Shown here: piece after piece, positions 1 to 64,000 of the stretch | Layout of the letters: each line of letters opens with the position of its first letter | Numbering within the stretch: the stretch's first letter is position 1 | Source of the DNA: Halonotius pteroides | Lineage (GTDB): Archaea; Halobacteriota; Halobacteria; Halobacteriales; Haloferacaceae | Assembly (NCBI RefSeq): GCF_003605635.1 | Contig: NZ_QMDW01000004.1 | Location: 62,001 to 126,000, forward strand | Length of the DNA: 64,000 bases | Reading direction: 5' to 3' | The notes under the pieces: model-generated | The model's database searches: none | The model's input: the letters and a program-made list of their open reading frames with translations, nothing else | What the model was told of the DNA's origin: nothing | Position numbers and translations under genes: made by a program

Positions 1-1277
1 GCCTGTCGTATGCCGAACTCGCCGCCTCGATCCCCAAAAGCGGTGGCGGCTACGCCTTTGTTCGGGAGATCTTCGACGATTTCGCGTCGTTCATCATGGG
101 GTGGATGCTGTGGTTTGCCTACATGATCGCCGGCGCGCTCTACGCGCTGGGCTTTGCGCCGAACTTTCTGGAGTTACTCCACGTTTACGGGCTCGTCGCC
201 CCGCCGGGAGAGGTCGGGGCGATCGCCATCCCACTGCTCGATCTGTCGGTTCCGCTCGCGTTTTTGTTGGCGTTTGTCGCTGTTCTCGCGTTGGTCGCGC
301 TCAACGCGGTTTCGACGGCCGCAAGCGGGAGTGCCGAAACCATCTTCACGATTATCAAGGTGAGCATTCTCGTGGTGTTCATCCTGTTTGGGCTGAGTTC
401 GCCGATGTTTTCGGGCGCGGAGTTTCAGCCGCTGTTCCCGTCGGATGCCGGTGCAGCCGCGATCTTGCCGGCGATGGGGCTGACCTTCATCGCCTTCGAG
501 GGGTACGACCTCATCACCACCGTGACCGAGGAGGTCAAGAATCCACGCGAGAACATCCCCAAGGCGATCTTCCTGAGTCTGATCGCGACCGTGATCGTCT
601 ATCTCGCGGTCGTGACCGTTGCTGTCGGCACCCTCGGGGCTGATGGGTTGGCTGATGCCGGCGAGGCCGGGATCGCAGCGGCCGCCACCTCGTTTATGCC
701 GACCGGCCTCCCGATCATCCAAAACGGCGGCGCGCTGATCGTCTTTGGGGCGGTCTTCTCGACGCTGACCGCGCTCAACGCGGTCGTTATCGCCTCCTCA
801 CGGGTTGCGTTCTCGATGGGGCGAGAGGGCCAACTGCTGCCCTCGTTCGGTCGCCTCCATCACCGCTACGGGACGCCGTTTGTTGCCATCCTCGCCAGCG
901 CGGTCGTCATGCTTGGCTCGGTCGCCTTGCCAACACAGAGTGCAGGCAATATGTCGAGTCTGTTTTTCCTGTTGTCGTTTGTGATCGTCAATGTCGCGGT
1001 GATCCGACTCCGACGCGAGCGGCCGGCGATGAATCGCCCATACAAGATGCCGTTCTATCCGGCCCCGCCGCTGATCGGAATTGCGTTGAATCTGCTGTTG
1101 ACCGTCGTCCTTGTCGAGTATCTGTTTCGAACCGACCCGCTGGCGATCGTTCTCAGCGTTAGCTGGATTGCCCTTGGCGGCGTTGCCTATCTCGGATTGA
1201 AACGGGTGGGGACGGAATCTGAGCCCGAAACAGCGACCGACAGTACAATGTCGTCGGACGATGAGGTGGAGATATGA
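1..1277 (+). CDS. APC-superfamily amino acid permease (5' truncated)
   Basis: The reading frame is already open at the window edge (first full codon at base 3), so the N-terminus and roughly the first two membrane helices are missing. About 424 residues remain. They form a long run of hydrophobic helices with the GGGYAF-type loop and a cytoplasmic acidic C-terminal tail, as in APC-family amino acid/polyamine permeases such as haloarchaeal Cat-like carriers. The substrate cannot be read from the sequence. The stop overlaps the next start in an ATGA (bases 1274-1277), so it is translationally coupled to a TrkA-like nucleotide-binding protein that may gate it. Confidence 0.88.
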   Translation, partial: LSYAELAASIPKSGGGYAFVREIFDDFASFIMGWMLWFAYMIAGALYALGFAPNFLELLHVYGLVAPPGEVGAIAIPLLDLSVPLAFLLAFVAVLALVALNAVSTAASGSAETIFTIIKVSILVVFILFGLSSPMFSGAEFQPLFPSDAGAAAILPAMGLTFIAFEGYDLITTVTEEVKNPRENIPKAIFLSLIATVIVYLAVVTVAVGTLGADGLADAGEAGIAAAATSFMPTGLPIIQNGGALIVFGAVFSTLTALNAVVIASSRVAFSMGREGQLLPSFGRLHHRYGTPFVAILASAVVMLGSVALPTQSAGNMSSLFFLLSFVIVNVAVIRLRRERPAMNRPYKMPFYPAPPLIGIALNLLLTVVLVEYLFRTDPLAIVLSVSWIALGGVAYLGLKRVGTESEPETATDSTMSSDDEVEI

Positions 1278-1927
1278 CCACAACACGTGATGTCGTCATC
1301 GCCGGCGGTGGTCGTGTCGGCTTTCAGACGGCCGAGATCCTGGCTGATCGCGGACACGACGTGACGATCATCGAACGCGAGGAGGCTGTTGTTAGCGACA
1401 TCGCCGACGAGTGGGTGGCGACGGTGATCGCCGGTGATGCGACAAACCCGACCATCATCGAACAGGCGGGGATCGAAGACGCCGATGTGATCGCCGCCCT
1501 CACGGGCGAGACCGGGCTGAATCTCGCGGTTTGTTTGGCCGCGGTGGAGCTGTCGCCGTCGATCCGTACGGTGGCCCGCATCGATCGGGCGGCCGGCGAA
1601 TCCTACACGCGCTTTGTCGACGCCCTTATTTTCCCGGAACAAGCCGGCGCGAGAACGGCTGCCAACGAGGTCATCGGCAGCGATGTCCAGACGCTCGCTG
1701 ATATCACGGCAACACTCGATATCATGCTGATTCGCGTCGCTGAGGAGGCACCGGCAGCCGGCAAGCAGCTATCCGAGGTACGGTTTCCCGATGGCACGCT
1801 CATCATCTCCGACAGCGAGGGCGATCGGGTCGCTCGTTCGGAGACGATGCTGACGGCCGGCGATCGGTATCTTGTGGCTGTCGAACCCGCCGTGGCCGAC
1901 GAGGTGATGAACTTACTCCGAGGGTAA
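1274..1927 (+). CDS. TrkA-like NAD-binding / RCK domain protein
   Basis: A 217-residue soluble protein. The N-terminal Rossmann fold has GGGRVG at residues 11-16 and an acidic residue ending the second strand (TIIEREE), the TrkA_N (KTN) pattern that binds NAD(H) or ATP. Residues from about 130 to the end resemble a TrkA_C (RCK_C) ligand-sensing domain. TrkA proteins usually gate K+ transporters, but no Trk membrane subunit is adjacent. The gene overlaps the upstream amino acid permease by four bases, so regulation of that permease is the natural inference. Some haloarchaeal permeases carry similar domains fused at their C-terminus. Confidence 0.85.
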   Translation: MTTTRDVVIAGGGRVGFQTAEILADRGHDVTIIEREEAVVSDIADEWVATVIAGDATNPTIIEQAGIEDADVIAALTGETGLNLAVCLAAVELSPSIRTVARIDRAAGESYTRFVDALIFPEQAGARTAANEVIGSDVQTLADITATLDIMLIRVAEEAPAAGKQLSEVRFPDGTLIISDSEGDRVARSETMLTAGDRYLVAVEPAVADEVMNLLRG

Positions 1928-1928
1928 G

Positions 1929-2750
1929 CTACTCTGCTGTGGCCCGATGTTCGATCTCGCTTCTGAGCCCGGCGGCCGCAAAGTCGTGATCCGGGCGGAG
2001 TTGAACAAAGTGCAGAAAGTCCGCGGCCGAAAGCAGATCCGTCATTGGGTACGAGGGTTCGGCGGCCGCGACCGCCGCACGTGCGCCAAGAATCGGTTCA
2101 AGCGCGGCCAGCGCGCAGGCGAGATCATACGACCGAATACCCTCTTGGGCGTCGCCGTCGACGCTTGTCGCATCAATGAAGTAGAGCTCGTCACCGAGCA
2201 ACAGCACGTTTTCAGCGCGGAGATCGCCGTGGGCCAAGCCGGCGTCGTGGAGCGTTCGAAGCGCGGCAAATAGCTCTTCGGCAACCCAGGATTCGGTCTT
2301 TGGGTTGAGTGAATCCAGCGGCCGGAACGCGGGGAGATACTCAAAGACGACGACCCCGTAGCCTTCAGCCTCGAAGGCCTCAATCGGTTCCGGGGTGTTG
2401 AGCCCCAACTTACGCATCTTTTGGGTGGCCTCCAGTTCGTGTCGCGCCATCTCGGCGGGCGACTGGAAGGATTCAAAGAAGCCGGCGGTACCGCTGGCGA
2501 CCGCACCAAGATTCCGACCGGTCGTAAACAGCGCGTGGACGAGGGTGTTCTGTTGGCTGATCAGCTTGACAAACAGCGCGTCGTCGATGACGACCGGCGT
2601 CGACAGCCAGTTGTCGGCTTCCAGAAACCGAGCGTGGGCGGGCGCGCGGTCGTATCGCTCAACGACGGAGCGAACGACGGTTTCGATCGCCGACCAACTG
2701 GGGTGGCCGCGAACGAATCGACGGAGCGACACTACCGGAGATGATGACAC
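1929..2750 (-). CDS. RIO/Bud32-like atypical serine/threonine kinase
   Basis: A 273-residue kinase-fold protein. It has a candidate beta-3 lysine (K62), a hinge-like VVFEYL segment, a catalytic loop HGDLRAEN at 174-181 (D176, N181), and an IDA in place of DFG around D193. This matches the small lipopolysaccharide-kinase/RIO/Bud32 group common in haloarchaea. The substrate is unknown. It converges with the TrkA-like gene, ending one base after that gene's stop. It has no evident partner and is probably monocistronic. ATP phosphotransfer is supported by the motifs; a protein rather than small-molecule substrate is inference. Confidence 0.8.
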   Translation of the reverse strand: MSSSPVVSLRRFVRGHPSWSAIETVVRSVVERYDRAPAHARFLEADNWLSTPVVIDDALFVKLISQQNTLVHALFTTGRNLGAVASGTAGFFESFQSPAEMARHELEATQKMRKLGLNTPEPIEAFEAEGYGVVVFEYLPAFRPLDSLNPKTESWVAEELFAALRTLHDAGLAHGDLRAENVLLLGDELYFIDATSVDGDAQEGIRSYDLACALAALEPILGARAAVAAAEPSYPMTDLLSAADFLHFVQLRPDHDFAAAGLRSEIEHRATAE

Positions 2751-2881
2751 GAGCGGATATAAACATCCGGCCCGCGAGTTCGGTCAGTGATTCCGGCGAC
2801 ACTGACGGGGGAGACAACCGGTACTCGGTCGCTGATTTGAGCAGTCGTAACGACCGATCATCCCACACCTGCGACCGAGTG

Positions 2882-2890
2882 TATTATATA
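2882..2890 (+). promoter_or_regulatory. TATA-like box, sensor kinase
   Basis: TATTATATA stands out in GC-rich surroundings about 95-110 nt before the likely kinase start. If used, it would give a leader of roughly 70-80 nt, unusually long for a haloarchaeal message. Confidence 0.4.
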
Positions 2891-2983
2891 TGTTCATGTG
2901 GTATCCGTTCTCAACGGCAGTATCCGAACTATGTTTCTCACACCGGCCGCCCTCTCATCGATGTTTGCCCGATATCCCAGAGG

Positions 2984-4543
2984 ATGTGGGACGGAATGAG
3001 CCGGTCGGAGGAACACGCCGACGATGAGTTGACCACGGCAGTCCTGTCGGCGATCGACGCCGGTGTGATTGTTATCGACGACGAGGGAGCGATTCAGCGG
3101 GCAAACGAGACCGTTCGTGATAAACTTGGGCTCTCGGAGGCCAACATCGGCGTTTCTGCCAGCGAGGCCTTACCACTGGGTGAGTATTTGACACAGTTAT
3201 CGCCCGGTGAATCCCTTTCAGAGACAACGCTAGCCCCGGCCCCACAGCCAGCGGAAGTCGACGCCGAACCGGCAGTGCGATCACATACCGACGGCGTGGA
3301 ACTCATTGTTCCGCAGGGCGATATCAAGCGCTGTTTTGTTGTCAAGGCCACGTCGCTGTCGACGGCTGCTGCCGATCGGCTACTGTTATTTGAGGAGGTC
3401 AGTGCCCAACGCCGGATCGAATCGCAGTTCAAAACGGCGATGGGGTACACCTCCGATACGGTTGTCGTCGTCCGATCAGATGGCACCGTTCGCTACGTCA
3501 GTGATCCACCCGAGACAGCGACCAAATCGCCGAGTGAGATCTCCGTCTCGAAGAACCTGCTCAAGATCGTCCATCCAGACGACCGCTCGACGCTTGAGAC
3601 GGCGCTGGAAATCGCCGATGAAACCGGTGATGCGAGCATCCATCACTGTCGGTTAGAGACAGACAACAACGGCTGGCGGATGTTCGAGGTGTCGATACGA
3701 GAAAACCGGTCGCTGCCGGCTGTTGACGGGCTGATTGTTACGGCTCGGGATGTGACCGACCGTCACCAGTTCGAGCAACGCCGACAGGTGATGAACCGTA
3801 TTCTCCGCCACGACCTCCGCAACGATATGAACGTTGTCGTTGGCCACGCCGATATGCTGTTGCAGTCCGACGATGATCAGGTGACAACCCACGCTGAGAC
3901 GATCCGCCAGAAAGCACTGTCCTTGGTCAACCTTGGTGACAAGGTGCGAACAATCGATCAACAGCTCCACGGTGTCGACCGACAACTCCGTCAAATTAAT
4001 ATCGCTCAGATCGTCCGTGAGGAGATCAGTACCATCCACGATGAGTATCCCAGCGTCATCATCCGCTCGCGGATCGACGAGACGACTATTATCGGCAACA
4101 CGCTCATCCGAACGGCGGTTCGGAACGTGCTGGATAACTCCATCGTTCACAACGACAACAGCTGCCCGGAGATCGAAGTCGAGGTCGACCGCCGCCATGA
4201 GACCAACCGCGTGCAAGTCGAGATCCGCGACAACGGGCCGGGCATCCCTGAAGGTGAGCGGCGCGCGATCACCAACGAGGCCGAAACCCCCTTAGAACAC
4301 ATCAGCGGCCTCGGCCTCTGGTTGGTCAAATGGATTGTCGACGGGATGGACGGCTCGCTGTCGATCAGTCAAAACTCCCCGCGCGGAACGGTGGTGACGC
4401 TGTCGTTCCCGGCTGCTGATGCCGACAAGTGGGATGAGATCGAGGAGCAGCGACCGGCCGACGTCGCCGACGGCATCCCGTTTCCCAGCGGCTCGATGGG
4501 TGATACCGACCCGATCGGAACGACAACCAGAAGCGAAGAGTAG
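2984..4543 (+). CDS. PAS-domain sensor histidine kinase
   Basis: About 519 residues from the ATG at 2984; a second in-frame ATG at 2996 is equally possible. The frame is open further upstream, but that part covers the promoter-like region. Two PAS-like modules (about residues 20-110 and 150-265) precede a haloarchaeal H-box RILRHDLRND with phospho-acceptor H276. An HATPase_c domain follows with N-box NVLDNSIVHN, G1 DNGPGIP and G2 GLGLWLVKW. No membrane segment is visible, so it should be a soluble sensor. No response regulator is adjacent, which is common for haloarchaeal orphan kinases. The ligand is unknown. Confidence 0.85.
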   Translation: MWDGMSRSEEHADDELTTAVLSAIDAGVIVIDDEGAIQRANETVRDKLGLSEANIGVSASEALPLGEYLTQLSPGESLSETTLAPAPQPAEVDAEPAVRSHTDGVELIVPQGDIKRCFVVKATSLSTAAADRLLLFEEVSAQRRIESQFKTAMGYTSDTVVVVRSDGTVRYVSDPPETATKSPSEISVSKNLLKIVHPDDRSTLETALEIADETGDASIHHCRLETDNNGWRMFEVSIRENRSLPAVDGLIVTARDVTDRHQFEQRRQVMNRILRHDLRNDMNVVVGHADMLLQSDDDQVTTHAETIRQKALSLVNLGDKVRTIDQQLHGVDRQLRQINIAQIVREEISTIHDEYPSVIIRSRIDETTIIGNTLIRTAVRNVLDNSIVHNDNSCPEIEVEVDRRHETNRVQVEIRDNGPGIPEGERRAITNEAETPLEHISGLGLWLVKWIVDGMDGSLSISQNSPRGTVVTLSFPAADADKWDEIEEQRPADVADGIPFPSGSMGDTDPIGTTTRSEE

Positions 4544-4549
4544 CTTGAG

Positions 4550-5089
4550 TTACGCCTCCTGTCGGCGATACGTGACAAACGCGAAGTCATCGCGGTCATC
4601 ACGATCGACTTCACACCACTCGCTGTCGTCCCACTCAGGAAACTCGGTGTCACCCGCGTAGGCATCGGTGAGTTCAGTCAACACCAGTTCGTCGGCCAGC
4701 CCAAGAAACTGTTCGTAGACGGTCGCCCCGCCGATCACAAAGATCCGTTCGGCACCGTCGTCAAGTGCACAGACAGCTTCGGCTTCGGCGACAGCAGCAT
4801 CGATCGAATCAGCGACAACGACACCCTCATGCAGATCGGGCTCGCTCCGACTCAACACGATATTGTGCCGTCCCGGGAGTGGGCCGTCGATTTGGGCGGC
4901 GATAGATTCGTGCGTTCGCCGGCCCATGACGACCGGGTTGCCCATCGTCGTCTGCTTGAAATGTTGAAGATCCGCGGGCAGGTGCCACGGCATCTCGCCG
5001 TCGTCGCCGATAACGCCGTTGGCGGCGACCGCGGCGATCAGGGCGATGGGTGGGTCGTCGCCGTCGGCAGCGGTGTTCTCAGCCATCAT
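4550..5089 (-). CDS. folA: Dihydrofolate reductase
   Basis: A 179-residue protein of normal DHFR length. It has the N-terminal IALIAAVAANGVIG strand, the MPWHLPADLQHFK substrate-binding segment and VMGRRTHES, then the cofactor-binding FVIGGATVYEQF motif. It reduces dihydrofolate to tetrahydrofolate with NADPH, regenerating the cofactor oxidised by thymidylate synthase. It starts within the stop of the upstream thymidylate synthase gene (4-nt overlap, 5086-5089), so the two are coupled. The same pair (hts-hdrB) is known in Haloferax volcanii. Confidence 0.96.
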   Translation of the reverse strand: MMAENTAADGDDPPIALIAAVAANGVIGDDGEMPWHLPADLQHFKQTTMGNPVVMGRRTHESIAAQIDGPLPGRHNIVLSRSEPDLHEGVVVADSIDAAVAEAEAVCALDDGAERIFVIGGATVYEQFLGLADELVLTELTDAYAGDTEFPEWDDSEWCEVDRDDRDDFAFVTYRRQEA

Positions 5090-6084
5090 TCAGCGACCGC
5101 GAAACTGATCCCGTCGGCCGGGTCGTACGCTGTTAATTCGATATCCGCGAAACCGAGTTCGTCGAGCGGTTTATCGGCGATCTCGATGTGCGGCCGCTCG
5201 CGTGGCTCACGTGACAGTTGGGTGAGAAGCCCGGAGACGTGATCGTAGCCATCGGTGTCCTCGGTTTCGTCGGGGGCTTCGGTTTCGAGCCAGTCACGGA
5301 CAGCGAGGTACCCCGCGCGCTCGTCGACAGCGGCCAGTCGCTCCTGCAGGCGATCAAGATTGTCGGCGTACCACTCGCCGCGGTCGTCGGTGCCGCAGTA
5401 GACGTGGGCGTCAACGACAGTGTGGCCGAACTCGCCGACCTCGAAACCGGTCTCCTGTGCGACGGCGTGGGTGAGCAGCGCGTAGGCCGCGATGTTGAAC
5501 GGCACCCCGAGTGCGATATCGCCGGATCGCTGGGTAAGATGGCAGTTCAGTTGGTCGCCCTGGACGTTGAAGACGAACGTGTAGTGACAGGGCGGCAGCG
5601 TGCTCACGGCGGCGTTGGCGGGGTGCCATGCCGAAACGACGAGTCGCCGCGAGTTCGGCGACTCCTTGAGGGTGTCAACGACGTACTGAATCTGATCGAA
5701 GGTGCCGTCGTCGTTGCGCCACCGATGGTCGTCGTCGGGCCATGCCTCGCCGTCGAGGCCCTCCTCGGGAACCGGGAACCGTCGCCAAAAGCGGCCGTAG
5801 GCGGTGTCGAGACGACCCTGCTCGTCGGCCCACGCATCCCAGATGCCGGTCTCCTCACGGAGGTTGCGGATGTGTTCCTCGCCGCTCAGATACCACCTGA
5901 ACTCGTGGATCAGTGAGTTCCACCGAAAGCCGGAGAGATCCTTTGTCGTCAACAGCGGGAACCCCTCTTGGAGGTCGATCCTGTACTGTTGGCTGAAGGC
6001 GGCGATGGTGTCAACGCCGGTGCGGTTTGGTTTGTGCCCGCCGCCGGCGAGCGTGTCGGCGACAAGGTCGAGATACTGCTGCAT
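5086..6084 (-). CDS. thyA: Thymidylate synthase (ThyA type)
   Basis: A 332-residue ThyA-family enzyme converting dUMP to dTMP with methylene-tetrahydrofolate. The catalytic cysteine is C166 in TLPPCHYTF. The folate/dUMP-binding QRSGDIALGVPFNIA segment and the C-terminal region are intact. It is longer than the 264-residue E. coli enzyme because of acidic insertions, which is usual in haloarchaea. It is first in a two-gene minus-strand unit with folA, so dTMP synthesis and recycling of its folate product are made together. Confidence 0.96.
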   Translation of the reverse strand: MQQYLDLVADTLAGGGHKPNRTGVDTIAAFSQQYRIDLQEGFPLLTTKDLSGFRWNSLIHEFRWYLSGEEHIRNLREETGIWDAWADEQGRLDTAYGRFWRRFPVPEEGLDGEAWPDDDHRWRNDDGTFDQIQYVVDTLKESPNSRRLVVSAWHPANAAVSTLPPCHYTFVFNVQGDQLNCHLTQRSGDIALGVPFNIAAYALLTHAVAQETGFEVGEFGHTVVDAHVYCGTDDRGEWYADNLDRLQERLAAVDERAGYLAVRDWLETEAPDETEDTDGYDHVSGLLTQLSREPRERPHIEIADKPLDELGFADIELTAYDPADGISFAVAE

Positions 6085-6128
6085 TGCGGCTTAGTAGAAT
6101 CACCGGAGCCGGCTACAAGTGTATTGCG

Positions 6129-6980
6129 CTACCGGTTGCTGTCGGCCGGCTTCTCGCTGAGAGCCACGTTCAGGAGTGCTTCGTAGCTGTCCGCGTAGGC
6201 GTCGGCGACGCGGGGTGGATCACCACGCGTGTCGCTGCTGAGTGGCTGTAGCGTATGTGTCGACACCGGTTCGATCATCTCGGTGACGCGGGTGACACGC
6301 TCCTCCAGTTGGCCCTCTCGGCTGCTGCCACTGGCGAGTTCGTCGGCTTTTAGATACCGCGAGCCAGCGTAGAGTTGTACGCGTGTTGGGGCGACGACAG
6401 CGACCGCATCAAAGTCGATTCCCTCGACCGGCAGGGCGATGTCGGCGTAGGATTCGACAACCGCGGGTGTCGTCGCGGCGATCCGATCGGTGACGCGATC
6501 GAAGGCCGGCAGATACCGCTCGGACATTATCGTGTTGAACCGATCGACATGTTCGACGCGGGGCGCGTCGTCCAACGGCAGCGACACAGCAACGGGATCC
6601 GGGAGCAACCCCTCGCGTTCGGCAACGCCGTTGATGACGAACGACGGCCCCTCGGGCGTCATCACGCGATCAACGAGGAACGTTCGGCCAGTCTCGCCGA
6701 GCATCCCGGTTCGGCCGGGTGTCGGCCGCCAGAGGCGGTGGACAGGGTTCAGTTGTGCTTCCCGCAGGTCAGTGTCGCCGGCGGCCGCCAGCGTGGCGAC
6801 ATCCTTGCCATAGAGACGGCCGTCGCTGAGAGCAGCGGTGGCATCGTCGTGGTCGTACCAGTAGTCGTTGCCGGCGCGTGGTTTGAAGCCGACCGCACCG
6901 TCAAGAGCCGCGAGCAGGCCGGCGGCGAACGTCGTTTTGCCGGCGTCGACGCGGGCGTCGCCGGCGACGAGTAGTTTCAT
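6129..6980 (-). CDS. P-loop ATPase/GTPase-like conserved archaeal protein
   Basis: A 283-residue protein with a Walker A-like GDARVDAGKTT at residues 7-17, followed by a SIMIBI-like start (FKPRAGNDYWYDHDD) that recalls dethiobiotin synthetase or cobyrinate-type P-loop enzymes. No biotin or cobalamin genes are adjacent, and the remainder is not recognisable to me. It lies four bases downstream of the small acidic gene 6984-7292, so the two are probably one transcript. ATP binding is well supported; the substrate is unknown. Confidence 0.7.
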   Translation of the reverse strand: MKLLVAGDARVDAGKTTFAAGLLAALDGAVGFKPRAGNDYWYDHDDATAALSDGRLYGKDVATLAAAGDTDLREAQLNPVHRLWRPTPGRTGMLGETGRTFLVDRVMTPEGPSFVINGVAEREGLLPDPVAVSLPLDDAPRVEHVDRFNTIMSERYLPAFDRVTDRIAATTPAVVESYADIALPVEGIDFDAVAVVAPTRVQLYAGSRYLKADELASGSSREGQLEERVTRVTEMIEPVSTHTLQPLSSDTRGDPPRVADAYADSYEALLNVALSEKPADSNR

Positions 6981-6983
6981 CGA

Positions 6984-7292
6984 TCAGTCGTCGGTGGCGG
7001 CGGTGTCATCCTCAGCAGCGACACGCTCGTCTTTCAGGCCGTAGTAGCCGGGCTCCTCTTCGTTTGGTGGCTCGGCGATAACCAGTTCCTCAGCGTTGCG
7101 CATGATCCATGGAATCGCCCAATCGAGCAGCACGTCCTCGACGCCCTCGTCGATCTCGGCGTCGGTCTCAAGCCCCTGTAGCAGGCGGGCGATCTCGTAG
7201 ACAGAGTACATCATCCCGTCGTCGAGCAGTTCCTCGGGCGTGTAGAAATCACAGGGATACAGGTCGTCGAAGGCGTCTTTCGGGCGTGGCAT
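6984..7292 (-). CDS. Small conserved acidic haloarchaeal protein (DUF5827-like)
   Basis: A 102-residue acidic protein with no membrane segment and no catalytic motif I recognise. It resembles the haloarchaeal family I remember as DUF5827, but that assignment is from memory only. The start PRPKDAFDDLYPCDFYTPEE is typical of a folded N-terminus, and the last 20 residues look disordered. It precedes the P-loop protein gene by four bases and probably shares its transcript. Function unknown. Confidence 0.65.
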   Translation of the reverse strand: MPRPKDAFDDLYPCDFYTPEELLDDGMMYSVYEIARLLQGLETDAEIDEGVEDVLLDWAIPWIMRNAEELVIAEPPNEEEPGYYGLKDERVAAEDDTAATDD

Positions 7293-7402
7293 ACCAGCCC
7301 ATAGCAGTGCCGCCCCCGAAAACCGTACGGATTGGCTGTAGCTGGGAGATGTGTCTCGCCACTACACGGTCAGCGTCGCAAAAAATAGTGTGAACGCCCG
7401 AG

Positions 7403-8002
7403 TTACTCGAAGAGCTCGACGGCCTGTTCGTAGCGTGCACTCGGTTCCTCCCAGTCGACGACCTCGAAGAAGTTATCAACGAAGTCGTCGCGGGCCGGAC
7501 CGTAATCGTGGTAGTAGGAGTGCTCCCAGACGTCGAGTGAGAGAATCGGGTGGCCGCCCCAGATCGCACCTTCGTCGTGGTTGTCGACCACGACATTGCG
7601 AAGCTGGTTCGAGAACGTATCGTAGACGAGCAGTGCCCAGCCGGAGGCGTCGCCGGCTGCGGCCTCGAACTCGCCTTTCCACGCCTCATACGAACCGAAG
7701 TCCTCGGCGATCCGGTCGGCGAGGTCGCCGTTTGGCTCGTCGCCACCCTCCGGGGACATGTTCTGCCAGAAGAGGTCATGGAGAATATGTCCCGAGGAGT
7801 TGTGGGTCACATCGCGGATCGCGCCCGCGCTGGAACCGAACTCGTGGTTCTCGCGGTTTTCTTCGAGGGTCTCTTCGGCCGAGTTCCAGCCATCAACGTA
7901 GCTCTGGTTGTGGGTATCGTGATGCCACGTCAGAACCTGCTCACTGATATGCGGCTCAAGGGCGTCATAGTCGTACGGAAGTGGGGTGAGTTCGTAGCTC
8001 AT
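7403..8002 (-). CDS. sodA: Superoxide dismutase (Mn/Fe type)
   Basis: A 199-residue Mn/Fe superoxide dismutase converting superoxide to hydrogen peroxide and oxygen in the cytoplasm. Metal ligands are visible in HHDTHNQSY (His27), GHILHDLFW (His75) and the C-terminal DVWEH motif. The start at 8002 was chosen because GGAGG lies 8-12 nt upstream (bases 8011-8015) and because MSYELTPLPYDYDALEP is the normal family N-terminus. An in-frame ATG at 8017 would add five residues. No lineage-specific oddity is seen. Confidence 0.96.
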   Translation of the reverse strand: MSYELTPLPYDYDALEPHISEQVLTWHHDTHNQSYVDGWNSAEETLEENRENHEFGSSAGAIRDVTHNSSGHILHDLFWQNMSPEGGDEPNGDLADRIAEDFGSYEAWKGEFEAAAGDASGWALLVYDTFSNQLRNVVVDNHDEGAIWGGHPILSLDVWEHSYYHDYGPARDDFVDNFFEVVDWEEPSARYEQAVELFE

Positions 8003-8010
8003 AGGTAATT

Positions 8011-8015
8011 CCTCC
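8011..8015 (-). promoter_or_regulatory. Shine-Dalgarno site of sodA
   Basis: GGAGG on the minus strand, eight bases before the ATG at 8002. It decides the start codon and implies that sodA has a short leader rather than a leaderless message. Confidence 0.6.
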
Positions 8016-8038
8016 ATCCACGCGTACTGGTGGCACGC

Positions 8039-8046
8039 TGTTAAAG
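8039..8046 (-). promoter_or_regulatory. TATA-like box, sodA
   Basis: Minus-strand CTTTAACA about 40 nt upstream of the sodA start. Transcription would begin near 8016, leaving room for the Shine-Dalgarno site. Confidence 0.4.
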
Positions 8047-8208
8047 CTTGAGGAGTTGTATGGTAGCAGTCCACACGATTCGACCGCTGAAACAAGCGGT
8101 TTCGGCACCTCGGCGAACTGCGTGTAATCAAAATTCATTCCCCGCTGGTGGTAGCTTAGCAGTGACCCGGGCCGGGTCGACGACCAAACAGAGTCCGGTC
8201 ACAAGGGG

Positions 8209-8406
8209 TTACGCCGACGCCTCGTAGCCGGCATCCTCGACAGCCGACAGGAGGTCGGCAACCGCGGCTGTGCCCTCGATCTCGGCGGTGCTCGCATCCC
8301 GATCCACGCTCGCTGCCGTCACACCATCTACCGATATGAGAGCGTCTTTGACAGCCTCCTCGGGGTGCTCACAGCTCATCCCATCGACAGTGATCGCCTG
8401 TCCCAT
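8209..8406 (-). CDS. HMA-domain copper chaperone-like protein with altered metal site
   Basis: A 65-residue single heavy-metal-associated (CopZ/Atx1-like) domain with VDGMSCEHPEEAV near the N-terminus. The family motif is GMxCxxC. Here C12 is present, but the second cysteine is replaced by proline (P15; codon ccc, read on the minus strand near 8362). The rest of the ferredoxin-like fold, ending DAGYEA, is intact. It is divergent from an Lrp-TRASH regulator, with copA beyond, so it belongs to the copper locus. Normal two-thiol Cu(I) binding would be impossible; it may bind through one Cys and His14, or be a reduced paralogue. Confidence 0.85.
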   Translation of the reverse strand: MGQAITVDGMSCEHPEEAVKDALISVDGVTAASVDRDASTAEIEGTAAVADLLSAVEDAGYEASA

Positions 8407-8436
8407 AGCCGGCTACACATCGGGGCTTCGGTGGCT

Positions 8437-8443
8437 TGTAAAT
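8437..8443 (-). promoter_or_regulatory. TATA-like box, HMA protein
   Basis: Minus-strand TTTACAA about 31-37 nt upstream of the start at 8406, in the divergent spacer shared with the Lrp-TRASH regulator gene. Confidence 0.35.
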
Positions 8444-8510
8444 TGTTGCTTTAATCTGAAGGCTGCGCGTTGGGGACAGCATGGATTCCAAAGTGGATCG
8501 TGGCCAATAG

Positions 8511-8517
8511 TATTGTA
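8511..8517 (+). promoter_or_regulatory. TATA-like box, Lrp-TRASH regulator
   Basis: TATTGTA 22-28 nt before the ATG at 8539, which suits a leaderless transcript and supports that start over the longer open frame from 8470. Confidence 0.4.
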
Positions 8518-8538
8518 TCCGACACGCGTACAGCCACC

Positions 8539-9129
8539 ATGCGCGATCTCGACGAAACCGACATGGAGATCCTCTCGATGCTGGCCGCCGATTCACGCCG
8601 CCCGTTCAGCGAGATCGGCGACGAAATCGGTCTTTCGGGGCCAGCAGTCTCCGATCGTGTCACACGACTGCAAGAAACCGGCATCATCAACACCTTTACC
8701 ATCGATGTCAACCGCGGCGCGCTGCGGGCGGGCGTCCCGGTGTTGATCGATCTCGACATGCCGGCGGAGTCGGTGACGCCAGCGCGAGACCAGCTCCAAG
8801 ACGCCGACGCCGTCGAACACATCTTCGTCACCGCCGAGGGTGATCTGCGGTTTTATGCCCGCGTCGAAGCCCAAAACATCCGTGAGTGGGTCGCCGGGCT
8901 CTTCGAGAATATCGCCGTCAACGACTACACTGTCACCCTCGTCGACGATGTTGAGTGGACGCCCACAATCGACGGCGTCGAGTTCGCCTTGACCTGCGCG
9001 GAGTGTGGCAACACCGTTGACAGTGAGGGTGAGACAACACGGATCGGCGGTGAGGTCTATCACTTCTGTTGTTCCTCCTGTCTGAGTCGCTTCGAGGAGC
9101 GCTACCAGCAGTTCGAATCAGACGCGTAG
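8539..9129 (+). CDS. Lrp/AsnC-family copper-responsive regulator with TRASH domain
   Basis: A 196-residue transcription factor. An N-terminal winged helix-turn-helix of the Lrp/AsnC type (DETDMEILSMLAADSR ... IGLSGPAVSDRVTRLQ) is followed by a RAM-like ligand domain. A C-terminal TRASH metal-sensing domain ends it (CAECGNTV ... YHFCCSSCL). The same architecture in Halobacterium (VNG1179C) activates the copper-efflux ATPase gene. The gene sits between an HMA protein (divergent) and copA (87 nt downstream, same strand), so control of both is a strong inference. Confidence 0.9.
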   Translation: MRDLDETDMEILSMLAADSRRPFSEIGDEIGLSGPAVSDRVTRLQETGIINTFTIDVNRGALRAGVPVLIDLDMPAESVTPARDQLQDADAVEHIFVTAEGDLRFYARVEAQNIREWVAGLFENIAVNDYTVTLVDDVEWTPTIDGVEFALTCAECGNTVDSEGETTRIGGEVYHFCCSSCLSRFEERYQQFESDA

Positions 9130-9216
9130 GTGCTTTTGAGTCCAAAGTTTGCGGCCTGTCTCAGCCGTGGTCTCGAAGTAGAAAACGCAGTAAGTATGGA
9201 ACCCGTATAGACACCT

Positions 9217-11799
9217 ATGACCACACGGACAATCACCCTCGATATCACGGGGATGTCCTGCGCCAACTGTTCGGCAACCATTGAGGACACCCTCAGCGAA
9301 CTTGACGGCGTCGACGACGCGAGTGCCAACTACGCGACCGACAAGGCGACCATCGCGTACGACGCCACAGCGGTATCGCTCGCGGAGATATACGACGCGA
9401 TCGACGACGCTGGCTACGAGGCAGTCTCGGAGACCGTCCGGATCGGGATCACAGAGATGTCGTGTGCGAACTGCGCCGACACCAACGCCGAGGCCCTCGA
9501 AGCACTCCCCGGTGTCATCGAGGCGGACGTAAACTACGCCACCGACGGGGCGCAAGTCCGGTACAACCCCGCGGCCGCCACCATCGACACGTTCTATGAC
9601 GCTATCGAGAATGCCGGCTACGAGCCGGTTCGAGAAGCCGGCGATGACAGCGGCAGTGATACCGACGCTCGTGATGCGGCCCGCGAGGGCGAGATCCGCA
9701 AACAGCTTCGACTGACGCTGTTCGGGGCTGTGTTGTCGGCTCCGCTGCTCGTCTTTCTCGCCGACAAATTCCTGCTCGGCGGCGCGGTCGTCCCCGACTC
9801 GGTGTTCGGCGTCGAACTCGGCTGGATCGAATTTCTGCTTGCAACACCCGTCCAGCTTGTGCTCGGCCGGCCGTTCTACAGCAACTCCTACGACGCGCTC
9901 GTGAAGAACCGGCGGGCGAACATGGACGTGCTGATTGCGCTGGGGTCGACAACGGCTTACACCTACTCGATTGCCGTCCTTGGGAGGTTGATCGCCGGCA
10001 GCCTCTACTTCGACACCGCCGCGTTGATCCTCGTGTTCATCACGCTCGGTAACTATCTCGAAGCCCGCTCGAAGGGGCAAGCCGGCGACGCGCTGCGGGA
10101 GTTGCTCGAAATGGAGGCCGACACCGCGATCGTCATCACCGACGACGGCGAGGAGGAGATTCCACTGGAGGATGTCGAAGTCGGCGATCAGATGAAAGTC
10201 CGGCCGGGCGAGCAGATCCCGACCGACGGCGTCGTCGTCGACGGTCAGAGCGCGGTCGACGAGTCGATGGTGACCGGCGAGTCGGTGCCGGTCGAAAAAA
10301 CCGAGGGCGACGAGGTCGTCGGCTCGACGATCAACGAAAACGGTGTCCTCACCGTCGAAGCCACCAAGGTCGGCAGCGATACCGCCCTCCAGCAGATCGT
10401 CCAGACGGTCAAAGACGCCCAGTCCCGCCAACCGGAGATCCAGAACGTCGCCGACCGCATCTCGGCGTACTTCGTCCCCATCGTCATCGCCAACGCCGTG
10501 CTGTGGGGCTTGTTGTGGTTCTTCCTGCCAGAAACGCTGGCTGATTTCGTTGCATGGCTCCCGCTGTGGGATCCCGTGGCCGGTGGCTCGACAGTCGTCG
10601 GCGGGACAGTCTCGGTCTTCGAGTTCGCGGTGATCGTCTTCGCTTCCGCCGTCCTCATCGCCTGTCCCTGTGCGCTCGGGCTGGCGACGCCCGCGGCGAC
10701 GATGGTCGGGACGACAATCGGCGCCCAAAACGGCGTCCTGTTCAAGGGCGGCGACATCCTCGAGCGCGCCCGCGATGTCGACACAGTCGTTTTTGATAAG
10801 ACCGGCACGCTCACCGAGGGCGAAATGGAGTTGACCGACGTGGTCGCCTTCGATGGCGAAAGTGAGGCGATTGCAGATGGCGGCCAACTCGCTGAACGCG
10901 AGGCGCGCGGCGAGGACGACGTGCTCCGACTCGCTGGGAGTGCCGAGCGCGGCAGCGAACACCCACTCGCGCGTGCTATCGTCGAGGGTGCCGAAGAGCG
11001 CGGGATCGAACTCGGTGATCCTGAGGACTTTGAGAACGTCCCCGGACAGGGGATCCGTGCGACTGTGGAGGATCGAGAAGTGCTGGTCGGCAACCGCAAA
11101 CTCCTGTCGGGCAACGGGATCGACACCGAACCCGCAGCTGAGACGATGGAACGCCTCGAAAGCGAGGGCAAAACCGCGATGCTTGTCGCTATCGACGGCG
11201 ACCTCGCAGGCGTTGTCGCCGATGCCGACACGGTCAAACCGAGCGCGAAAGAGGCCGTGAGCGCCCTGCAAGCCCGCGCTATCGACGTGATGATGATTAC
11301 CGGCGACAACGAGCGTACCGCTCGCGCAGTTGCCAAGGACGTCGGCATCGACCCCGACAATGTCCGCGCTGGCGTCCTGCCGGAGGACAAATCCGACGCC
11401 GTTGAGGAAATCCAGGCGGGCGGTCGCAAGGCGATGATGGTCGGCGACGGCGTCAACGACGCCCCCGCCCTCGCTGTCGCCTCCGTCGGCACCGCCATCG
11501 GCTCCGGCACCGACGTTGCCATCGAAGCCGCCGACGTGACGCTCATGCGCGACGACCCACTGGACGTGGTGAAGGCGATCCGGACCTCGGCGGCGACGCT
11601 GTCGAAGATCAAGCAGAACCTTGTGTGGGCACTTGGCTACAACACGGCGATGATTCCGCTGGCGTCACTGGGGCTACTCCAACCCGTCTTGGCTGCGGGT
11701 GCAATGGCGATCTCCAGCGTTTCAGTGCTGACCAACAGCCTGCTGTTCCGTCGCTACTCGCCGGAGACGGACTACAGGCTGCTGGGCCGGTTCCGGTGA
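9217..11799 (+). CDS. copA: Cu+-exporting P1B-type ATPase
   Basis: An 860-residue heavy-metal pump. Two N-terminal HMA domains carry intact GMSCANC (C15, C18) and EMSCANC (C83, C86). Membrane helices follow, with the transport-site CPC at 483-485, the phosphorylated D527 in DKTGTLT, and the hinge [13 protein letters not shown] together with two HMA domains indicates Cu(I)/Ag(I) export. It lies downstream of the TRASH regulator and forms the efflux end of the copper locus. A long open frame opposite it is a codon-bias shadow. Confidence 0.96.
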
Positions 11800-11813
11800 T
11801 CGTCAGAGATGTC

Positions 11814-12365
11814 TCAGCCCCGTTGGGCACACGGTCCGGTGAAACAGCCGAGGCAGTCCATCGTACGAAGATCCAGCAGATATGACGCGTTTGCGTTTTC
11901 CTGATCACCCTGCCGCCGCTTGTACTGATGCAGCGGTGCCTGCTCCGACTCAACGGTGGCTTCGATCTGTGCAACCCCGGTTCGCCAGATACCCTCCATC
12001 TCCTCGGCCTCAGTGCCCCACCCCGACAGTTCGTCCCGCCAGCGTACCCAAACGTAGATGTCTACCGCCGGCTTCTGGCGGTACCGCTGGTAATCATTGC
12101 GGTTGAACGTCACAACATACTGTGGCGGAAGGTCATACTGTTTCTTCGCGGTGAAAAACGGTGTCTCCTGTGTCTTGAGGTCGGCTAGAGTGCCCGCTGC
12201 CAGCAAATCAAGTGCCGTTGGATCGGTCGCCTTCGCGGGATGTTCCCTCCCAGATAGCCCGACCTTCGGCGCAACCGTGGTGAGAAAGGTCTCCTCTCGT
12301 TGTTCGCCCACCCGCAACGATGGCTTTTTCAGTTCGGTATCCGCCGGTTTGTCGTCACCGGTCAT
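11814..12365 (-). CDS. Orphan protein, possible PD-(D/E)XK nuclease fold
   Basis: 183 residues from the ATG at 12365; the open frame runs further upstream, but this ATG begins an ordinary acidic N-terminus. I do not recognise a named family. The segment with ALDLLAAGTLADLKTQET, PQYVVTFN and VDIYVWVRW reads as alternating strands with a D-x-K centre, like PD-(D/E)XK nucleases. C-terminal cysteines (MDCLGCFTGPC) could bind metal. Base composition appears lower in GC than neighbouring genes. It is followed on its strand by copA's convergent end. Function unknown; the nuclease idea is low-confidence inference. Confidence 0.6.
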   Translation of the reverse strand: MTGDDKPADTELKKPSLRVGEQREETFLTTVAPKVGLSGREHPAKATDPTALDLLAAGTLADLKTQETPFFTAKKQYDLPPQYVVTFNRNDYQRYRQKPAVDIYVWVRWRDELSGWGTEAEEMEGIWRTGVAQIEATVESEQAPLHQYKRRQGDQENANASYLLDLRTMDCLGCFTGPCAQRG

Positions 12366-12464
12366 AGAGTAGCTGGCCGGCACCTGATATATGAATCCTT
12401 GTATCACAGAAACGCCGGAAGGCTGCTATAAGCGGAAAAATACACGAGAGACAGGTGCTGTCTG

Positions 12465-12677
12465 TTACTCCGCAATCTGGGTGGAATACATGATAAGAAA
12501 AAGAAACACCAACATCACGAGGACAGCAGCCTGGAGACCGACAAAGTAGTAGGCTGCTGGGAGCACAACAAACACCAATGCCCCAAGAATCGCTGTCTGC
12601 AGATACTGTGAGCGCCATGATGACTGCGTGGGTAGGTCAGTCGGCGCGGTCGGCGGATCGCTTTGGTCGTCACTCAT
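12465..12677 (-). CDS. Small membrane protein
   Basis: 70 residues: a hydrophilic Ser/Pro/Asp N-terminus of about 25 residues, then two closely spaced hydrophobic segments (about 28-46 and 48-66) ending in a short polar tail. No family is recognised. It begins ten bases after the stop of the SppA-like gene on the same strand and is likely cotranscribed with it, so a role near the membrane protease is possible. Confidence 0.6.
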   Translation of the reverse strand: MSDDQSDPPTAPTDLPTQSSWRSQYLQTAILGALVFVVLPAAYYFVGLQAAVLVMLVFLFLIMYSTQIAE

Positions 12678-12686
12678 AGCGGATCG

Positions 12687-13622
12687 TTATTTTAGCTCGA
12701 TATCGACCTCGCCGGCGTCGCCCGCGACCGTGTTGGCGACCCCGCTACCGGCGGCGAAGGCGATGCGTTCTGCCGCCAATCCAACGCGTTCGGTAAGGCT
12801 GCGAGATGGTTCAAACTCCTGTACTACGGGGTCGCTGTCGATCAGGTCGCCGATCCGGCTCTCGACATCCTGCTCGGTGCCGAGTTCGTCGACAAGCCCG
12901 ATCTCCGCGGCGTCGCTCCCCAAGTAGATGCGCGCTTCTGTCTCACGGATGGCAGCCGGCTCCATCTCTCGCCCCTCGCTGACGGTCTCGATAAATCGTT
13001 CGTAGTACCCGTCAACGATGCTCTGCAGATACTCTCGTTCGTCGGCTTCGATCTCCCGTAGCGGCACGCCGGCGTCCTTGTACGCTCCGGCCGTGAACTG
13101 TTCATACGAGATTCCGAGCTTCTCAGCCAGTCCGGCTGCGTTTGGCCGCGAGCCAACAACGCCAATCGAGCCGACGAGACTGACATCTCTGGCCCACAGC
13201 TCATCACAGCCGCTGGCGATCCAGTAGCCACCGGAGGCACACGTATCGGTCGCATAGGCGATTGTTGGGCCATCGAAGTCGGCTGCGGCACGACGGATGT
13301 CGTCACTCGGGAGTACCTCACCGCCCGGCGTGTTGAGTTCAATCAAGAGAGCCGCGACTGCCGCATCATCGTCAGCGGCGTGTATCTGTTCGACAATGGT
13401 GTCAGCCGCGGCCCCGCGCGACCCTGAGAGCGGCGACATCCGGCCTCGTTCCCGCTGGATCGCCCCCGAGATGGTCACCTTCGCCACATTGTAGGCGTCG
13501 GTGGAACCGACGCGACCACGGGTGACCCGCGACAGCAGGCGTTTCCCAGCGACTGTGGCGGCTGCACCAACGATGCCCGCGGCCACGACAGCGGGCGTTG
13601 GAGCCGTTGAGTCAGTTGCCAT
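12687..13622 (-). CDS. sppA: SppA-like signal peptide peptidase (S49 family)
   Basis: A 311-residue serine protease with an N-terminal membrane anchor (about residues 10-30). The clan SK hallmarks are present: ELNTPGGEV, TCASGGYWIASGCDEL with nucleophile S130, LVGSIGVVGSRPN, and candidate general base K182 in TAGAYKDAG. Enzymes of this family degrade cleaved signal peptides or membrane proteins. The gene heads a minus-strand unit with a small membrane protein. Upstream, two bases away, ends the glycine-zipper protein gene, so the three may be one envelope operon. Confidence 0.88.
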   Translation of the reverse strand: MATDSTAPTPAVVAAGIVGAAATVAGKRLLSRVTRGRVGSTDAYNVAKVTISGAIQRERGRMSPLSGSRGAAADTIVEQIHAADDDAAVAALLIELNTPGGEVLPSDDIRRAAADFDGPTIAYATDTCASGGYWIASGCDELWARDVSLVGSIGVVGSRPNAAGLAEKLGISYEQFTAGAYKDAGVPLREIEADEREYLQSIVDGYYERFIETVSEGREMEPAAIRETEARIYLGSDAAEIGLVDELGTEQDVESRIGDLIDSDPVVQEFEPSRSLTERVGLAAERIAFAAGSGVANTVAGDAGEVDIELK

Positions 13623-13624
13623 CG

Positions 13625-13996
13625 TTAGGCGTCGGACTCGTGATCTGCGTCATCGCTTGCATTGTCGGTACTGTCGTCATGTTCATCCGCATGTCCGTCC
13701 TCATCGTCATCGGCGTCGTCTGTCTGTGTTGTCTCTGTCGTTGTGTCCTCTGTGGGATCGATACTGATCGGATCGCTGTCGGTTGGTGGATTCTCAACAA
13801 CGGTTGTTGGGTCGTCCGAAACGGCACCAGACACATAGCCAACGGTTCCGCCAACAAGCCCACCAGTGATCGCCCCTGGGATACCGCCGCGCTTGAGGCC
13901 GGTGATCGTTCCCACGGCACCACCAGCTATCGACAGTGCGACCGGGTTTGGACAGTCAGTCTCCGTGACCGGGTCACCAGTTGTCTCTTCAACCAT
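13625..13996 (-). CDS. Glycine-zipper membrane protein with acidic low-complexity tail
   Basis: 123 residues from the ATG at 13996. A short polar N-terminus precedes a glycine-rich hydrophobic block (about 20-60) with GxxxG spacing (AITGGLVGGTVGYV), like glycine-zipper helices that pack or oligomerise in membranes. The last half is almost entirely Asp, Glu, Thr and His. No family is recognised. It ends two bases before the sppA start, suggesting shared transcription and a possible link to membrane-protein quality control. The frame is open upstream to 14194, but that part looks noncoding. Confidence 0.6.
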   Translation of the reverse strand: MVEETTGDPVTETDCPNPVALSIAGGAVGTITGLKRGGIPGAITGGLVGGTVGYVSGAVSDDPTTVVENPPTDSDPISIDPTEDTTTETTQTDDADDDEDGHADEHDDSTDNASDDADHESDA

Positions 13997-14069
13997 ATCC
14001 GTTCTTGGGTCGCGAAACGGATATATTGGAGGATTCCCCCGCTGAAACGTACCAACAGGAGTGGTGTGT

Positions 14070-14084
14070 TGGTGATCATCACCA
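14070..14084. repeat. Inverted repeat TGGTGAT-C-ATCACCA
   Basis: A perfect 7+1+7 palindrome. A second pairing, AGTGGTG (14060-14066) with CACCACT (14080-14086), overlaps it. It is a plausible operator for a dimeric regulator of one of the flanking divergent units; alternatively it is a hairpin in a transcript leader. Confidence 0.5.
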
Positions 14085-14182
14085 CTGTTTCGTCGCAGAC
14101 CGCAGGTATAGCTCAACAAGGCCTGTCGCCGCCGGTATCGGTGCCATGTCGATGGTGGTCGCTGGGGGAAGGCTGGATAAGA

Positions 14183-14196
14183 GCATGGTACCATGC
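14183..14196. repeat. Perfect 14-bp palindrome GCATGGTACCATGC
   Basis: An uninterrupted palindrome about 235 nt upstream of prkA1 and 185 nt upstream of the divergent glycine-zipper gene. Its symmetry and intergenic location suggest a protein-binding site; no known consensus is recognised. Confidence 0.5.
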
Positions 14197-14429
14197 GACA
14201 TGCTTATTGCTGTCAATCCCCAGTTTACAGTTAGCATCGGATGCGGGTCGAGACGACACCCAGCCGTGTTGGTTCCTGTTGAACTGTTGCTCGTCGTGAT
14301 GTGCGGACACCGAGTCGGGACGATGAGCCATGCGGCTGTCGAAATATCCATGTTGTCACACCGGCAGCCAAGAACGATAGCAACCACGGTGACCTGTCGG
14401 ATCGCCACCGTTTCCGAGCTCACAAACAA

Positions 14430-16505
14430 ATGACAGATCGACACACGCTTGAACGACTCAGCGAGGAGTATCGGACGGGGATTCCTGACGACCTTCGGGA
14501 GGCCCGTTCATTCACGTGGTACCTCGACACGCTGTACGATGACCCACGGGTCGCGCGAAACGCCCACCAGCGTGTCGCTGATATGTTCGACCACTATGGA
14601 ACACAGTACGACGAGGCAGACGGCCTCGTCGAGTACGCCCTTGCCGCCGAGGATCCGCTCCACGACGGTGAGAACATCTTCTACGGCCGCGAGATCCATG
14701 AGGCGATCCACGAGTTCGTCAACAAGGTAAAATCCGGGGCTCGCGGCCTTGGACCGGAGAAACGCATCAAGCTCCTGCTTGGCCCCGTCGGCTCCGGCAA
14801 ATCACACTTCGACTTTCTCACCCGGCGGTACTTTGAGGCCTACACCCGCGAGGACGCCGGCCGGATGTACACCTTTCGGTGGACCGACCTCTGTTCGGTG
14901 ATCGACGATCAGGATCCCGGCGACGACACCGTCCGCTCGCCGATGAATCAGGATCCGCTGGTGTTGCTCCCAAAAGAACAGCGAACCGCGGTCATCGAGG
15001 ATCTCAACGAGATTCTCGACGCGCCGTACACGCTGCGCAACGACCAGCATCTTGACCCTGCCTCGGAGTTCTACATGGATGAGTTGTTGGCCCACTACGA
15101 CGATAATCTGGAAGCCGTTCTCGAAAATCACATCGAGGTAATCCGGCTCGTCGCCAGTGAGAACCGCCGGGAGTGCATCGAGACCTTCGAGCCGAAAGAC
15201 AAGAAAAACCAGGACGAAACCGAGCTCACCGGCGACACCAACTACGCGAAGCTGGCCGTCTACGGCGAGTCCGACCCACGGGCCTTCGATTACGCCGGCG
15301 CGTTCTGTAACGCCAACCGCGGGCTGTTCTCCGGCGAGGAACTCCTCAAACTCCAGCGGGAGTTTCTCTACGACTTCTTACACGCCTCACAGGAGGGGAC
15401 GATCAAGCCGAAGAACAACCCCCGGATCGATATCGACCAGGTGATCGTCGGCCGGACGAACATGCCGGAGTACCGCGAGAAAACCGGCGACGAGAAGATG
15501 GAGGCGTTCAACGACCGCACCAAGCGGATCGACTACCCTTACGTGTTAGAGTACGAAAGCGAGTCGAAGATCTACCAGAAGATGCTGCAGAACGCCGACG
15601 TGCCGAACGTCCACGTCGAGCCACACACACTGGAGATGGCCGGCCTCTTCGGCGTACTGACCCGCCTCGAAGAGCCGACCGACGAGACGGTCGACCTACT
15701 GGAGAAGGCGAAGGTCTACAACGGCGAACTCGAAGACGAGGAGGTCGACCGCCGGAAGCTCCGGGAGGACGCCGAGGAGTCCGCCGACATCGGCGAGGGG
15801 ATGGAGGGTGTCTCCGCGCGGTTCATCGGCGACGAGATCGCCGAGGCGATCATGGATGCGACCCATCGGGATCGATCCTACCTGTCGCCGCTCTCCGTTT
15901 TCGATCACTTCGAGGCGAATCTCGGCGGCCACGGCTCGATCGCGGCCGACGATCTCGACCGCTACGAGCGACTGCTCGATACCGTCCGCGAGGAGTACCG
16001 CGAACGCGCCATCGAGGACGTGCGCCACGCCCTCGCCTACGATGTCGATGAACTCCGCCGACAAGGTGAAAAATACATGGATCACGTCATGGCCTACATC
16101 GACGACGCCACCGTCGACGACGAGCTGACCGGGCGAGAAACCGAACCGGACGAGACGTTCCTCCGGGCGGTCGAGGAGCAGCTCGATATCCCCTCCGACC
16201 GCAAGGATGACTTCCGACAGGAGGTCTCGAACTGGGTCTCCCGCCGAGCCCGGGAGGGACGGGATTTCGACCCACAGGACAACGACCGCCTGCGACGGGC
16301 GCTCGAACGGAAACTGTGGGAGGACAAGAAACACAACATCAACTTCTCCGCGCTCGTGTCGGCGACGGATCTCGACGAGGAGGAACGCGGCGCGTGGGTC
16401 GACGCCCTCGTCGACCGCGGCTACTCCGAGGATGGCGCCGCCGAGGTACTTGAGTACGCCGGCGCGGCCGTCGCCCGCTCGGAGATGGAGGATGGAGCTG
16501 ACTGA
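14430..16505 (+). CDS. prkA: PrkA-type serine protein kinase, first copy
   Basis: 691 residues from the ATG at 14430; the frame is open upstream but that part lies in the spacer. The PrkA AAA domain has Walker A GPVGSGKS at 118-125, and the C-terminal PrkA kinase-like region follows. Bacterial PrkA/YeaG proteins are stress- and nutrient-induced, with kinase and, in some reports, AAA-protease activity. This is the first gene of a four-gene unit with a second PrkA, YeaH and SpoVR. The spacing to the next gene is three bases. The targets are unknown. Confidence 0.93.
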   Translation: MTDRHTLERLSEEYRTGIPDDLREARSFTWYLDTLYDDPRVARNAHQRVADMFDHYGTQYDEADGLVEYALAAEDPLHDGENIFYGREIHEAIHEFVNKVKSGARGLGPEKRIKLLLGPVGSGKSHFDFLTRRYFEAYTREDAGRMYTFRWTDLCSVIDDQDPGDDTVRSPMNQDPLVLLPKEQRTAVIEDLNEILDAPYTLRNDQHLDPASEFYMDELLAHYDDNLEAVLENHIEVIRLVASENRRECIETFEPKDKKNQDETELTGDTNYAKLAVYGESDPRAFDYAGAFCNANRGLFSGEELLKLQREFLYDFLHASQEGTIKPKNNPRIDIDQVIVGRTNMPEYREKTGDEKMEAFNDRTKRIDYPYVLEYESESKIYQKMLQNADVPNVHVEPHTLEMAGLFGVLTRLEEPTDETVDLLEKAKVYNGELEDEEVDRRKLREDAEESADIGEGMEGVSARFIGDEIAEAIMDATHRDRSYLSPLSVFDHFEANLGGHGSIAADDLDRYERLLDTVREEYRERAIEDVRHALAYDVDELRRQGEKYMDHVMAYIDDATVDDELTGRETEPDETFLRAVEEQLDIPSDRKDDFRQEVSNWVSRRAREGRDFDPQDNDRLRRALERKLWEDKKHNINFSALVSATDLDEEERGAWVDALVDRGYSEDGAAEVLEYAGAAVARSEMEDGAD

Positions 16506-16508
16506 GCG

Positions 16509-18920
16509 ATGACAGACACCACAGACGGCGAGACGTTTCGGCGGGCGGCCGACGAGCGACTGCAACAGGCCTACGACTCGCCGATGAGCCTCGACGAGTA
16601 CGTCGACCGTGTGCTTACGAACCCGATCGCCGCCGCTTCTGGGCCACGATACCTGCTTGCCGCCATCGAATCGCAGGGCACCCGCACGGTTGAGGAACGC
16701 GGCGAGACGCTGGATCGCTACCGGTTTTTCGACGACCCGTTCAACGACGGTGAACACGCGGTGTTAGGAAACACCGCCGCGCTGAACGCCTTCGTCGACG
16801 ACCTCCGGGCGGCCGCTGCGGGCCGCGGCAACGACGAGAAGATCGTCTGGATCGACGGGCCGACAGCGACCGGAAAATCAGAGTTCAAGCGATGTCTGGT
16901 CAACGGGCTACGGGAGTTCTCGAAGACCGACGAGGGCCGGCGGTACACCGTTGAATGGAACGTGACCGGCACCGCGGGCTCGGCGCGCTCGCTGTCGTAC
17001 GGCAGCGGCGGCGACGCTACCGCGTGGTACCGTAGTCCGGTACAGGCGAACCCGCTGTCGGTGTTTCCCGACGATATCCGGGCGGAGATCGCCGAGTCGG
17101 TGGCCGACGAGACAGCCTACCCCATCGCCGCCGATGTCGATCTCGACCCGTTCAGCCGCGAGGCCTACGAGCATCTGGAGTCGACGTACCGCGAGGAGGG
17201 CCGCCGCGACCTCTTTTCGGCGGTGACCGACCGCGACCACCTCCGGGTGACGAGCTACGTCGTCGACGTTGGACAGGGGATCGGCGTCCTCCACGCCGAG
17301 GACGACGGCACCCCCAAGGAGCGCCTTGTCGGCTCGTGGATGAGCGGGATGCTGCGGGAACTCGACTCACGGGGCCGAAAGAACCCACAGGCGTTCAGCT
17401 ACGACGGCGTGCTCTCGCAGGGCAACGGCGTCGCCACCATCGTCGAGGACGCCAGCCAGCACGCCGACCTGCTGCAGCGACTGCTCAACGTGCCCGACGA
17501 GAATCGCGTCAAGCTCGACAAGGGAATCGGGATGGATGTCGACACCCAGCTGATCGTCGTCTCGAACCCGGATCTCGACGCCGAACTCGACCGCCACGCC
17601 GAGAAGGAGGGTGCCGACCCGCTGAAGGCACTGAAACGCCGGCTGACGCGCCACGAGTTCCGGTATCTGACCGACCGCGGGCTTGAGGCGGCCCTGCTTC
17701 GCCGCGAGGTCACCGGCCGAACCGGAGTGCCCGGTGCGGGGGTCAGCGGGGACGCTGTCGAGGCGACCAACGGCGACAGACAGACTGAGACCCGTAGTGC
17801 GATCGGTGCCAGCACCGATCACGTTCGGGACGCCGTCCGAACAAGCGTGCGGGACGACGACGGTCGGACACGCCAGCGGGAACTCGCACCGCTTGCGATC
17901 GCCGCGGCCGCGCTGTATGCGGTCGTCACCCGGCTGGAAACCGAGGATCTGCCCGCCGGTATCGATCTGGTTGAAAAGGCCCAGCTGTATGAGACGGGCG
18001 AACTCCGCCGCGATGACGAGGTCATCACCGCCGATGACGTATCGTTTGGCGGCGACGACGGTCGAACCGGGATTCCCGTCACCTACACACGCGATGTCGT
18101 CGCTGACCTACTAAGCGAGGAAAGTGAGCGCAGCCACCCCGAGTTACCCGTTGAGCGGGTCGTGACGCCACACGACGTGCTGGACGCGATGGTCGACCGG
18201 CTGGCAGACGCGCCGGTGTTCTCTCGGGCGGAGGTCAAGGAGTTCGAGAGCCGCCACACCGCGGTCGCCGAGCGGGTTCGGGAGCAACAGCAGACCGATG
18301 TCGTCGACGCGGCGCTGGCAGCCGAAACCGTTGGGCCCGAGACCGTCGCGGAGTACGTCGAACACGTCTACGCGTGGGATGCCGACGAGCCCGTCGCAAC
18401 CGACCGCGGCCAGGAGTCGCCGGACGGACTGGTGATGAAGGTTTTCGAGACCGAAACCCTCGGCCAGTTCGACGAAAGTGACTACCGCGGCACGGAGCCG
18501 ACCGAACCGGTCGCTGAGTTCCGCCGCGAGCAGGTAATCCGCGCGCTCACCCGGTATGCGTGGCGGAACCGCGGCGACGAGTTTAGCGTCGACGATGTCG
18601 AACTCGGCGAGATTCCGGAGCTACAGTCGGTTCTCGAAACGAACGATCTTGCTGATCTGAAACGCCGATCCCCTGAACTCGATCCAGGTGAGTGGGCTGA
18701 CCCCCCGGCTGACACCGAGACCGAGCGTGTGAAAGCTGAGACGATCGAGCGCATGGTCGATCAGGGATACAGTCGCGCGTCGGCGGAGCTCACCAGCCGC
18801 GCAGTGATGCGAGAGATCCGCGACGAGTGGGCAACGCTGTCGACCGACGGCGGTGAGCCGCCGGAAGAACAAGATGGTAGTGGTGGCACATCAGCCACCC
18901 TCAACGGTGGTGATCGCTGA
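16509..18920 (+). CDS. prkA: PrkA-type serine protein kinase, second copy
   Basis: An 803-residue paralogue of the preceding kinase. It shares the N-terminal helical region and Walker A-like GPTATGKS starting at G117, but it is diverged and carries a longer, more acidic insert around residues 400-450. Having both copies side by side suggests a hetero-oligomer or kinase/regulator pair rather than redundancy. Its stop TGA overlaps the next ATG by one base (18920), so it is coupled to the YeaH gene. Confidence 0.9.
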
Positions 18921-20248
18921 TGGGGCTGCCCGAGGATCGCGAACGGTTTAGCGAGATCGGCGAGGCCCGCCGCGAAGACCTCACCGAGTTTATCAGTCAC
19001 GGCGATCTTGGCGGCTCCGGGCCGGATCAGGTGCGGATCCCGGTCAAGATCGTCGATCTGCCGGCCTTCGAGTACGACCAACGCGAGGTCGGCGGCGTCG
19101 GCCAAGGCGACGACGGCCAGCCACAGCCCGGCCAGCCGGTCGATCCCCAGCCGGATGACGGCGACGAGGCGGGCGAGCCGGGCGAAGAGGGCGGCGACCA
19201 CGAGTACTACGAGATGGATCCCGAGGAGTTCGCAAAGGAGCTCGACGAGGAACTCGGGCTGGATCTCGAACCCAAGGGCAAACAGGTCGTCGAGGAGGTC
19301 GAGGGTGATTTCACCGACACCGCTCGAACCGGGCCGCAGGGGTCGCTCGACGTCGACGAGTTCTTCAAACGCGGCTTGAAACGCCATCTCGCGACCGATT
19401 TCGACGAATCATACGTTCGCGAGGGGCTGTTCGTCGACGGGGCTGGTGTCGACGAGGTGTTCACCTGGGCCCGCGAGGCATCCATTCCGGTGTCGCGGGC
19501 GTGGATCGCCGACGCGGCCCGCGAGATCGAAGCCGATCGGGGAGAACCCGTCGAATCCGTCGCCCGCTGGGCTGATTTCGAGACGCTTGCGGCCGAGGTC
19601 GACCGCGAGCCGGCAGGCAAACGGATTCGCCGGCAGGGGATCGATACCATCCCGTTCCGTCGGGCCGACGAGCGGTTCCGCCATCCCGAGGTTATCGAAC
19701 AACACGAGCGAAATGTGGTCGTCGTCAACATCAGAGATGCCTCTGGATCGATGCGGGAGACCAAGCGGGAACTCGTCGAGCGCGTGTTCACGCCGATGGA
19801 CTGGTATCTGACCGGGAAGTACGACGCCGCTGAGTTTCACTACATCGTCCACGACGCCGAGGCCTGGGAGGTCGACCGCGAGGAGTTCTTCGGAATCCAG
19901 TCGGGCGGCGGCACCCGGATCTCCAGTGCCTACGAGCGCGTCGAGGAGATTCTTGAGGAGTACCCCTACAACGAGTGGAACCGATACGTGTTTGCCGCCG
20001 GCGACTCCGAAAACGCCGGTGCTGACACCCAGCAGAACGTGATCCCGCTGATGCGGTCGATCGACGCCAACCTGCACGCCTACGTCGAGACCCAGCCGGG
20101 CGGGACGACACAGAACGCCCGACATGCCGAGGAGGTCGAACGCGCCCTTGGCGACACTGACAACGTTGCCGTCGCCCGTGTTACCGGACCCGACGACGTG
20201 ACCGACGCGATCTACGAGATACTCAGCACGGAGGACACCGACTCATGA
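18920..20248 (+). CDS. yeaH: YeaH/YhbH family protein (DUF444, vWA-like)
   Basis: A 442-residue UPF0229/DUF444 protein. The N-terminal [16 protein letters not shown] region is followed by a Gly/Asp/Gln-rich acidic linker (about 55-95) and a C-terminal von Willebrand A-like domain with a MIDAS-type RDASGSMRE motif. It is the constant partner of PrkA/YeaG in bacteria and sporulating firmicutes (YhbH). It starts in the stop of the second prkA and overlaps spoVR by four bases. It probably acts as an adaptor or substrate of the kinases; this is inference from conservation of the cluster. Confidence 0.93.
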
Positions 20249-22290
20249 GAGATGACAGACTCGAAGCAAAACGCGAGGCCGAACAGTTAGACGAGCCGGC
20301 CGCCGAGGCCCGGAATCTCGCCGAGCGGCTCGGCCTCGATCCGTACCCGGTTCGGTACTGGGTTGTCGACCACGACGAGATGAACGAGCTCATCGCCTAC
20401 GGCGGGTTCCAGCAGCGCTACCCCCATTGGCGATGGGGGATGAACTACGACCGCCAGCGCAAGAAGGATCGCCACGGCCTCGGGAAGGCCTTCGAGATCG
20501 TCAACAACGACGATCCGAGCCACGCCTTTCTGCAGGAGTCGAACACGATGGCCGACCAGAAGGCTGTCATCACCCACGTTGAGGGCCACGCTGACTTCTT
20601 TGCGAACAACGACTGGTTTGGGCTCTACGCTGACCGCGGCGAGGACGGCCCGAACGCCGTCGCCCGGCTGGGCCGCAACGCCGACCGGCTCGCGGAGATC
20701 GGCCGCCGGGCCGATGTCGACCGCGAGGCAGTCGAACGACTGATCGATGCGGTCTCTGCGCTGGAGGATACCATCGACCAGCACAGTCCCGTCAACGCCG
20801 CCCGCGATGGTGACGCGATCGAGCCGACGAGCGACGGCGACGACCCCAGAGAGGAATTGCAGGCAAAGATCGACGAACTTGATCTCTCCGAAGAGGTGCA
20901 GGGCGATGTCTTCGACGAGGAGTGGCTTACGTCTCAGGATGGCGGTGTCGAACCCGACAAGCCGCGGCCGGATGTGCTCGCCTTCCTGCGGGATCACGGG
21001 AAGCGATACGACTCCGAGACAGGGAAGGCCGTCGACCGCGAGCCCTGGGAAACGACCGTTATCGACGCGATCCGCGAGGAGGCCTACTACTTTGCGGGCC
21101 AGAAGGTGACGAAGGTGATGAACGAGGGGTGGGCGACCTACTGGGAGTCGATCATGATGGGCGGTGAAGGGTTTGCCGGTTCTGACGAGTTCCTCACGTA
21201 CGCCGACCACATGTCGCGGGTGCTCGGCTCGCCCGGGCTAAACCCCTACAAACTCGGCTTCGAGCTCTGGACACATGTCGAGCTACAGGCCGCCCGGCGG
21301 GATGTCGTCGACAAGCTGCTCCGTGTCGACGGTGTCACCCCGGAGAACTTCCATGCAAAGATCGACATCGATGAGGTTGCCGACACGCTGCAGCCACATC
21401 CGGCCATCGAGGGTGCCGGCCCCGCAATGCTCGACGAGCTTGCGGAGCTGGCCGCCGACGGTGACCCACGGGTCGACGCCGAGATCGTCGACCGCGCGCT
21501 TTCGATTCGTGAGGGTGATACCGATGCCGCCGACGGCCCGGATATCGAGGCCTATCCGTGGAAGCTGCTCACCTACGAGGGGTTGGCCGAGCGACACTAC
21601 GTCTTGTCGCGGCCACAACACCGCAACGCGCTGCGTAATCTCTCGCGGTCGACACTAGAGGAGCGAGCGCGCTACATGTTCGATGTCGACCGCTATGAGA
21701 CGGTGGCCGAGGCGCTGGCCGATGTCGATCGCACCGCCGGCTGGAGCCGAATGTACGAGGTTCGGGAGAGCCACAACGACGTAACATTCCTCGATGAGTT
21801 TCTCACCGACGAGTTCGTCCGCGAGCGGAACTACTTCACCTACGAGTACAGTCAGGCCGGCGACGAGTTCCGCGTCGCCAGCACCGATGCCGCTGCTGTG
21901 AAGCGAAAACTGCTCCTGCAGTTCACGAACTTCGGCAAGCCGACGATTGTGGTGCTTGACGGCAACTTCAAAAATCGTGGCGAGTTGCTCTTAGGCCACC
22001 AGTATAACGGTGTCGCGCTTGACGAGCAACAGGCGACGGCGACGCTCAAACGGGTGTTTGAGCTCTGGGGCCGCCCGGTGAGCCTGGCGACGATCCAAAC
22101 AGAGTATGACGACAAGGAGCTTCGGCGCGCACAGCGACAAAATCGGGAGCCAGCGGGCACCGAGGTCGGGGTTCGACTGCAGTACGACGGTGGTGACGTC
22201 ACCGAACACGAACTCGACGACACGATCAAGTCACGGATCGAAGCCGACGAGGTCGATTACGACACGAAACCCGACGAGTGGCTGTCGTGA
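20245..22290 (+). CDS. spoVR: SpoVR family protein
   Basis: A 681-residue SpoVR/YcgB homologue. It shows the family N-terminus ([20 protein letters not shown]), the [13 protein letters not shown] segment and the conserved [12 protein letters not shown] and [10 protein letters not shown] regions. The name comes from a Bacillus spore cortex defect; in non-sporulating organisms it accompanies PrkA and YeaH and its biochemical role is unknown. The His/Glu-rich HVEGHADFF and NEGWATYWE motifs look metal-binding, though this is inference. It is the last gene of the four-gene unit. Confidence 0.93.
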
Positions 22291-22418
22291 ACAGCTAGCG
22301 ACCCCGATCAGCAATCACACCGAACCGCTGTGTTGATTCGCTGTCGTTCGGGCTCGTGTTACGCGCTCATCTGCAGACGTGGCTCAGCGTAATCCTCTAG
22401 CTTCGCTCACCACAACCG

Positions 22419-22425
22419 CTTTACC
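22419..22425 (+). promoter_or_regulatory. TATA-like box, DUF5789/adenylate-kinase-like pair
   Basis: CTTTACC 22-28 nt upstream of the ATG at 22447, fitting a leaderless start. Confidence 0.4.
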
Positions 22426-22446
22426 AGATGCTATCCTGTCACACGT

Positions 22447-22737
22447 ATGCGCCTCCCAGAGACACGCGACCTCTTTGCGCGGAAACTACAGTTCCCGGCG
22501 ACACGGGCAACCGTTCTGGAGACGGTCGGTAGTACAGCTCTTGACGCGCCCAGTGGCGAAAACAAAACGATCGGCGACGTTATCGACCGGTGTGAAACAG
22601 ACGAGTTTGAGTCCGCTGATAGCCTCTACGATACATTGATGACCTTTGTCGGCGAGGAGTTTATCGGACGAAAATATTACGATGACCGCGGTGGGATCGG
22701 TCAGTCACATGACGACCAACAGGAGGTGAATTTCTGA
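22447..22737 (+). CDS. DUF5789 family haloarchaeal protein
   Basis: A 96-residue acidic protein. The pattern MRLPETRDLF ... ADSLYDTLM ... EEFIGRKYYDDRG is characteristic of a widespread haloarchaeal family that I know as DUF5789; the name is from memory. No catalytic motif is seen. Its stop overlaps the next ATG (22737). An AGGAGGTGA lies just before it inside this gene, so the pair is coupled. Function unknown. Confidence 0.8.
   Translation: MRLPETRDLFARKLQFPATRATVLETVGSTALDAPSGENKTIGDVIDRCETDEFESADSLYDTLMTFVGEEFIGRKYYDDRGGIGQSHDDQQEVNF
22721..22729 (+). promoter_or_regulatory. Strong internal Shine-Dalgarno site
   Basis: AGGAGGTGA ends seven bases before the ATG at 22737. It supports translation of the adenylate-kinase-like gene from within the upstream cistron. 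Confidence 0.6.
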
Positions 22738-23288
22738 TGAGCGTTACCATCGTTGCTGGTGTCACCGGCGTTGGCCTCACCAGTGTGTGTCAGGCTGTTC
22801 GCGGGACACTGGACGACAGCTACACCCTGCTGAATTTCGGTGACGTGATGCTTGAACAGGCGGCGACCAGCGGGATCACAACTGATCGTGCGGAGTTAGC
22901 GACACTCAGCCAGACACAGACCCGCCGACTCCAGCGACGAGCCGGTGAGTTCGTCGCCGACGAGGCAACACAGACGAATGTGCTGCTTTCGACACATCTC
23001 GCCGTTGAGACGGAAACCGGCTATATCCAAGGACTCCCAGAGGAAGTATTACATGATCTCTCGCCGACAACGTTCATTCTTGTTGAGGCTGCCCCGGAAA
23101 CAATCCGCAGTCGTCGCAGCGAGGGCGATACTGTGGATGTCGACAGCACGCGAAAAATCGCCTTTGAACAGCAGTTGAACCGGTCGGCTGCCCTGCAGTA
23201 TGCTCGCGAACAGAACGCACCGGTTGAGTTTCTTGAAAACGAGGGCAGTATTGCGGACGCTGCCGAACGGATGGCCGACACGCTCTGA
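22737..23288 (+). CDS. Archaeal AdkA-like protein with degenerate P-loop
   Basis: A 183-residue homologue of the archaeal adenylate kinase family. It keeps NFGDVM, the THLAVET strand, PTTFILVEAAPE and the RSRR lid segment. The phosphate-binding loop reads GVTGVGLTS (residues 8-16): the invariant lysine is L14, codon ctc. Loss of that lysine would be expected to abolish normal phosphotransfer, so this may be a nucleotide sensor or inactive paralogue. It is coupled to a DUF5789 gene. A genuine Adk is expected elsewhere in the genome. Confidence 0.75.
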   Translation: MSVTIVAGVTGVGLTSVCQAVRGTLDDSYTLLNFGDVMLEQAATSGITTDRAELATLSQTQTRRLQRRAGEFVADEATQTNVLLSTHLAVETETGYIQGLPEEVLHDLSPTTFILVEAAPETIRSRRSEGDTVDVDSTRKIAFEQQLNRSAALQYAREQNAPVEFLENEGSIADAAERMADTL

Positions 23289-23381
23289 GCAGCGGCGACC
23301 ACACAGGGTGGTGTTTGAACCGACCTCAGCAGGTAACACCACGAATGCTGTACCCACCAACCGACGGCGTGTGCCCGTTTC

Positions 23382-24809
23382 TCACTCCTCGCCGCGGGCC
23401 GCCTCAAACATCGCCAGTGCCTCGTCACGTCGCTCGCTGTGGTCGACAATCGGCGCGGGATACGCTGGGGCGGCGTTTCGTCGCTGTAGCGACGATACAT
23501 CGTGCCACGAGTGGATGATATCGGGATCGACGCCGTTCAGTTCGGGCACGTATTTCGTGATGTACTCGCCGTCAGGGTCGTAGCGTTCGCCCTGTGTCAT
23601 CGGGTTAAAGATCCGGAAATACGGCTGTGAGTCCGTCCCGGTCGAGGCGGCCCACTGCCAGCCGCCGTTGTTGTTGGCGGTGTTGTGATCGACCAGTTTC
23701 TCGCGGAACCAGTGATACCCCTCCCGCCAGTCGATCAGCAGATCCTTTGTGAGAAAGGAGGCGACGATCATCCGGACGCGGTTGTGCATGTATCCCTCCG
23801 CGCGAAGCTGTCGCATCCCGGCGTCGACGATCGGATACCCGGTTTCGCCGTCCTTCCACGCCTGCAGGTGCTCGGGGTCGTCCTCCCACTCGATCGGGTT
23901 TTTGTACTCCTTGTAGTTCTCGTCGACGACCTCGGGATTGAACCACAGGACGTGTGTGTAGAAGGCCCGCCACGCGAGCTGTGACTGAAACTCCTCGATC
24001 TCCTCGCGCTGGTCGTCGGTCGCGTCGGCTTTGATATCTTCGGTGGCCCAGTAGACCGTCCGGATCCCGATTGTGCCGTGGGTGAGATCGGCCGAGAGCC
24101 GCGAGGTCGACTCCCGGGTCGGGTAATCGCGGTCGCTGTCGTAACGATAGATCCCGTCGTCACAGAACGCCGCAAGGCGGTCGCGGGCGGCCGCCATCCC
24201 GGCGTCCGGAAGATCGGCCTCCGGCTCGTCGAACCCGAGGTCGGCGAGCGTCGGGATCTCGCCGGCATCGACATCGAGGGTGTCGCTGTCGACGAGCTCG
24301 TCGGCCGTCGGTGCCGGGTAGGGATCGTCTTTGTCGCGATCGTGCCACTTCCGGCCGAAGTATGTAAACACCGAGTAGGGATCGCCGTCGTTGGTCGTGA
24401 TCGACCCCGGTTCGTGACAGATGGCGTCGTGGAACGACTCGCGGGCGATGTCGGCGTCGGCAAGTGCTTGCCGGACTGCCGTGTCGCGGTCGCGGGCGAC
24501 CCCAGAATAGTTTTTGTTCCAGACCACCCGGTCGGCAGCAACGGTTGTAGCCACATCGACAACGACCGATTCCGGGTCGCCGTGCCGAATTAGCAGGTCA
24601 CCACCACGATCACGGTACCACTCACGGAGTTCAGCGAGTGCAGCTACGAGGTAGGCGACGCGCGGCGAGCCGGCATGTTCTAAGACGCTGTCGTCGAACA
24701 CGAACAACGAGAGTAGCTCGGTTCCATCGGCAGCAGCTGCGTCGGCGGCGGCCGCCAGCGAGCGGTTGTCGGTTCCTCGAAGATCCTGGCGGTGCCAGTG
24801 GAGTTGCAT
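23382..24809 (-). CDS. phr: Deoxyribodipyrimidine photolyase
   Basis: A 475-residue cryptochrome/photolyase family enzyme, probably a CPD photolyase repairing UV-induced dimers with light through FADH-. It has the N-terminal antenna domain (LHWHRQDLRGTDN), the FAD-binding region with GETGYPIVDAGMRQL and MHNRVRMIVASFLTKDLLIDWREG, and the NNGGWQWAASTGTD motif. The fit to light-exposed haloarchaea is good. Class I CPD versus (6-4) or cryptochrome cannot be settled by reading alone, but the motifs favour CPD. Confidence 0.93.
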   Translation of the reverse strand: MQLHWHRQDLRGTDNRSLAAAADAAAADGTELLSLFVFDDSVLEHAGSPRVAYLVAALAELREWYRDRGGDLLIRHGDPESVVVDVATTVAADRVVWNKNYSGVARDRDTAVRQALADADIARESFHDAICHEPGSITTNDGDPYSVFTYFGRKWHDRDKDDPYPAPTADELVDSDTLDVDAGEIPTLADLGFDEPEADLPDAGMAAARDRLAAFCDDGIYRYDSDRDYPTRESTSRLSADLTHGTIGIRTVYWATEDIKADATDDQREEIEEFQSQLAWRAFYTHVLWFNPEVVDENYKEYKNPIEWEDDPEHLQAWKDGETGYPIVDAGMRQLRAEGYMHNRVRMIVASFLTKDLLIDWREGYHWFREKLVDHNTANNNGGWQWAASTGTDSQPYFRIFNPMTQGERYDPDGEYITKYVPELNGVDPDIIHSWHDVSSLQRRNAAPAYPAPIVDHSERRDEALAMFEAARGEE

Positions 24810-24853
24810 ATCTATACCACGGGCGGGCGGGTAAGGAAAGTTGTGGAGACAGG

Positions 24854-25570
24854 TTAGCCGGTCGACACAGTCGTTAGATCGGTCGTCAGTGACTCACGTC
24901 GGCCCTCAAGCAGACCAAACCGGTCGCCGCGGCGACGCTCCAGCCAGTACAACAGGTGTTCGGCCCACCGGAGCTTGCGTGCTTTCATCGGCTCGACGGT
25001 GGGGTCATCGACATCCCAACCCAGAAAACGAAGCTCGCTGGCACCGAACGCATCGGCGATAAACGCTGCCCGGTCGCCGTCTGTAAAGCCGCCGAAGTTG
25101 CTGACCGAACCGCGTGGCACTGCCTGTGTCGTCACTATCGTGTGCTGGCTATCAAACTGTGGCAACCACTCCCGAACGGCTGGGATGTTATCCCCGTGAG
25201 CGTGCGCAGCCACACCAATACCGTCGTGTGTTAGCTCGCATGCTGTCTCAGTGTTTTTGTCCAGATCAGTGACCATCAGATCGACCGCGATGCCGGCGGC
25301 GGCCAACACCTCGACCGCGGTTGAGGCGGCAACCACGGCGTCAACGCTGCCGGGATCGAACGCATCAAGCTCGGTCGCCAATGTGGGTGCGGCACCGACG
25401 ATGGCGACAGTCGCATTCTCGAAGTCGGCCAGATGGTCGGCTGAAAACGGCGATACGAGTTCGGCGGCGACATCACGGGCACGCTCGTCGGCACGCCGCT
25501 CAAATCCGAGATCCGTGAGAATCGCCTCGTAAACCGGCTCCCACTCGGCAAACGCGAGACCGTCGCTCAT
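24854..25570 (-). CDS. mptE: 6-hydroxymethylpterin diphosphokinase MptE-like (DUF115)
   Basis: About 238 residues from the ATG at 25570; an ATG at 25579 would add three. It shows the DUF115/MptE pattern: FAEWEPVYEAIL at the start, IVGAAPTL, DLMVTDLDKN, HAHGDN and FGGFTDGDRAAF, LGWDVDD. MptE pyrophosphorylates 6-hydroxymethyl-7,8-dihydropterin, replacing bacterial FolK. It lies about 140 nt downstream of the dihydropteroate synthase gene on the same strand, the next pathway step, which supports the assignment. Confidence 0.88.
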   Translation of the reverse strand: MSDGLAFAEWEPVYEAILTDLGFERRADERARDVAAELVSPFSADHLADFENATVAIVGAAPTLATELDAFDPGSVDAVVAASTAVEVLAAAGIAVDLMVTDLDKNTETACELTHDGIGVAAHAHGDNIPAVREWLPQFDSQHTIVTTQAVPRGSVSNFGGFTDGDRAAFIADAFGASELRFLGWDVDDPTVEPMKARKLRWAEHLLYWLERRRGDRFGLLEGRRESLTTDLTTVSTG

Positions 25571-25710
25571 TGATGTCATGAGAATCGGCTGACAAGCGGC
25601 GGGCTCGTTGGCACGGATACTGTACGGGCTGGAACGGCACCATGCCCCGCCACCCAACTGCCGTTTCGCCGTCCAGCCGATCGTTTCGTATCATCCGACA
25701 TATGTTTCGT

Positions 25711-26859
25711 TTAGCAGCACCGCTCGCTGATACGTTCCACAATCGATGCAACAGCGGGTGTCTCGGCTGTTATCTGGCGGGTGAGCGTTTTGACGCCGGC
25801 TGGCGTAACAATCAGCACCAGCCCGTTGTCAGACGTATCGCTGACGACGACCCCAGCCACCTCCGCGGCGGCCGACAGCAGTTGCTCGCGCGCTGTCGTC
25901 GCGAGGCCAGCGATCTCAAAGGTGCGTGTAACGCTGTGATCGGCAATGTCGGTGTCTCCGGCACGCCCTTCGAGATGTCGCTCGGCTTCTCGTCGTGTCG
26001 TAATATCAAGCTCTTCAATACGTGCCTCACCATCCCGCTCCCGCAGTCGATCACGGCTGAATTCCTTGCCGATCAGCGCGGCGTCTCTGGTTTCAGCCAC
26101 ATCGTGGGTTCGGATAACGTGTGCGCCGCGTTCAACTGCCATCGCTGTCGCTGCCAACGAGACCGGCAGCGCCCCTTCGGTGTCACGACCGGCAACCGAC
26201 CGGAGGAAGTTTTTGCGGTTAATCGACACCAAGATCGGGTGGCCGTAGCCGCGGAACTCTCGTAGTCGGCGAAACGTCTCGCGGTCGTCTTCGACTGTCT
26301 TGTCCTCGCTCCAGCCGCCGAAGGCGGGATCGATGATCGTTTTGTCGGTCAGGCCGTTCAGCTCCAGTGCGTCGTAGATGTCGTCGACATCTTCGATCGC
26401 ACCAGGGGCTTCAAGATTCGGCGGTGAGGCCATCTTGCCGACTGCAACATCGTAGTCCGCACAGATCTCAGGCAGCTTCGGATCAGCGAAGCCACAGATG
26501 TCGTTGACCATATCAAAGCCGCCGTTGAGGGCCGCCTCGGCGACCTCGTGGTAGCGGGTTTCGATCGAAAAGATCGCATCCCCCGAGACGCTTTCGATGG
26601 TTTCCAACGCGGTCTCAAGCCGATCAAGTTCACCCTCCGCGGAGAGCACCTCAAACTTCTTGTTGGCCGATTCAAGGCCGATATCAACGATGTCGGCCCC
26701 TTCGTCGATCAACTCGCGGTCGACGTATTCAGCCGCCTCGCCTGGGCTGTTGAACACGCTCGGCTTGTAGGGAGATTCGCTGCTGACGTTTAAGACGCCC
26801 ATGATCCGTGGCGGCTGGTCGTCACCGATCTCCAGACCGGCGGCATCGACAGTTCGCAT
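25711..26859 (-). CDS. folP: Dihydropteroate synthase
   Basis: A 382-residue protein with a pterin-binding TIM-barrel. It shows IMGVLNVSSESPY near the start, DEGADIVDIGLES, NDICGF, IDPAFGGW, the SINRKNFLR segment and a C-terminal HVIRTHDV strand. It condenses hydroxymethylpterin pyrophosphate with p-aminobenzoate or a related amine. At about 100 residues longer than bacterial FolP, it has an extra C-terminal domain of unknown role (from about residue 285). Adjacent mptE supports pterin/folate synthesis. Confidence 0.88.
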   Translation of the reverse strand: MRTVDAAGLEIGDDQPPRIMGVLNVSSESPYKPSVFNSPGEAAEYVDRELIDEGADIVDIGLESANKKFEVLSAEGELDRLETALETIESVSGDAIFSIETRYHEVAEAALNGGFDMVNDICGFADPKLPEICADYDVAVGKMASPPNLEAPGAIEDVDDIYDALELNGLTDKTIIDPAFGGWSEDKTVEDDRETFRRLREFRGYGHPILVSINRKNFLRSVAGRDTEGALPVSLAATAMAVERGAHVIRTHDVAETRDAALIGKEFSRDRLRERDGEARIEELDITTRREAERHLEGRAGDTDIADHSVTRTFEIAGLATTAREQLLSAAAEVAGVVVSDTSDNGLVLIVTPAGVKTLTRQITAETPAVASIVERISERCC

Positions 26860-26880
26860 ACGACAGCTATGTCAGCCCAG

Positions 26881-26889
26881 AGTATAGAC
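26881..26889 (-). promoter_or_regulatory. TATA-like box, folP
   Basis: GTCTATACT on the minus strand, 22-30 nt before the ATG at 26859, consistent with a leaderless message. Confidence 0.45.
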
Positions 26890-26940
26890 TGTCCGGTCGT
26901 GCCGCTACCGATGGAGGTTTACCGTGGCGAACCCAGTCGG

Positions 26941-26950
26941 TTTTTATTTA
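26941..26950 (+). promoter_or_regulatory. TATA-like box, 26970-28372 unit
   Basis: TTTTTATTTA 20-29 nt before the ATG at 26970; it argues for that start rather than an upstream one. Confidence 0.5.
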
Positions 26951-26969
26951 CTCCGGCGGTAGGGCTGCT

Positions 26970-27557
26970 ATGGGCAAGGTCAACGTCGGGCTTCGCGGCT
27001 GGCGGTTTGCGGAAGCTGACATCTTCACCGATGAGGGGCTATTTAAACAGCTTGAGGAGATCCCAAAGGACGACCGGCAACGACTGCTTCGGCTCGTCTC
27101 TTTGGTCGAGAAGCCGTGTGACGCCTGCCGGCTGATTCACGGCGAGGATGAGATTCATCGTGCCAGACAGGCGGCGGTCGTCTACGGCGAACCGAACGAT
27201 GAGGTCGTCCTCTGTGCTGACCACGAGGCGGACTTTCTGTACTGGTATCAAAACGACGGGGGCAGCGAGTATCGCGGCAGTGCTACGTTCGATGACGCCT
27301 TTGAGGAGTGGTTCGACAACGGTGGTCGCGCCCCCGATGGGTTTGAGGCGGTCGAACACGTCGAGACTGATCCCGAGGGGTTGCCTGATCCACCGGACGC
27401 CGAGGAGCTCAACGCGATGCTGTCGGAGGGGTATGAGCCCGAGCGGATCGACCTGCGAGAGTACGTTGACGACGAGACAGCCGCGGCAGCCAACGACACG
27501 CTTGCAGATGATGGTATCGACGGGCTTGACACCGAGTATCCGAGCACCGATCAATGA
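26970..27557 (+). CDS. Conserved haloarchaeal protein with possible zinc site
   Basis: A 195-residue acidic protein, not recognised by name. KPCDACRLIHG and VVLCADHEADFLYW provide C-x2-C and C-x2-H pairs, a plausible zinc site around residues 50-95. The second half is acidic and Pro-rich. The stop overlaps the next ATG by four bases (27554-27557), so it is coupled to the tRNA methyltransferase gene and may assist RNA binding or modification. Function is inferred only from context. Confidence 0.75.
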   Translation: MGKVNVGLRGWRFAEADIFTDEGLFKQLEEIPKDDRQRLLRLVSLVEKPCDACRLIHGEDEIHRARQAAVVYGEPNDEVVLCADHEADFLYWYQNDGGSEYRGSATFDDAFEEWFDNGGRAPDGFEAVEHVETDPEGLPDPPDAEELNAMLSEGYEPERIDLREYVDDETAAAANDTLADDGIDGLDTEYPSTDQ

Positions 27558-28372
27558 GTAGTCACAAACCGGTCGTCGTCGTTGTCGACGCACAAACGCC
27601 GGGCAACGTCGGCACCATCGCTCGGGCGATGAAAAACTTCGGCCTATCGGATCTCAAGCTGGTCGATCCACCGCCGTTGGATCCCGGCGGCGAGGCCTAC
27701 GGGTTTGCCGGCCATGCCCGCGAGGACGTGTTACCGAATGCCGAGGAGGTTTCGTTCGAGGATGTCGTTGCCACCTACCACACCGTCGGCTGTACCGCGA
27801 TCACCGGCGAGGATAGCCGCCGCCATCGACGGTTTCCATACACCACACCCGCCGAGTTGGCCGACAGCCTCCAGACGGTCGACAGCCGGACAGCCATCGT
27901 CTTCGGCCGAGAGGGGCGGGGACTCTACAACGAGGAGATCGAGCAGCTCGATGAGATCTGCTCGATCCCCGCAAGCGACGACTACCCAGTCCTCAACCTT
28001 GGACAGGCCGCCACGACCGTTCTCTATGAACTCCGTGATCTCACCGTCGACGAGACCCAACTCCCTGACCGCGAACACGAGCGCGCCGCCGAAGACGACA
28101 TTGAACGGTTTTACGACTATTTCGGGACGTTTCTCGACGCCCAACGCTACAATGATCGAAAACGCGAGAAGACCCAACGGCTCATGCGACGGTTGATCGG
28201 GCGTGCACACCCGACCGGCCGAGAGATTCACACGCTGTTGGGTGCTCTCCGTCGAGCAACCGAGCAACTCAATCATCGACAGGAGCTGTTAGACCAGTAC
28301 GACGAACCCGACCGGTTCGGCGACGAGACAGCCGGCGACGGCGACACGGAGCAAACAGGTGACGATGCATAG
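27554..28372 (+). CDS. trmJ: TrmJ-type tRNA 2'-O-methyltransferase (SPOUT)
   Basis: A 272-residue SpoU/TrmJ-like methyltransferase. It has the knot-forming PGNVGTIARAMKNFG motif 1, IVFGREGRGLYNEEI motif 2 and PVLNLGQAATTVLYEL motif 3. It should 2'-O-methylate a ribose in tRNA (position 32 in known TrmJ enzymes) using S-adenosylmethionine. A helical C-terminal region (about 175-250) is present and acidic at its end. It is coupled to the preceding possible zinc protein and is followed 38 bases later by tmcA, another tRNA-modifying gene. Confidence 0.9.
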   Translation: MSSHKPVVVVVDAQTPGNVGTIARAMKNFGLSDLKLVDPPPLDPGGEAYGFAGHAREDVLPNAEEVSFEDVVATYHTVGCTAITGEDSRRHRRFPYTTPAELADSLQTVDSRTAIVFGREGRGLYNEEIEQLDEICSIPASDDYPVLNLGQAATTVLYELRDLTVDETQLPDREHERAAEDDIERFYDYFGTFLDAQRYNDRKREKTQRLMRRLIGRAHPTGREIHTLLGALRRATEQLNHRQELLDQYDEPDRFGDETAGDGDTEQTGDDA

Positions 28373-28410
28373 ACGGAAAGAGCCTTGCCGACGCTGCTGT
28401 AAGCCGGGGT

Positions 28411-30732
28411 ATGGATCTGCGGAGCTTTGTTGCCACCCTCCGTGAGAACGCCCGCGCCGCCAATGAGCGGCGGCTACTCGCGCTCACCGGCAACCGTGAG
28501 GCCGGTGTCGACGCCGCCCATACAGCAGTTGAGGCAGCCGGCGTCGACGACGAGGCGGTAAGTCTGGTCACAACCCGCGAGGGGTTCAGATACCACCGAC
28601 TCCACCCTGATCACGCCGACGAACTCCTCGGAACAACCCGAGAGATCGTTATCTTTGATTGCCACAAGGGATTTTCCGCCAACGCCCTCGGCCAGGTCAC
28701 CGGCGCGGTTGACGGCGGCGGCCTTCTCGTGTTGGTGCTCCCGCCGCTGGAGGAGATCCCGACTCAACTCTCCGCGCTGGTTGATCAGGTGGCTGTTCCG
28801 CCGTTTTCCCGCGACGATGTCGGCACTCACTTTCGGCAACGGCTGGTCACAACACTGCGCCACCATCCAGGTGTGGCGATCCTGCGACTCCCGCCATCGA
28901 CGGCGGCACCGAACGGCGAGCACAAAGAAATCGAGATCGAACGCGACGGCCTGAGCAATCGATCACAGTCGACACCCCCATCTGACCCACACAGCTACAC
29001 CGACACCCCGTTCCCCGACGCCGCGTATGAGGCCTGTCGAACCGGTGATCAGGCTCGCGCGGTTGCTGGCCTATCGGCACTGTCGAACCCAAGCAACGCC
29101 GTCGTCGTCGAAGCCGACCGCGGCCGTGGCAAATCGAGTGCGGCTGGGCTGGCCGCCGCCGCGTTGGCGGCTGATGGCAACGACGTCCTCGTAACGGCAC
29201 CCAGCGTCGACAACGCGGCCGAACTCTTCGAGCGAGCTGCCGAGCTGCTGGCGACACTCGATCACCCGGCTGCCGGCGAATCGACCGGCGACGAGGCCGA
29301 CGCTGTCGACCCACCGTTGGCAACGACAGCTGGCGGTCGCATCCGGTTTAGACCGCCACCGGACGCAGCCGACCTCCCAAGCGACCCTGACGTGGTGATC
29401 GTTGACGAGGCGGCCGCGCTTCCGGTTCGATTGCTGGAACGCCTGCTCAACGCACCGGCTGTCGGCTTCTGTACGACAGTCCACGGCTACGAGGGATCGG
29501 GCCGGGGGTTTGCGGTTCGGTTCCGGGAGCGACTGGCTGCGTCCTCCTATGACGTGACCGATATCGAACTCCGCGAGCCGATCCGCTACGGACAGGACGA
29601 TCCAGTCGAGGCGTGGCTGGCGTGGACGCTCCTGCTTGATGCGGAGCCGCCAGCCGACCAGCTTGTTGCCGACACAACACCTGAGACGGTGTCCTATCGC
29701 ACACTTACAACTGACGACATCGCCGACGATGAGAGCCTGTTTCGGTCTGTTGTCGGGCTGTTGGTCGCGGCCCACTACAAGACTGAGCCCGACGACATCG
29801 TGCGCCTGCTTGCGGCCCCGAACCTCGAACTGCGCGCGCTGTTGTCCGACGGCCATCCGGTGTCGGTCGCGCTGCTTGCCCGCGAAGGCGGGCTCAGTAG
29901 CGAACAACAAGCGGAGAGCTACCGCGGCCGGCGCGTCCAGGGGAATATGCTGCCGGACGTCCTGACAAGCCAACTGCGGGATCCGACAGCGGCGGGGTCT
30001 GTCGGCTATCGCGTGATGCGGATCGCCACCCACCATGCCGTCCGGTCGCGCGGATTGGGTTCGGCACTCCTCTCGCGGTGTCACGACGAGTTCAGCGACA
30101 GTGTCGATTGGTTCGGTGTTGGGTTCGGTGCAACGCCGCGTCTGCTGTCGTTTTGGCGCGCAAACGGGTATCGGCCCGTCCATCTCTCGGTGACCCGAAA
30201 CGAAACAAGTGGGGAACACTCCGCGCTCATGCTGCGGCCGTGTTCGACGGCGGGCACTGACCTCGCAGACCGCCATAGCCGATGGTTCCGCGACCGGATC
30301 GCGGGGCAGTTGGCTGACACGATTTCTGGCGTCGCGCCGGATGTCATTCGCGGTGTGTTGCGTGCGGTGTCAGTGTCGGCTGATGACGACGAACTGGGTA
30401 CATGCGATCCTGCCGACCGCGACTGGCGGGTTCTCGCGGGCGTCGCCTACGGGCCAGGAACCTACGAGGCGGCTCCGCATGTGTTTCAGCAGCTTGCGAT
30501 GGCCCATCTCATCCGGCCGGTCGCCGAACTGTCGCCGCGAGCCGAGCGGCTCCTCGTGCGGAAAGTGCTGCAGTGTGCGCCGTGGGCGACCGTCGCCGAC
30601 GAACTCGGATTTGTCTCTGAGCGGCAGTGCAAACGTGCTTTCGGGGCGATCGCGAGGCAGTTCTGTGAGGCTGTCGACAGCGAATCCGGTGGCGACATCA
30701 TCGCCGAGGAACGCGCGACGTACGAGAACTAA
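28411..30732 (+). CDS. tmcA: tRNA(Met) cytidine acetyltransferase
   Basis: A 773-residue TmcA/NAT10-type enzyme forming N4-acetylcytidine in RNA. Domains in order: an N-terminal DUF1726-like region, a RecD-type helicase domain with Walker A ADRGRGKSS and Walker B VIVDEAAALPV, a GNAT acetyltransferase domain with HHAVRSRGLGSALL, and a C-terminal tRNA-binding helical part. The length matches archaeal TmcA. The neighbouring trmJ gives a small tRNA-modification cluster. Confidence 0.94.
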   Translation: MDLRSFVATLRENARAANERRLLALTGNREAGVDAAHTAVEAAGVDDEAVSLVTTREGFRYHRLHPDHADELLGTTREIVIFDCHKGFSANALGQVTGAVDGGGLLVLVLPPLEEIPTQLSALVDQVAVPPFSRDDVGTHFRQRLVTTLRHHPGVAILRLPPSTAAPNGEHKEIEIERDGLSNRSQSTPPSDPHSYTDTPFPDAAYEACRTGDQARAVAGLSALSNPSNAVVVEADRGRGKSSAAGLAAAALAADGNDVLVTAPSVDNAAELFERAAELLATLDHPAAGESTGDEADAVDPPLATTAGGRIRFRPPPDAADLPSDPDVVIVDEAAALPVRLLERLLNAPAVGFCTTVHGYEGSGRGFAVRFRERLAASSYDVTDIELREPIRYGQDDPVEAWLAWTLLLDAEPPADQLVADTTPETVSYRTLTTDDIADDESLFRSVVGLLVAAHYKTEPDDIVRLLAAPNLELRALLSDGHPVSVALLAREGGLSSEQQAESYRGRRVQGNMLPDVLTSQLRDPTAAGSVGYRVMRIATHHAVRSRGLGSALLSRCHDEFSDSVDWFGVGFGATPRLLSFWRANGYRPVHLSVTRNETSGEHSALMLRPCSTAGTDLADRHSRWFRDRIAGQLADTISGVAPDVIRGVLRAVSVSADDDELGTCDPADRDWRVLAGVAYGPGTYEAAPHVFQQLAMAHLIRPVAELSPRAERLLVRKVLQCAPWATVADELGFVSERQCKRAFGAIARQFCEAVDSESGGDIIAEERATYEN

Positions 30733-30809
30733 GCACAGATTACAACAAGTGAACGTACCGACAACCACTCGGTCGCATCTCTTTTCGCATTCGACAGCCC
30801 AGTGGTGGT

Positions 30810-31292
30810 ATGGCTGAGGTGGTTTTCGTTGTCGCTGTCGTGCTGTTGGTCGCTGGGATGGTCGGAAGTGTGCTCCCAGCGGTTCCCTCCGGACTCTTTT
30901 CGCTGGCCGGAATCTGGGCGTACGCGCTGTTCGGCAGCGATCCGCTCGGCCCGCTGGCCCTCGGCGGGTTGACGCTGGCGGCGATTGGGACGGTCGTCGT
31001 CGACCACGTCGGCGGCCCGGTGGCGGCAAAGCTGAGCGGCTCCTCAAACCGAACCGCACTCATCGCGGCCGCCGTTGGCTTCGTCTTGCTGTTCGTGCTC
31101 GGCCCGCTCGGCATCATCGTCGGCGTCATCGGGGCTGTATTTTTCCTCGAACTCGTCGAGGGAGCCGATACAGAGACGGCTGCCAAGCGGTCGATCTACA
31201 CTGCCGCCGGCGTGTTGGGCTCAGCGCTTGCACAACTGCTGTTGACCGGAACAATTCTCCTCGCATTCGTCGTGGTCACTGTTGTGTTCTGA
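30810..31292 (+). CDS. DUF456 family membrane protein
   Basis: 160 residues with four or five hydrophobic segments and Gly-rich helices (LLVAGMVGSVLPAVPSG, GPLGIIVGVIGAVFFLEL). The pattern is that of DUF456, a widespread small membrane family of unknown function. It overlaps the upstream open region of dph5 but not its likely coding start. Confidence 0.8.
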   Translation: MAEVVFVVAVVLLVAGMVGSVLPAVPSGLFSLAGIWAYALFGSDPLGPLALGGLTLAAIGTVVVDHVGGPVAAKLSGSSNRTALIAAAVGFVLLFVLGPLGIIVGVIGAVFFLELVEGADTETAAKRSIYTAAGVLGSALAQLLLTGTILLAFVVVTVVF

Positions 31293-31326
31293 GCAGCGAA
31301 TCACACACCCCGCGACGAACACGGCG

Positions 31327-31333
31327 TTTATTC
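31327..31333 (+). promoter_or_regulatory. TATA-like box, dphB
   Basis: TTTATTC 24-30 nt before the ATG at 31357; it supports a leaderless start there rather than at 31282. Confidence 0.45.
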
Positions 31334-31356
31334 ACCTCGCCACGCTCTGTCGGGGT

Positions 31357-32169
31357 ATGCTGACGTTCATTGGGTTAGGGCTCTACGATGAGGGGTCGAT
31401 CACCCGCGAGGGCGAGACCGCACTCCGGGCGGCCGACCGTGTGTTCGCGGAGTTCTACACCAGCCGCCTGCTTGGAGCCGATGTCGACGATCTCGAAGTC
31501 CACCACGGGATCGAGATCGAGGTTCGGGATCGCGCGGGCGTCGAACAAGATCCGGAACCGATCTTGCAGGCCGCTGCGGACGGCGATGTCGCCTTTCTCA
31601 CCGCCGGCGATACGATGATCTCGACGACCCACGCCGATCTCCGGGTGCGAGCGGCCGACCGCGGGATCGACACCCGCGTGATCCACGGCGTTACCGCCGA
31701 AACCGCCGCCAGCGGGTTGACCGGGTTGCAAAACTACCGCTTCGGCAAGGCGGTCACGCTCCCGTTTCCCGGGCTGCACGGATCGGGCGACGTGCCCCCA
31801 AGCGTGGTCGACTCGATCGACGCCAACCGCGAGCGGGGGCTACACACGCTCGTCTATCTCGACATCAAGATCGACAGCCACCGCGAGCTCTCAGCCCTCG
31901 ATACCGACGACCCCTATATGCGAGCCGATCACGCCGCCGGATTACTCGCAACCGACTGGGAAGACGAACTCGCTGTCGTCGTCGCTCGTGCCGGGAGTCC
32001 GGAGCCCGTCGTTGCTGCCGACCGGCTGTCAGTGCTGGCCGAGCGGTCGTTCGGTGACCCGCTGCATCTACTCGTTATTCCGGGTGAGCTCCACCACGTT
32101 GAGGCCGACGCGCTGGAGGCGCTGGCCGGCACACCAGTGCCGCACCTTCCAACTGAGTCGGATCGGTAA
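31357..32169 (+). CDS. dphB: Diphthine synthase
   Basis: A 270-residue SAM-dependent methylase of the Dph5 family. It begins MLTFIGLGLYDEGSIT and has FAEFYTSRL, FLTAGDTMISTTH, VIHGVTAETAASG and LVYLDIK motifs. It methylates the modified histidine of elongation factor aEF2 on the route to diphthamide, an archaeal/eukaryal modification. The start at 31357 fits family alignment. It converges with artA, with adjacent stops. Confidence 0.94.
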   Translation: MLTFIGLGLYDEGSITREGETALRAADRVFAEFYTSRLLGADVDDLEVHHGIEIEVRDRAGVEQDPEPILQAAADGDVAFLTAGDTMISTTHADLRVRAADRGIDTRVIHGVTAETAASGLTGLQNYRFGKAVTLPFPGLHGSGDVPPSVVDSIDANRERGLHTLVYLDIKIDSHRELSALDTDDPYMRADHAAGLLATDWEDELAVVVARAGSPEPVVAADRLSVLAERSFGDPLHLLVIPGELHHVEADALEALAGTPVPHLPTESDR

Positions 32170-33189
32170 TCAGTCACCCTGTTGTGCACCGGGCTGTTCA
32201 GCGACCGGCTCGCGCGGTAACTCTAAGGCAGCCTGCAGGTCGTGATCGTCGCCGGTGAGGAGGTAGAGGACATCCTCCAGAACGGTCAACAGCTCCGGTA
32301 GCTGTCGGGCCACGAGATAGGTGATCGCCATGAGCGCGACGACCGCGCCGAGTTGGCTGATGATGCGATCGGAAACAAGGAACGACACGCGATAGGGATT
32401 GGTCTCACCGAACAGGAACAATACCGCATCAGGAAACCAGTGCATCAACTGGTTGCCGGCGGCGATCGAGATGAAGGCGGTGCGGAACACGTTGAGCACG
32501 AAAATGATCGGTACGGCCACCGCCAGCGCGCGGAGCTTTCGGCGGAACGGGGCTCTTACGGCCGCAATAAGGCCGCTAAACACGGCGATGCTACCAAGAC
32601 CAGTGCAAGCCAACACAATGTAGATGTTGTAGATGTGGCCGTCGCTCAACGTCCACTGGTAGGTTGCCATGAATCCTTCCGGGCTCTCGACGAGGGCCGG
32701 CGAGTAGCCAGCCGCCGAGATAATCCAGCCGGTGATAACAGTCGTGACTTCAATGAGATACTGTCGGGGGGCTGGTAGCGTGAGGCCACCAACCGTAATC
32801 GCCGGAATCGTCTCAAACGGGAGGTAGATGAATCCCATGACGGCGATCGCCCGCGAGAGGACGAACAGCGTCGTTCGCCCGGTGTAGAGCTCGTAGGCCG
32901 CATAGAAACACGCCGGCGCGCCGACCAACGCGAGCAGAGCCTCGACGAAGCTCTGGTGTTCAAACCACCAGAATGGCACCGAGTTGAGCCAAAAGAGTCC
33001 AAAGCCCACCCATGCGGTTGTCGCGGTCACCCGTGCCTGCTGCATGAGATCCGTCCCCGAGCGGCGGCCGTACCACTCGGTGACCCCGGCGGCCGCAAAG
33101 AGGAGCACGACGACCCAGATCAACGCATCTGAGAGTGGCCCCATCGTGAACAGCTCGTCGCGGAGCCACGCGACGGGGGAGCCGGTCAT
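32170..33189 (-). CDS. artA: Archaeosortase A
   Basis: A 339-residue multi-spanning membrane transpeptidase. The catalytic set is visible: C195 in LACTGLGS, R236 in NVFRTAFI, R275 in VSDR. These match, with a constant offset of 22, the Haloferax ArtA residues I recall (C173, R214, R253). ArtA cleaves PGF-CTERM proteins such as the S-layer glycoprotein and attaches them to archaeal lipid. An ATG at codon 16 is an alternative start. Confidence 0.93.
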   Translation of the reverse strand: MTGSPVAWLRDELFTMGPLSDALIWVVVLLFAAAGVTEWYGRRSGTDLMQQARVTATTAWVGFGLFWLNSVPFWWFEHQSFVEALLALVGAPACFYAAYELYTGRTTLFVLSRAIAVMGFIYLPFETIPAITVGGLTLPAPRQYLIEVTTVITGWIISAAGYSPALVESPEGFMATYQWTLSDGHIYNIYIVLACTGLGSIAVFSGLIAAVRAPFRRKLRALAVAVPIIFVLNVFRTAFISIAAGNQLMHWFPDAVLFLFGETNPYRVSFLVSDRIISQLGAVVALMAITYLVARQLPELLTVLEDVLYLLTGDDHDLQAALELPREPVAEQPGAQQGD

Positions 33190-33255
33190 ATCAGCCGGAA
33201 GGAGACAGCCTCATAAATCCCTTATTGTTGTGTGCGAAGATGCTGACCAGCCGTC

Positions 33256-33693
33256 TCAGTCGTCGGCTCGTTTGACCGTCATCACCGGTAGCTCGGTGTT
33301 TTGGATCACGCGTTCAGCGACACTGCCCATCAGGAGCCGATCCATCCCTGTTCGGCCGTTGGTACCCATCACGATGGTATCGGCGTCGATATCGTCGGCA
33401 TACTCTGTGATCGTCTCGCCGGGCGCGCCCTCGCGAATACTCACAACTGTATCGAGCCCTGCCGAACTCGCGGCGTCGGCAACCGCATCGGTGATGCGTT
33501 CGCCCTCTTCTTGGAGTGTCCCTTTGATATGGTCACTGCCGAGCTTTGGGGCCATCTGACTCACGCGCTCGTGGTCGACGACGTAGAGAATATGCATGGC
33601 AGCGTCATGTTTATCGGCCAGATCGATCGCGTGGGATGCGGCTTCGCTGGCCGCCTCACTACCGTCGGTCGGGAACAACACCGTTTCGTACAT
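33256..33693 (-). CDS. Universal stress protein (UspA family)
   Basis: A 145-residue single Usp domain. It begins METVLFPTDGS-like (MYETVLFPTDGSEAA) and has the ATP-binding G-x2-G-x9-G-S loop (MGTNGRTGMDRLLMGS). Haloarchaea carry many such paralogues and the specific stress cannot be read. It is monocistronic on the minus strand. A TATA-like ATTAATT lies about 30 nt upstream. Confidence 0.93.
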   Translation of the reverse strand: MYETVLFPTDGSEAASEAASHAIDLADKHDAAMHILYVVDHERVSQMAPKLGSDHIKGTLQEEGERITDAVADAASSAGLDTVVSIREGAPGETITEYADDIDADTIVMGTNGRTGMDRLLMGSVAERVIQNTELPVMTVKRADD

Positions 33694-33720
33694 GTCTCAA
33701 CGTTTCCGTGCGCCGTTGTG

Positions 33721-33727
33721 AATTAAT
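33721..33727 (-). promoter_or_regulatory. TATA-like box, uspA
   Basis: ATTAATT on the minus strand 28-34 nt before the ATG at 33693, giving a start near the codon. Confidence 0.4.
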
Positions 33728-33910
33728 CGGTTTTGTGACTTCGCCGGCTGTCCGGCCTGCGTGCAGTCGCCGCAGTGCGACAACGGGAATGAACCGCTGG
33801 CAAAGACACCGGCTGTGACGCTCCTTGCTACGTTGACTGCGACAGATTCAACAGAAACAACGTCACTAACGGATGCAGAATAGGGTAACAGCCCAACAGC
33901 GCGTGGGGGC

Positions 33911-35878
33911 TTACTCGTCGTTTTCGTCGTCTTCGTCGGCGTCTTCGAAGTCAGCGTCAACGTACTCGTCGCCCTCTCCGTCAGCATCAGCAGCACCGCC
34001 TGCGCCGGCCGGGCCGGCACCATCGGGCCCGAAGCCGCCTTCGGGACCGCCCGCGCCGCCGGGGCCAGCCTGTGCCTGTTGGGCCTGTTGTTCGTACATC
34101 TGCTTGCCGATTTCCTGGAGCTCCTCGGAGAGCGACTCGGTCACGTCCTGTAGCTCCTCGGTTTCGGCGTCGTCGTTTTCGAGGACTGCCTCGACCTCCT
34201 CGATGGCGTCCTGAATGTCAGCCTCAAGATCGTCGTCGACCTGCTCTTCGTTCTCCTCAAGCAGGGATTCAGCGCGCTGAACCGCGCCCTCGGCCTCGTT
34301 GCGGGCTTCGATCCGCTCGCGGCGTTGCTGATCCTCTTCGGCGTGTTGCTCGGCTTCCTCCTGCATCCGCTCGACCTCCTCGTCGGAGAGCCCCGCGCCG
34401 CCTTCGATGGTGATCGACTCGGCGTTGCCCGAGCCCTGATCCTCGGCGGCAACGTTGACGATGCCGTCGGCGTCGATCGAGAACTCGACTTCGATCTGTG
34501 GCGTGCCTGCGGGTGCCGGTGGGATCCCGGATAGCATGAACTCTCCGAGCAGTTCGTTCTCCTCGGCGATCTCGCGTTCGCCTTGGAAGACGCGAACCTG
34601 CACCGACGTCTGGTTGTCCGCCGCCGTGGTGAAAACCTTCGAGGCGTCGGTCGGGATCGTGGTGTTCTTCTCGATCAGTCGCTCGAAGATGCCACCTTTG
34701 ACCTCGATCCCGAGGCTCAGCGGTGTCACATCGAGCAGGACGATGTCGTCGACATCGCCGGCAAGGACGCCGCCCTGAATCGCCGCACCGAGTGCGACAG
34801 CTTCGTCGGGATTGACGTTTTTCTTTGGCTCTTGGCCGACGAGTTCCTCGACCTTGTCGGATACCTGCGGCATCCGGGTCGACCCACCGACCAAGATCAC
34901 TTCGTCGATGTTGCCCGTGGATTTGTCGGCATCGTCGAGAGCCTGCTCGGTCGGCTCCACCGTTCGCTCGATGAGGTCTTTGGTGATGTTTTCGAACGTT
35001 GCCCGCGTGATCGACGTTTCGAGGTGAACCGGGCCAGAGTCGGTTGCCGTAATGAACGGGAGATTGATGTTGGCTTCCTTCCGGGAGGAGAGTTCGATCT
35101 TCGCTTCCTCGGCGGCCTCCTTGAGTCGCTGGAGGGCCTGCCGATCGTCGCGGAGGTCGATCCCGTGGTCGTCCACAAACTCGTCGGCGAGGTGGTCGAT
35201 GATCGCCTCATCCCAGTCGTCGCCACCGAGGTCGTTGTCGCCGTTCGTGGCGACGACATCGTAGACGCCGCCGCCGAGTTCTAGCACAGAGACATCGAAC
35301 GTCCCGCCACCAAGGTCGTAGACAAGAACGGTCTGATCGGATTCGTCATCGAGGCCGTAGGCCATCGACGCGGCGGTCGGCTCGTTGACGATGCGTTCGA
35401 CCTCGAAGCCGGCGATCTCGCCGGCGTTCTTCGTCGCCTGTCGCTGCCGGTCGTTGAAGTACGCCGGCACGGTGATGACAGCTTTCTCAACATCGTGGCC
35501 GAGATACTCCTCGGCGTCGCGTTTGATCTTCTGGAGGATCATCGCCGAGATCTGCTCGGGCGTGTAACTGTCGTCATCGTCGCCGGACTGCGTCCGGCTG
35601 CCAGAGGCGTCTACCGACGCCTCGCTGATCTCGACCTCGTAGTCCTCCTCACCCATGTGGCGTTTGATGGACTCGATGGTGTCGTCGGGATTCTGGACGG
35701 CCTGATTTTTTGCTGGCTTCCCGATCAGCCGCTCGCCGTCGTCGTCGAAGGCGACGACCGAAGGGGTCGTCCGGTCGCCCTCGCCGTTGACGATGATCTC
35801 CGGGTCGCCACCCTCCATCACTGCAAACGCGCTGTTCGTGGTGCCAAGGTCAATACCGAGAATCTTCTCACTGGCCAT
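33911..35878 (-). CDS. dnaK: Chaperone DnaK (Hsp70)
   Basis: 655 residues from the ATG at 35878; the frame is open to 35938, but [20 protein letters not shown] is the family start. It has the ATPase phosphate loops ([30 protein letters not shown]), the interdomain linker ([15 protein letters not shown]), a substrate-binding domain and a Gly/Pro-rich acidic C-terminal tail. It drives ATP-dependent protein folding with GrpE and a DnaJ that is not in the window. grpE lies 177 nt upstream on the same strand. Confidence 0.97.
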
Positions 35879-35997
35879 CTTGGTCTGAACTACCGCCTTG
35901 GATCGGTTAAAGGTTACTAGACACGCCGACACAGACAAACCAACAACCAGACCGCTGTCTTGCGATTAGACCGGGAGATGAGCTGGGGTAGTCGGTG

Positions 35998-36007
35998 TAT
36001 TTAAATA
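35998..36007 (-). promoter_or_regulatory. AT-rich TATA element between grpE and dnaK
   Basis: TATTTAAATA, a perfect 10-bp palindrome about 120-130 nt before dnaK. It may be the dnaK promoter with a leader of about 95 nt; the closer CTTTAA near 35907-35912 is an alternative that would give a nearly leaderless dnaK message. Separate dnaK transcription is implied either way. Confidence 0.45.
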
Positions 36008-36055
36008 AACCGCAAGCCCACCGGTGGCGGTCACACAGCAGCATCGCTTGCGGTA

Positions 36056-36688
36056 TTACCCGTCGGCGCTGACCGTCACCCGCGCCGGCTGGAGCACCTT
36101 GTCAGCCATCTCGTAGCCCTCTTGATAGATGTCGACGATGGTGCCTGCGGGCTGGTCGCTGTCAACACGCTGCATGACCTCATGGCGTTCAGGGTCGACC
36201 TCGTCGCCGGCCGCCGGCGAGATGAACGCGACATTTTCGTCTTCGAGTGCTCGATCAAACGATTCCAGCGTTGACTCGACGCCGGGACGGATGTCGGCAG
36301 CATCGTCTTGATCAAGTGCGCGAACCAGGTTGTCGCGGACATCGGTCAGCCGTTCGACCAACTCTTCGGTCGCCCGCGCCTTCATCTCCGCCTGTTGTTG
36401 CTTTGTTCGTTTCTTGTAGTTCTTGAAATCGGCTCGCGCCCGAGAGAGCTTCTCGGTGAGCTCGTCGATCTCGTTGTTCTTCTCGGCGACCGCATCCTCC
36501 AGTGCCTCGATCCGGGATCGAAGTTCCGTTGCTGGCTCGGTTGGTGTCTCATCGCTGTCGGTGAGACGGTCGAGGAGTTCGTCTGTAGACACGTCTTCGA
36601 TAGCTTCGCTGTCGTCGGCTGCAGGCTCGTCGGCCCCAGCGTCCGTCTCGGAGGCTTCGTCTTCGACCGCTGCTGCGTCATCACTCAT
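36056..36688 (-). CDS. grpE: Nucleotide exchange factor GrpE
   Basis: A 210-residue GrpE. An acidic N-terminal segment (about 1-65) precedes a long coiled coil (about 65-105) with LSRARADFKNYKKRTKQQ, then the beta domain ending in the QRVDSDQPAGTIVDIYQEGY and RPARV region. GrpE releases ADP from DnaK. It lies upstream of dnaK on the same strand, the usual haloarchaeal order. A GCTTAAG TATA-like motif lies just upstream of its start. Confidence 0.95.
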   Translation of the reverse strand: MSDDAAAVEDEASETDAGADEPAADDSEAIEDVSTDELLDRLTDSDETPTEPATELRSRIEALEDAVAEKNNEIDELTEKLSRARADFKNYKKRTKQQQAEMKARATEELVERLTDVRDNLVRALDQDDAADIRPGVESTLESFDRALEDENVAFISPAAGDEVDPERHEVMQRVDSDQPAGTIVDIYQEGYEMADKVLQPARVTVSADG

Positions 36689-36842
36689 ACACGAGCGGAA
36701 GCCCTTCGGCGGCTTAAGCGTTCAGAACCCTACTGGGGCATACGACAGCAGCGACCTACCCACCCGCTGGCGTCGGTCACGCAGATCACCCGACGGTCAC
36801 ACGGAGCGAAACCGACAAACCAGCGGCCGCAAAACGGACGCC

Positions 36843-37751
36843 ATGAATCCCTTAGAGCGGTACGCCCCGCTCGTCGACGACGAAGCGGCATTTTTTGCGG
36901 CCTGCGAGCGACCGCTGCCCTCGGTCGTCCGCGTTAACACGATCAAAACTGCTCCAGAGCGCGCTCGTCGCGCGCTTGAGCATGAGGGTATCGAATACGA
37001 ACCTGTCGGGTGGCACGACCAGCTTCTCCGGCTACCCGAGGCCACCCCGGGGACGAACTGGCCGTATTTCCACGGCTGGCTCCACGGCCAAGAGGAGGTT
37101 TCGGCGGTACCCGCACTCGTACTCGATCCACAACCCGGCGAGAGAATCTGGGATAGCTGTGCCGCACCGGGCAGCAAGACAACACAGCTGTCGGCGATAA
37201 TGGACGACCGCGGGGTTGTCGTCGGCAACGACAACAATCTCGGCCGGCTCTCGTCGCTGCGGCACAACGCCGAACGCCTTGGCGTCACGAATCTCGTCGT
37301 TACCAACCAAGACGGCCGAAACTTTTCGTTCAATCCCTTCGAGTTCGATGAGTTCGACCGTGCTATCGTTGACGCGCCCTGTTCCTGTGAGGGAACAGTT
37401 CGCAAAAATCCGACGACACTGGAGGAGTGGACGCTGGAGCATGTTCACAGCGTCGCCGCCGTCCAGAAAGGTATCCTCTCGCGGGCCGTCCAGGCGACCA
37501 AGCCGGGCGGCACGGTCGTCTACTCAACGTGTACGTTCGCCCCAGAGGAAAACGAGGCCGTGGTTGATCACGTCCTCGAAACCGAGGACTGTGAGGTCGT
37601 TGGCTTCGACTGTCCGCTCGATTCGGTCTCCGGTATCACCGAGTGGGAAGACGACAGCTACGATTCGAGTGTCAAGCAAACCCATCGGATCTACCCCCAT
37701 CTCAACGATACCGGCGGCTTCTACTGTGCGAAACTGGAGGTGGGCGGATGA
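36843..37751 (+). CDS. RsmB/NOP (Sun) family RNA cytosine-C5 methyltransferase
   Basis: 302 residues from the ATG at 36843; the longer open frame lies antisense to grpE. The SAM-binding domain has SCAAPGSKTTQL (motif I), and the two catalytic cysteines sit in DAPCSCEG (motif IV) and STCTF (motif VI), the arrangement of m5C RNA methyltransferases. The target, tRNA or rRNA, is not settled. The stop overlaps the next ATG by four bases. That gene encodes what seems to be the missing C-terminal RNA-binding domain, so the two are coupled halves of one enzyme. Confidence 0.88.
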   Translation: MNPLERYAPLVDDEAAFFAACERPLPSVVRVNTIKTAPERARRALEHEGIEYEPVGWHDQLLRLPEATPGTNWPYFHGWLHGQEEVSAVPALVLDPQPGERIWDSCAAPGSKTTQLSAIMDDRGVVVGNDNNLGRLSSLRHNAERLGVTNLVVTNQDGRNFSFNPFEFDEFDRAIVDAPCSCEGTVRKNPTTLEEWTLEHVHSVAAVQKGILSRAVQATKPGGTVVYSTCTFAPEENEAVVDHVLETEDCEVVGFDCPLDSVSGITEWEDDSYDSSVKQTHRIYPHLNDTGGFYCAKLEVGG

Positions 37752-38278
37752 GCGGCGAGACTGAAAACGTCGGCCAGCAGTTCGGCCGCTTGCCGGCGAC
37801 GGCGGCCGATCGTGAGGTTGAGGGGCGAGTCTCACGCGAGGCGGTACTCGGGTTCTTTGCCAACCGATTCGGCATTGATCCCGCCGTCTTCGAGGGGTTT
37901 TCATTCTGGGAGAAAGGCAAAGGCAAGATCTGGATCTTCGCCGCCGACGCGCCGAGCCCGATCCGCGTCGAGGGTCTCGGGATGACCGTGCTGCGAACTC
38001 GGCAGGAACACTGGAAGCCGACCCAGAGCGCGATCCAGCGGTTCGGCGGCCACGCGTCGAAAAACGTCATCGAGATCGGCGGCGAAGCCGCCGCGGCGTT
38101 CGCCCGCGGCGAGGATCAGGAACTCGACTGGGACGGCGACTGGGGGTACCTTATCGCGGCCCGTGACGTTGGTGGCGAACGCGAGCCGATCGGTGTTGGA
38201 CTGTACGTCTACGGGGAGTTGCGATCAACTGTGCCGAAAGGCAATCAGGAATCGTTGCCGCCGCTGGCGGCGGAGTAG
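37748..38278 (+). CDS. PUA-like C-terminal partner of the RNA methyltransferase
   Basis: A 176-residue protein. It is coupled through ATGA to the preceding m5C methyltransferase. Segments such as FEGFSFWEKGKGKIWIF, HWKPTQSAIQRFG and DWGYLIAARD resemble the RNA-binding domain found C-terminally in archaeal NOL1/NOP2/Sun enzymes. It probably guides RNA to the catalytic subunit. The frame is open upstream, but 37748 is the coupled start. Confidence 0.75.
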   Translation: MSGETENVGQQFGRLPATAADREVEGRVSREAVLGFFANRFGIDPAVFEGFSFWEKGKGKIWIFAADAPSPIRVEGLGMTVLRTRQEHWKPTQSAIQRFGGHASKNVIEIGGEAAAAFARGEDQELDWDGDWGYLIAARDVGGEREPIGVGLYVYGELRSTVPKGNQESLPPLAAE

Positions 38279-38286
38279 GTGTCGTT

Positions 38287-38312
38287 GCGACCGCCGAATT
38301 AGGCGGTGTCGC
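38287..38312. terminator. Convergent hairpin
   Basis: GCGAC/GTCGC outer stem and ACCGCC/GGCGGT inner stem around a GAATTA loop, between two convergent genes; the minus-strand stop codon falls in the loop. It is a candidate bidirectional terminator or RNA hairpin; there is no strong U tract. Confidence 0.4.
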
Positions 38313-38529
38313 CGTCGAGAGCGCGGCTCGTGATTCGGTCGCCGTACCGGTGATACAGCAGTGTGAGCGCGATGCCGGCCGGCGACCAGCGGTAGGCGAG
38401 GACGGCGACACCGAGCAGCACCGCACCGAGGCGTCGGTTCCCACTGAGCACCGCCCGGAGGCCGGTGACGACGACGGAGAGCACGCTGAACAACCGCGTC
38501 CAAGTGGAGGCAAACAGTTTGGAGAGCAT
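38299..38529 (-). CDS. Small hydrophobic protein
   Basis: 76 residues from the ATG at 38529. Basic and hydrophobic, it has a single likely membrane stretch (about 30-52, with LGAVLLGVAVLAYRW) and the ending YHRYGDRITSRALDG. No family is recognised. It follows the DUF790 nuclease gene on the same strand and is likely cotranscribed, but no functional link is evident. Confidence 0.55.
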   Translation of the reverse strand: MLSKLFASTWTRLFSVLSVVVTGLRAVLSGNRRLGAVLLGVAVLAYRWSPAGIALTLLYHRYGDRITSRALDGDTA

Positions 38530-38569
38530 CACAGGTCTGCTTCGGGACGACACGTAAAAAGAGGACGGC

Positions 38570-40138
38570 TCACTCGTCGGTTTCATGCTCTCGCTTTTCG
38601 AGCGTCCCGCCCGAGAGCCCGTCCCACACGACACGGTAGTCGACCGCCGACAGCACCGCGCTGGTGTCGGTCAGCTCGTAGTCGTCCAACACGGATTCGG
38701 CCTCCGACAGCGACATGCCGGCAGAGAGCTCCGCAGAAACCGTTGCCAACACCGGTGGCCGAACCAGCAGCTGCCCGAGTCGCTCGTGTTCCGGGAACGC
38801 TTGGTTCTCGATCGCATCGACAGACACACCGTACGTGTCGGCGACAGCTGCCAGCGTTGTCACATCATCGCTGGGCTGAATTGTGGCTGGCAGGTCGGCA
38901 GTCGCGTCGGCAACGAGATCAGCCTCGTACGCCTGGAGTCCGTCAACGACGTCTTTGACGCGCACCGACCCGGAGTAGGGGATCGCACGGTGGTCGCTTG
39001 CGGCGATTGCCTCGCCGACGCCCAGCGATTCGTCGACGGCGACGATGAGTTCGACAGCCTCCACACCGGCCAGTTGGCCGAGTTTCTTTTCGACGTACGC
39101 CGGTGTCCAAAACCCCATCACCTCGAAGTAGACCCGAAAGTCGGCGAATCGATAATCGAAGGCGAAATCCGGAATCATCACGCGTGATCCCGTTTCTAAC
39201 AGATCCGGCTCCCGGCGAAGCTCCCAGTCGAGATCAAGAGCCTCAAACCGCGCGGCGAACTCGCGTTCGACGCCGCTGTCATAACTCGGCTCAGCAACAG
39301 GCTCGACGCCCGGCACCGACACGTCACCGGCCTGGAGCGTCATCTCGCGGTCGGTGCCGTGGTCGTCGACGGTCGCTGTCAACTGCCACTCGGTTGTACC
39401 CGCGACCGACCGCAACAAGCGGGCAAAAGCGGTGCCGTACCGCCTGGTACGCCGAAAGAGCCGGTCGGGGCCGGTGACGACGACCGTTCGCTGATCGGCC
39501 AGTGGGCCGTCGCTGTCATCCGCATTGTCGCCGTCGTTCGCGTCGTTGTTGGGCTGTTCGATCTCGTACATCAGTCCGAGCCGCTTGACGGCCGTGATCA
39601 ACGCTCGCGGGTCGTCGCTTTTAAGCCGTACCTCGGTCGCGTCGAACAGCGCGGTCTGGGCCAGCGAAAGATTGTACTGCTCGATGAGTGTGTCGGGATC
39701 CCACCGGGAGTCGAAGGTTGCGAGTCGCTGATTGCAGTCGCGGTCGGCATACAGTGAGTCCTCGATGGCGGTGGGTTCGACCGCAAGATCGTTGCTCGCC
39801 CGCGCGATCGCCTGCTCGCGTTCGTCGTCGTTGGCGACGCCGACGGCCTCGGCGGCCCCGAAGGCGACCCGGCGAGCCCGCTCGGGCGGCAGTGGTGTGT
39901 CGGTCTCGAAGGTGGCCTCGCGGTCGAGTAGGGCGGCAAACCCCCGAACAAGCTTGAAATCCTCCGTCTCACGTTCGATCTCGTCGACCGCCCTCTCAAG
40001 GGTTTTGCGTCGCTCACCGACGTGGCCCTGATAGGTGCCAATGAGCGTGGCCGCAAGCCGACGGCGTTCCAGACCGATGACCTCGGGACGGTAGCGACCG
40101 CCGCGGCGAGAGACCCGGAGGAGATCCTTCGTCAGCAC
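38570..40138 (-). CDS. DUF790 family protein, Bax1-like nuclease
   Basis: 522 residues from a GTG at 40138, chosen because LTKDLLRVSRRGGRYRPE is the family N-terminus. DUF790 proteins (Bax1) are nucleases of the PD-(D/E)XK class that work with the archaeal XPB helicase in DNA unwinding and incision. The C-terminal core has DFAFDYRFADFRVYFEVM and GFWTPAYVEKK, giving candidate D, E and K catalytic residues. No xpb gene is adjacent, unlike the usual arrangement. It is divergent from aspS. Confidence 0.85.
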   Translation of the reverse strand: MLTKDLLRVSRRGGRYRPEVIGLERRRLAATLIGTYQGHVGERRKTLERAVDEIERETEDFKLVRGFAALLDREATFETDTPLPPERARRVAFGAAEAVGVANDDEREQAIARASNDLAVEPTAIEDSLYADRDCNQRLATFDSRWDPDTLIEQYNLSLAQTALFDATEVRLKSDDPRALITAVKRLGLMYEIEQPNNDANDGDNADDSDGPLADQRTVVVTGPDRLFRRTRRYGTAFARLLRSVAGTTEWQLTATVDDHGTDREMTLQAGDVSVPGVEPVAEPSYDSGVEREFAARFEALDLDWELRREPDLLETGSRVMIPDFAFDYRFADFRVYFEVMGFWTPAYVEKKLGQLAGVEAVELIVAVDESLGVGEAIAASDHRAIPYSGSVRVKDVVDGLQAYEADLVADATADLPATIQPSDDVTTLAAVADTYGVSVDAIENQAFPEHERLGQLLVRPPVLATVSAELSAGMSLSEAESVLDDYELTDTSAVLSAVDYRVVWDGLSGGTLEKREHETDE

Positions 40139-40224
40139 GCCCCTCTGTTCATCGTGTGGTGGTAAAAACACCCCGAGGCACAGACCGCGTCGCACCGGTG
40201 GTGGCGCAGCCGGAATCAGCCGAG

Positions 40225-40230
40225 TTTAAG
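40225..40230 (+). promoter_or_regulatory. TATA-like box, aspS
   Basis: TTTAAG 24-29 nt before the aspS ATG, the expected spacing for a leaderless message. Confidence 0.45.
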
Positions 40231-40253
40231 GGCAGCGGCCGACAGCATCGGGT

Positions 40254-41558
40254 ATGGAAAACCGAACGTACACGGCCGACGCCGACCCCGGTGAGTCGGT
40301 GACGGTCGCCGGCTGGGTGCACGAACTCCGCGATCTCGGCGGCATCGCCTTTCTTATCCTGCGCGATACGACGGGCAAGATTCAGATCAAGTTCGAGAAA
40401 GACGAGATGGACGACGGTCTCGTCGAGACCGGCCTCAACGTCGCCCGCGAGAGCGTCATCTCGGTCACCGGCGACGTTGACGAGGAGCCACGCGCCCCCA
40501 CGGGCGTCGAGATCACGCCCGACTCGGTCGAGGTCGTCGCCGAGGCCGACACCGAACTCCCGCTTGATCCATCCGGCAAGGTCGACGCCGACCTCTCGAC
40601 GCGGCTCGACAACCGGACGCTCGACCTCCGGAAGGCGGAGGTGCAGGCGATCTTCACGATCCGCGCGGAGATCCAGCACGCCGCCCGCGAGACGTTCCGC
40701 GAGCTGGACTGCACCGAGATCAACACGCCGAAGATCGTCGCCACCGGCACCGAGGGCGGCACGGAACTGTTCCCGATCACCTACTTCGGCGAGGAGGCCT
40801 TTATGAATCAGAGCCCGCAGCTGTTCAAACAGCTGATCGCCGGCTCGAACGTCGAGCGCGTCTTCGAGATCGGCCCGATCTTCCGCGCCGAGGAACACAA
40901 CACGCCGCGACACCTCAACGAGGCGACCTCTATCGACTTCGAGGGGGCCTTCTGCGACCAGCACGAGGCGATGGATGTGGCCGAAGCCGTCGTCACCGCC
41001 GTCTATGAGGCCGTCGACGCCAACTGCTCTGAGGAACTCGACGCCCTCGGGCTTGCCGAGGAGTTCGAAGTCCCCTCAGGCGAGTTCCCGCGGCTCAGCT
41101 ACGAGGAGGCCATCGAGCGTATCAACGCGACCGGCGAACTCGACGAGCAACTGCTGTGGGGTGACGACCTGCCGACCGAAGGCGAGGTCGCCCTCGGCGA
41201 GGATGTCGGCGAACACTACTTTATCACCGACTGGCCCAGCGAGATCAAGCCGTTCTACATCATGGATCAGGACGACGACGACCAGCTGTCTACCGGGTTC
41301 GACCTGATGCATCCACGGATGGAACTCGTCTCCGGCGGCCAGCGTGAACACCGCTACGACCACCTGATCGAAGGCTTCGAACAACAGGGTCTCGACCCCG
41401 AGGCCTTCGACTACTACACGAAGATGTTCAAATACGGGATGCCGCCGCACGCCGGCTTCGGCCTCGGCGGCGAGCGACTCGTGATGACGCTGCTCGGCTT
41501 GGACAACATCCGTGAGGGCGTGCTCTTCCCACGGGATCGGCAGCGACTGAGCCCATAG
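40254..41558 (+). CDS. aspS: Aspartyl-tRNA(Asp/Asn) synthetase
   Basis: A 434-residue archaeal-type AspRS. An N-terminal OB fold (tRNA anticodon binding; [15 protein letters not shown]) leads into the class II core with motif 2 [14 protein letters not shown] and motif 3 [15 protein letters not shown]. Archaeal enzymes of this type are often nondiscriminating, also charging tRNA(Asn) for the amidotransferase route; specificity cannot be told here. It is probably a separate unit from the coenzyme A genes 43 bases downstream. Confidence 0.96.
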
Positions 41559-41600
41559 CGGCGGCTGTCGATCACCCAGAAGGCGCTACAATCAGTACCA

Positions 41601-42464
41601 ATGCAACAGGCCGATTACTCCTCGGCGACGGTGTTCGTCCCAGGGCATATCACCGGTTTCTTCAGCGCGCAGACGGCCGCCACCTGTGCACAGGCGGGCA
41701 GCCGCGGGGCCGGGATCGCGCTCACCGACGGTGTCGAGGTAACAGTCACCCCTGGCTCGGGACTCCAACTCAACGGCGAGGAAATCGAGATGCTGCCCGT
41801 CGGTGACGTGTGCACTCGCCTTGGGGTCGATGCCGCCGTCGACGCCACCACGTCGCTGCCGCTCGGTGCGGGGTTCGGGGTCTCCGGCGCGCTCGCGCTC
41901 GGCACCGCCCTCGCGGCCAACGCCGTCTTCGACTGCGGCAAAAGCGAAAACGAGCTGATCACGATGGCCCACTGCGCGGAAGTCGAGGCCGGCACCGGGC
42001 TGGGCGACGTGGTTGCACAGGCCCGCGGCGGGCTGCCGATCCGGATCGATCCGGGCTCGCCGAGTCATGGCCGAGTTGACGGAGTGGCCGCTCGCCCACG
42101 GATCGAGTACATCAGCTTCGGTGAGGTATCGACCGAAACGGTACTCGCCGGCGATACCGACGACCTGACTCGTGCCGGTGAATCCGCACTCAGCCACCTC
42201 TTGGAGCGACCGACGCTTAGTCGATTTATGACTGCCTCTCGTGAATTCGCTGATGACGCGGGACTTGTGACCGAGGAGGTGGCTACGGCTATCGACGCCG
42301 TTGCGAAGGCCGACGGTGACTCAGGCGATGATATTGACAGTAGTGCTGCGATGGCAATGCTCGGCAATACTGTGTTTGCGACCGGCACGGGACTCTCTGC
42401 GGCTGGCTACGACGCCCAACAGTGCCGGGTTGACGCCGGTGGGGCGCGGCTGTGTGACTCATAG
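41601..42464 (+). CDS. Pantoate kinase (GHMP family)
   Basis: A 287-residue GHMP-fold kinase (VFVPGHITGFFS at the start and TTSLPLGAGFGVSGALALG as the nucleotide loop), assigned as archaeal pantoate kinase. It phosphorylates pantoate to 4-phosphopantoate, replacing the bacterial PanC/PanK order. The next gene is 4-phosphopantoate--beta-alanine ligase, the following step, so the pair completes the archaeal route to phosphopantothenate. Confidence 0.9.
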   Translation: MQQADYSSATVFVPGHITGFFSAQTAATCAQAGSRGAGIALTDGVEVTVTPGSGLQLNGEEIEMLPVGDVCTRLGVDAAVDATTSLPLGAGFGVSGALALGTALAANAVFDCGKSENELITMAHCAEVEAGTGLGDVVAQARGGLPIRIDPGSPSHGRVDGVAARPRIEYISFGEVSTETVLAGDTDDLTRAGESALSHLLERPTLSRFMTASREFADDAGLVTEEVATAIDAVAKADGDSGDDIDSSAAMAMLGNTVFATGTGLSAAGYDAQQCRVDAGGARLCDS

Positions 42465-42521
42465 GTGTGGCTGGCGACCCCGAAGAGCGAACGTTTTGCC
42501 GCCGGAGCCGAAAACCCGACA

Positions 42522-43265
42522 ATGAGCGAGATCGAGCTGCCGGCGGATCACCCGCGGTATGCGTCGTTGCTGACGCGGCACCGGATCGAGGACGGCGTCG
42601 AGAAGGGGATCACAAGCAAACAGGGGCTGATCGCCCAGGGTCGCGGCGAGGCCTTCGACTATCTGTTGGGTGAGCAAACAATCCCGAGTGCCGACAGGGC
42701 CGAACGTGCCGCGGCCGCCCAGTTGTTGCTGGCCGACCACCCGGTGCTCTCGGTCAACGGCAACGTCGCTGCGTTGGTCGCCCCCGAGATCGTCGACCTC
42801 GCCGCGGCTGTCGACGCCGACATCGAGGTCAACCTGTTCAATCGTACCGAGAAACGAATGGAGGCCATCGCCGCTCACCTCCGCGAACACGGTGCCGACG
42901 CGGTGAAAGGACTCACCGCCGACGGCCGTATCCCGAACCTGAGCCACGAGCGCGCGAAGGTCGACGCCGACGGGATCGGCGCGGCCGACGTGGTTGTGGT
43001 ACCACTGGAAGACGGCGACCGCGCCGAGGCGCTTGCCGATCTCGACAAAACCGAGATCGTCATCGACCTGAATCCGCTCTCTCGATCCGCTCAGACGGCA
43101 GCGATCCCGATCGTCGACAACATCATTCGCGCCGTGCCAACGATGACCGAGCACGCCGAGGAACTGCACGGCTCAGCGTCGGAGACACTCAACACCATTG
43201 TCGATCAGTTTGCGGCCAGCGACGCCCTGACGGCCGCCGAGGAAGCGATCAGAACTGGTGTGTGA
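42522..43265 (+). CDS. 4-phosphopantoate--beta-alanine ligase
   Basis: 247 residues from the ATG at 42522, preceded by 57 nt of spacer. It has the archaeal phosphopantothenate synthetase signature: LTRHRIEDGVEKGITSKQGL at the start, SVNGNVAALVAPE, EVNLFNRTEKR and DLNPLSRSAQTA. It joins 4-phosphopantoate and beta-alanine with ATP to give 4'-phosphopantothenate. It follows pantoate kinase on the same strand. Its last codons overlap the end of a convergent small gene by 17 bases. Confidence 0.93.
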   Translation: MSEIELPADHPRYASLLTRHRIEDGVEKGITSKQGLIAQGRGEAFDYLLGEQTIPSADRAERAAAAQLLLADHPVLSVNGNVAALVAPEIVDLAAAVDADIEVNLFNRTEKRMEAIAAHLREHGADAVKGLTADGRIPNLSHERAKVDADGIGAADVVVVPLEDGDRAEALADLDKTEIVIDLNPLSRSAQTAAIPIVDNIIRAVPTMTEHAEELHGSASETLNTIVDQFAASDALTAAEEAIRTGV

Positions 43266-43428
43266 TAACGGTTCCACCCGGCGAAACCTCAACGAGATCC
43301 GGGGCGAGAAAGATGAGGCCAACGACGCCAGCGATACCAGCAGCGATGAGCAACAGGAGAGCCACCATAATCGGCCCAAAGCCGAAATCCCGTCCACTCG
43401 GCCTGCTGAGTGGGTCGTCGTCTGACAT
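43249..43428 (-). CDS. Small single-span membrane protein
   Basis: 59 residues from the ATG at 43428. An acidic N-terminus precedes one clear membrane helix (about 20-42, IMVALLLLIAAGIAGVVGL) and a short tail. The TATTTAAAT box about 25 nt upstream supports a real, leaderless gene. It overlaps the end of the convergent ligase gene. No family is recognised. Confidence 0.6.
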   Translation of the reverse strand: MSDDDPLSRPSGRDFGFGPIMVALLLLIAAGIAGVVGLIFLAPDLVEVSPGGTVITHQF

Positions 43429-43450
43429 ACGCCCGCGTTCGCCGCTCAAC

Positions 43451-43459
43451 TATTTAAAT
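43451..43459 (-). promoter_or_regulatory. TATA-like box, small membrane protein
   Basis: ATTTAAATA on the minus strand 23-31 nt before the ATG at 43428. It is among the best-placed promoter elements in the window and is the main evidence for this gene. Confidence 0.5.
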
Positions 43460-43545
43460 CCGTGTGACAGCGGCCGCCGGTCGTCAACGAGATTGCCATG
43501 ACGGCGGTACTGCCGCGGGTGAACCCCACGATCCGGGGTGACCCA

Positions 43546-43554
43546 TACATATTT
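43546..43554 (+). promoter_or_regulatory. TATA-like box, cspA
   Basis: TACATATTT about 39-47 nt before the cspA ATG, giving a leader of around 15-20 nt with GGAG at 43580-43583. TTTATTC at about 43570 is a second candidate. Confidence 0.4.
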
Positions 43555-43592
43555 GTACCAGAGCGTCATTTATTCACATGGAGTAGTTGCGA

Positions 43593-43787
43593 ATGGCACA
43601 AGGTACGGTTGCGTTCTTCAACGATACAGGCGGTTACGGATTCATCGAAACAGACGAGTCGGACGACGACGTGTTCTTCCACATGGAAGATGTCGGTGGC
43701 CCTGATCTCGAGGAGGGTCAAGAAGTTGAATTCGACATCGAACAGGCAGACAAAGGCCCCCGCGCGACGAACCTACAGCGGTTGTAG
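43593..43787 (+). CDS. cspA: Cold-shock protein (CspA family)
   Basis: A 64-residue single OB-fold cold-shock domain. It begins MAQGTVAFFNDTGGYGFIE, with RNP1-like GGYGFIE and RNP2-like VFFHM. It is a nucleic-acid chaperone active at low temperature or in stress. A GGAG lies nine bases upstream. It is monocistronic, with a T-rich stretch (43811-43815) after it that may terminate transcription. Confidence 0.95.
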   Translation: MAQGTVAFFNDTGGYGFIETDESDDDVFFHMEDVGGPDLEEGQEVEFDIEQADKGPRATNLQRL

Positions 43788-43806
43788 CGGTCGACGATCG
43801 GGGTTT

Positions 43807-43816
43807 CGTATTTTTC
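43807..43816 (+). terminator. T-rich terminator downstream of cspA
   Basis: CGTATTTTTC shortly after the cspA stop, containing a five-T run in GC-rich surroundings. Archaeal terminators are often simple T tracts; the assignment rests on position. Confidence 0.4.
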
Positions 43817-43870
43817 GCGCCCGGAGCGGCGCGGCTGTGTTGTGAGATGCGTGTCGATAGCTCATGCCAG

Positions 43871-44350
43871 TTAGTCGGCCGCCTCATCGTCAGTGTCAGC
43901 CGTCGACCCGAGTGCGCGTACCGTGACGGTGACCGCGCCGTCAGCCGTTTCGATCGTCGCCTTGTCGGCGATCGAGGCAGAAACAGAGTCACGCCAGGCA
44001 GCCAGTCGTTTCGCGTGGGTTTCCTGATGCTGCTCCGTGTTGACTGCCGCCGGGGAATCTAACTCGGCGGCTGTGTCCGCGGCGGTTGGATACGCCGGGA
44101 GCGGCTCAACCAGTACCCGAGGATCGACAAGGATCGGATCGGGGCCATCGTAGGAGCCTGCGGTGCCGGCGACGTGGAGCCGAGCGCGCATGCGGCTACT
44201 GAACGGTGGGGTGACCCGCAGCACTGTTTCACGTCCGGTGCCCAGTGTCGCTTCCAGCGCCGTCACGACATCCTCAACGGTGACGACGAGATATTCGATG
44301 ACAGCTGGATCGGCTGTCTCAGGTGGGTCGTCGGCGGGTCGATCAGACAT
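43871..44350 (-). CDS. Conserved haloarchaeal protein of unknown function
   Basis: 159 residues from the ATG at 44350; an ATG at 44401 would add 17. It is acidic with a mixed alpha/beta composition (VIEYLVVTVEDVVTALEA, ILVDPRVLVEPLPAYP, AVTVTVRAL). No signal peptide, membrane helix or catalytic motif is seen. It lies just downstream of the rhodanese gene 44414-45211, with no clear functional tie. Unknown function. Confidence 0.65.
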   Translation of the reverse strand: MSDRPADDPPETADPAVIEYLVVTVEDVVTALEATLGTGRETVLRVTPPFSSRMRARLHVAGTAGSYDGPDPILVDPRVLVEPLPAYPTAADTAAELDSPAAVNTEQHQETHAKRLAAWRDSVSASIADKATIETADGAVTVTVRALGSTADTDDEAAD

Positions 44351-44413
44351 GTACCCGGGTTCGGCGTCAACCGCGTAAACGGTGTCGGCGAGGTGTGACA
44401 ATATCCGCCGTGG

Positions 44414-45211
44414 TCACACGAGCGATTCGGTCGCGCCGCCGGCAGCCGTCCAGTCGGTCATACTCCCTTCGTAGATGGCAACATCGGTAAACCCGAGTGA
44501 GCGAAGCATCACAAAGGTGTGGCTGAGGCGGCGAGACGTGTTGCAGTAAAGAATAATCCGGTGGTCACGGTCAGTGCTGATCCCGCGATCGGCCAGCAGG
44601 GTCTCAATCTCGGCGGCCGACCTGACCCCACGGCTCTCGTCGTCGACAAACTCTCGCCAGTCGATGCGGATCGCCCCCGGAATGTGTTGTTCCTCATACT
44701 CGGTTTCATCACGGGTGTCAAGCAGCGTTACCGTCTCATCATCGATCACCGTCTCAACAGCCGCCCGATCGACGATCGGCGCCGTTGTTGCGAGGCCATC
44801 GATCGCGTAGGTGACGGACTCGACCGTCGGCGACTCGGTCGTCGTCTCGAAGGCTCGCTGCCAGGAGCTAAAGTCACCGTTAAGTAAGGCGACGTTCTCA
44901 TGGCCGTAAGCGAGGGCCGTCAGGAGGAGTCTGGCGGCGAAGACGCCGTGGGTATCATCGTAGGCGACGATGGTGTCGCCGGGGGCGATGCCGGCCTCGC
45001 TGAGCAACTGAGCGAAGGCGTCGGCACCGGGGAGTGTCCCTGGGTCGCCGCTGTCAGCGTCGCGATAGCTGTCGAACGGGATGTTTACTGCCCCGGGAAG
45101 GTGGCCGATCGAGTCGTACGCCCACGGTTCACGAACGTCGACGATATGGACTGATGGGTCGTTCTGGTGGTCGGCAAGCCACGCAGGATCGACCAAGGAT
45201 GTCTCAGGCAT
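44414..45211 (-). CDS. Thiosulfate sulfurtransferase (rhodanese), two-domain
   Basis: A 265-residue tandem rhodanese. The N-terminal domain (HIVDVREPWAYDSIGHLPGA) is inactive by pattern; the C-terminal one (LDTRDETEYEEQHIPGAIR) ends in the active loop LYCNTSRR with the sulfur-carrying cysteine. It transfers sulfane sulfur from thiosulfate or a related donor to cyanide or a thiol. It is divergent from a second two-domain rhodanese starting at 45473; such a pair is known in haloarchaea as tssA/tssB. Confidence 0.9.
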   Translation of the reverse strand: MPETSLVDPAWLADHQNDPSVHIVDVREPWAYDSIGHLPGAVNIPFDSYRDADSGDPGTLPGADAFAQLLSEAGIAPGDTIVAYDDTHGVFAARLLLTALAYGHENVALLNGDFSSWQRAFETTTESPTVESVTYAIDGLATTAPIVDRAAVETVIDDETVTLLDTRDETEYEEQHIPGAIRIDWREFVDDESRGVRSAAEIETLLADRGISTDRDHRIILYCNTSRRLSHTFVMLRSLGFTDVAIYEGSMTDWTAAGGATESLV

Positions 45212-45360
45212 ACACGCTGTTTGTCACCCGGATCATTCAACTGTTCGCCGCGGTCGATGGCCGCCGGTGTTCGCGGATAGCGGATATATTTGCTCGTTGT
45301 TGTCGAGTCCCAGTGGGCTACCAGCCGGACGGCGTGGACTGCGGCGACCCCAACGACAGC

Positions 45361-45374
45361 AGCTGTCGACAGCT
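45361..45374. repeat. Palindrome AGCTGTCGACAGCT between divergent rhodaneses
   Basis: A 14-bp perfect palindrome in the shared spacer, about 100 nt from the tssB-like start. It may be an operator controlling both genes; its GTCGAC core is also common by chance in this genome. Confidence 0.4.
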
Positions 45375-45440
45375 TAGGTCGATGCCTGCAAAAATATCCG
45401 GGATCGTTTAGGACCGGTCGAAACCACCGTTGCGTGTAGG

Positions 45441-45447
45441 ATTATAC
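45441..45447 (+). promoter_or_regulatory. TATA-like box, second rhodanese
   Basis: ATTATAC 26-32 nt before the ATG at 45473, consistent with a leaderless transcript. An opposite-facing ATATAT near 45284 could serve the divergent gene. Confidence 0.45.
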
Positions 45448-45472
45448 GGGTAGGGGATATAGAAATCCATGT

Positions 45473-46339
45473 ATGTCATCAGACTACGCAAACGACGTGC
45501 TTGTCACGGCCGACTGGGTCGAGGACAATCTGGACGCCTTCCAGAGCGACGACCCCGACCACCGACTTGTCGAGGTTGATGTCGACACCGAGGCCTACGG
45601 GGAAGGCCACGCCCCTGGTGCTATCGGCCTCAACTGGGAAACAGATCTGCAGGATCAGACCACCCGTGACATTCTCACGAAGGAGGATTTCGAGGAGCTA
45701 CTGGGTGCCCACGGCATCACCGAGGACTCAACGGTCATCCTCTACGGTGACAACGCCAACTGGTTTGCGGCCTACACCTACTGGCAGTTTAAATACTACG
45801 GTCACGACGACGTGAAACTCCTTGATGGCGGGCGTGAATACTGGGTCGAAAACGACTACACGACGACCGATGAGGAACCATCGTTCGCTGCCCAAGAGTA
45901 CACCGCTTCCGGCCCACGGGAATCGATCCGCGCCTACCGCGACGATGTCGAGAATGCCATCGATCGTGGCCTGCCGCTCGTCGACGTGCGCTCCCCCGAG
46001 GAGTTCACGGGTGAGATTCTCGCGCCAACCGGCCTCCAAGAGACCGCCCAGCGCGGCGGCCACATCCCGGGTGCCCAGAACATCTCGTGGGCAGCCGTCA
46101 CCAACGACGACGGGACATTCAAAGACGCCGACGAGATCGAAGAACTCTACGCCGACAAGGGTATCAGCGGCGACGAGACAACCGTCGCCTACTGCCGTAT
46201 CGGCGAGCGATCGTCGGTTGCTTGGTTCGCGCTACACGAACTCCTCGGCTACGACGACACCATCAACTACGATGGCTCGTGGACCGAGTGGGGGAACCTC
46301 GTTGGCGCGCCCATCGAAACGGGCGAGGCTGACGACTAA
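45473..46339 (+). CDS. Thiosulfate sulfurtransferase (rhodanese), two-domain
   Basis: A 288-residue tandem rhodanese. The active C-terminal loop is AYCRIGERSS, the usual CRxGxRx form of thiosulfate sulfurtransferases. The N-terminal half (VTADWVEDNLDAF ... HAPGAIGLNWETDL) is the noncatalytic repeat. It is divergent from the other rhodanese at 44414-45211. The two active loops differ (CNTSRR versus CRIGER), so substrates probably differ as well. Confidence 0.92.
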   Translation: MSSDYANDVLVTADWVEDNLDAFQSDDPDHRLVEVDVDTEAYGEGHAPGAIGLNWETDLQDQTTRDILTKEDFEELLGAHGITEDSTVILYGDNANWFAAYTYWQFKYYGHDDVKLLDGGREYWVENDYTTTDEEPSFAAQEYTASGPRESIRAYRDDVENAIDRGLPLVDVRSPEEFTGEILAPTGLQETAQRGGHIPGAQNISWAAVTNDDGTFKDADEIEELYADKGISGDETTVAYCRIGERSSVAWFALHELLGYDDTINYDGSWTEWGNLVGAPIETGEADD

Positions 46340-46341
46340 CG

Positions 46342-46368
46342 CGAGACTCGACCAACGGGAGAGTCTCG
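46342..46368 (+). terminator. Hairpin after the tssB-like gene
   Basis: CGAGACTC-11 nt-GAGTCTCG directly after the stop, followed by GTTTGA. An eight-base stem of this strength at a gene end is a good terminator candidate. A second inverted repeat (GCGGGCA-T-TGCCCGC, 46379-46393) follows. Confidence 0.5.
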
Positions 46369-46606
46369 GTTTGAGCGAGCGGGCATTGCCCGCGAGCAAG
46401 CGAAGGCGGAGGCCTCGAATCGGAGCGGGGAGGCATCGCCGACCCGCGAAGACGGGCAAAGCCGACGACTGAGCGACATCGTTCCCTGAGTTGGCAGCAA
46501 CACTCACACACCGAATCCGCTTATTTTTGCGCGACTCCAGTCACCCAACTGTAACCGTGTGACCAAACCGGTAGGACTCAAGACCCCTCATCGTCTATCA
46601 GCACGT

Positions 46607-47242
46607 ATGACCGACAGCGATCTCATTGACAGCGTCAGTGAGGCCAACCAGACGGCACTCTCACGGCTTGGCTCCTCAAAATCTCTCTATGCTGAGACGA
46701 ATGGCGAGCTTGACCCTGATCCCGTCCTGCGGGCGGCCGCCATCGCCGAGGATGCCGCCAGCGAAACCTTCGCCGCCTGGGCCGACGATGAGGAACACAC
46801 CGAGGCAGCCGACTGCTTTGCGACCGTCGCCGACGAGGAGGCTGCCCACTACAAAACAGTTGCCGCCGAACTCGACGACCCACCGCGGGCTGCCGATGGC
46901 GAGACGCCGGCGATCCAGTCGGTGCTGCGAGCGTTCGATGACACGGTCAAACGCGTTGGCGGGCTCGTCGGACGTTGTCTCGTCGCCAAGAAATCAAAGG
47001 AGCAGTACACGGGCTACTTCACCGGCGAGGCTGACCCCCAGACAGCCAGCCTCTTCCGGGGGCTCGGCAACGACGTTGGCGAGCAGATTGAGTCGGCTGC
47101 GGATCTTCTCGACGCGGTCTGTGAAACCGAGGACGACCGCGAGCGCGCCCACGATGCCGCAAGCGAGGCGATTCAGGCCGCCTACGACGAGTACACCGAA
47201 TCACTGGAAGCGATGGGTGTCAACCCCAAGCCGGTCTGCTAA
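46607..47242 (+). CDS. Rubrerythrin-like ferritin-fold protein
   Basis: 211 residues from the ATG at 46607. Four predicted long helices carry paired carboxylate/His motifs DDEEHTEAAD and ADEEAAHYK, the pattern of ferritin-like di-iron proteins. It lacks the C-terminal rubredoxin domain. The role is probably iron/peroxide handling, but the iron ligands are not a complete classical set. A TATA-like CTTATTTTTG lies near 46517-46527. Confidence 0.7.
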   Translation: MTDSDLIDSVSEANQTALSRLGSSKSLYAETNGELDPDPVLRAAAIAEDAASETFAAWADDEEHTEAADCFATVADEEAAHYKTVAAELDDPPRAADGETPAIQSVLRAFDDTVKRVGGLVGRCLVAKKSKEQYTGYFTGEADPQTASLFRGLGNDVGEQIESAADLLDAVCETEDDRERAHDAASEAIQAAYDEYTESLEAMGVNPKPVC

Positions 47243-47249
47243 CCGATCG

Positions 47250-47534
47250 CTACGCCTCGCGGTCTGCGGTTTCTGGTGGGCTCACAGCCTCGAAATAGCC
47301 GAACAGCCCGACCGCCAGCGCGATATAGTAGATGGGCTGTGGCCACGCCGCTGGTGTCTGCTCCCACAACAACGAGATCCCGATAAACAGGATTGCTGAC
47401 GCCGCTATGTCTTCGAGAAGGTTCGTCTGCAGCGCGTAGAGGCGTTCGACGATCACGCGTAGTCGACTCACGACTGAGCGAACAGACCCCGGAGGCAAAA
47501 CACTACTCCTGAACGATCGCCGGAATGCCGTCAT
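47250..47534 (-). CDS. Small membrane protein
   Basis: 94 residues: a basic N-terminal stretch (about 1-40, including VVSRLRVIVERLYALQ) precedes two hydrophobic segments (about 43-58 and 67-82). The start overlaps the end of the upstream minus-strand gene by 32 bases; no clear alternative start removes this overlap. No family is recognised. The pair 47503-47988 and this gene may form a two-component membrane unit. Confidence 0.55.
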   Translation of the reverse strand: MTAFRRSFRSSVLPPGSVRSVVSRLRVIVERLYALQTNLLEDIAASAILFIGISLLWEQTPAAWPQPIYYIALAVGLFGYFEAVSPPETADREA

Positions 47535-47988
47535 CAGCGACCGGTTCGTCGCGGTCAGTTCGGTACAGCAGGGCTAAGACGACCGCAAGCGTCGTCTCCA
47601 GTATCTTTGAGACGACACCGAGCTCGTCTGCCCGCATGTGGTCAAGAAGCACCTGCCAGGCGGGCTCGGTGTGGCTGATCGGCTCGGGGCCCCACGGCCA
47701 AAACCCGCCGTGTTCGAGCCCAGTGTGCCACAATCCATAGCCGACGATGTAGGTTCCCATGAGCGCGATCCCGGCCAGATAGATCGCCCGCTCGTTGCGT
47801 CCGTCAAGGACGCGAGCGATGCCGAGGACGATCATGACCGCCGAGGCAACGAAGAGAAACGGCCGCGGATCGGGGGCCCGACCAACCTGAAGATACAACA
47901 CCAGCCGTGGAAACCCCCAGTAGACGTGGATCGCCGCGACCGCAAGCGCGAGCGCGCCGGCAGCATACCGCAGTCCGGAACGTGCCAT
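47503..47988 (-). CDS. Conserved membrane protein of unknown function
   Basis: 161 residues with four membrane helices, starting with a signal-anchor-like stretch (GLRYAAGALALAVAAIHVYWG). A conserved-looking HTGLEHGGFWPWG loop lies between helices three and four. It resembles haloarchaeal integral membrane proteins of no assigned role. It faces a divergent aminotransferase gene and overlaps a small membrane gene at its end. Confidence 0.65.
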   Translation of the reverse strand: MARSGLRYAAGALALAVAAIHVYWGFPRLVLYLQVGRAPDPRPFLFVASAVMIVLGIARVLDGRNERAIYLAGIALMGTYIVGYGLWHTGLEHGGFWPWGPEPISHTEPAWQVLLDHMRADELGVVSKILETTLAVVLALLYRTDRDEPVADDGIPAIVQE

Positions 47989-48077
47989 ACCAGCCGTATG
48001 ACCGAGCGATGCCTGAGCGTTTCGATCATCGCCGCCAAGTGCGAAAGGCTATGGGCGCGGTCGCCCCGTATATTGGT

Positions 48078-49199
48078 ATGAGCCGATTTGCCGACCGTGT
48101 GGAACGGATTTCGATTAGTGGGATTCGAGATGTCTTCGAAGCCGCCGGCGACGACGCGATCAACCTCGGGTTGGGGCAGCCGGATTTCCCGACCCCAGAA
48201 CATGCCCGCCAAGCCGCTGTCGACGCCATCGAAGCCGGCAAGGCCGACGACTACACCGAAAACAAGGGGCTCCCGGAGCTCCGCAACGCTATCGCCACAA
48301 AATACGAGCGCGATCAGGGCCTCGATATCGACCCTGACGATGTGATCGCGACCTCCGGCGGTAGCGAAGCGTTACACCTCGCGCTGGCTGCCCATGTTGA
48401 CGCCGGCGAGGAGGTCATCATCCCGGATCCGGGCTTTGTCTCCTACGACGCGCTGACAAAACTCGTCGGCGGCGAGTCGATACCGGTCGGGCTGCGCGAG
48501 GATCTGACGCTCGATCCCGCGGCTGTCGAGGACGCCATCACCGACGACACCGCGGCGTTCGTGATTAATTCGCCGGCCAATCCGACCGGCGCGGTCGCCA
48601 GCGAAGCCGACATCCGCGCGTTTGCCCGGATCGCCGACGAACATGACGTGGTCTGTGTCTCCGATGAGGTCTATGAGTACACGGTCTTCGAGGGCGAACA
48701 CCACTCGCCACTGGAGTACACCGAGGGCGACAACATCGTCGTTGTCAACTCAGCCTCAAAGCTGTTTTCGATGACCGGGTGGCGACTCGGCTGGGTGACC
48801 GCCAGCAGCGACCGGGTCGAACGGATGTTGCGCGTTCACCAGTACACCCAGGCCTGCGCGAGCGCGCCCGCCCAGTTTGCTGCCGAGGCCGCCCTCACCG
48901 GGCCCCAAGACGTAGTCAGCGAGATGACCGACTCATTCCGTCGTCGCCGTGATCTCTTGCTTGATGGATTGGCCGAACACGACATCGAGTGTCCAACTCC
49001 TCACGGTGCGTTTTATGCCATGCCGCGGGTGCCGGACGGCTTCGTTGAGGAGTGTATTGACCGAGGTGTGATCGTTGTTCCGGGTGATGCCTTCGGCGAG
49101 CAAGGCGCGGGCCTGGCGCGGATCTCGTATGCGACCGACGAGGACGCGCTCGGCGAGGCCATCGAGATCATGGGTGAGGCGGCGGCTGCGGTTCGATAG
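48078..49199 (+). CDS. PLP-dependent aminotransferase (class I/II)
   Basis: 373 residues from the ATG at 48078; the frame is open upstream into the divergent neighbour. It is a fold-type I aminotransferase with the INLGLGQPDFPTPEH start, YTENKGLPELRNAI, INSPANPTGAV, and the PLP-binding lysine in SASKLFSMTGWRLG. It most resembles aspartate/alanine-type transaminases. The substrate cannot be settled from motifs. It is followed by a pterin dehydratase gene, probably in its own unit. Confidence 0.9.
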   Translation: MSRFADRVERISISGIRDVFEAAGDDAINLGLGQPDFPTPEHARQAAVDAIEAGKADDYTENKGLPELRNAIATKYERDQGLDIDPDDVIATSGGSEALHLALAAHVDAGEEVIIPDPGFVSYDALTKLVGGESIPVGLREDLTLDPAAVEDAITDDTAAFVINSPANPTGAVASEADIRAFARIADEHDVVCVSDEVYEYTVFEGEHHSPLEYTEGDNIVVVNSASKLFSMTGWRLGWVTASSDRVERMLRVHQYTQACASAPAQFAAEAALTGPQDVVSEMTDSFRRRRDLLLDGLAEHDIECPTPHGAFYAMPRVPDGFVEECIDRGVIVVPGDAFGEQGAGLARISYATDEDALGEAIEIMGEAAAAVR

Positions 49200-49238
49200 C
49201 CGACAGAAGCTCTCGGGTTGCCTGTTGCTGTAGCGTCA

Positions 49239-49247
49239 AGATACAAA
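49239..49247 (+). promoter_or_regulatory. TATA-like box, pterin dehydratase
   Basis: AGATACAAA 25-33 nt before the ATG at 49272, suiting a leaderless message. Confidence 0.4.
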
Positions 49248-49271
49248 CCCGTGGGGCGCGTTGCACGGGGT

Positions 49272-49622
49272 ATGGTATCAGATCTAGCAGCCGAACCGGT
49301 CGAGGACACCAGCGACGATCAAGAACCGTTTGATGAAGACGCGACCCAACGGTATCTCGCGGAACTCGACACCGGCGTCTGGGATGTCATCGATGGCCAC
49401 CATCTGGAAGCAACCTACGAGTTCGACGATTTCCGAGATGCCTTGGAGTTCACCTACGCCGTTGGCGAACTCGCCGAGGATGAGTGGCACCACCCGGATC
49501 TCAGCCTGACGTGGGGTGAGGTTGGCGTCGAACTGTTCACCCACGAGATCGATGGGCTCCGCAAAGCCGACTTCGTGATGGCCGCAAAGATGGACGAGAT
49601 ATACGCCGACCACGAGCTGTAA
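49272..49622 (+). CDS. phhB: Pterin-4a-carbinolamine dehydratase
   Basis: 116 residues from the ATG at 49272. The PCD/DCoH core is present: [21 protein letters not shown] with the catalytic His pair, then [18 protein letters not shown]. It dehydrates 4a-hydroxytetrahydrobiopterin in pterin recycling. No aromatic amino acid hydroxylase is in the window. The N-terminal 30 residues are an acidic extension typical of haloarchaea. Confidence 0.92.
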
Positions 49623-50114
49623 CGCAGTGATCACAAAGCTCAGGGAGAATCTCTGCTCAGCTTCGTTGATTCCGTGTAGCCGGGTATATGTACGGGTACG
49701 TTGCCGTCAGTTCGTTGCTGCTGATCCGGCGAAACAGCAGCTACGGCCTGATACCCCCGAGAAATGGGATTGTTTCGCCGTCCCCAAACTGTCACCCCTC
49801 GGTGATAGGCCCGGAAGCCGCGGTACACTATTCCGTGATAGCTGCCCGAATAAAGACGAATCAAAACGTGTCTGCGTCTGAACAGTATCACACTCCTGGG
49901 ACGTTTTAGCTGTAAGCAGGCGGTAAGTACTCTCGTTTTGGCAAGCGGCCACCGAAAACGCGAAGGGTAGTTCACTCAACTGCATGAGTGTGGCATTGAG
50001 AGAGACCGCTTTCAGTAGATAGATATCACATAATAGTTACACGACAGTGCGACGGGCTGTTCAAAACGACTGATCGCGGGAGAAACTTATATGCAGTACG
50101 CTACGATTATAATC
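49623..50114. other. 491-nt spacer upstream of the FIST gene
   Basis: No gene is convincing: several short frames on both strands have no coding-like composition. GC falls gradually towards the FIST gene. An inverted repeat CACTCA-ACTGCA-TGAGTG lies at 49973-49990. It may hold the left edge of the AT-rich insertion, but no flanking direct repeats or transposase remnants could be seen. Confidence 0.4.
50084..50092 (+). promoter_or_regulatory. TATA-like box, FIST-kinase pair
   Basis: AACTTATAT 23-31 nt before the ATG at 50115. It overlaps the first upstream in-frame ATG (50091), so 50115 is the better start. Confidence 0.5.
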
Positions 50115-51203
50115 ATGCACATAGAGTACTGCGCGACTGGTGAAGAACCATTTCGGTCGACGCTGGCTGAGTTTGATGCTGACCCGGATATCGAGGGGAT
50201 ATTTGCACTATCCGCGGCTAATGACGCACCTGCTCCACCTGCGATAGACGAGACATTAGCCGATCTTTCAACTCCGGTATTTGGCGGTATCTTCCCTGAG
50301 ATTATCTTTGCGGGTGACACCAAAGAGCGAGGAGTCGTTGTCTTAGGACTGCATGTCGCCCCGGATGTTACCACGATTACGCCCAACGATGATACGATCG
50401 ATCTTGAGAGTAGCCAGCGGGCAGCCGACGAGACAATGTTTGTGTTTGTTGATGCGTATGCTGAACAAAGTGAAACGTTTATAGATAAATTATTCAACGC
50501 CTATGGTGTCGGATATAATTATCTCGGTGGCGGGGCAGGGACACTGGATGATGATCGACAGCTGTGCTTGTTTACCAATGAGGGGTTGACGCATGATGCA
50601 GCCGTGGTTGCTCGCATTCCAGCGAAAAGCACAATTGGTGTCAGACACGGGTGGACCGAAATCGGTGGCCCGTTTGAGATTACTGCTGCTGATGGCCGTA
50701 CTGTACATGCTATCGATAGACAGCCCGCGTATGAGGTTTATTCAGAGATTGTTGAACGTGAAACTGGAAAGTATATCGATAGAGAAAATTTCTTTGAGAT
50801 TGCTAAGTCCCATCCGTTTGGCATAAGCCGACTTGGGGGAGAACAAATTGTTCGTGATCCGTTTGACGTTGCTGCGGATGGGTCACTCACCTGTTTTGGT
50901 GACCTGCCGGAGGGGGAGTTCGTCCACATTCTGGAAGGTAACGCTGAAACGTTAATCAACGCAGCTGACAGTGCTTACGACGCAGCAGCTGAGCGAGATC
51001 CGGCAGACACTGTGCTGTTTACATTTGACTGTATCTCCCGAGCACAGTATCTTGATGACACATTCAGTCAGGAGTTGGCCGCATTATCGAATAATCGTGA
51101 TGCAGTCGGCGCGTTGACCATCGGTGAAGTTGCCAACGATGGCTCGGGACATTTAGATTACTATAACAAGACCGCTGTGGTCGGTGAAATCGCGGACATA
51201 TAA
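50115..51203 (+). CDS. FIST-domain sensory protein
   Basis: 362 residues from the ATG at 50115. The N-terminal half has the FIST_N repeat of alternating strands (TPVFGGIFPEIIFAGDTKERGVVV is one edge), and the C-terminal half has the FIST_C signature with FTFDCISRAQYL. FIST proteins are proposed intracellular sensors of small ligands, often coupled to histidine kinases or other signalling partners. The kinase gene begins 15 bases downstream on the same strand. The coding region appears AT-richer than its surroundings. Confidence 0.88.
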   Translation: MHIEYCATGEEPFRSTLAEFDADPDIEGIFALSAANDAPAPPAIDETLADLSTPVFGGIFPEIIFAGDTKERGVVVLGLHVAPDVTTITPNDDTIDLESSQRAADETMFVFVDAYAEQSETFIDKLFNAYGVGYNYLGGGAGTLDDDRQLCLFTNEGLTHDAAVVARIPAKSTIGVRHGWTEIGGPFEITAADGRTVHAIDRQPAYEVYSEIVERETGKYIDRENFFEIAKSHPFGISRLGGEQIVRDPFDVAADGSLTCFGDLPEGEFVHILEGNAETLINAADSAYDAAAERDPADTVLFTFDCISRAQYLDDTFSQELAALSNNRDAVGALTIGEVANDGSGHLDYYNKTAVVGEIADI

Positions 51204-51218
51204 GAGCAGAGTGATATC

Positions 51219-53585
51219 ATGTCTGATCGTCAACAACAGATCCAAATCCTCTATGAGATCTCGCTGTCAATCGAGCCTCGTGAAACACTTGTCGAGACAG
51301 CTACCGAAGCACTTTCGGTCTATTTACAAAAATTAAACTGTTCGGTCGGCGGGGTTTATCAGGCGACTGACGACGGGTATGATCTGCTTGCACGGCGTCC
51401 TGCGTCAGGTGAGCGCGATGAGCTGTTCGTTGCTGGGGCTCAACGGCTTCACCAGTGTGCTGATGGGAATCACTCCGTCGAAAACCAGTTTCCGATCAGC
51501 GGATCAGTGGCACAAACGGGTGAATACTACCTGTTCGAGCTTCCGGGGTTTGGTATGCTACTTCTTGCCCAGCGAGGGAACGGACTTGATCAATCAATCA
51601 TCAGCTCGCTTGCTCCACTCAATGAAAAGCTTGCGACCTCCTGTAAGACCATTGACTCTCAGAATAAACTCCGTGAGGAACGCAATCGGTTCCAAGCGGT
51701 TTTCAGTGCTATTCAGGAACCGGTTGCGAATCTTACTATTACCGACGACGGGGCCACCGTACACCGGGCAAATGAATCGTTTGTTAACACGTTTGGTTCC
51801 CCAGCAGAACACCAGACCGGCAGATTTGAACCGGTGCAGACCGCTGGAGAAGACAGCAACCTTGCTGACAAGCTAATCAGTGGTGAACCGATAGTCAAGG
51901 AGGTTCGCCGGGAGACAGTACACGGAACCGGTGACTTTCTACTGCGAGCGATACCTGTTTCAACCGGTGAAGCTACCGAGTACTTTTTAATGTATATTGA
52001 TATAACATCTAAAAAGAATCGTCAACGTGAGTTGGAGTCATTTTATCAAGAAGTCACAGCATTGTTCGAATGCGAAGACCGGGCCTCAGTCTGTAAACAG
52101 ACAGTTAACACCGCTGCAAAAGTTGTTGATCAAGCTGTTGCTGAGATACACGTTTACGATAGGGCAGCCGACGAACTGATTCCTATCGCAACAAGTGGAG
52201 AGACAATCAACTTCGAGAGTAGTAGTACAACGCTGTGGAAGACCTATACCCGCGAGCGGATGCAGGCAATTGAGAGGGCTGAGGCTAATCAAACGTCCGA
52301 TATCACCGACGGAATGGCTTTTCCGATCACGGATCATGGCGTGCTGGTGGTAGGGCGAAAAAAGGCAGGCTCACTCACCGAAGCTGGTCGTCAATTTATT
52401 GAACTGTTAGCTACGCTCTCTGCGGTAGCGAATAATCGTGCCCGGCGAACGGATAACCTTGCGAAAATTCAACAGCTCACCGAAACAGCTGTGACAAGCG
52501 AGAGTCGGAACGATATGGTTGACCCGATTTTGCGTCAATTACCGGATTCGTTAAACTTTCCATTGACTGGTATTTGGGAGTATAACTCTGCACGGGATCA
52601 GCTTGATCCTATCGGACAAACTGATGCTGCTGAAAGGATCATTGGGACAGCACCTAGCTTTGCGGAAGGGGAAGGTATTGCATGGGAAGCATTTCAAACA
52701 GGCGAAACAATAGTTGTTAATGATGTTAATACCCATCCTGAGGTGTACAACAAGAGCAGCCCAATCAACTCAGAGGTGATAGCTCCACTTGGGGACTTTG
52801 GGCTGTTAGTGGCCGGATCAGTGCGTTCACAAGAGTTCACTGATATCGATCATGATATAATCACTACATTGGCCTCTAGCCTTGAGACTGCAACTCAGTT
52901 AGTTGATAATCGTAACGAGATTGATCTTCTTGATCAGGTGATCGGTCGTGTGCTTCGACACAATATCCGCAATGATCTTACTGTAATCAAAGGATACGCC
53001 CAGGCGTTAGCTGATGATGCCGATAAGACATCTCAGTTTGTAGATAATATCCTCACAAAGTGTGAAAGTCTTGAACGAACCGCAAACACTGCCCGTACAA
53101 TGCGGGATGTGGTTAAAACTCGGAATGAGGCAAAGATCATCGACCTTGAAACCGCCGTCACAGATGCTGTCGAGCGGCTTCGTACCCGGTCACCACAGAC
53201 AGAGATCAGCTTGAATCTGTCTACAACAGCCGACGTTGTTGGACACCCTAAACTTTCAGATGCGATCTATCATATGGTATCAAACAGCCTTGAGCATGCG
53301 GTCAATGATCCGCGGACAGGAGCAGACTGTATTCGGGTGCGAACAACAACGGTTGACGATGGTGTCCTGCTTGAGGTCTCAGACGATGGCCCAGGGATCC
53401 CACAGGAGGAGTTAGATGTTCTCACAAAGCACGAGGAGACAGCATTAGAGCATGGCAGTGGCGTTGGCCTGTGGCTTATTGAGCGAATCACACAGTATTC
53501 AGATGCAAGCATTGAGTTTGACACCGAGTCAGGCACAACTATTCAGCTGTGTCTCAACTCTGTACAAGAGTCCAACGGGATGTGA
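51219..53585 (+). CDS. Multi-GAF/PAS sensor histidine kinase
   Basis: A 788-residue soluble histidine kinase. It contains a GAF-like N-terminus (about 20-150), a PAS region (about 155-265), two further GAF-like modules (about 275-400 and 420-570), then the haloarchaeal H-box RVLRHNIRNDLTVIKGYA with phospho-acceptor H581. The HATPase_c N, G1 (SDDGPGIPQEELD) and G2 (GSGVGLWLIERI) boxes follow. It is 15 bases downstream of the FIST gene. Line 52021-52080 has 26 G/C of 60, against 41 of 60 at 54541-54600. No response regulator is nearby. Confidence 0.9.
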   Translation: MSDRQQQIQILYEISLSIEPRETLVETATEALSVYLQKLNCSVGGVYQATDDGYDLLARRPASGERDELFVAGAQRLHQCADGNHSVENQFPISGSVAQTGEYYLFELPGFGMLLLAQRGNGLDQSIISSLAPLNEKLATSCKTIDSQNKLREERNRFQAVFSAIQEPVANLTITDDGATVHRANESFVNTFGSPAEHQTGRFEPVQTAGEDSNLADKLISGEPIVKEVRRETVHGTGDFLLRAIPVSTGEATEYFLMYIDITSKKNRQRELESFYQEVTALFECEDRASVCKQTVNTAAKVVDQAVAEIHVYDRAADELIPIATSGETINFESSSTTLWKTYTRERMQAIERAEANQTSDITDGMAFPITDHGVLVVGRKKAGSLTEAGRQFIELLATLSAVANNRARRTDNLAKIQQLTETAVTSESRNDMVDPILRQLPDSLNFPLTGIWEYNSARDQLDPIGQTDAAERIIGTAPSFAEGEGIAWEAFQTGETIVVNDVNTHPEVYNKSSPINSEVIAPLGDFGLLVAGSVRSQEFTDIDHDIITTLASSLETATQLVDNRNEIDLLDQVIGRVLRHNIRNDLTVIKGYAQALADDADKTSQFVDNILTKCESLERTANTARTMRDVVKTRNEAKIIDLETAVTDAVERLRTRSPQTEISLNLSTTADVVGHPKLSDAIYHMVSNSLEHAVNDPRTGADCIRVRTTTVDDGVLLEVSDDGPGIPQEELDVLTKHEETALEHGSGVGLWLIERITQYSDASIEFDTESGTTIQLCLNSVQESNGM

Positions 53586-53604
53586 GTGATACCCCACCAA
53601 CGCT

Positions 53605-54786
53605 TTAGTTCGCTGTACTGACGATCTTGATCACATCGCCGTCTTCGAGTTCGTAGCTATCTGAGATCCGGCGGTTCGTTTTCCCGTTGACAGCGTGGAG
53701 ATACCCCTCGGCGATATCGGAGTGGATCTTGGCTGCGAGATCAGTCGGTGTCGAGCCCTCCGGCAGAAGGAAGGCATCAGGCAGGACGTTACCCTGTCCG
53801 TCGACCCACTTTGTCTCATTTTCAACCGGGTAGGTCGTAATATGATCAAGAAGGTCATAGACGGCCGCGTTGAGCGCGGTCTGGACGCCGGTGCCGCCGT
53901 GTTCGGCCATCACATCGCGGATCTGCTCAAGCCCGGCGGCCTGCTCGTCGCTGATGTCGCCGACGATCTCAAAGTCGCCGTCGCCGGGGGTGTAGTCGAT
54001 GACGCCAGCCTCAACTGCCCGGCGAAGCGCGAGTTCGCCGTCGGCCGTCGCGGGGATGACGATCTCAGCGGCGTCTTGGAGTCGTTCGAGGGTTTTCTTG
54101 TCGGCGATATCGGCTTTGTTAGCGACGAGGATGATCGGCTTCGTTCGCGCGCGAACCGCCGCCGCGAGGGCTTCGGTGTCACCGTCGTCCCACTGGATCG
54201 GATCGTCGGGATAGTCGAGATCCCGCAGACAGGCCGCCACGTCAGCGGTCGTCGCACCGAAGCCAGTGAGCAGGTCGGTGAGCGCGTCGTTGATGTCAAA
54301 ATCAGGCGAGCGGGATTTGCGTTCGACCGACTCCCAGTTGCGGTCGATGATCCCGGTCAGCCACTGATTCATCTCCTGTTCGATGAACTCGACGTCTTCG
54401 ACGGGATCGTGACTCCCGGCTTCGACAGGTTCGCCCTCCTCATCGGTGCTACCGGAGGCGTCCAACACGTTGAGGATCGCGTCTGCGTTCGTCAACTCAT
54501 CGAGAAACTGATTGCCGAGGCCGCGGCCCTCGTGGGCACCGGGAACGAGGCCGGCCACGTCGTAGAGCTCGATGGGGACGTAGCGGACTCCGTCGTGGCA
54601 GCGGTCGTTGTCGCACCGCTCAGCCAGTTCGAGACAGGGGCAGTCGGTGCGGGCCGTGGCGACGCCGCGGTTGGCGTCGATGGTGGTAAATGGGTAGTTG
54701 GCGACATCGACATCAGCGCGCGTGGCCGCCGTGTAGAACGTCGATTTGCCCGCATTGGGTTTCCCCGCGAGCGCAAGAGAGAGCAT
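53605..54786 (-). CDS. ychF: YchF/OLA1-like GTP/ATP-binding protein
   Basis: A 393-residue Obg-family P-loop NTPase. Walker A GKPNAGKST lies at residues 8-16, with FTTIDANRG, DVAGLVPGAHEGRGLGNQFL, the specificity motif NKAD, and a C-terminal TGS domain ending in VIKIVSTAN. YchF homologues prefer ATP and bind ribosomes. Gene context gives no further clue. The long frame opposite it is an antisense shadow. Confidence 0.95.
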   Translation of the reverse strand: MLSLALAGKPNAGKSTFYTAATRADVDVANYPFTTIDANRGVATARTDCPCLELAERCDNDRCHDGVRYVPIELYDVAGLVPGAHEGRGLGNQFLDELTNADAILNVLDASGSTDEEGEPVEAGSHDPVEDVEFIEQEMNQWLTGIIDRNWESVERKSRSPDFDINDALTDLLTGFGATTADVAACLRDLDYPDDPIQWDDGDTEALAAAVRARTKPIILVANKADIADKKTLERLQDAAEIVIPATADGELALRRAVEAGVIDYTPGDGDFEIVGDISDEQAAGLEQIRDVMAEHGGTGVQTALNAAVYDLLDHITTYPVENETKWVDGQGNVLPDAFLLPEGSTPTDLAAKIHSDIAEGYLHAVNGKTNRRISDSYELEDGDVIKIVSTAN

Positions 54787-54846
54787 ACCTCACATTCACC
54801 GACGGCTGGAAACTGTCTTTCGGTCTGTGTTGTTGCTAAGCGGCGA

Positions 54847-55047
54847 TTACTCCTCAAGCAGATCGGCGATCTGCCGGGGTTCACCCGATAGCTCGGGAGC
54901 CTCCTCGACGATCTGGATCACCTCGTGGTCGGTGATATCGGGATAGGATTTCTGGATCGCATCCTCGATGAGCTCCTTCTCAAGACGGAACTCGGTGCCG
55001 TTGTAGACAACGTCGACGCCGGTTTCATCGAACGAAAGCGCGGTCAT
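54847..55047 (-). CDS. DUF5800 family haloarchaeal protein
   Basis: 66 residues from the ATG at 55047; the frame is open slightly further upstream. The pattern VDVVYNGTEFRLEKELIE ... YPDITDHEVIQIVEE is a small conserved haloarchaeal family I know as DUF5800 (from memory). It is acidic, with no catalytic motif. It precedes ychF on the same strand by about 60 bases and may share its transcript. Confidence 0.75.
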   Translation of the reverse strand: MTALSFDETGVDVVYNGTEFRLEKELIEDAIQKSYPDITDHEVIQIVEEAPELSGEPRQIADLLEE

Positions 55048-55291
55048 ACACCGATACTCAGCCTCAAGCAGTAAAAACAATACGAGATCACGAGTCTACT
55101 GCCTGGTGGCATGAACAGTATACCGGCCGCGGAACGGTCGTCACATCAGAAGAAGCTCACAGTCACTCAAACATGCCGCTTACAACCGGCTCCAAGTTCG
55201 TTGCTATCGCCGTCACGTGTTGAACCGGCAGCCTACCATCGTTTCGCAGTTGAAGCGCGACCTCCAGTCACGACGAGACGGTGCGCTGTTC

Positions 55292-56353
55292 TTAGCTGTG
55301 TTCACCGTCGACAACCGAGTTAAGAAGCTCCCGAACCCTGTCGGTCGTCTCTCGCCAGTCGGGTTGGGACTCATACCGCTTGCGTGCAGCCAGCCCCATC
55401 GTCGCCAGCCGGTCGCGGTCGGCCGCCAGCGTCGTGATCGCGTCGGCGACAGCCGCCGCGTCGCCGGGCGCAACGAGAAACCCATTCTCCCCCTCGGTGA
55501 CGATATCGGTCGCGCCGCCGGCCCGTGAGGCGACCGCCGGCAGCCCGAAGCCCATCCCTTCGAGATAGACGATCCCGTACCCCTCGTACTGGGAGGGAAC
55601 GGCCAAAACGTGGTGATCACGGAACGCCGCGGCAAGCGCGTCGTCGTCGATGCCGCCGGTGAACGTAACACGCTCGTTTAGCCCGTGGTCGGCGACGCGG
55701 TTGCGACACCGTGAGACGTAGCCCTCGTCGACCGGTTTGCCGACAACGGTGAGCTCGGCGTCGCCGTCGGCAGCCGCCAGCCCGTCGATGAGCGTGTCGA
55801 CGCCTTTCCGCGGCGTGATGTTGCCGACGAACAGCACGCGAAGCGGCCCCTCGTGGGCGCGCTCGGTGATCCGGTCGGCTGCGATGGCTGAACCGAACCG
55901 GTCGCCGGCCGGCGGCGCGATCACTGTTCGGTCGGCGGCGACGCCGAAATCGGTGACAACGTCGCGCGTGACGCTGCTGTTGCAGACGACGCCGTCAACA
56001 CCCCGGAGATAGCAGCGTTCGACTGCCCGATACAGGGGTTGAAGCCGTCGGCTCTCACTCGCCCGGAGGTGATGAACAATGCTCACGATCGGTGCCGAAA
56101 GGTGGTGGTTCGTCCACGCCAGCGAGGGATGGGCGAGTTCGTCTTGCAGCAAGACATCGTAGTCGCCGGTGAGTCGCCGCCGCAGCCGGCGGGATAAGTT
56201 ATCGAGCAGCCCGCGCGGATAGGATCGCCACGGCAGCTCGATGAGCTCGACGCTGTCGCCGGCTGCTCTGAGTTCCGCGATGAGCTGACGGTCGTAGTGA
56301 AAGCCGCCCGATTGGGTGTCGAGGTCGCCGTAGACGACAAAGCCAAGCTTCAT
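55292..56353 (-). CDS. Glycosyltransferase family 4
   Basis: A 353-residue GT-B enzyme. It has an N-terminal acceptor domain (LGFVVYGDLDTQSGG) and a C-terminal donor domain with NITPRKGVDTLIDGL and the E-x7-E motif in YEGYGIVYLEG. It transfers a sugar from a nucleotide or lipid-linked donor. It overlaps the upstream sulfatase-like gene by four bases on the same strand, so both are cotranscribed. Donor and acceptor are unknown; N-glycosylation or envelope polysaccharide is plausible. Confidence 0.88.
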   Translation of the reverse strand: MKLGFVVYGDLDTQSGGFHYDRQLIAELRAAGDSVELIELPWRSYPRGLLDNLSRRLRRRLTGDYDVLLQDELAHPSLAWTNHHLSAPIVSIVHHLRASESRRLQPLYRAVERCYLRGVDGVVCNSSVTRDVVTDFGVAADRTVIAPPAGDRFGSAIAADRITERAHEGPLRVLFVGNITPRKGVDTLIDGLAAADGDAELTVVGKPVDEGYVSRCRNRVADHGLNERVTFTGGIDDDALAAAFRDHHVLAVPSQYEGYGIVYLEGMGFGLPAVASRAGGATDIVTEGENGFLVAPGDAAAVADAITTLAADRDRLATMGLAARKRYESQPDWRETTDRVRELLNSVVDGEHS

Positions 56354-57237
56354 TCGCGATATCCCAACGCCGCCAGCTGCTCACTTTCGGTGTCGTCGCC
56401 GTAAACCCGCGAGACAGGCAGCGATTCCGGCGGTTGCAGCGTCGGCGTTCGCGTCTGTCGGTCGGAGGCCGCTATCGTCGCCCACGGGACGGTGATGAGC
56501 GCGGGCACCGGCGTTTCCATCGGGTGGCCGTACAGCCCCCACTCGCCGAAGAGGTTGCCGTGATCGGCCGTGATAGCAACCCGACCGTCAACGTTCTCGC
56601 ACAACGATTCGACCTCGTTGAGTACGTACGCAAGATTCGCCCTATAAGCGTCCCACACACGGTCGGCGCTGACCTGATTCTGCCGCAACGCGACCCACGG
56701 ATTCCCTGTGTTGCTGTGGCTGCCAGCCCGTATCAGTCCGTCGTCGCCATCGAGCGGATCGGGGACGAAGGGGTGATGTGGCTGCATGTAGTGGGCAACG
56801 AGTCGCTCAGGGCGGCTTTCTCGGGTGTGTACGATAGCTCGATCCGTGATCGCATCCGGTGGAACCGTTCCGTGGTCGTCGTCCCACGCGTACTTCCAGA
56901 CCTCATCGAGCGCGGCGAAGGAGTCCGCATCAAGATAGCGATCCGTCCACGTGTTTCCGGTCACCATGACCGTCCGCTCGGTTTCGGGGTGGCCGACAAA
57001 ACTGTTCTGAAGCCACTCAGAGGAGGCACTGCCGACCGAGCGGAGCGAGCCGACTTCGGGGAGGAACTCGTAGTCGTCGGCGACCGCGGCGAGCAGGTCG
57101 GCCCGACAGCCGTCAAGAACCACCAACACGTCCCACGATCGCTCGAAGACGTTCGTCCCGTACGGCAGGCGACGGCCGACAGCCTGGATCGCCCGCAGAT
57201 AGGCCGTCCCAAGCCGGCTCATTCCCGGTTCTATCAC
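56350..57237 (-). CDS. Sulfatase-like alkaline phosphatase superfamily protein
   Basis: A 295-residue AlkP-superfamily hydrolase. The first metal aspartate lies in VVLDGCRADLL, and the second site is ITADHGNLFGEWGLYGHP. No classical C/S-x-P-x-R formylglycine motif is present, so sulfatase activity is doubtful. It may instead be a phosphoglycerol- or phosphate-transfer enzyme acting on glycans. Coupling with a glycosyltransferase supports a surface glycan role. It is divergent from the fused oxidoreductase gene. Confidence 0.78.
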   Translation of the reverse strand: MIEPGMSRLGTAYLRAIQAVGRRLPYGTNVFERSWDVLVVLDGCRADLLAAVADDYEFLPEVGSLRSVGSASSEWLQNSFVGHPETERTVMVTGNTWTDRYLDADSFAALDEVWKYAWDDDHGTVPPDAITDRAIVHTRESRPERLVAHYMQPHHPFVPDPLDGDDGLIRAGSHSNTGNPWVALRQNQVSADRVWDAYRANLAYVLNEVESLCENVDGRVAITADHGNLFGEWGLYGHPMETPVPALITVPWATIAASDRQTRTPTLQPPESLPVSRVYGDDTESEQLAALGYRE

Positions 57238-57329
57238 GGCTATCCTTCGGCCGAGACTGGCAAAACCCCATCGGCGATATCACAGCCCATCGCCGAGGGA
57301 ATTTTACCCCTCGCCCGCGCGATAACAGT

Positions 57330-59282
57330 GTGCACTGTTTGTTCGTTGGCGCGGGCTCGATTGCGGCGTCGTACGCCGATGGCCTCGGTGACACGGCGCT
57401 CACGCTGGCTGGCGTCTGTGACCTCGACAGCGACCGCGCCGAATCCCTCGCCGCGGGCCACGACTGCCCTGCCTTCGCCGATCTCGACGCCGCCCTTGAC
57501 ACACTCGACGCACCGCTGGTCGTCAACCTGACGAGCCACGCGGCCCATGCCGCGATCACCCGCACTGCTCTTGAAGCCGGTCGCCACGTCTACTCGGAGA
57601 AACCGCTCGCACTCGATAGTGGGACGGCCGGTGAACTGGTCGAGATGGCCGTCGATCGAGATCTCGCGCTTGGCTGTGCACCGGCATCCGTGGACGGGCC
57701 GACACAACAGCGCGCCCGCCGCCTGCTCGGGGAGGGCCGACTCGGATCAGTCCAACTGGCCTACGCCCACGCCCACGTCGGCCGCGTCACCGATTGGCAT
57801 GACCGCCCCGACTCCTTCCTCTCTATCGGGCCGCTGTACGACGGCGGAGTTTATCCGCTGTCACTGCTGGTCGCGTGGTTTGGCCCCGTCGATCGTGTCC
57901 GTGTCGCTGACAGCCTCGACACATGGCCGGCGGAGGAACCCAAACAGCCTGACGCCGACAGCCACGTTGAGGCGACGCTGGCGTTTCGAGATGGCCCGAC
58001 GGTGCGGCTCACAGCGAGCTTTTATGCGCCACACCGCAGTCGAGAGTTCTACGGGCTGGAGCTCCACGGTGACGATGGCTCGCTGTTTCTCGACAATACC
58101 GGTCGGATGGCACCCGACGACGACGCTGTCCAGTACGGCGGGCTCGGCCGATCGTACACGACCGTCCCGCCGCAGTCGCCGACCAACTCACGACGGTATA
58201 TCGACGCCGTCACCGACCTTGCGGCCAGCGTCACTGCCGGCGAGCCGGATCGCCGAACAGCGCGCCGCGGGGCCCATGTCGTCGCCGTCTGTAACGCCAT
58301 CGAGACGGCGGCCGCCAAGGGTGGCCCGATCGACGTGGCAACCCACGGCGTCACGGACACCGATATGAGGGCGTTGACAGCGACAACACCCGACGAGAGT
58401 CGCATGTCGATGCCGCCGATCGGCGTCGGCTGTTCGCGTTACCGTGGCGACGAGTACGTCGACCGCAAAGCGTCGATCGCAACCGCGCTCGATGCGGGCT
58501 ACCGCTTGCTCGATAGCGCGGAGCTGTACGGCAACGAGTTCCGGATCGGCGAGCTGCTGGCCGCGCCGGGGACACCGGATCGAGATCGGCTGACGATCCT
58601 TGGGAAAGTCTGGCGAACGAACCACCGACAGGAACATCTACTGGCAGCCTGCGAAGGGAGTCTCAACGAACTCGGAATCGACGCCTTCGACTGTTATATG
58701 CTCCACTGGCCGGAGGCATGGGCTCACCAGGGATCGCTGGATCGGCTGGCCCAGAAACCGGTCGACCGACAGGAGACACTGACCTTTCCGACCGACGGCG
58801 ACGGTGAGATCAAGCCGGCGTCGGTCTCGCTCCCGGAGGCGTGGGCGAATCTTGAGCAGGTCGCCGAGCGGGGCTGGGCGGAGACACTCGGCGTCTGTAA
58901 TGTCTCACAGTCACAGCTCAACACGATCCTCGACTCGGGAACGATCCCGCCGGCTGTCGTCCAGATCGAGCGACATCCCTACCAGCCGCGGTCTGAACTT
59001 GTCGAGTTCTGCCACAACAATGATATGACTGTCGTGGCTCACTCACCGCTGTCGGCTCCCGGCCTGCTTGAGGAGCCGGTGTTGGCTGAGCTTGGCGAGA
59101 CATACGACCTCTCGCCGGCCGGCGTCGTGTTGGCGTGGAACGCGACCCGCGGTGTTGTGCCAATTCCGTCAAGCACGACCGACGAGCACATCGTCGCCAA
59201 CGCAGCCGCGGTAGCAACACGGCTCAGCCCGGATGACTGTGCACGGATCGACGAACTCCGCGACCCCGCGTTCAGCCGGTAA
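57330..59282 (+). CDS. Gfo/Idh/MocA oxidoreductase fused to aldo/keto reductase
   Basis: 650 residues from a GTG at 57330. Residues 1 to about 350 form a Gfo/Idh/MocA dehydrogenase: GAGSIAASYADG Rossmann loop and SEKPLAL, which carries the conserved lysine. Residues 359-650 form a complete aldo/keto reductase with catalytic D395, Y400, K426 and H459 (motifs LLDSAELYG, LGKVW, MLHW). An in-frame ATG at 58404 marks the junction, as though two genes had merged. Both activities use nicotinamide cofactors and could interconvert oxidised and reduced forms of one sugar-like substrate. Envelope genes surround it. Confidence 0.85.
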   Translation: MHCLFVGAGSIAASYADGLGDTALTLAGVCDLDSDRAESLAAGHDCPAFADLDAALDTLDAPLVVNLTSHAAHAAITRTALEAGRHVYSEKPLALDSGTAGELVEMAVDRDLALGCAPASVDGPTQQRARRLLGEGRLGSVQLAYAHAHVGRVTDWHDRPDSFLSIGPLYDGGVYPLSLLVAWFGPVDRVRVADSLDTWPAEEPKQPDADSHVEATLAFRDGPTVRLTASFYAPHRSREFYGLELHGDDGSLFLDNTGRMAPDDDAVQYGGLGRSYTTVPPQSPTNSRRYIDAVTDLAASVTAGEPDRRTARRGAHVVAVCNAIETAAAKGGPIDVATHGVTDTDMRALTATTPDESRMSMPPIGVGCSRYRGDEYVDRKASIATALDAGYRLLDSAELYGNEFRIGELLAAPGTPDRDRLTILGKVWRTNHRQEHLLAACEGSLNELGIDAFDCYMLHWPEAWAHQGSLDRLAQKPVDRQETLTFPTDGDGEIKPASVSLPEAWANLEQVAERGWAETLGVCNVSQSQLNTILDSGTIPPAVVQIERHPYQPRSELVEFCHNNDMTVVAHSPLSAPGLLEEPVLAELGETYDLSPAGVVLAWNATRGVVPIPSSTTDEHIVANAAAVATRLSPDDCARIDELRDPAFSR

Positions 59283-59330
59283 TCGTCACACAGGCGGTAC
59301 GATTATGTGGATTCCGGCCGATATGATGCT

Positions 59331-59711
59331 ATGAGCACAAACACCGGTGGCCTCTCGGTCGACACCGAACCGCTGGGCGGTCTCGCCTACGTCGGTATCA
59401 TCGCCGCGGTCATCTCGGCGGTGATCCATCTCCGGCTCGGCGTCGGGTTCATCCAGTCGCCGCTCGGGATCAGCTTCATCCTTGCGGGGCTCGGCTTCCT
59501 CGGCGCGGTCGGTCTCGTTCTCGTCAACTACCGCCGCCGGACGGTCTATGCTGTCGGCATCCCGTTTACCGCGGTGCAGATCGGTATCTGGTACTATGTC
59601 AACTTCGCGGCCGGCGGCAAGGCGTTTCCGGCAGATATCGGCACCATCGGAGCGATCGACAAGGTTGCACAGCTCGTGTTGATTGTCGTCCTCATCGCGC
59701 TCCTTCGGTGA
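59331..59711 (+). CDS. Haloarchaeal membrane protein of unknown function
   Basis: 126 residues from the ATG at 59331; the frame is open upstream from 59307. It has four membrane helices (LAYVGIIAAVISAVIHLRL, GISFILAGLGFLGAVGLVL, AVGIPFTAVQIGIWYYV, VAQLVLIVVLIALL). It is a small, conserved-looking haloarchaeal protein with no known role. It lies seven bases before the start of the CDP-alcohol phosphatidyltransferase, so an envelope or lipid role is likely but unproven. Confidence 0.7.
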   Translation: MSTNTGGLSVDTEPLGGLAYVGIIAAVISAVIHLRLGVGFIQSPLGISFILAGLGFLGAVGLVLVNYRRRTVYAVGIPFTAVQIGIWYYVNFAAGGKAFPADIGTIGAIDKVAQLVLIVVLIALLR

Positions 59712-59718
59712 GGTAGTC

Positions 59719-60525
59719 GTGTCCACATGGTATCGGCGGACGGCGACAATCGAGGTCGGGCTCCGATTTGGGGTGCCGGCGGTCGCTGCGGGCTGTCTCG
59801 CCGTGTTGGTGTCAGCCGGGCTATCAACCACACCCGCGGTGTGGTCGCCGGTATCGCCGTGGGCGGTCGCTGCGGTGGTATGGGCCGGGCAGCTGTGGCA
59901 TATCGGGCGGCAAACCGGGCGTGCCGAGCTCGGCGAGCGGCCGGTACGCTACCTCTTTGGGATCGCAAACACACTTTCACTGCTGCGGAGCGGCCTTTAC
60001 AGTGTTGTCGCCGGGCTGGCTGTTGCTGCCCCGACCGCCATGGTCGTGTGGCTGCCCGGGCTGTGTTACGGCGTCGGAATCGTTCTCGACACGCTTGACG
60101 GAACGGTCGCCCGGACGGTCGGCCAAGAGACCGCCCTCGGCGAGCGGCTGGATATGGCTGTCGACACCGCCGGCTTCGTCGCTGCACCGGTTGTGGCTGT
60201 CTGCTGGGGGTTGTTGCCACCGTGGTATCTGCTACTGTCGGTGGCGCGGTATGCCTTTCTCGGGGCGGGGTGGCTCCGTCGCGCTCGCGATTTGCCGGTC
60301 TTCGAGCGGCCGGACAGTGACCTTGGAAAATACCTTGCAGGCGTCCAGATGGGCTTCCTGACGGCCGTGTTGCTGCCGGTGGTGCCGACCGGACTCGGCT
60401 GGCGGCTTGCACCGATTATCCTCGCCCCGTCGCTGGCGGTTTTCGGGCGGGATATTCTAGCGATCAACGGGTTGTATCCGCCGAACTGCGGCACAGACGC
60501 CGCTGGTCACAGCGACGACGCTTAA
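59719..60525 (+). CDS. CDP-alcohol phosphatidyltransferase
   Basis: 268 residues from a GTG at 59719, preceded by GAGGT. The family signature is intact: LDGTVARTV (D-G-x2-A-R), then G and two aspartates in GERLDMAVD. Six or more membrane helices surround it. It should join a CDP-activated lipid and a small alcohol, such as glycerol, serine or inositol phosphate. It overlaps the preceding small membrane gene's neighbourhood and is followed by a YdjM-like gene, so a lipid headgroup role fits. Substrate unknown. Confidence 0.9.
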   Translation: MSTWYRRTATIEVGLRFGVPAVAAGCLAVLVSAGLSTTPAVWSPVSPWAVAAVVWAGQLWHIGRQTGRAELGERPVRYLFGIANTLSLLRSGLYSVVAGLAVAAPTAMVVWLPGLCYGVGIVLDTLDGTVARTVGQETALGERLDMAVDTAGFVAAPVVAVCWGLLPPWYLLLSVARYAFLGAGWLRRARDLPVFERPDSDLGKYLAGVQMGFLTAVLLPVVPTGLGWRLAPIILAPSLAVFGRDILAINGLYPPNCGTDAAGHSDDA

Positions 60526-60550
60526 GCCGGCCGCTGTCGTACGCCAACCT

Positions 60551-61069
60551 GTGTTGTTTCCGACGCATCTGGTCGCCGCCGCCGGCATCGGTATCGGGAG
60601 TAGGCTCCGTGCCGCAGGATCTGGGGCGTCGACGGAACCCGCCTCCCAGCCCACGCTGTCTATCGGCTGGCTGGTCGTCGGGGCTGCGTTGCCGGATTTT
60701 ATCGACAAACCGCTGGGAATGGCCGGCGTGACCGATCTCTTCCACTCACTCGGCCACAGCGCGCTGTTGTTGCCGGTGCTGATTGTGGTTGGCCTCGTCG
60801 GTCGGCAGGGGTTGGCACTCGCCGTCGGCTGGGGGTCGCATCTCCTGCTCGACGGGCTCCATGTTGTCATCAACGGCCGACCGAGCGACGCGCTGTTTCT
60901 CGGCTGGCCACTGGTGGTGCCGCCGACCCCGCCGGCGATCCCGCCGGGGGAGTTTGTCTGGGTCTATCTCGGCAGCCCGTCGTTCTATCTCGAAGTGCTG
61001 CTCTGGGTGGCCGTCGGCGTACTCGCCGCGTGGTCGCTGCGGCGCGGGGCCAGCAACACACCGAACTGA
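60551..61069 (+). CDS. YdjM-like membrane-bound metal-dependent hydrolase
   Basis: 172 residues from a GTG at 60551. The family pattern is clear: FPTHLVAAAG at the start, ALPDFIDKP, LFHSLGHSALLL and WGSHLLLDGLHV, with several His and Asp in membrane helices, as in the LexA-regulated YdjM/metal-dependent hydrolase group. Activity is predicted rather than proven. It sits between the phosphatidyltransferase and a PAP2 phosphatase gene. Confidence 0.75.
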   Translation: MLFPTHLVAAAGIGIGSRLRAAGSGASTEPASQPTLSIGWLVVGAALPDFIDKPLGMAGVTDLFHSLGHSALLLPVLIVVGLVGRQGLALAVGWGSHLLLDGLHVVINGRPSDALFLGWPLVVPPTPPAIPPGEFVWVYLGSPSFYLEVLLWVAVGVLAAWSLRRGASNTPN

Positions 61070-61119
61070 GTCGATGCCGCCGAGGCTTTGTCCGTTCGGC
61101 CCAACGATTCGGCACCCAT

Positions 61120-61686
61120 ATGACACAACTCATCGCCGAGATCGGCGCGCTCATTGTCAGTCTCGATCACCTCGCCGCCGACCTCCTCGTTTCGATCCGT
61201 GATCCCGCGATCACGAAGATCATGAACTCGGTAACCGGCCTCGGCTCGGCGACCGCAGCGGCCGTCATCGTCGGGCTGTTGTATTTGGCCGACCTCCACG
61301 AGGAGGTCGCAACATCGGTGCTTGCGCTTGGACTCACCGGGCCTGTTGTCCTGACGCTGATGGGTCTCGTCCAGCGACCGTTTCCGCCAAATCCGGTCTG
61401 TGTCACGAGCGGCGAAATGGTCGCCCACTCGTTTCCGTCCGGACATGCCGCCGGTGTCACCGTTTTCGCGCTTCTTGCTGTCCGCTCCGACCGGCTGCCA
61501 CTTGCGCCGACAGCTGTGTTAGCTGTCCTGATCGCTGTCTCGCGGATGTATCTTGGAACCCATTATCTCTCAGACACCCTTGTCGGGGTCGCCATCGGGG
61601 CGGCCGCGTTTTTCATCGCAACGCGCCTGCTGGCCGGGCGCAGGCAGACGATCTTGAGCTATATGAAAGAAGGGAGGGCGGGTTAG
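61120..61686 (+). CDS. PAP2-family lipid phosphatase
   Basis: 188 residues from the ATG at 61120. PAP2 signatures are present: GLVQRPFPP, HSFPSGHAAG and SRMYLGTHYLSD (SRxxxxxHxxxD). The membrane helices place the catalytic site at the outer face. It dephosphorylates phosphatidate-like or polyprenyl-phosphate lipids. It follows the CDP-alcohol phosphatidyltransferase cluster, which fits recycling of lipid carriers. It overlaps the next minus-strand gene by four bases at its end. Confidence 0.9.
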   Translation: MTQLIAEIGALIVSLDHLAADLLVSIRDPAITKIMNSVTGLGSATAAAVIVGLLYLADLHEEVATSVLALGLTGPVVLTLMGLVQRPFPPNPVCVTSGEMVAHSFPSGHAAGVTVFALLAVRSDRLPLAPTAVLAVLIAVSRMYLGTHYLSDTLVGVAIGAAAFFIATRLLAGRRQTILSYMKEGRAG

Positions 61687-62669
61687 TACGTAAGGACGAC
61701 CTGTAACGCCGGCTCCGAGTGGTCGTCCAGCAGTTCGTAGGCGTCGGCTGCCTGCTCGAACGGGATTCGGTGGCTGATAAGTCGCTCACAATTAACCCGG
61801 TCAAGCCACTCAACTGCGGTGTCGAACCGGCGTTCGCGATCCCAGCGGCCACGCCGGGCGGGATCGATCGTACTCACCTGACTGGAGACGAGTTCGATCC
61901 GATCGCGGTGGAACGAGCCGCCAAGATCGATCGGCGCGCGCTTCTCGCCGTACCACGAGCCCACAACGACACGGCCGTCATAGCCGACGGCGTCGATGGC
62001 GTCGTTGAGCACCGCCGGCTCACCGGAGAGTTCGACGGCGAGATCACAGTCGCCCAGTTCGGCCGCGGCAGTCTCGGGCGTCACCGTTCGATCTGCGCCC
62101 ATCGCGGTCGCCGCCTCTCGCCGGGCAGCAAGTGGTTCGACAACGACGAGCTCGTTGAGTGGGAACGCCGACAACAGCCGGGTCGTACAGAGACCGACAA
62201 CACCGGCCCCGAACACGACGACCGACTCGCCGAGCCGCGGCTCGCTGTCGAGAACGAGGTTCGTCGCAGTTTCAACCGTCGGCAGGAGGCTGCCGTGGGC
62301 GGCCGAAACACCCTCAGGCAGCGTGATAAGATCGTCCGGGTCGGCCACAAAACGCGTCTGATGTGGGCGGAACGCAAACACCGACCGATCCAGCCAGCTG
62401 TCGGTCACGTCGCTGCCGACCTCGACGACGGTACCGGCGGCGGCATAGCCGTATCGCATCGGGTACTCGAAGGTGTCGTCGAAGGCCTCGATGCTCTCGT
62501 CGACCGGGAGGTCGGTCGGCATCTCATCGTGGTAGACGAGCAGCTCCGAGCCGGCACTGATCGCGGAGGCATCGGTCTCGACGACCACCTCAGTCGGGGC
62601 CGGATCGACGTTGACCGGACGATGGTCGACCGTCTCCGGGCCGGTGAAGTACAGCGCGGTCTCGCTCAT
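61683..62669 (-). CDS. Medium-chain dehydrogenase/reductase, zinc-site modified
   Basis: A 328-residue MDR-family protein: GYAAAGTVVEVG, then VVVFGAGVVGLCTTRLL as the NAD(P) loop. The substrate-zinc cysteine of alcohol dehydrogenases is not seen at SAISAGSELLVY, and no structural zinc cysteines are present. It resembles BchC/threonine-dehydrogenase-like members of unknown substrate. It precedes nothing obvious; GTP cyclohydrolase III lies 33 bases upstream on the same strand. Confidence 0.8.
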   Translation of the reverse strand: MSETALYFTGPETVDHRPVNVDPAPTEVVVETDASAISAGSELLVYHDEMPTDLPVDESIEAFDDTFEYPMRYGYAAAGTVVEVGSDVTDSWLDRSVFAFRPHQTRFVADPDDLITLPEGVSAAHGSLLPTVETATNLVLDSEPRLGESVVVFGAGVVGLCTTRLLSAFPLNELVVVEPLAARREAATAMGADRTVTPETAAAELGDCDLAVELSGEPAVLNDAIDAVGYDGRVVVGSWYGEKRAPIDLGGSFHRDRIELVSSQVSTIDPARRGRWDRERRFDTAVEWLDRVNCERLISHRIPFEQAADAYELLDDHSEPALQVVLTY

Positions 62670-62702
62670 CGGTAGGGTGGCGATCGATCGTGGCGGGGCA
62701 TT

Positions 62703-63479
62703 TCAATCGTCTCCGGTCGCTGCCTGTGGGTACTCGAACTCGACGGCCGTGCCCTCGTATCGGCAGTCCTCAAGGGCGTGTTTGGCGTCGTACCCCGCGT
62801 CATGGGCCGTCGCGCCGCGGCCGACACCGACCTTCAGTTCGACGCCGACATCATCTTCGACGTGATCGATGGCGTCCTGATAGGCATTCGTCGGCAGCTC
62901 AGGGCAGACAGCGATGATGTTGTCGCCGCCGACAAAAAATGAGAGCGCGCCGTGGGCCTCGCGCATGTACTCCATCAGCGAGGCGTAACTGCGTTCGATG
63001 TGAATGAAGGAGTCGAACTCGTTGAGTTGGTCGGTGTATTTGCCCGTCGCGTCGTTGACATCGAAGTGGGCCATATGTGTTGTGGCGTCAGCGTCGCCGT
63101 CTAAAGGCTCGCCGGCGAGTACCTCGGTGCGACTCTTGTCTTGGGCACTGCCGGCAGCCTGAATCTGCTCGGTCGCCGCATCGAGGGCGGCCGCCGGCGT
63201 CTCAGCGGTGCCGATACCGAGGCTGACGGTGACCGGATACCGGTTGCGGACGCTTTCTTGCAGGGATTTGTGACCGGCACGACCGATGCCGTTGGTGACG
63301 GCGATCATGTTGTCAAACCGGCTGAAAAAGACGTAGCCGCCGCGGCTCCCGACGAACTGTGCGATGTCGGCAAACAGCCGGGATTGCAACGTCTGAAGAT
63401 CCATTTCTCGGCGTGGTTCGGGGGTGACCGTCCATGGTCCGTAGTTGTCGATCTGAATGAGAGTCAGCTGGGTCGTCAC
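62703..63479 (-). CDS. gch3: GTP cyclohydrolase III
   Basis: A 258-residue archaeal GCH III. It has two tandem ferredoxin-like halves: TQLTLIQIDNYGPWTVTP with FFSRFDNMIAVTNG in the first, SFFVGGDNIIAVCPE and VGVGRGATAHDAG in the second. It opens the imidazole ring of GTP to give 2-amino-5-formylamino-6-ribosylaminopyrimidinone 5'-phosphate for flavin and deazaflavin synthesis. It is possibly cotranscribed with the MDR dehydrogenase gene downstream. Confidence 0.94.
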   Translation of the reverse strand: MTTQLTLIQIDNYGPWTVTPEPRREMDLQTLQSRLFADIAQFVGSRGGYVFFSRFDNMIAVTNGIGRAGHKSLQESVRNRYPVTVSLGIGTAETPAAALDAATEQIQAAGSAQDKSRTEVLAGEPLDGDADATTHMAHFDVNDATGKYTDQLNEFDSFIHIERSYASLMEYMREAHGALSFFVGGDNIIAVCPELPTNAYQDAIDHVEDDVGVELKVGVGRGATAHDAGYDAKHALEDCRYEGTAVEFEYPQAATGDD

Positions 63480-63573
63480 ACCAACCCATAGGCGGGGATA
63501 TACTTAGTGTCTTTCTGTTAGCCCGGGGCCAGCAAACCGAGCGTTTCAATTCGGTGCTCCGGTGACTACCCCT

Positions 63574-64000
63574 ATGCGCTATCAGGGGATCGTCCTCGAT
63601 GTCGATGGCACGGTCGTCCGGGAGGCAGCACCGATCGCCGGCGCGGCCGAGGGGCTGGACGCCGTCGACGATGCGGGGCTCCGACGAGTCTTCTGTTCGA
63701 ACAACCCCACTGAACGACCAGCGGCCTACGAAGCACGGTTCGCTGAAGCCGGGTTCACCGTCTCGGCCGATGAGGTGTTCACTGCTGGGACGATCACCAC
63801 CGACTACCTCCAGACCGAACACGGCGACAAGCAGGTGTTTCTCGTCGGCGAGGACGGCCTTCGAGACCAACTTGCCGACGCCGGGCTGTCGCTGACGACC
63901 GACCCACGAGCGGCCGATGTTGTCGTCGGCTCCCTGTCGACAGACTTCGGCTACGAGACGCTCTGTGAGACGATTATCGCTATCGACGACGACACCGCCT
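63574..64000 (+). CDS. HAD-superfamily hydrolase (3' truncated)
   Basis: The first 142 residues of a HAD-IIA (NagD-like) phosphatase. The nucleophile motif is VLDVDGTVVR near the start; FCSNNPTERPAAYE is the conserved Ser/Thr/Asn motif II. Sugar- or nucleotide-phosphate hydrolysis is expected. The frame continues past the window edge. It is divergent from GTP cyclohydrolase III. Confidence 0.88.
   Translation, partial: MRYQGIVLDVDGTVVREAAPIAGAAEGLDAVDDAGLRRVFCSNNPTERPAAYEARFAEAGFTVSADEVFTAGTITTDYLQTEHGDKQVFLVGEDGLRDQLADAGLSLTTDPRAADVVVGSLSTDFGYETLCETIIAIDDDTA

Follow-up and report, generated by a model that had tools for sequence, protein, structure and literature searches.

Glucose-fructose oxidoreductase of Zymomonas and aldose-aldose oxidoreductase of Caulobacter are single-domain enzymes that perform an oxidation and a reduction in one active site with a tightly bound NADP. 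The AKR1 aldehyde and aldose reductases and the plant mannose-6-phosphate and aldose-6-phosphate reductases share the aldo/keto reductase (AKR) fold and its catalytic tetrad. Haloarchaeal neighbourhoods of COG0720 (PTPS/QueD) genes with the GTP cyclohydrolase IIa ArfA (HVO_1284) have also been described. We examined a locus of Halonotius pteroides in which a Gfo/Idh/MocA dehydrogenase resembling the first enzymes is joined to an AKR resembling the second, and whose counterparts in other haloarchaea have PTPS, MDR and GTP cyclohydrolase neighbours like the third. The window analysed is a 64,000-nucleotide stretch (assembly GCF_003605635.1, contig NZ_QMDW01000004.1, positions 62,001-126,000 of the forward strand), and coordinates are given within it.

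The open reading frame at 57330-59282 on the plus strand starts with GTG, ends with TAA, and encodes 650 residues with no internal stop. A TATA-like TTTTAC lies at 57302-57307, 23-28 nt 5' of the GTG, a position that would fit a leaderless haloarchaeal transcript starting at 57330. Pfam places GFO_IDH_MocA (PF01408, 55.9 bits; gathering cut-off 24) at residues 2-112 and GFO_IDH_MocA_C3 (PF22725, 53.9 bits; cut-off 27) at residues 127-252, with the C-domain reaching about residue 335. PF02894 also matches this half (40 bits; cut-off 22.9), and Aldo_ket_red (PF00248, 145.4 bits; cut-off 24) spans residues 364-644. The frame and these matches confirm a sequence-only reading of the locus, which had seen a Gfo/Idh/MocA dehydrogenase and a full AKR in one 650-residue protein. 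Pfam, conservation, an AlphaFold model and structural matches together delimit a Gfo/Idh/MocA half (hereafter Gfo half; residues 1-345, 57330..58364, plus strand) and an AKR half (residues 361-650, 58410..59282, plus strand). The model, built with 60 relatives, has a mean pLDDT of 91.5 and a pTM of 0.90, and both domains are confident. The only segment with pLDDT below 50 (residues 352-357) lies in the linker between them (residues 346-360, 58365..58409, plus strand), which is variable in length: 26-85 residues separate the equivalents of A328 and P362 in relatives. The linker contains the in-frame ATG at 58404, earlier taken as a trace of the fusion of two genes. Since its product, M359, is Met in just 2 of 114 relatives, this codon is not a relic start and is uninformative on the fusion event; M361 is Met in 3 of 114. 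Separate translation of the AKR half from an internal start was likewise rejected, as the junction Met is not conserved.

How often the fusion occurs among haloarchaea, a question raised by the sequence-only reading, was addressed by a protein search (E <1e-60). The fusion is present in 106 of 391 haloarchaeal species, about a quarter, and in 28 of 86 genera. None of these matches contains a stop, and the identical single frame in more than 100 species rules out a sequencing error or a missed stop at the junction; the fusion of the two enzymes is genuine. The 130 extracted copies (114 distinct) are single frames except for one frameshifted MAG (L014), and all other two-piece matches proved to be one open frame or to lie at contig ends or breaks. 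A scan of the whole collection recovered this domain arrangement from Halonotius, Haloarcula, Halolamina, Haloglomus and others, as well as from a bacterium, Salinibacter altiplanensis, at 45% identity. In Rhodothermia, five genomes out of 196, including Salinibacter, carry the fusion. In a phylum-wide sample it occurs in 15 of 295 genomes, all of the order to which H. pteroides belongs and none outside the haloarchaea. Copies in Haloarcula marismortui, Salinigranum and Halobellus are plasmid-borne.

None of the species examined encodes the two halves as separate genes, and a search of the 391 haloarchaeal genomes for separate-gene ancestors (E 1e-60) found neither half standing alone as a close homologue. 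In Rhodothermia, the sole Gfo-only relative (G432, 38%) is interrupted by two stops within the matched region. Over 108 sequences, the pairwise distances of one half correlate with those of the other at 0.87, a value in keeping with halves that have travelled together. By simple NG86 counts, dN/dS is about 0.11-0.14 in both halves between H. pteroides and its nearest relatives and 0.10-0.14 in the Halonotius group; both halves are under purifying selection, which also speaks against a sequencing artefact. The joined form is old and shared by about a quarter of haloarchaeal species and some salt-loving bacteria.

The Gfo half has a Rossmann motif, GAGSIA, at residues 7-12. The catalytic Lys and the D-x-x-x-(H/Y) pair of Gfo/Idh/MocA enzymes are present, with K91 (in EKP or QKP), D171 and Y175 conserved in all 114 sequences. 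Tyr rather than His at position 175 is the glucose-fructose oxidoreductase, dihydrodiol dehydrogenase and xylose dehydrogenase type. The second β strand ends in Asp31, which is conserved in 107 of 108 sequences and suggests NAD rather than NADP as the cofactor. The Gfo half superposes on 1,5-anhydrofructose reductase, glucose-fructose oxidoreductase, levoglucosan dehydrogenase and aldose-aldose oxidoreductase (Z about 35-36, maximum 35.9), and its structural neighbours also include inositol dehydrogenases. Glucose-fructose and aldose-aldose oxidoreductases (Z 35-36 and 34.9, rmsd 2.4-2.6) have the Lys and Tyr catalytic pair in common with the Gfo half and possibly also the redox-neutral use of two substrates, but identity is 17-18% (18% for glucose-fructose oxidoreductase), and the fusion differs from both in its additional AKR domain and, as Asp31 suggests, in its probable use of NAD. 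Scores for the NCBIfam equivalogs remain far below the cut-offs, at 41.9 of 355 bits for inositol 2-dehydrogenase (IolG), 39.6 of 350 for the haloarchaeal xylose dehydrogenase Gfo6, and 37 of 450 for UDP-GlcNAc 3-dehydrogenase.

The AKR tetrad D395/Y400/K426/H459, whose residue numbers had been read correctly from the sequence, is intact in H. pteroides and in 108 of 114 sequences overall. This half superposes on AKR1 enzymes or aldose reductases and on plant hexose-6-phosphate reductases (Z about 33), with 29-35% identity. Unlike those enzymes, it is joined to a Gfo domain, is without a close free-standing counterpart in the haloarchaeal genomes examined, and lacks the Lys/Arg residues that bind the NADP 2'-phosphate, these positions being S614 (Ser, Ala or Thr in relatives) and H620. 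Together with Asp31, these replacements suggest NAD(H) as the cofactor of both halves, a preference that would allow a closed redox cycle. The 2,5-didehydrogluconate reductase families DkgA and DkgB score 121 of 425 and 136.5 of 327 bits, both below the cut-offs. With whole Pfam domains and all active-site residues in place, both halves are, as read from the sequence, catalytically complete in H. pteroides, in line with the earlier proposal.

The tetrad has been lost in Haloarcula sp. GH36 and Haloarcula halophila (L047 and L082; for example, L047:9001-10737) and in three genomes of the genus g17 (L083, L101 and L106), while K91, D171 and Y175 are kept. On the tree of the Gfo half, these proteins form two separate clades (support 1.0 and 0.999), and the Haloarcula pair groups with the intact L099 (support 0.967), indicating at least two losses. 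In these lineages, dN/dS (NG86) is about 0.57-0.8 in the AKR half versus 0.2-0.4 in the Gfo half; the former drifts and the latter is constrained, so the Gfo activity is the better kept. Both lineages retain the cluster along with the Gfo half. Tight coupling is therefore not obligatory, and it is unlikely that every lineage requires a shuttle from one site to the other. A linked oxidation and reduction of one sugar or cyclitol substrate, as put forward in the sequence-only reading, is thus weakened in its obligatory form. These natural losses are a ready-made experiment on the contribution of each half.

On the 5' side of the fusion, the minus strand encodes a GT4 glycosyltransferase (55292..56353) and, divergent from the fusion, a protein assigned by eye as sulfatase/alkaline-phosphatase-like (56350..57237), which carries a LVVLDGCRADLL motif, has no Pfam match and recurs in 15 of 49 fusion loci. 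The fusion is followed on its own strand by a small membrane protein, DUF7475 (59307..59711), a CDP-alcohol phosphotransferase (59683..60525, start codon uncertain), a YdjM-like membrane hydrolase (60551..61069, under the Pfam cut-off) and a PAP2 phosphatase (61030..61686, its real start probably within the frame). An MDR dehydrogenase (61683..62669; nearest NCBIfam BchC, far under the cut-off) and an ArfA-type GTP cyclohydrolase IIa (62703..63479), the single copy in the genome, lie beyond on the minus strand. The glycosyltransferase, CDP-alcohol transferase and PAP2 genes noted previously are therefore present, and the neighbourhood is conserved.

We read 49 fusion loci, using as probes the genes of the H. 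pteroides window and annotated Haloarcula genes. The CDP-alcohol phosphotransferase lies immediately 3' of the fusion on the same strand in 41 of them, and the start and stop codons of the two genes overlap in the annotated plasmid copies of Salinigranum, Halobellus and Haloarcula GH36. A GT4 gene is present in 38 loci, a DUF7475-like gene in 36, MDR in 33, PTPS and a methyltransferase in 30 each, and GTP cyclohydrolase in 18. The DUF7475 protein also recurs near PTPS loci that have no fusion. About 19 of the 49 loci have no PTPS in the stretch read; those genomes carry it elsewhere, in nearly all cases read still with MDR and a methyltransferase or GT4. In H. pteroides, too, the PTPS (G000:C93:68252-68623) and the methyltransferase are unlinked to the fusion. 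Of the 391 haloarchaeal genomes, 233 have the PTPS type, which in the loci read is next to MDR in almost every case. It is found in 106 of 106 genomes with the fusion versus 127 of 285 without it (Fisher p 4e-30, a value not corrected for phylogeny). Fusion-free genomes keep GTP cyclohydrolase, MDR, PTPS and GT4 as one run. Since PTPS is in all fusion genomes and in many others, its module is the broader one, and the fusion is at most an accessory to it.

This PTPS has Glu at the catalytic Cys position of the QueD motif CxxxHGH and HSH in place of HGH in 80 of 80 readable copies (for example, L047:13359-13733) and is thus not an ordinary QueD (6-carboxytetrahydropterin synthase), for which it scores 44.6 against a cut-off of 89.25. 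No function is assigned to this type in the accessible literature. In S. altiplanensis and a relative, MDR, PTPS, GT4 and methyltransferase genes lie beside the fusion, together with a fusion of RibA (GTP cyclohydrolase II) and the RibD reductase without the deaminase (L012:8468-9829 and L187:16363-17730, respectively). S. altiplanensis, the single genome checked, has further, housekeeping ribD and ribA copies elsewhere. The link between PTPS and the fusion hence spans the divide between archaea and bacteria, and both sides include GTP-opening chemistry. Haloferax needs the orthologous GTP cyclohydrolase IIa gene, HVO_1284, to make riboflavin (PMC8305020, Table 6), and the single copy in H. 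pteroides may therefore reflect riboflavin rather than a cluster product. The association with PTPS, MDR, GTP cyclohydrolase and methyltransferase goes beyond the neighbourhood recognized earlier; it is a strong one and speaks for a metabolite derived from GTP rather than for simple breakdown of sugars.

We propose, with about even confidence, that the fusion catalyzes two NAD(H)-dependent tailoring steps for a biosynthetic cluster whose product is a GTP-derived, probably glycosylated metabolite. In this ancient bifunctional oxidoreductase, encoded by one gene, the Gfo domain, probably NAD+-dependent, would oxidize a hydroxyl on a sugar-like or polyol-like group, and the AKR domain, probably NADH-dependent, would reduce a carbonyl on the same or a successive intermediate. 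In most species, the pair could run redox-neutrally, for example in an epimerization or an aldose/ketose-type change. The tailoring step would belong to a module of GTP cyclohydrolase, PTPS-like protein, MDR, methyltransferase and GT4, to which haloarchaea would add the CDP-alcohol phosphotransferase. The likely product would be of the pterin or ribityl-pyrimidine type, glycosylated, and possibly attached to lipid via the CDP-alcohol transferase. Sulfohalopterin and phosphohalopterin are haloarchaeal pterins and represent a possible product class. In this proposal, the single conserved protein, its two folds, the conservation of the active sites, the gene linkage and the co-occurrence with PTPS are shown, whereas cofactor, substrate, reaction direction, coupling and product are inferred. 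As a more tentative extension, possible rather than probable when taken as a whole, the fusion may be the signature enzyme of an undescribed GTP-branching pathway in haloarchaea and Salinibacter. Such a pathway would be entered via GTP cyclohydrolase IIa or a dedicated RibA-RibD reductase, proceed through the variant PTPS, MDR dehydrogenase, methyltransferase and glycosyltransferase, and end in a glycosylated pterin- or ribityl-pyrimidine-type product, membrane-tethered in haloarchaea. Against the tailoring role stand the loci without a nearby PTPS, among them that of H. pteroides, and the occurrence of the PTPS module without the fusion; the AKR losses argue against obligatory coupling.

The main rival is a role in lipid headgroup synthesis, in which the fusion would turn a sugar or cyclitol (or its phosphate) into an alcohol, the CDP-alcohol phosphotransferase would attach this alcohol to archaeal lipid, and GT4 and PAP2 would finish a glycolipid, the pterin genes being neighbours for other reasons. 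The CDP-alcohol phosphotransferase directly 3' of the fusion is indeed the tightest link of all, several loci (L070-L073) hold this gene and little else of the set, and the structural neighbours include hexose-6-phosphate reductases and inositol dehydrogenases. Against this role, the CDP-alcohol enzyme, which retains an intact D-xx-DG-xx-AR-x8-G-xxx-D-xxx-D motif, scores far under every characterized headgroup family. Moreover, the Salinibacter locus yielded no CDP-alcohol transferase match, the partners there being MDR, PTPS, GT4, methyltransferase and RibA-RibD, and the PTPS type is present in every fusion genome. We consider the headgroup role unlikely.

Less probable again is a catabolic role in osmolyte production or sugar use, in which the Gfo half would oxidize an aldose to a lactone while the AKR half makes an alditol from another sugar, as in glucose-fructose or aldose-aldose oxidoreductase with the activity split over two domains. 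The Tyr-type active site, the superposition on these two enzymes, and weak NCBIfam matches to the haloarchaeal xylose dehydrogenase Gfo6 and to inositol dehydrogenase agree with it. However, all family scores are far under the cut-offs, glucose-fructose oxidoreductase performs both half-reactions in one domain and so needs no second one, and the genes that recur nearby are biosynthetic. No transporter, kinase, dehydratase or aldolase gene was repeatedly seen beside the fusion among those probed or annotated, which argues against a catabolic sugar operon. The two independent tetrad losses, with relaxed constraint on the AKR half, would also suit a mainly structural AKR half that serves as a dimer or scaffold element while the relevant enzyme is the Gfo half. 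We give this little credence, since the tetrad is intact in nearly all proteins, the Halonotius group shows similarly low dN/dS for the two halves, and degeneration after loss of function is a simpler reading of the two lineages.

Both enzyme folds are common, and the value of the fusion is as a clean marker, one long and easily recognized gene, of a cluster that is apparently unexplored and found in about a quarter of haloarchaeal species. No account of the fusion or the cluster appeared in the openly available literature searched, and their novelty is accordingly provisional. Should the product of the cluster be a glycosylated GTP derivative, the cluster would provide the genes behind a class of pigment- or cofactor-like halophile molecules, and the genetically tractable Haloarcula could serve for testing it. 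In the H. pteroides window itself, the segment 61683-64000 is arranged as in fusion-free haloarchaea (L140), with the MDR dehydrogenase (elsewhere next to PTPS), the GTP cyclohydrolase IIa and a HAD hydrolase in sequence, minus PTPS and GT4. This segment is apparently a remnant of the core locus beside the fusion operon.
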